Shown here in pieces: positions 1 to 5,308 of a stretch of 5,308 nt of DNA. The notes beneath the pieces were generated by a model. It was not told where the DNA came from, made no database searches, and saw only the letters and a program-made list of their open reading frames with translations. The position numbers and the translations under genes were made by a program. Origin of the DNA: Oscillospiraceae bacterium (GTDB lineage Bacteria > Bacillota_A > Clostridia > Oscillospirales > Oscillospiraceae); NCBI GenBank assembly GCA_017540945.1, contig JAFYAB010000076.1, forward strand, positions 1 to 5,308, given 5' to 3'. Positions within the stretch are counted from its first letter, which is position 1. Each line of letters starts with the position of its first letter.

Positions 1-131
1 GATTCCGAAATGAGGTCTTTCCCACACTCGAAAAAGTAGTGGATCGCCTTTGTGCAACTATTTGTTCTTTGACCGATGAGCTCATCCGGAGCGTTACGTT
101 ACGTGATTGGATTTTTAAATGTTTTAATTGA
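1..131 (+). CDS. IS630-like transposase, C-terminal fragment (partial at window start)
   Basis: The frame starting at base 3 reads 42 residues to a TGA at 129-131, beginning FRNEVFPTLEKVVDRL and ending LIRSVTLRDWIFKCFN. The pattern R-N-E-V-F-P-T-L-E followed by an amphipathic helix and an S-(V/L)-T-x-R-x-W-I tail is what I know from the C-terminus of IS630-family DDE transposases, just after the last catalytic acidic residue. The catalytic domain lies outside the window, so whether the element is intact cannot be judged. The DNA here is clearly AT-richer (about 38% G+C over 1-160 by my count) than the rest, which fits a transferred element. The family call rests on a short tail and is moderately sure. 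Confidence 0.62.
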   Translation, partial: FRNEVFPTLEKVVDRLCATICSLTDELIRSVTLRDWIFKCFN

Positions 132-160
132 AGTTTAGTATCATTGGATAAAAAAGCGTT
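1..160 (+). mobile_element. Right-hand end of an IS630-like insertion sequence (boundary approximate)
   Basis: The transposase tail is followed by about 30 bases of AT-rich non-coding DNA (132-160). Composition changes to host-like GC-rich sequence between about 155 and 178. The stop codon of the next gene, on the opposite strand, is at 179-181, so the element ends within about 48 bp of that gene. I cannot identify the terminal inverted repeat because the other end is not in the window, and IS630 elements duplicate only TA, so the exact edge is undetermined. Confidence 0.4.
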
Positions 161-178
161 GATGCGTTCGCGCAAGGC

Positions 179-856
179 TCAGCCCTCCTTCAGAACGAAT
201 TGCAAAAACAGGGCGACGTTGTCCAGGTTTTCGGAATGGGCGGCGACGCCCAGGGCGCAGCCCGTGGGATACAGCCGGTACCGGGTCACCAGCAGGCTGT
301 CCGAAATGTCAAAGCCCACGGGGATGTCTCCGGATTCGGCGCTGTGGAACCAGATCACCCGGTCCCGGTATCGCTCCAGCAGGGGCTTGCAGCGCTCCAA
401 GCGCAGATCCGTCAGCCGTCCGGACTGGGCCAGCGCCTCCAGGGAGGCCGGCTCCATGGTAACGAAGTCCAGGATCCCGGCGTCCGCCAGGGCTACGAAG
501 ACGTTGTAGTAATCGTTGCCCTTGGCCTGGTCCTTCAGGTAGTCAAAATAGGACGAGGCGTTGAACTCCACCTTTTTCTGACTCAGATCCAGCTGGGCAT
601 AGTCCGTGAAAACCTCCCAGAGCTCCGAGCCGGTGCCGGCCTCCGTCATGGTGTTGGCGAAGATGCCGTAGAGCCAGTAGCCCTCGATGTTGTTGGAGAT
701 ACGGACGGCCAGGAAGATCGTGATGAACAGGAAGAAGGCGATCCCGATGATCCAGAGCTTGTAGTAGTTCCAGATGTATTCGATTGCTTCCTTCCCGCTG
801 AGGCTCCGGAGCTTTTTCCGCTCCGTGTCCCGCCACTGCTTCAGCCGTTCTCCCAT
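179..856 (-). CDS. Membrane-anchored protein of unknown function, possibly with a solute-binding-protein-like outer domain
   Basis: This 225-residue protein has a positively charged N-terminus (residues 1-33, rich in Lys/Arg), one clear transmembrane helix (about 34-51, LWIIGIAFFLFITIFLAV) and an outer domain of about 170 residues. It therefore looks like a type II-anchored protein with most of its mass outside the cell. The start is well supported: AAGGGAGG precedes the ATG by 8 bases. Stretches such as ALADAGILDF, LEALAQSGRLTDLR and the end (SENLDNVALFLQFVLKEG) resemble lobes of extracellular solute-binding proteins and of small anchored proteins common in gut Clostridia. That is a resemblance only and I do not recognise a named family. 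It lies 68 bp downstream of the alpha-galactosidase on the same strand, so co-transcription is likely. No terminator is visible after its stop, where the IS fragment begins. Confidence 0.8.
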   Translation of the reverse strand: MGERLKQWRDTERKKLRSLSGKEAIEYIWNYYKLWIIGIAFFLFITIFLAVRISNNIEGYWLYGIFANTMTEAGTGSELWEVFTDYAQLDLSQKKVEFNASSYFDYLKDQAKGNDYYNVFVALADAGILDFVTMEPASLEALAQSGRLTDLRLERCKPLLERYRDRVIWFHSAESGDIPVGFDISDSLLVTRYRLYPTGCALGVAAHSENLDNVALFLQFVLKEG

Positions 857-864
857 GGACTTGT

Positions 865-870
865 CCTCCC
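865..870 (-). promoter_or_regulatory. Ribosome binding site of the 225-residue membrane protein
   Basis: On the minus strand GGGAGG (preceded by AA) lies 8 bases before the ATG at 856-854. This near-ideal Shine-Dalgarno site fixes the start and gives the gene its own translation initiation downstream of the alpha-galactosidase. Confidence 0.7.
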
Positions 871-887
871 TTCCGCCTTCGCAGCGA

Positions 888-903
888 CCGCTGAATCCAG
901 CGG
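888..903 (-). other. Small intercistronic hairpin between alpha-galactosidase and membrane-protein gene
   Basis: CCGCTG (888-893) and CAGCGG (898-903) form a perfect 6-bp stem with a 4-base loop in the 68-bp gap between the two minus-strand genes. No T-run follows on the minus strand, so it is not a convincing terminator. It may be a processing or stability element, or chance in GC-rich DNA. Confidence 0.25.
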
Positions 904-924
904 CCGCCGCGGGGATCTCTTTGT

Positions 925-3039
925 TCAGTTGACCCTGTGCAGATGGAGCTGAACGGCGGGATAGTCCCCCAGCAGCTGGGGCAGGGTGTAGCCGCCGTAC
1001 ATCAGCGCCGCGCCGGAGCGGACGGTGTCGTCCTCCTGCATGGCGTAGACGGCCTCAGGGTCCAGGCCCTTCAGCTTCACATGCAGCAGCGGGCCGTTGG
1101 CGTGGGGCGATTTCACCACCACGTTCAGCAGGGCCCTGGACTTGTCCTGGCTGACGAAGAGCCAGGCCGCAGCGTCCTGGGCCTCGGTAAACTCATCCAG
1201 CCGATAGTAGAGGCCCCGCTGCAGCAGCTCCTCGTCCTCCTGGAAATGGCCGATCTGGTGGCGGATCTCCTCCAGCTCTTCCTCCGAGAGCTTTGCCAGG
1301 TCCAGCTCGTAGCCAAAGGCGCCGGACATGGCCACATAGCCCCGGGTTTGGAGGGGTGTGGTGCGGCCGGTCTGGTGGTTGGGGGCCGCGGAGACGTGGG
1401 CGCCGAGAGTGCTGATGGGGTAGGCAAAGCTGGTGCCCCGCTGGATGGTCAGGCGTTCAATGGGATCGGTGTCGTCGGAGCACCAGATCTGGGGCGTGTA
1501 GTGCAGCATGCCCGCGTCGAAGCGTCCGCCGCCGCCGGAGCAGCCCTCAAAGAGGACCTGGGGGAAGCGGGAGGTCAGGGTCTCCAGCACCCGGTATAGG
1601 CCCAGCATATAGCGGTGGCCCGTCTCCCCCTGCCGCTCGGCGGGCAGGGCGTGGGAGTAGAGGTCGCAGACGGCGCGGTTGAAATCCCACTTGATATAGG
1701 AGATATCATACTCGGTCAGGAGCCTGGAGATGGAGTCGATGATGAAGTCCTGAACCTCCCGGCGGGACAGATCCAGCACCAGCTGGTTCCGGCCCAGGGT
1801 GGGCTTTCTGCCGGGAGCCGCCAGGGCCCAGTCCGGGTGGGTCCGGTAGAGATCCGAGTCCTCGTTCACCATCTCGGGCTCCACCCAGATGCCGAAGAGC
1901 AGGCCCAGCTCCCGGATGCCCTGAATCAGGCTGCCCAGGCCCTCCGGCAGCTTCTCTTTGTTTTCAACCCAGTCTCCCAGGCCGGCGTTGTCGTCCTTGC
2001 GGCCCTGGAACCAGCCGTCGTCCAGAACGAAGAGCTCCACCCCCAGATCCTTGGCCCGGCGGGCCAGATCCAGGATGCGGTCTGCCCGGATGTCGAAGTA
2101 GGTGGCCTCCCAGCTGTTGATCAGCACGGGGCGGTGGGCCAGACGGTACGCGCCGCGGCATACGTTCTCCCGGACGATCCAGTGATACTGCTGGCTCAGG
2201 CGGGTCAGGCCGTCGGCCCAGGACAGCAGGACCTCCGGCGCGGCGAAGCGCTCGCCGGGCGCCAGGCGCCAGCGGAAGCTCTCGTCCCCGGGGCTCATGA
2301 CGGCGCGGACGGAGCCGTACTGCTCCCGCTCCACCTCCGCCCGGAAGCTCCCGGAATACAGATACATCATGCCGTAGCAGTCGCCGTGATCCTCGGTGGC
2401 CCGGTGGTCGCAGAGGATCAGGAAGGGGTTGTGCTCGTGGCTGGACATCCCCCGGCGGGAGCCCACGGTCTGGATCCCGTTCATCACAGGCCGGCGTTCC
2501 GGCTGCCGCTCCAGGCAGTGTCTGCCGTGGAAGTGGAGCAGATCCCAGTTTCCGTAGGGTAGCTCCAGACAGGCGGAGCCCGCCTTTTCCAGGATCATTT
2601 CTCCCTCGCCGCCGTTCTCATAGACAGCGGCCCGGGCAATGATGTTTTTCTCCGCAAAGACGCCGTAGAGCAGGCGGACGGTCAGGCCGTTCACCGGGTC
2701 CCGGAGGGTCAGCTCCAGGGTCTCCGCGCTGCAATCCGCGTCCCAGGCGGCAGGCAGGCCGGGCAGGCTGTACTTGCCGGGCCGGATCTCATGGCTGACG
2801 TAGCGCAGATCCGCGCAGCGGCTGCCGTCCGGGTTCTGCACCCCAAGGCTGGGGATCCGGAAATCGCCCACGCCGCAGGAGCTGAATTCCTGACAGACCG
2901 CGTCCAGGGAATAGCTCCGGTCCGGCTTGGTCAGATAGGGGTTGCCGGAAAAGCTGTGATCATAGTTCCTGTGCAGATAGCTCAGATCCTCATCGCCGAT
3001 GCGCCGGCCGTAGTAGACATGGCGCAGATAACCGTAGGC
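925..3039 (-). CDS. Alpha-galactosidase, glycoside hydrolase family 36, 5'-truncated
   Basis: GH36 alpha-galactosidases release terminal alpha-1,6-galactose from raffinose-type sugars, melibiose and galactomannans; most bacterial members of this tetrameric type are cytoplasmic. About 704 family-like residues remain, from AYGYLRHVYYGRRI to a TGA at 927-925. An N-terminal beta domain with NPF and SRRGMSSHEHNPF-type motifs is followed by the TIM barrel. Barrel motifs are NSWEATYFD, LDDGWF (Asp codons 2017-2022), WVEPEMV, KWDFNR (nucleophile Asp codon 1684-1686), EGCSGGGGRFD and CSDDTD (acid/base Asp codon 1474-1476). A C-terminal beta domain follows. The nucleophile and acid/base are 70 residues apart, the same spacing I recall for Geobacillus AgaA (478/548), and the offset to AgaA is a constant 26 residues. 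About 26 codons and the start are therefore missing. The frame stays open to 3702, but the extra 221 residues are antisense to the neighbouring YczE-like gene and are not galactosidase. The first in-frame Met is far downstream, so the copy as drawn is probably not expressed as active enzyme. It probably heads an operon with the 225-residue protein. Confidence 0.9.
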   Translation of the reverse strand, partial: AYGYLRHVYYGRRIGDEDLSYLHRNYDHSFSGNPYLTKPDRSYSLDAVCQEFSSCGVGDFRIPSLGVQNPDGSRCADLRYVSHEIRPGKYSLPGLPAAWDADCSAETLELTLRDPVNGLTVRLLYGVFAEKNIIARAAVYENGGEGEMILEKAGSACLELPYGNWDLLHFHGRHCLERQPERRPVMNGIQTVGSRRGMSSHEHNPFLILCDHRATEDHGDCYGMMYLYSGSFRAEVEREQYGSVRAVMSPGDESFRWRLAPGERFAAPEVLLSWADGLTRLSQQYHWIVRENVCRGAYRLAHRPVLINSWEATYFDIRADRILDLARRAKDLGVELFVLDDGWFQGRKDDNAGLGDWVENKEKLPEGLGSLIQGIRELGLLFGIWVEPEMVNEDSDLYRTHPDWALAAPGRKPTLGRNQLVLDLSRREVQDFIIDSISRLLTEYDISYIKWDFNRAVCDLYSHALPAERQGETGHRYMLGLYRVLETLTSRFPQVLFEGCSGGGGRFDAGMLHYTPQIWCSDDTDPIERLTIQRGTSFAYPISTLGAHVSAAPNHQTGRTTPLQTRGYVAMSGAFGYELDLAKLSEEELEEIRHQIGHFQEDEELLQRGLYYRLDEFTEAQDAAAWLFVSQDKSRALLNVVVKSPHANGPLLHVKLKGLDPEAVYAMQEDDTVRSGAALMYGGYTLPQLLGDYPAVQLHLHRVN

Positions 3040-3040
3040 A
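3031..3040. other. Junction of two 5'-truncated, divergently oriented genes
   Basis: To the left, minus-strand galactosidase homology runs up to the codons for AYGYL (3039 downward). To the right, plus-strand YczE-like homology starts at about VGIFRTAELGVDPF (3034 onward). The six bases GTAGGC at 3034-3039 can belong to either gene, giving the Tyr/Ala codons of one and the Val-Gly codons of the other. No intergenic region, promoter, ribosome binding site or start codon remains for either gene. A deletion across a shared divergent promoter region, an inversion breakpoint, or a chimeric join in assembly would each produce this. Confidence 0.75.
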
Positions 3041-3606
3041 TCTTCCGAACCGCCGAGCTGGGCGTGGATCCCTTTCAGTCCTTTATGAGCGGCATGGAGG
3101 CGGTGATCCCCATCTCCTTCGGGACCTTGTATGTGATCGTCAACGCTGTCCTGCTGATCTTTTCCCTGATCTTTGACCGGCGGCAGATCGGCCTGGCCAC
3201 CATCATCAACCTGACCCTGCTGGGCTATGTGGCGGAGTTCTCCGAAAAGCTGCTCCGCTCCCTCTTTCCTGGGCCGAGCCTGGCGGGGCGCGTGCTCCTC
3301 CTGGCGGTCGCCCTGGTCCTGCTCTGCTTCAGCTCCGCTCTGTACTTCAACGCGGATCTGGGCGTCTCCACCTACGACGCGGTCTCCCGTGTGGCGGCGA
3401 AGCGTCAGAACCGGATTCCCTTCCGCTGGTGCCGGATCATCAGCGACGTGATCTGCGTCTGTGTCGCGGCCCTGCTGCTGCGGCTCGGAGGCAAAACCTG
3501 GAGCGGTGTGACCGCCTTCATCGGCCCTGCCACCATCATCACCGCCTTCTTCATGGGGCCTCTGATCAGCTTCTTCTCCAATAAGCTGCCCAGCTTTCAA
3601 AAATAA
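3034..3606 (+). CDS. YczE-like (YitT/YczE superfamily) integral membrane protein, 5'-truncated
   Basis: About 190 residues of a multi-pass membrane protein remain. It shows the internal duplication typical of YczE/YitT-type proteins: AELGVDPFQSF near the start and ADLGVSTYDAV about 100 residues later, each following a hydrophobic helix. In between are SFGTLYVIVN and a DRRQIGLATIIN turn, with GPATIITAFFMGPLI near the end; the TAA is at 3604-3606. About five hydrophobic helices can be seen. The function of the family is poorly defined (YczE was linked to lipopeptide production in Bacillus), so no substrate is assigned. The N-terminal helix that should precede VGIFRTAELG, some 20-25 residues, is missing. 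The open frame extends back to an ATG at 2791, but those 81 codons are antisense to the galactosidase and are an artefact of the junction. No genuine start or ribosome binding site is visible. A strong terminator follows 14 bases after the stop. Confidence 0.8.
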   Translation, partial: VGIFRTAELGVDPFQSFMSGMEAVIPISFGTLYVIVNAVLLIFSLIFDRRQIGLATIINLTLLGYVAEFSEKLLRSLFPGPSLAGRVLLLAVALVLLCFSSALYFNADLGVSTYDAVSRVAAKRQNRIPFRWCRIISDVICVCVAALLLRLGGKTWSGVTAFIGPATIITAFFMGPLISFFSNKLPSFQK

Positions 3607-3620
3607 ATTCCGGCAGGCTC

Positions 3621-3661
3621 CGCGGGGAGGTCCTTCGACGAAGGATCTCCCCGCGTTTTTT
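3621..3661 (+). terminator. Rho-independent terminator of the YczE-like gene
   Basis: CGCGGGGAGGTCCTTCG (3621-3637) pairs with CGAAGGATCTCCCCGCG (3639-3655) through one G-T wobble. With the central bases left as a loop, this is a stem of about 15 bp. Six T residues follow directly (3656-3661). It lies 14 bases after the TAA and insulates the following promoter from read-through. Confidence 0.93.
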
Positions 3662-3662
3662 A

Positions 3663-3691
3663 TTGACATTCCGGCCGACGCCGGGTATAAT
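3663..3691 (+). promoter_or_regulatory. SigA-type promoter of the cobalamin-riboswitch unit
   Basis: TTGACA (3663-3668) and TATAAT (3686-3691) both match the consensus exactly and are separated by the optimal 17 bp. Transcription should start near 3698-3700, just before the riboswitch aptamer. The -35 box begins two bases after the T-run of the preceding terminator, so nothing else fits in between. Such a strong promoter suggests that control is exerted after initiation, by the riboswitch. Confidence 0.9.
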
Positions 3692-3699
3692 GTCTGCTG

Positions 3700-3890
3700 C
3701 AAAGACGGGCGTGCACAGCACTTAATCAGGAAGCGGGTCCAAGCCCCGCGCCAGACCGTGGCCGTAGATGGCAGAACAGACCCGGCTCACCGCTTGCCGC
3801 AAAGCGGGAACAGACCATTGAGGCGTCAGCCTTGAGAAGGTCCGCCGGGCTCGCCATGAGCCGGAAGACTGACCCGCGCAATGCCGCCGC
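3700..3890 (+). ncRNA. Cobalamin (B12) riboswitch
   Basis: The leader RNA carries the conserved cobalamin aptamer parts in order. TTAATCAGGAAGC (3722-3734) matches the conserved TTAATaGGGAA core of the class. A short stem follows, GCGGG (3733-3737) with CCCGC (3745-3749), with a CCAAG-type loop. Then comes GACCATTG...GAGAAGGTC (GACC 3813-3816 with GGTC 3839-3842, capped by AGGC/GCCT), equivalent to the CCACTG...GGGAAGG element. GGCTC/GAGCC (3848-3852/3858-3862) leads into GAGCCGGAAGACTGACCC (3858-3875), the B12-box counterpart of AGCCCGAAGACCTGCC in the E. coli btuB leader. CGGG (3706-3709) and CCCG (3873-3876) can close the outer stem. In this class, adenosyl- or methylcobalamin binding lowers expression downstream. 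Outer limits are approximate. Confidence 0.88.
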
Positions 3891-3903
3891 CGCGAGCTCC
3901 GGG

Positions 3904-3951
3904 GCGGTCCGTCAGACCGCAGGGAGGGGACCTCCGCCTCCCCCAGGACGG
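3904..3951 (+). promoter_or_regulatory. Candidate expression platform hairpins of the riboswitch
   Basis: Between aptamer and start codon lie GCGGTC/GACCGC (3904-3909/3915-3920, 5-base loop) and GGGAGG/CCTCCC (3922-3927/3937-3942). CCGTC (3909-3913) can instead pair with GACGG (3947-3951), which excludes the first hairpin, so two mutually exclusive folds are possible. No T-run follows either, so I do not see a classical intrinsic terminator. The switch mechanism is undetermined; translation or Rho-dependent control are options. Read by eye, not folded by computer. Confidence 0.4.
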
Positions 3952-3982
3952 CAGAGCCTTTGCGGACAAACAAATAAATACA

Positions 3983-3988
3983 AAGGAG
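3983..3988 (+). promoter_or_regulatory. Ribosome binding site of the DUF4430 lipoprotein
   Basis: AAGGAG lies 8 bases before the ATG at 3997-3999, in an A-rich unstructured stretch (about 3966-3996). It decides the start. An upstream in-frame ATG at 3832 lies inside the riboswitch and has no such site. Confidence 0.8.
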
Positions 3989-3996
3989 AACACGAT

Positions 3997-4491
3997 ATGA
4001 AGCATTCCCGCAAAACACTCGTGTGCCTGCTCCTGGTCCTGCTGCTTGCGGCGGCGGCGCTGACCGGATGCACGCAAAACAAGCCCGCCTCCACCGAGGC
4101 TCCCAAGACCGAGGCCCAGACCCAGGCCGCCCCCAACACCACCGCGGCGGCTCCCGCTGACACCGAAGCGGTCCCCGCCGACACCGGCAAGCCGGAAGAG
4201 CTGGGCGAAGGCGTCACCGTCTTCTACCTGGACGTGACCGACAAGGACAACGTCACCTCCTCCTACGCCATTCACACCGACGCCGACACGGTGGGCGCGG
4301 CCCTGGCCAACCTGGATCTGATCCACGGCGACAACGGCCTGTACGACACCGTCTTCGGCAAGACTCTGGATTGGAACGCCGATCACATGTACTGGGCCTT
4401 CTACATCGACGGAGAATACGCCATGACCGGTTTGGACGAAACCCCCATCGCTCCGGAGGGGCACTACGCTCTGACCGCCACCGCGGGCTGA
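3997..4491 (+). CDS. DUF4430 (transcobalamin-like C-terminal domain) lipoprotein, likely surface corrinoid-binding protein
   Basis: This 164-residue protein has a lipoprotein signal peptide: basic MKHSRK, a Leu/Ala-rich core and lipobox LTGC with the lipidated Cys at residue 25. A linker rich in Ala, Thr, Pro and Glu (about 26-70) could span the cell wall. The C-terminal domain (about 73-163) begins VTVFYLDV and contains YAIHTDADTVGAAL, GLYDTVFGKTLDW, YWAFYIDGEYA and PIAPEGHYALT. This is the layout of DUF4430, the bacterial counterpart of the C-terminal domain of transcobalamin and intrinsic factor. Some bacterial relatives carry other domains; here the domain stands alone. A cobalamin riboswitch lies upstream and an ECF S component starts one base after the stop. 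The likely role is to capture cobalamin or a related corrinoid outside the membrane and deliver it to that transporter. Ligand and hand-over are inferred. Confidence 0.88.
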   Translation: MKHSRKTLVCLLLVLLLAAAALTGCTQNKPASTEAPKTEAQTQAAPNTTAAAPADTEAVPADTGKPEELGEGVTVFYLDVTDKDNVTSSYAIHTDADTVGAALANLDLIHGDNGLYDTVFGKTLDWNADHMYWAFYIDGEYAMTGLDETPIAPEGHYALTATAG

Positions 4492-4492
4492 C

Positions 4493-5026
4493 ATGGAGCC
4501 CAAGGCCCGGCTGGATCTGCGGCATCTGGCGATCTTCGCCATGCTGGGGTCCATTCAGTTTGCCGCCAAGCAGTTCCTGGAGCTCCTGCCCAACGTGGAG
4601 CTGGTCAGCACCCTCACCATGGTCTACACCCTGGTCTACCGGCGCAAGGCCCTGATCCCCATCTTTCTGTTTATTCTGATGGAGGGGGTACTTTGGGGGT
4701 TTGCGGTCTGGTGGGTCCCCTATCTCTATCTCTGGCCGCTGCTCTGGGCCGTGACTATGGCCCTGCCCAAAAACATCCCGGGCTGGCTGCAAATCCCGGT
4801 CTACGCGGGAATCTGCGCGCTCTTCGGCCTCTACTACGGGACCCTCTACGCTCCCTGGCAGGCAGCGGCCTTTCTGGGTTGGGATATGAACAAGCTGTTG
4901 GCCTGGATTGCCGCGGGTCTGCCCTGGGACGTGGTCCACGCCGTCGGCAATCTGGCTCTGGGGACTCTGATCGTTCCCCTGACGGAGCTGCTGCAGGATT
5001 TGGAGCGGCGGATCATACGCGCATAA
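4493..5026 (+). CDS. ECF transporter S component, probable cobalamin/corrinoid specificity subunit
   Basis: This 177-residue, very hydrophobic protein has about six membrane helices (roughly 12-32, 35-50, 53-70, 72-91, 98-126 with a break, and 134-166), the usual size and shape of an ECF substrate-binding S component. Helix 1 (LAIFAMLGSIQFAA) has the small-residue face through which S components dock on EcfT. Other marks are YRRKALIPIF, WWVPYLYLWP, YYGTLYAPWQA and GLPWDVVHAVGN. I recognise the last two as typical of a Clostridia S-component group but not of a biochemically named one. It starts one base after the lipoprotein stop with no good ribosome binding site, so translational coupling is likely. 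No EcfA ATPase or EcfT gene is in the window; it probably shares the cell's common module. The cobalamin assignment comes from the riboswitch and the DUF4430 partner, not from the protein itself. It could instead carry a B12 precursor. Confidence 0.82.
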   Translation: MEPKARLDLRHLAIFAMLGSIQFAAKQFLELLPNVELVSTLTMVYTLVYRRKALIPIFLFILMEGVLWGFAVWWVPYLYLWPLLWAVTMALPKNIPGWLQIPVYAGICALFGLYYGTLYAPWQAAAFLGWDMNKLLAWIAAGLPWDVVHAVGNLALGTLIVPLTELLQDLERRIIRA

Positions 5027-5029
5027 ACA

Positions 5030-5054
5030 ACAGGAAGCTCAAAAAGCTTCCTGT
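5030..5054 (+). terminator. Hairpin directly after the S-component stop codon
   Basis: ACAGGAAGCT (5030-5039) and AGCTTCCTGT (5045-5054) form a perfect 10-bp stem with a CAAAA loop, starting three bases after the TAA. No T-run follows on the plus strand, so it may be a 3' stabilising hairpin or half of a tandem terminator. CCTGTCA occurs twice, at 5050-5056 and 5058-5064. Confidence 0.55.
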
Positions 5055-5064
5055 CAGCCTGTCA

Positions 5065-5100
5065 AAGCCCCGCGGAGCCGAAGCTCCGCGGGGCTTGTTT
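5065..5100. terminator. Strong, probably bidirectional terminator between convergent genes
   Basis: AAGCCCCGCGGAGC (5065-5078) pairs perfectly with GCTCCGCGGGGCTT (5083-5096), 14 bp, with a CGAA loop (TTCG read on the minus strand). It is followed by TTGTTT on the plus strand and by TTTGAC on the minus strand. It lies between the plus-strand S component and the minus-strand gene at the right edge, so it can serve both. It shares the 11-mer GCTCCGCGGGG with the start of the terminator region near 3617-3627. Confidence 0.82.
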
Positions 5101-5133
5101 GTCAGTGAACAATTTTTTCAGCTTGCGCGGGTT

Positions 5134-5308
5134 TTACGACGGAAATGCGGCCTTGACCGCGTCCACGTAGTGGAGCAGGGCGTTGAACAGATTCAGCTCC
5201 GCAGCCGTGGCATCCGGATTCAGCCGGGCCTCCCGGGCGTAGCCCTCCACGGACCAGGTCAGCGGCGTGCCGGTCTCTTCGCCGTCCGCCACCGGTACAA
5301 AGTCGTAC
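5134..5308 (-). CDS. C-terminal end of a probable cell-surface protein (partial at window end)
   Basis: Reading the minus strand from the window edge gives 57 residues ending AVKAAFPS and a TAA at 5136-5134. The stretch LTWSVEGYAREARLNP followed by LNLFNALLHYVDAVKAAF resembles the short C-terminal module found in many large secreted proteins of gut Clostridia (a Y/W-S-V-x-x-Y-A segment, then a helix ending in a tyrosine- and alanine-rich L-x-Y-x-x-A motif). It was too short for long-ORF detection but keeps the codon use of its neighbours. Everything upstream is outside the window, so the function is unknown. Confidence 0.55.
   Translation of the reverse strand, partial: YDFVPVADGEETGTPLTWSVEGYAREARLNPDATAAELNLFNALLHYVDAVKAAFPS

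Follow-up and report, generated by a model that had tools for sequence, protein, structure and literature searches.

A cobalamin-riboswitch operon pairing a transcobalamin-like DUF4430 lipoprotein with a CbrT-like ECF S component, a probable corrinoid-scavenging cassette

In animals, vitamin B12 is carried by proteins whose beta domains grip whole cobalamin, and separately expressed human alpha and beta domains of such a carrier were assembled by ligand binding. Bacterial import can proceed through ECF transporters, in which substrate binding is ascribed to the S component (PMC5997447, accessible text). According to the same text, CbrT was introduced in a comparative-genomics paper of 2009, the cluster order in Lactobacillus delbrueckii is nrdJ-cbrS-cbrT-pduO, and the purified ECF-CbrT complex imports cobalamin in liposomes; a partner protein is thus not essential for the transport that has been characterised. 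CbrT orthologues in gut genomes are already listed in a reconstruction of the gut microbiome (PMC6593275, accessible part). In the portion of Burroughs et al. 2007 that is accessible (PMC1796856), B12 scavenging is predicted for a transcobalamin-like SLBB clade encoded beside CbiO/CbiQ. Its members are secreted or located on the cell surface, with ECF-type A and T genes nearby; no S component is named in that portion. The gene name cbrS appears together with cobalamin a single time in the open literature searched, in the CbrT paper (PMC5997447), and DUF4430 appears with cobalamin there for the animal carriers and in a proteome study, as far as these sources are accessible.

The locus described here was found in a stretch of 5,308 nucleotides from an Oscillospiraceae bacterium (the window), in which the module occupies the forward strand from 3663 to about 5095 (Table 1). 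The perfect SigA promoter that an earlier note had read from the letters alone is present, and so is an S component whose reading frame starts one base past the lipoprotein stop codon, now recognised by a profile match to 6fnp and a predicted S-component fold. The statement that the module is closed by terminators holds loosely: the two downstream hairpins are very stable (the fold of 5024-5108 reaches -50.1 kcal/mol, z -8.5, a stability matched by none of 200 shuffles) and likely mark the transcript end, but they are absent from the output of the consensus terminator scan, and the strong terminator in front of the module (-32.7 kcal/mol, z -4.8 for the fold of 3600-3662) belongs to the upstream gene.

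Table 1. Features of the module and its borders in the window.
Feature	Position	Strand	Evidence
Intrinsic terminator of the upstream gene, insulating the module	3621-3655	+	Terminator scan: 16 pairs, then TTTTTT
Sigma-A type promoter, TTGACA-17-TATAAT	3663-3691	+	12/12 consensus matches
Cobalamin riboswitch aptamer, RF00174	3691-3891	+	cmscan, 48.8 bits, E 3.2e-10
Candidate anti-SD: GCCTTTGC, conserved, complementary to the ribosome-binding site	3956-3963	+	Sequence
Ribosome-binding site, AAAGGAG	3982-3988	+	Sequence
DUF4430 lipoprotein, 164 aa	3997-4491	+	Profiles, predicted fold
CbrT-like ECF S component, 177 aa, six helices	4493-5026	+	Family profile, predicted fold
Two stable hairpins (5030-5054 and 5066-5095), the second preceding TTGTTTGT	5030-5095	+	Fold

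The cobalamin aptamer is firmly recognised by Infernal, at 48.8 bits against a gathering score of 31.5 and with all model positions covered (1-189 of 189). Promoters stand 22-29 bases before the riboswitch match, with 12 of 12 consensus positions in ten of 17 relatives and 11 of 12 in two; the remaining five score just 6 to 9 of 12. An expression platform based on an intrinsic terminator was rejected, as there is no T-run from the aptamer to the start codon; translational control is therefore preferred. Such control is also suggested by the retention of GCCTTTGC together with AAAGGAG in ten of the 17 relatives (L001, L002, L003, L005, L007-L011 and L013), the former presumably masking the ribosome-binding site. 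The block gives no covariation signal because it hardly varies, and, with z-scores of -0.8 (window) and -0.7 to -1.9 (four relatives), none of five leaders folded clearly more stably than its shuffles. Nearest to the window at the DNA level are L001 and L002, with about 80% identity across the module; in the genome of L001 (G001), the single RF00174 match found under stricter filters lies above this pair.

The downstream protein escapes general annotation: no Pfam or NCBIfam model matched it at E ≤ 1, ECF S-component models included. A profile of its family, which has 2,423 relatives at E ≤ 0.001, found ECF-CbrT of L. delbrueckii (6fnp) at E 1.6e-11, with profile positions 1-172 on chain positions 1-174. 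This was the sole solved chain below 0.001, and up to E 10 it was joined by one non-transporter (7.6) and no other solved chain. The predicted structure is a six-helix S-component fold, so that the window protein shares with ECF-CbrT both this fold and a full-length profile match. Foldseek returned no S-component match below E 0.001 (best 4huq, 0.18), and a second-look aligner matched the fold where Foldseek had not. An S component for another vitamin was considered and rejected: scores by fold alone are slightly higher for folate and riboflavin S components than for 6fnp, but the profile found 6fnp as the only transporter at E ≤ 10. ECF S components carry a small-residue AxxxA motif in helix 1, which here reads A16-x3-A20 in the consensus of 31 sequences and A16-x3-S20 in the window protein; position 20 has no majority residue in an alignment of 95. 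Nine positions are common to nine aligned S components (N34, G69, W73, G112, G116, G142, D146, H149 and N153). With four aligned Lactobacillales relatives, the window protein shares 21-26% identity, and the S component of L. intestinalis, in contrast to that of the window, matches a Pfam ECF S-component model (PF12822). The profile and fold support its assignment as a CbrT-type ECF subunit, for which cobalamin binding and transport are predicted.

The upstream protein is composed of a signal peptide with the lipobox LTGC (4060-4071), a Thr/Pro/Ala-rich linker and a C-terminal beta-grasp domain (about 4195-4488), and of nothing else. The DUF4430 lipoprotein of the earlier note stands on the lipobox, the family profile and a predicted fold that is transcobalamin-beta-like; the single sequence, at 12.9 bits, falls short of the PF14478 gathering score of 23.8. 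Within the alignment of 26, PF14478 finds 19 sequences at E ≤ 0.01, and the window protein is not one of these. That DUF4430 might be a misreading, as the Pfam score taken alone could imply, was overruled by the family profile and the fold: the solved structure 3u7z was found by the single sequence at 1.2e-4 and by the profile at 5e-16, and the likeness to transcobalamin and intrinsic factor is well above that to other beta-grasp folds. Compared with the beta domain of transcobalamin, intrinsic factor and haptocorrin (isolated human beta domain, 5no0/5np4), the lipoprotein is membrane-anchored and has no alpha/alpha toroid; most members of its own family have a hairpin region longer by four residues. 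Like BtuF of BtuFCD, it is extracytoplasmic and would supply a B12 importer, but BtuFCD is another transporter class, and the lipoprotein matched none of the substrate-binding-protein families in Pfam and NCBIfam. It is likely to be a corrinoid capture protein; tests of its function were not found in the open literature searched.

A genome scan for the S family gave 557 confirmed loci, of which the best 80 were analysed; their titles point to Clostridia-type genomes, in many cases sampled from rumen or gut. In 72 of these best 80, a DUF4430 domain is encoded immediately ahead on the same strand, with a gap of no more than 112 bases, and no natural fusion of lipoprotein and S component occurs among them. 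The eight other loci comprise L024, with merely 31 bases of upstream sequence, six loci whose common neighbouring genes suggest one clade (L033, L039, L041, L043, L064 and L068), and L076, which is separate from this group. When the seven genomes of the unpaired loci were searched with the lipoprotein alignment, one gave a strong match (that of L076, on another contig); this search misses divergent DUF4430 proteins such as those of L039, L041 and L043. To counter the bias of a best-80 selection, 197 genomes drawn evenly from the order of G001 were searched with both alignments, keeping 70 of 87 rows for the S component (E ≤ 2e-21; 17 weaker ones dropped) and, among the matches listed, 87 rows for DUF4430 (E ≤ 1.5e-10). 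A DUF4430 match lies within 900 bases upstream on the same strand of 68 of the 70 strong S matches (68 genomes), at a median spacing of 14 bases and a maximum of 468, and none of the 68 genomes with a strong S match lacks a DUF4430 match. Of the two unpaired S matches, one is a second copy in G199; the other, in G051, contains two in-frame stops. In the reverse direction, 19 of the 87 DUF4430 rows among the matches listed are unpaired, and such kinds may be under-counted because the alignment was built mostly from paired lipoproteins. The adjacency noticed at a single locus is thereby borne out in both samples.

Control by cobalamin-class riboswitches extends to the relatives. Among 77 of the best 80 loci scanned with all of Rfam (L058-L060 were left out), 39 have such a riboswitch above threshold on the coding strand ahead of the pair (38 RF00174, one AdoCbl-II). 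In the order sample, RF00174 precedes 30 of 68 pairs under stricter filters, these leaders having been scanned for RF00174 alone. Two of the other 38 leaders are cut by contig ends; the remaining 36, scanned permissively with all of Rfam, gave five matches above threshold (four RF00174, one AdoCbl-II), 13 more below threshold at E ≤ 0.1 and two at E 0.21-0.35, all 20 on the coding strand. Altogether, 35 of 66 pairs have a match above threshold, 48 of 66 when weak matches are counted, and 18 of 66 are unexplained. Cobalamin-type regulation is thus observed in most relatives examined, in line with the B12-type control first read from the window. The earlier note had considered that homologous pairs might stand under riboswitches for other vitamins; the full-Rfam scans of 77 loci and 36 leaders placed none on the coding strand ahead of a pair, and an FMN match in L066 is on the opposite strand. 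AdoCbl-II takes the place of RF00174 over the same pair at L055:3218-3294 and L115:845-928, and below threshold in L105-L107, L110-L112, L114, L121 and L127, which suggests an exchange of riboswitch class, or its divergence, within a single operon type. As a separate observation, a ZMP/ZTP riboswitch lies directly 3' of the S component gene at L032:4601-4684, L044:4635-4716 and L067:4639-4722.

A tblastn search with CbrT against 72,556 plasmid records matched 39, ten of which were inspected; in eight of the ten, a DUF4430 gene is annotated within 4 kb of the S component. None is annotated in record H24, though ribonucleotide reductase and adenosyltransferase are present, and a profile search found none in the unannotated record H10. 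The DUF4430 lipoprotein gene is directly upstream of cbrT on plasmids of L. intestinalis, L. plantarum and E. raffinosus. Because the L. intestinalis order (nrdJ, DUF4430, S component, cobalamin adenosyltransferase) equals that of L. delbrueckii, CbrS of the latter is most likely a DUF4430 lipoprotein. The CbrS-CbrT layout already exists elsewhere, and the earlier suggestion that a partner protein would be new for such a system was overstated: Lactobacillales cbrT loci have a DUF4430 lipoprotein gene in the cbrS position, and B12 scavenging had been predicted in the accessible account of PMC1796856. The window pair differs from the L. delbrueckii cluster in being under a cobalamin riboswitch and in having neither nrdJ nor pduO in the window, and from the SLBB clade in that a lone-domain lipoprotein goes with an S component alone, the window containing neither an A nor a T gene. 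No description of how widely the pairing occurs, of its control by a riboswitch, of the partner's transcobalamin-like fold or of the separate S subfamily turned up in the open literature searched.

Gene order varies where the DUF4430 domain accompanies an S component. Latilactobacillus curvatus has consecutive annotations for DUF4430, EcfT, an ABC ATPase and an S component. Four further regions (L094-L097) were chosen for a weak S match on the same contig as RF00174: the S region is the end of an 832-856 aa reading frame in L095, L096 and L097, within stretches that hold a cobalamin riboswitch, and this frame is an ABC-ABC-S fusion in L096, while L094 has a separate S gene. DUF4430 proteins precede the S gene in L094, L096 and L097, and one of those in L096 joins a prenyltransferase-like alpha/alpha toroid to DUF4430, the full transcobalamin layout. 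Calling the L096 protein in the EcfT position an EcfT is a reading of position and size only, because no Pfam family matched it. Three other settings were noted in passing. (i) A convergent RF00174 operon (L039:4849-6945, L041:4250-6385 and L043:4549-6679, minus strand) has a gene for a DUF4430 protein (61.7-69.2 bits), followed by one for another surface protein, of 367-394 aa, that has no Pfam match and looks alpha/alpha toroid-like by eye; the operon possibly encodes a two-gene split transcobalamin. (ii) DUF4430 follows RF00174 at L091:434-1204 and L092:474-1229, in genomes that gave no strong S-component match, with a downstream reading frame that is GTPase FeoB-like by eye. (iii) On a Subdoligranulum plasmid (L084:128-4441), a CbrT-like S component with no DUF4430 found lies behind URO-D, DUF2284 and RACo-type genes, by reading of which this is a corrinoid methyltransferase setting.

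The genomic setting was assessed in 24 chosen genomes with the pair, in which absences are weak because completeness was not told. EcfT (PF02361) is encoded in 23 of the 24, B12-binding_2 and the B12-binding domain above cut-off in 21 each, and a BtuC-type permease above cut-off in eight. G001, G002 and G005 have neither B12-binding_2 nor the B12-binding domain above cut-off, which counts against a corrinoid reading. The corrin-ring enzyme CbiC occurs in one genome (G008, holding L077, Roseburia inulinivorans), in agreement with the accessible text of PMC7478625, which credits Roseburia with cobalamin synthesis. That text names BtuCDF as its B12 transporter, set apart from CbrT; despite this naming, L077 carries the DUF4430-S component pair. 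NrdJ, the Lactobacillus neighbour, was dropped as the reason for a B12 need in these 24 genomes, as class II ribonucleotide reductase (TIGR02504) is found in none.

From this context, it is close to certain that the module serves corrinoid uptake. The two genes probably form a corrinoid-scavenging cassette, in which the lipoprotein, as the counterpart of CbrS, feeds the CbrT-like S component. Such a cassette could work in the following manner: When cell corrinoid is low, the riboswitch would permit expression of the operon, probably via a freed ribosome-binding site. The lipoprotein, presumably lipid-anchored and held outside the membrane on a flexible linker, would bind corrinoid from the medium with its transcobalamin-beta-type domain and may then hand it to the S component or cap it there. 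The S component would carry the corrinoid across the membrane with a shared EcfA/EcfA'/EcfT module encoded elsewhere. The equivalence with Lactobacillus CbrS is suggested by gene order; the presumed hand-over or capping is the least supported and the most interesting step.

It is unlikely that the lipoprotein binds another ligand, such as a metal or a glycan, or that it is a structural cell-surface protein merely co-regulated with the transporter. Its nearest solved relative, 3u7z, is titled a putative metal-binding protein, DUF4430 lipoproteins also occur alone beside unrelated genes, and beta-grasp folds serve many roles (PMC1796856, accessible part); the fact that in Clostridia and several Lactobacillales clusters the lipoprotein gene almost always lies immediately before that of a cobalamin-type S component, the cobalamin-type riboswitches over the pair and the closer likeness to transcobalamin and intrinsic factor than to other beta-grasp folds argue against such a role. 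Import of a precursor or remodelling substrate (cobinamide, alpha-ribazole or a lower-ligand base) instead of complete cobamides seems quite unlikely: riboswitch control is compatible with any of these, and CbrT also takes cobinamide (PMC5997447, accessible text), but CbrT, to which the homology points, carries whole cobalamin, which is also what the animal carriers grip with their beta domains. That the pairing is the vertical inheritance of a neutral neighbour, the two proteins having no joint work, is very unlikely, for although the best 80 of 557 loci are all Clostridia-type by titles and hence not independent events, both families occur together in Lactobacillales in other gene orders, Latilactobacillus adds EcfT and an ABC ATPase, the pair is also found near an ABC-ABC-S fusion, and a DUF4430 match is present in all 68 genomes with a strong S match.

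Within the preferred reading, a corrinoid-scavenging cassette, the pair may even act as a split, membrane-embedded transcobalamin: the lone beta domain would grip one face of the corrinoid, the S component would replace the alpha/alpha toroid, and the ligand would assemble the two. This analogy with the animal carriers is tentative and rather doubtful; if it were true, DUF4430 lipoproteins (CbrS) would be a new class of dedicated capture-and-cap ECF subunit. A dedicated extracellular partner, if real, would alter the picture of ECF import for vitamin B12, the more so as this partner has the predicted fold of the domain by which animals carry B12. The pair would also represent a concrete B12 uptake route where annotation may show none, because the S component of the window matches no Pfam or NCBIfam model.

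Farther upstream in the window, positions 179-856 (minus strand) encode a protein of 225 aa that has a single likely membrane helix and matches no Pfam or NCBIfam family above cut-off, followed by a GH36 alpha-galactosidase at 925-3084 (minus strand; PF02065, 502.7 bits) and the C-terminal part of a YczE-like membrane protein at 3082-3606 (plus strand; NF052291 profile positions 35-182, 55.3 bits). The latter two genes meet head to head, neither with an evident start codon, and their junction is possibly an inversion or a chimeric contig join. Where DNA of the best 80 of 557 loci can be aligned close to the module, the alignment begins only at about 3657.
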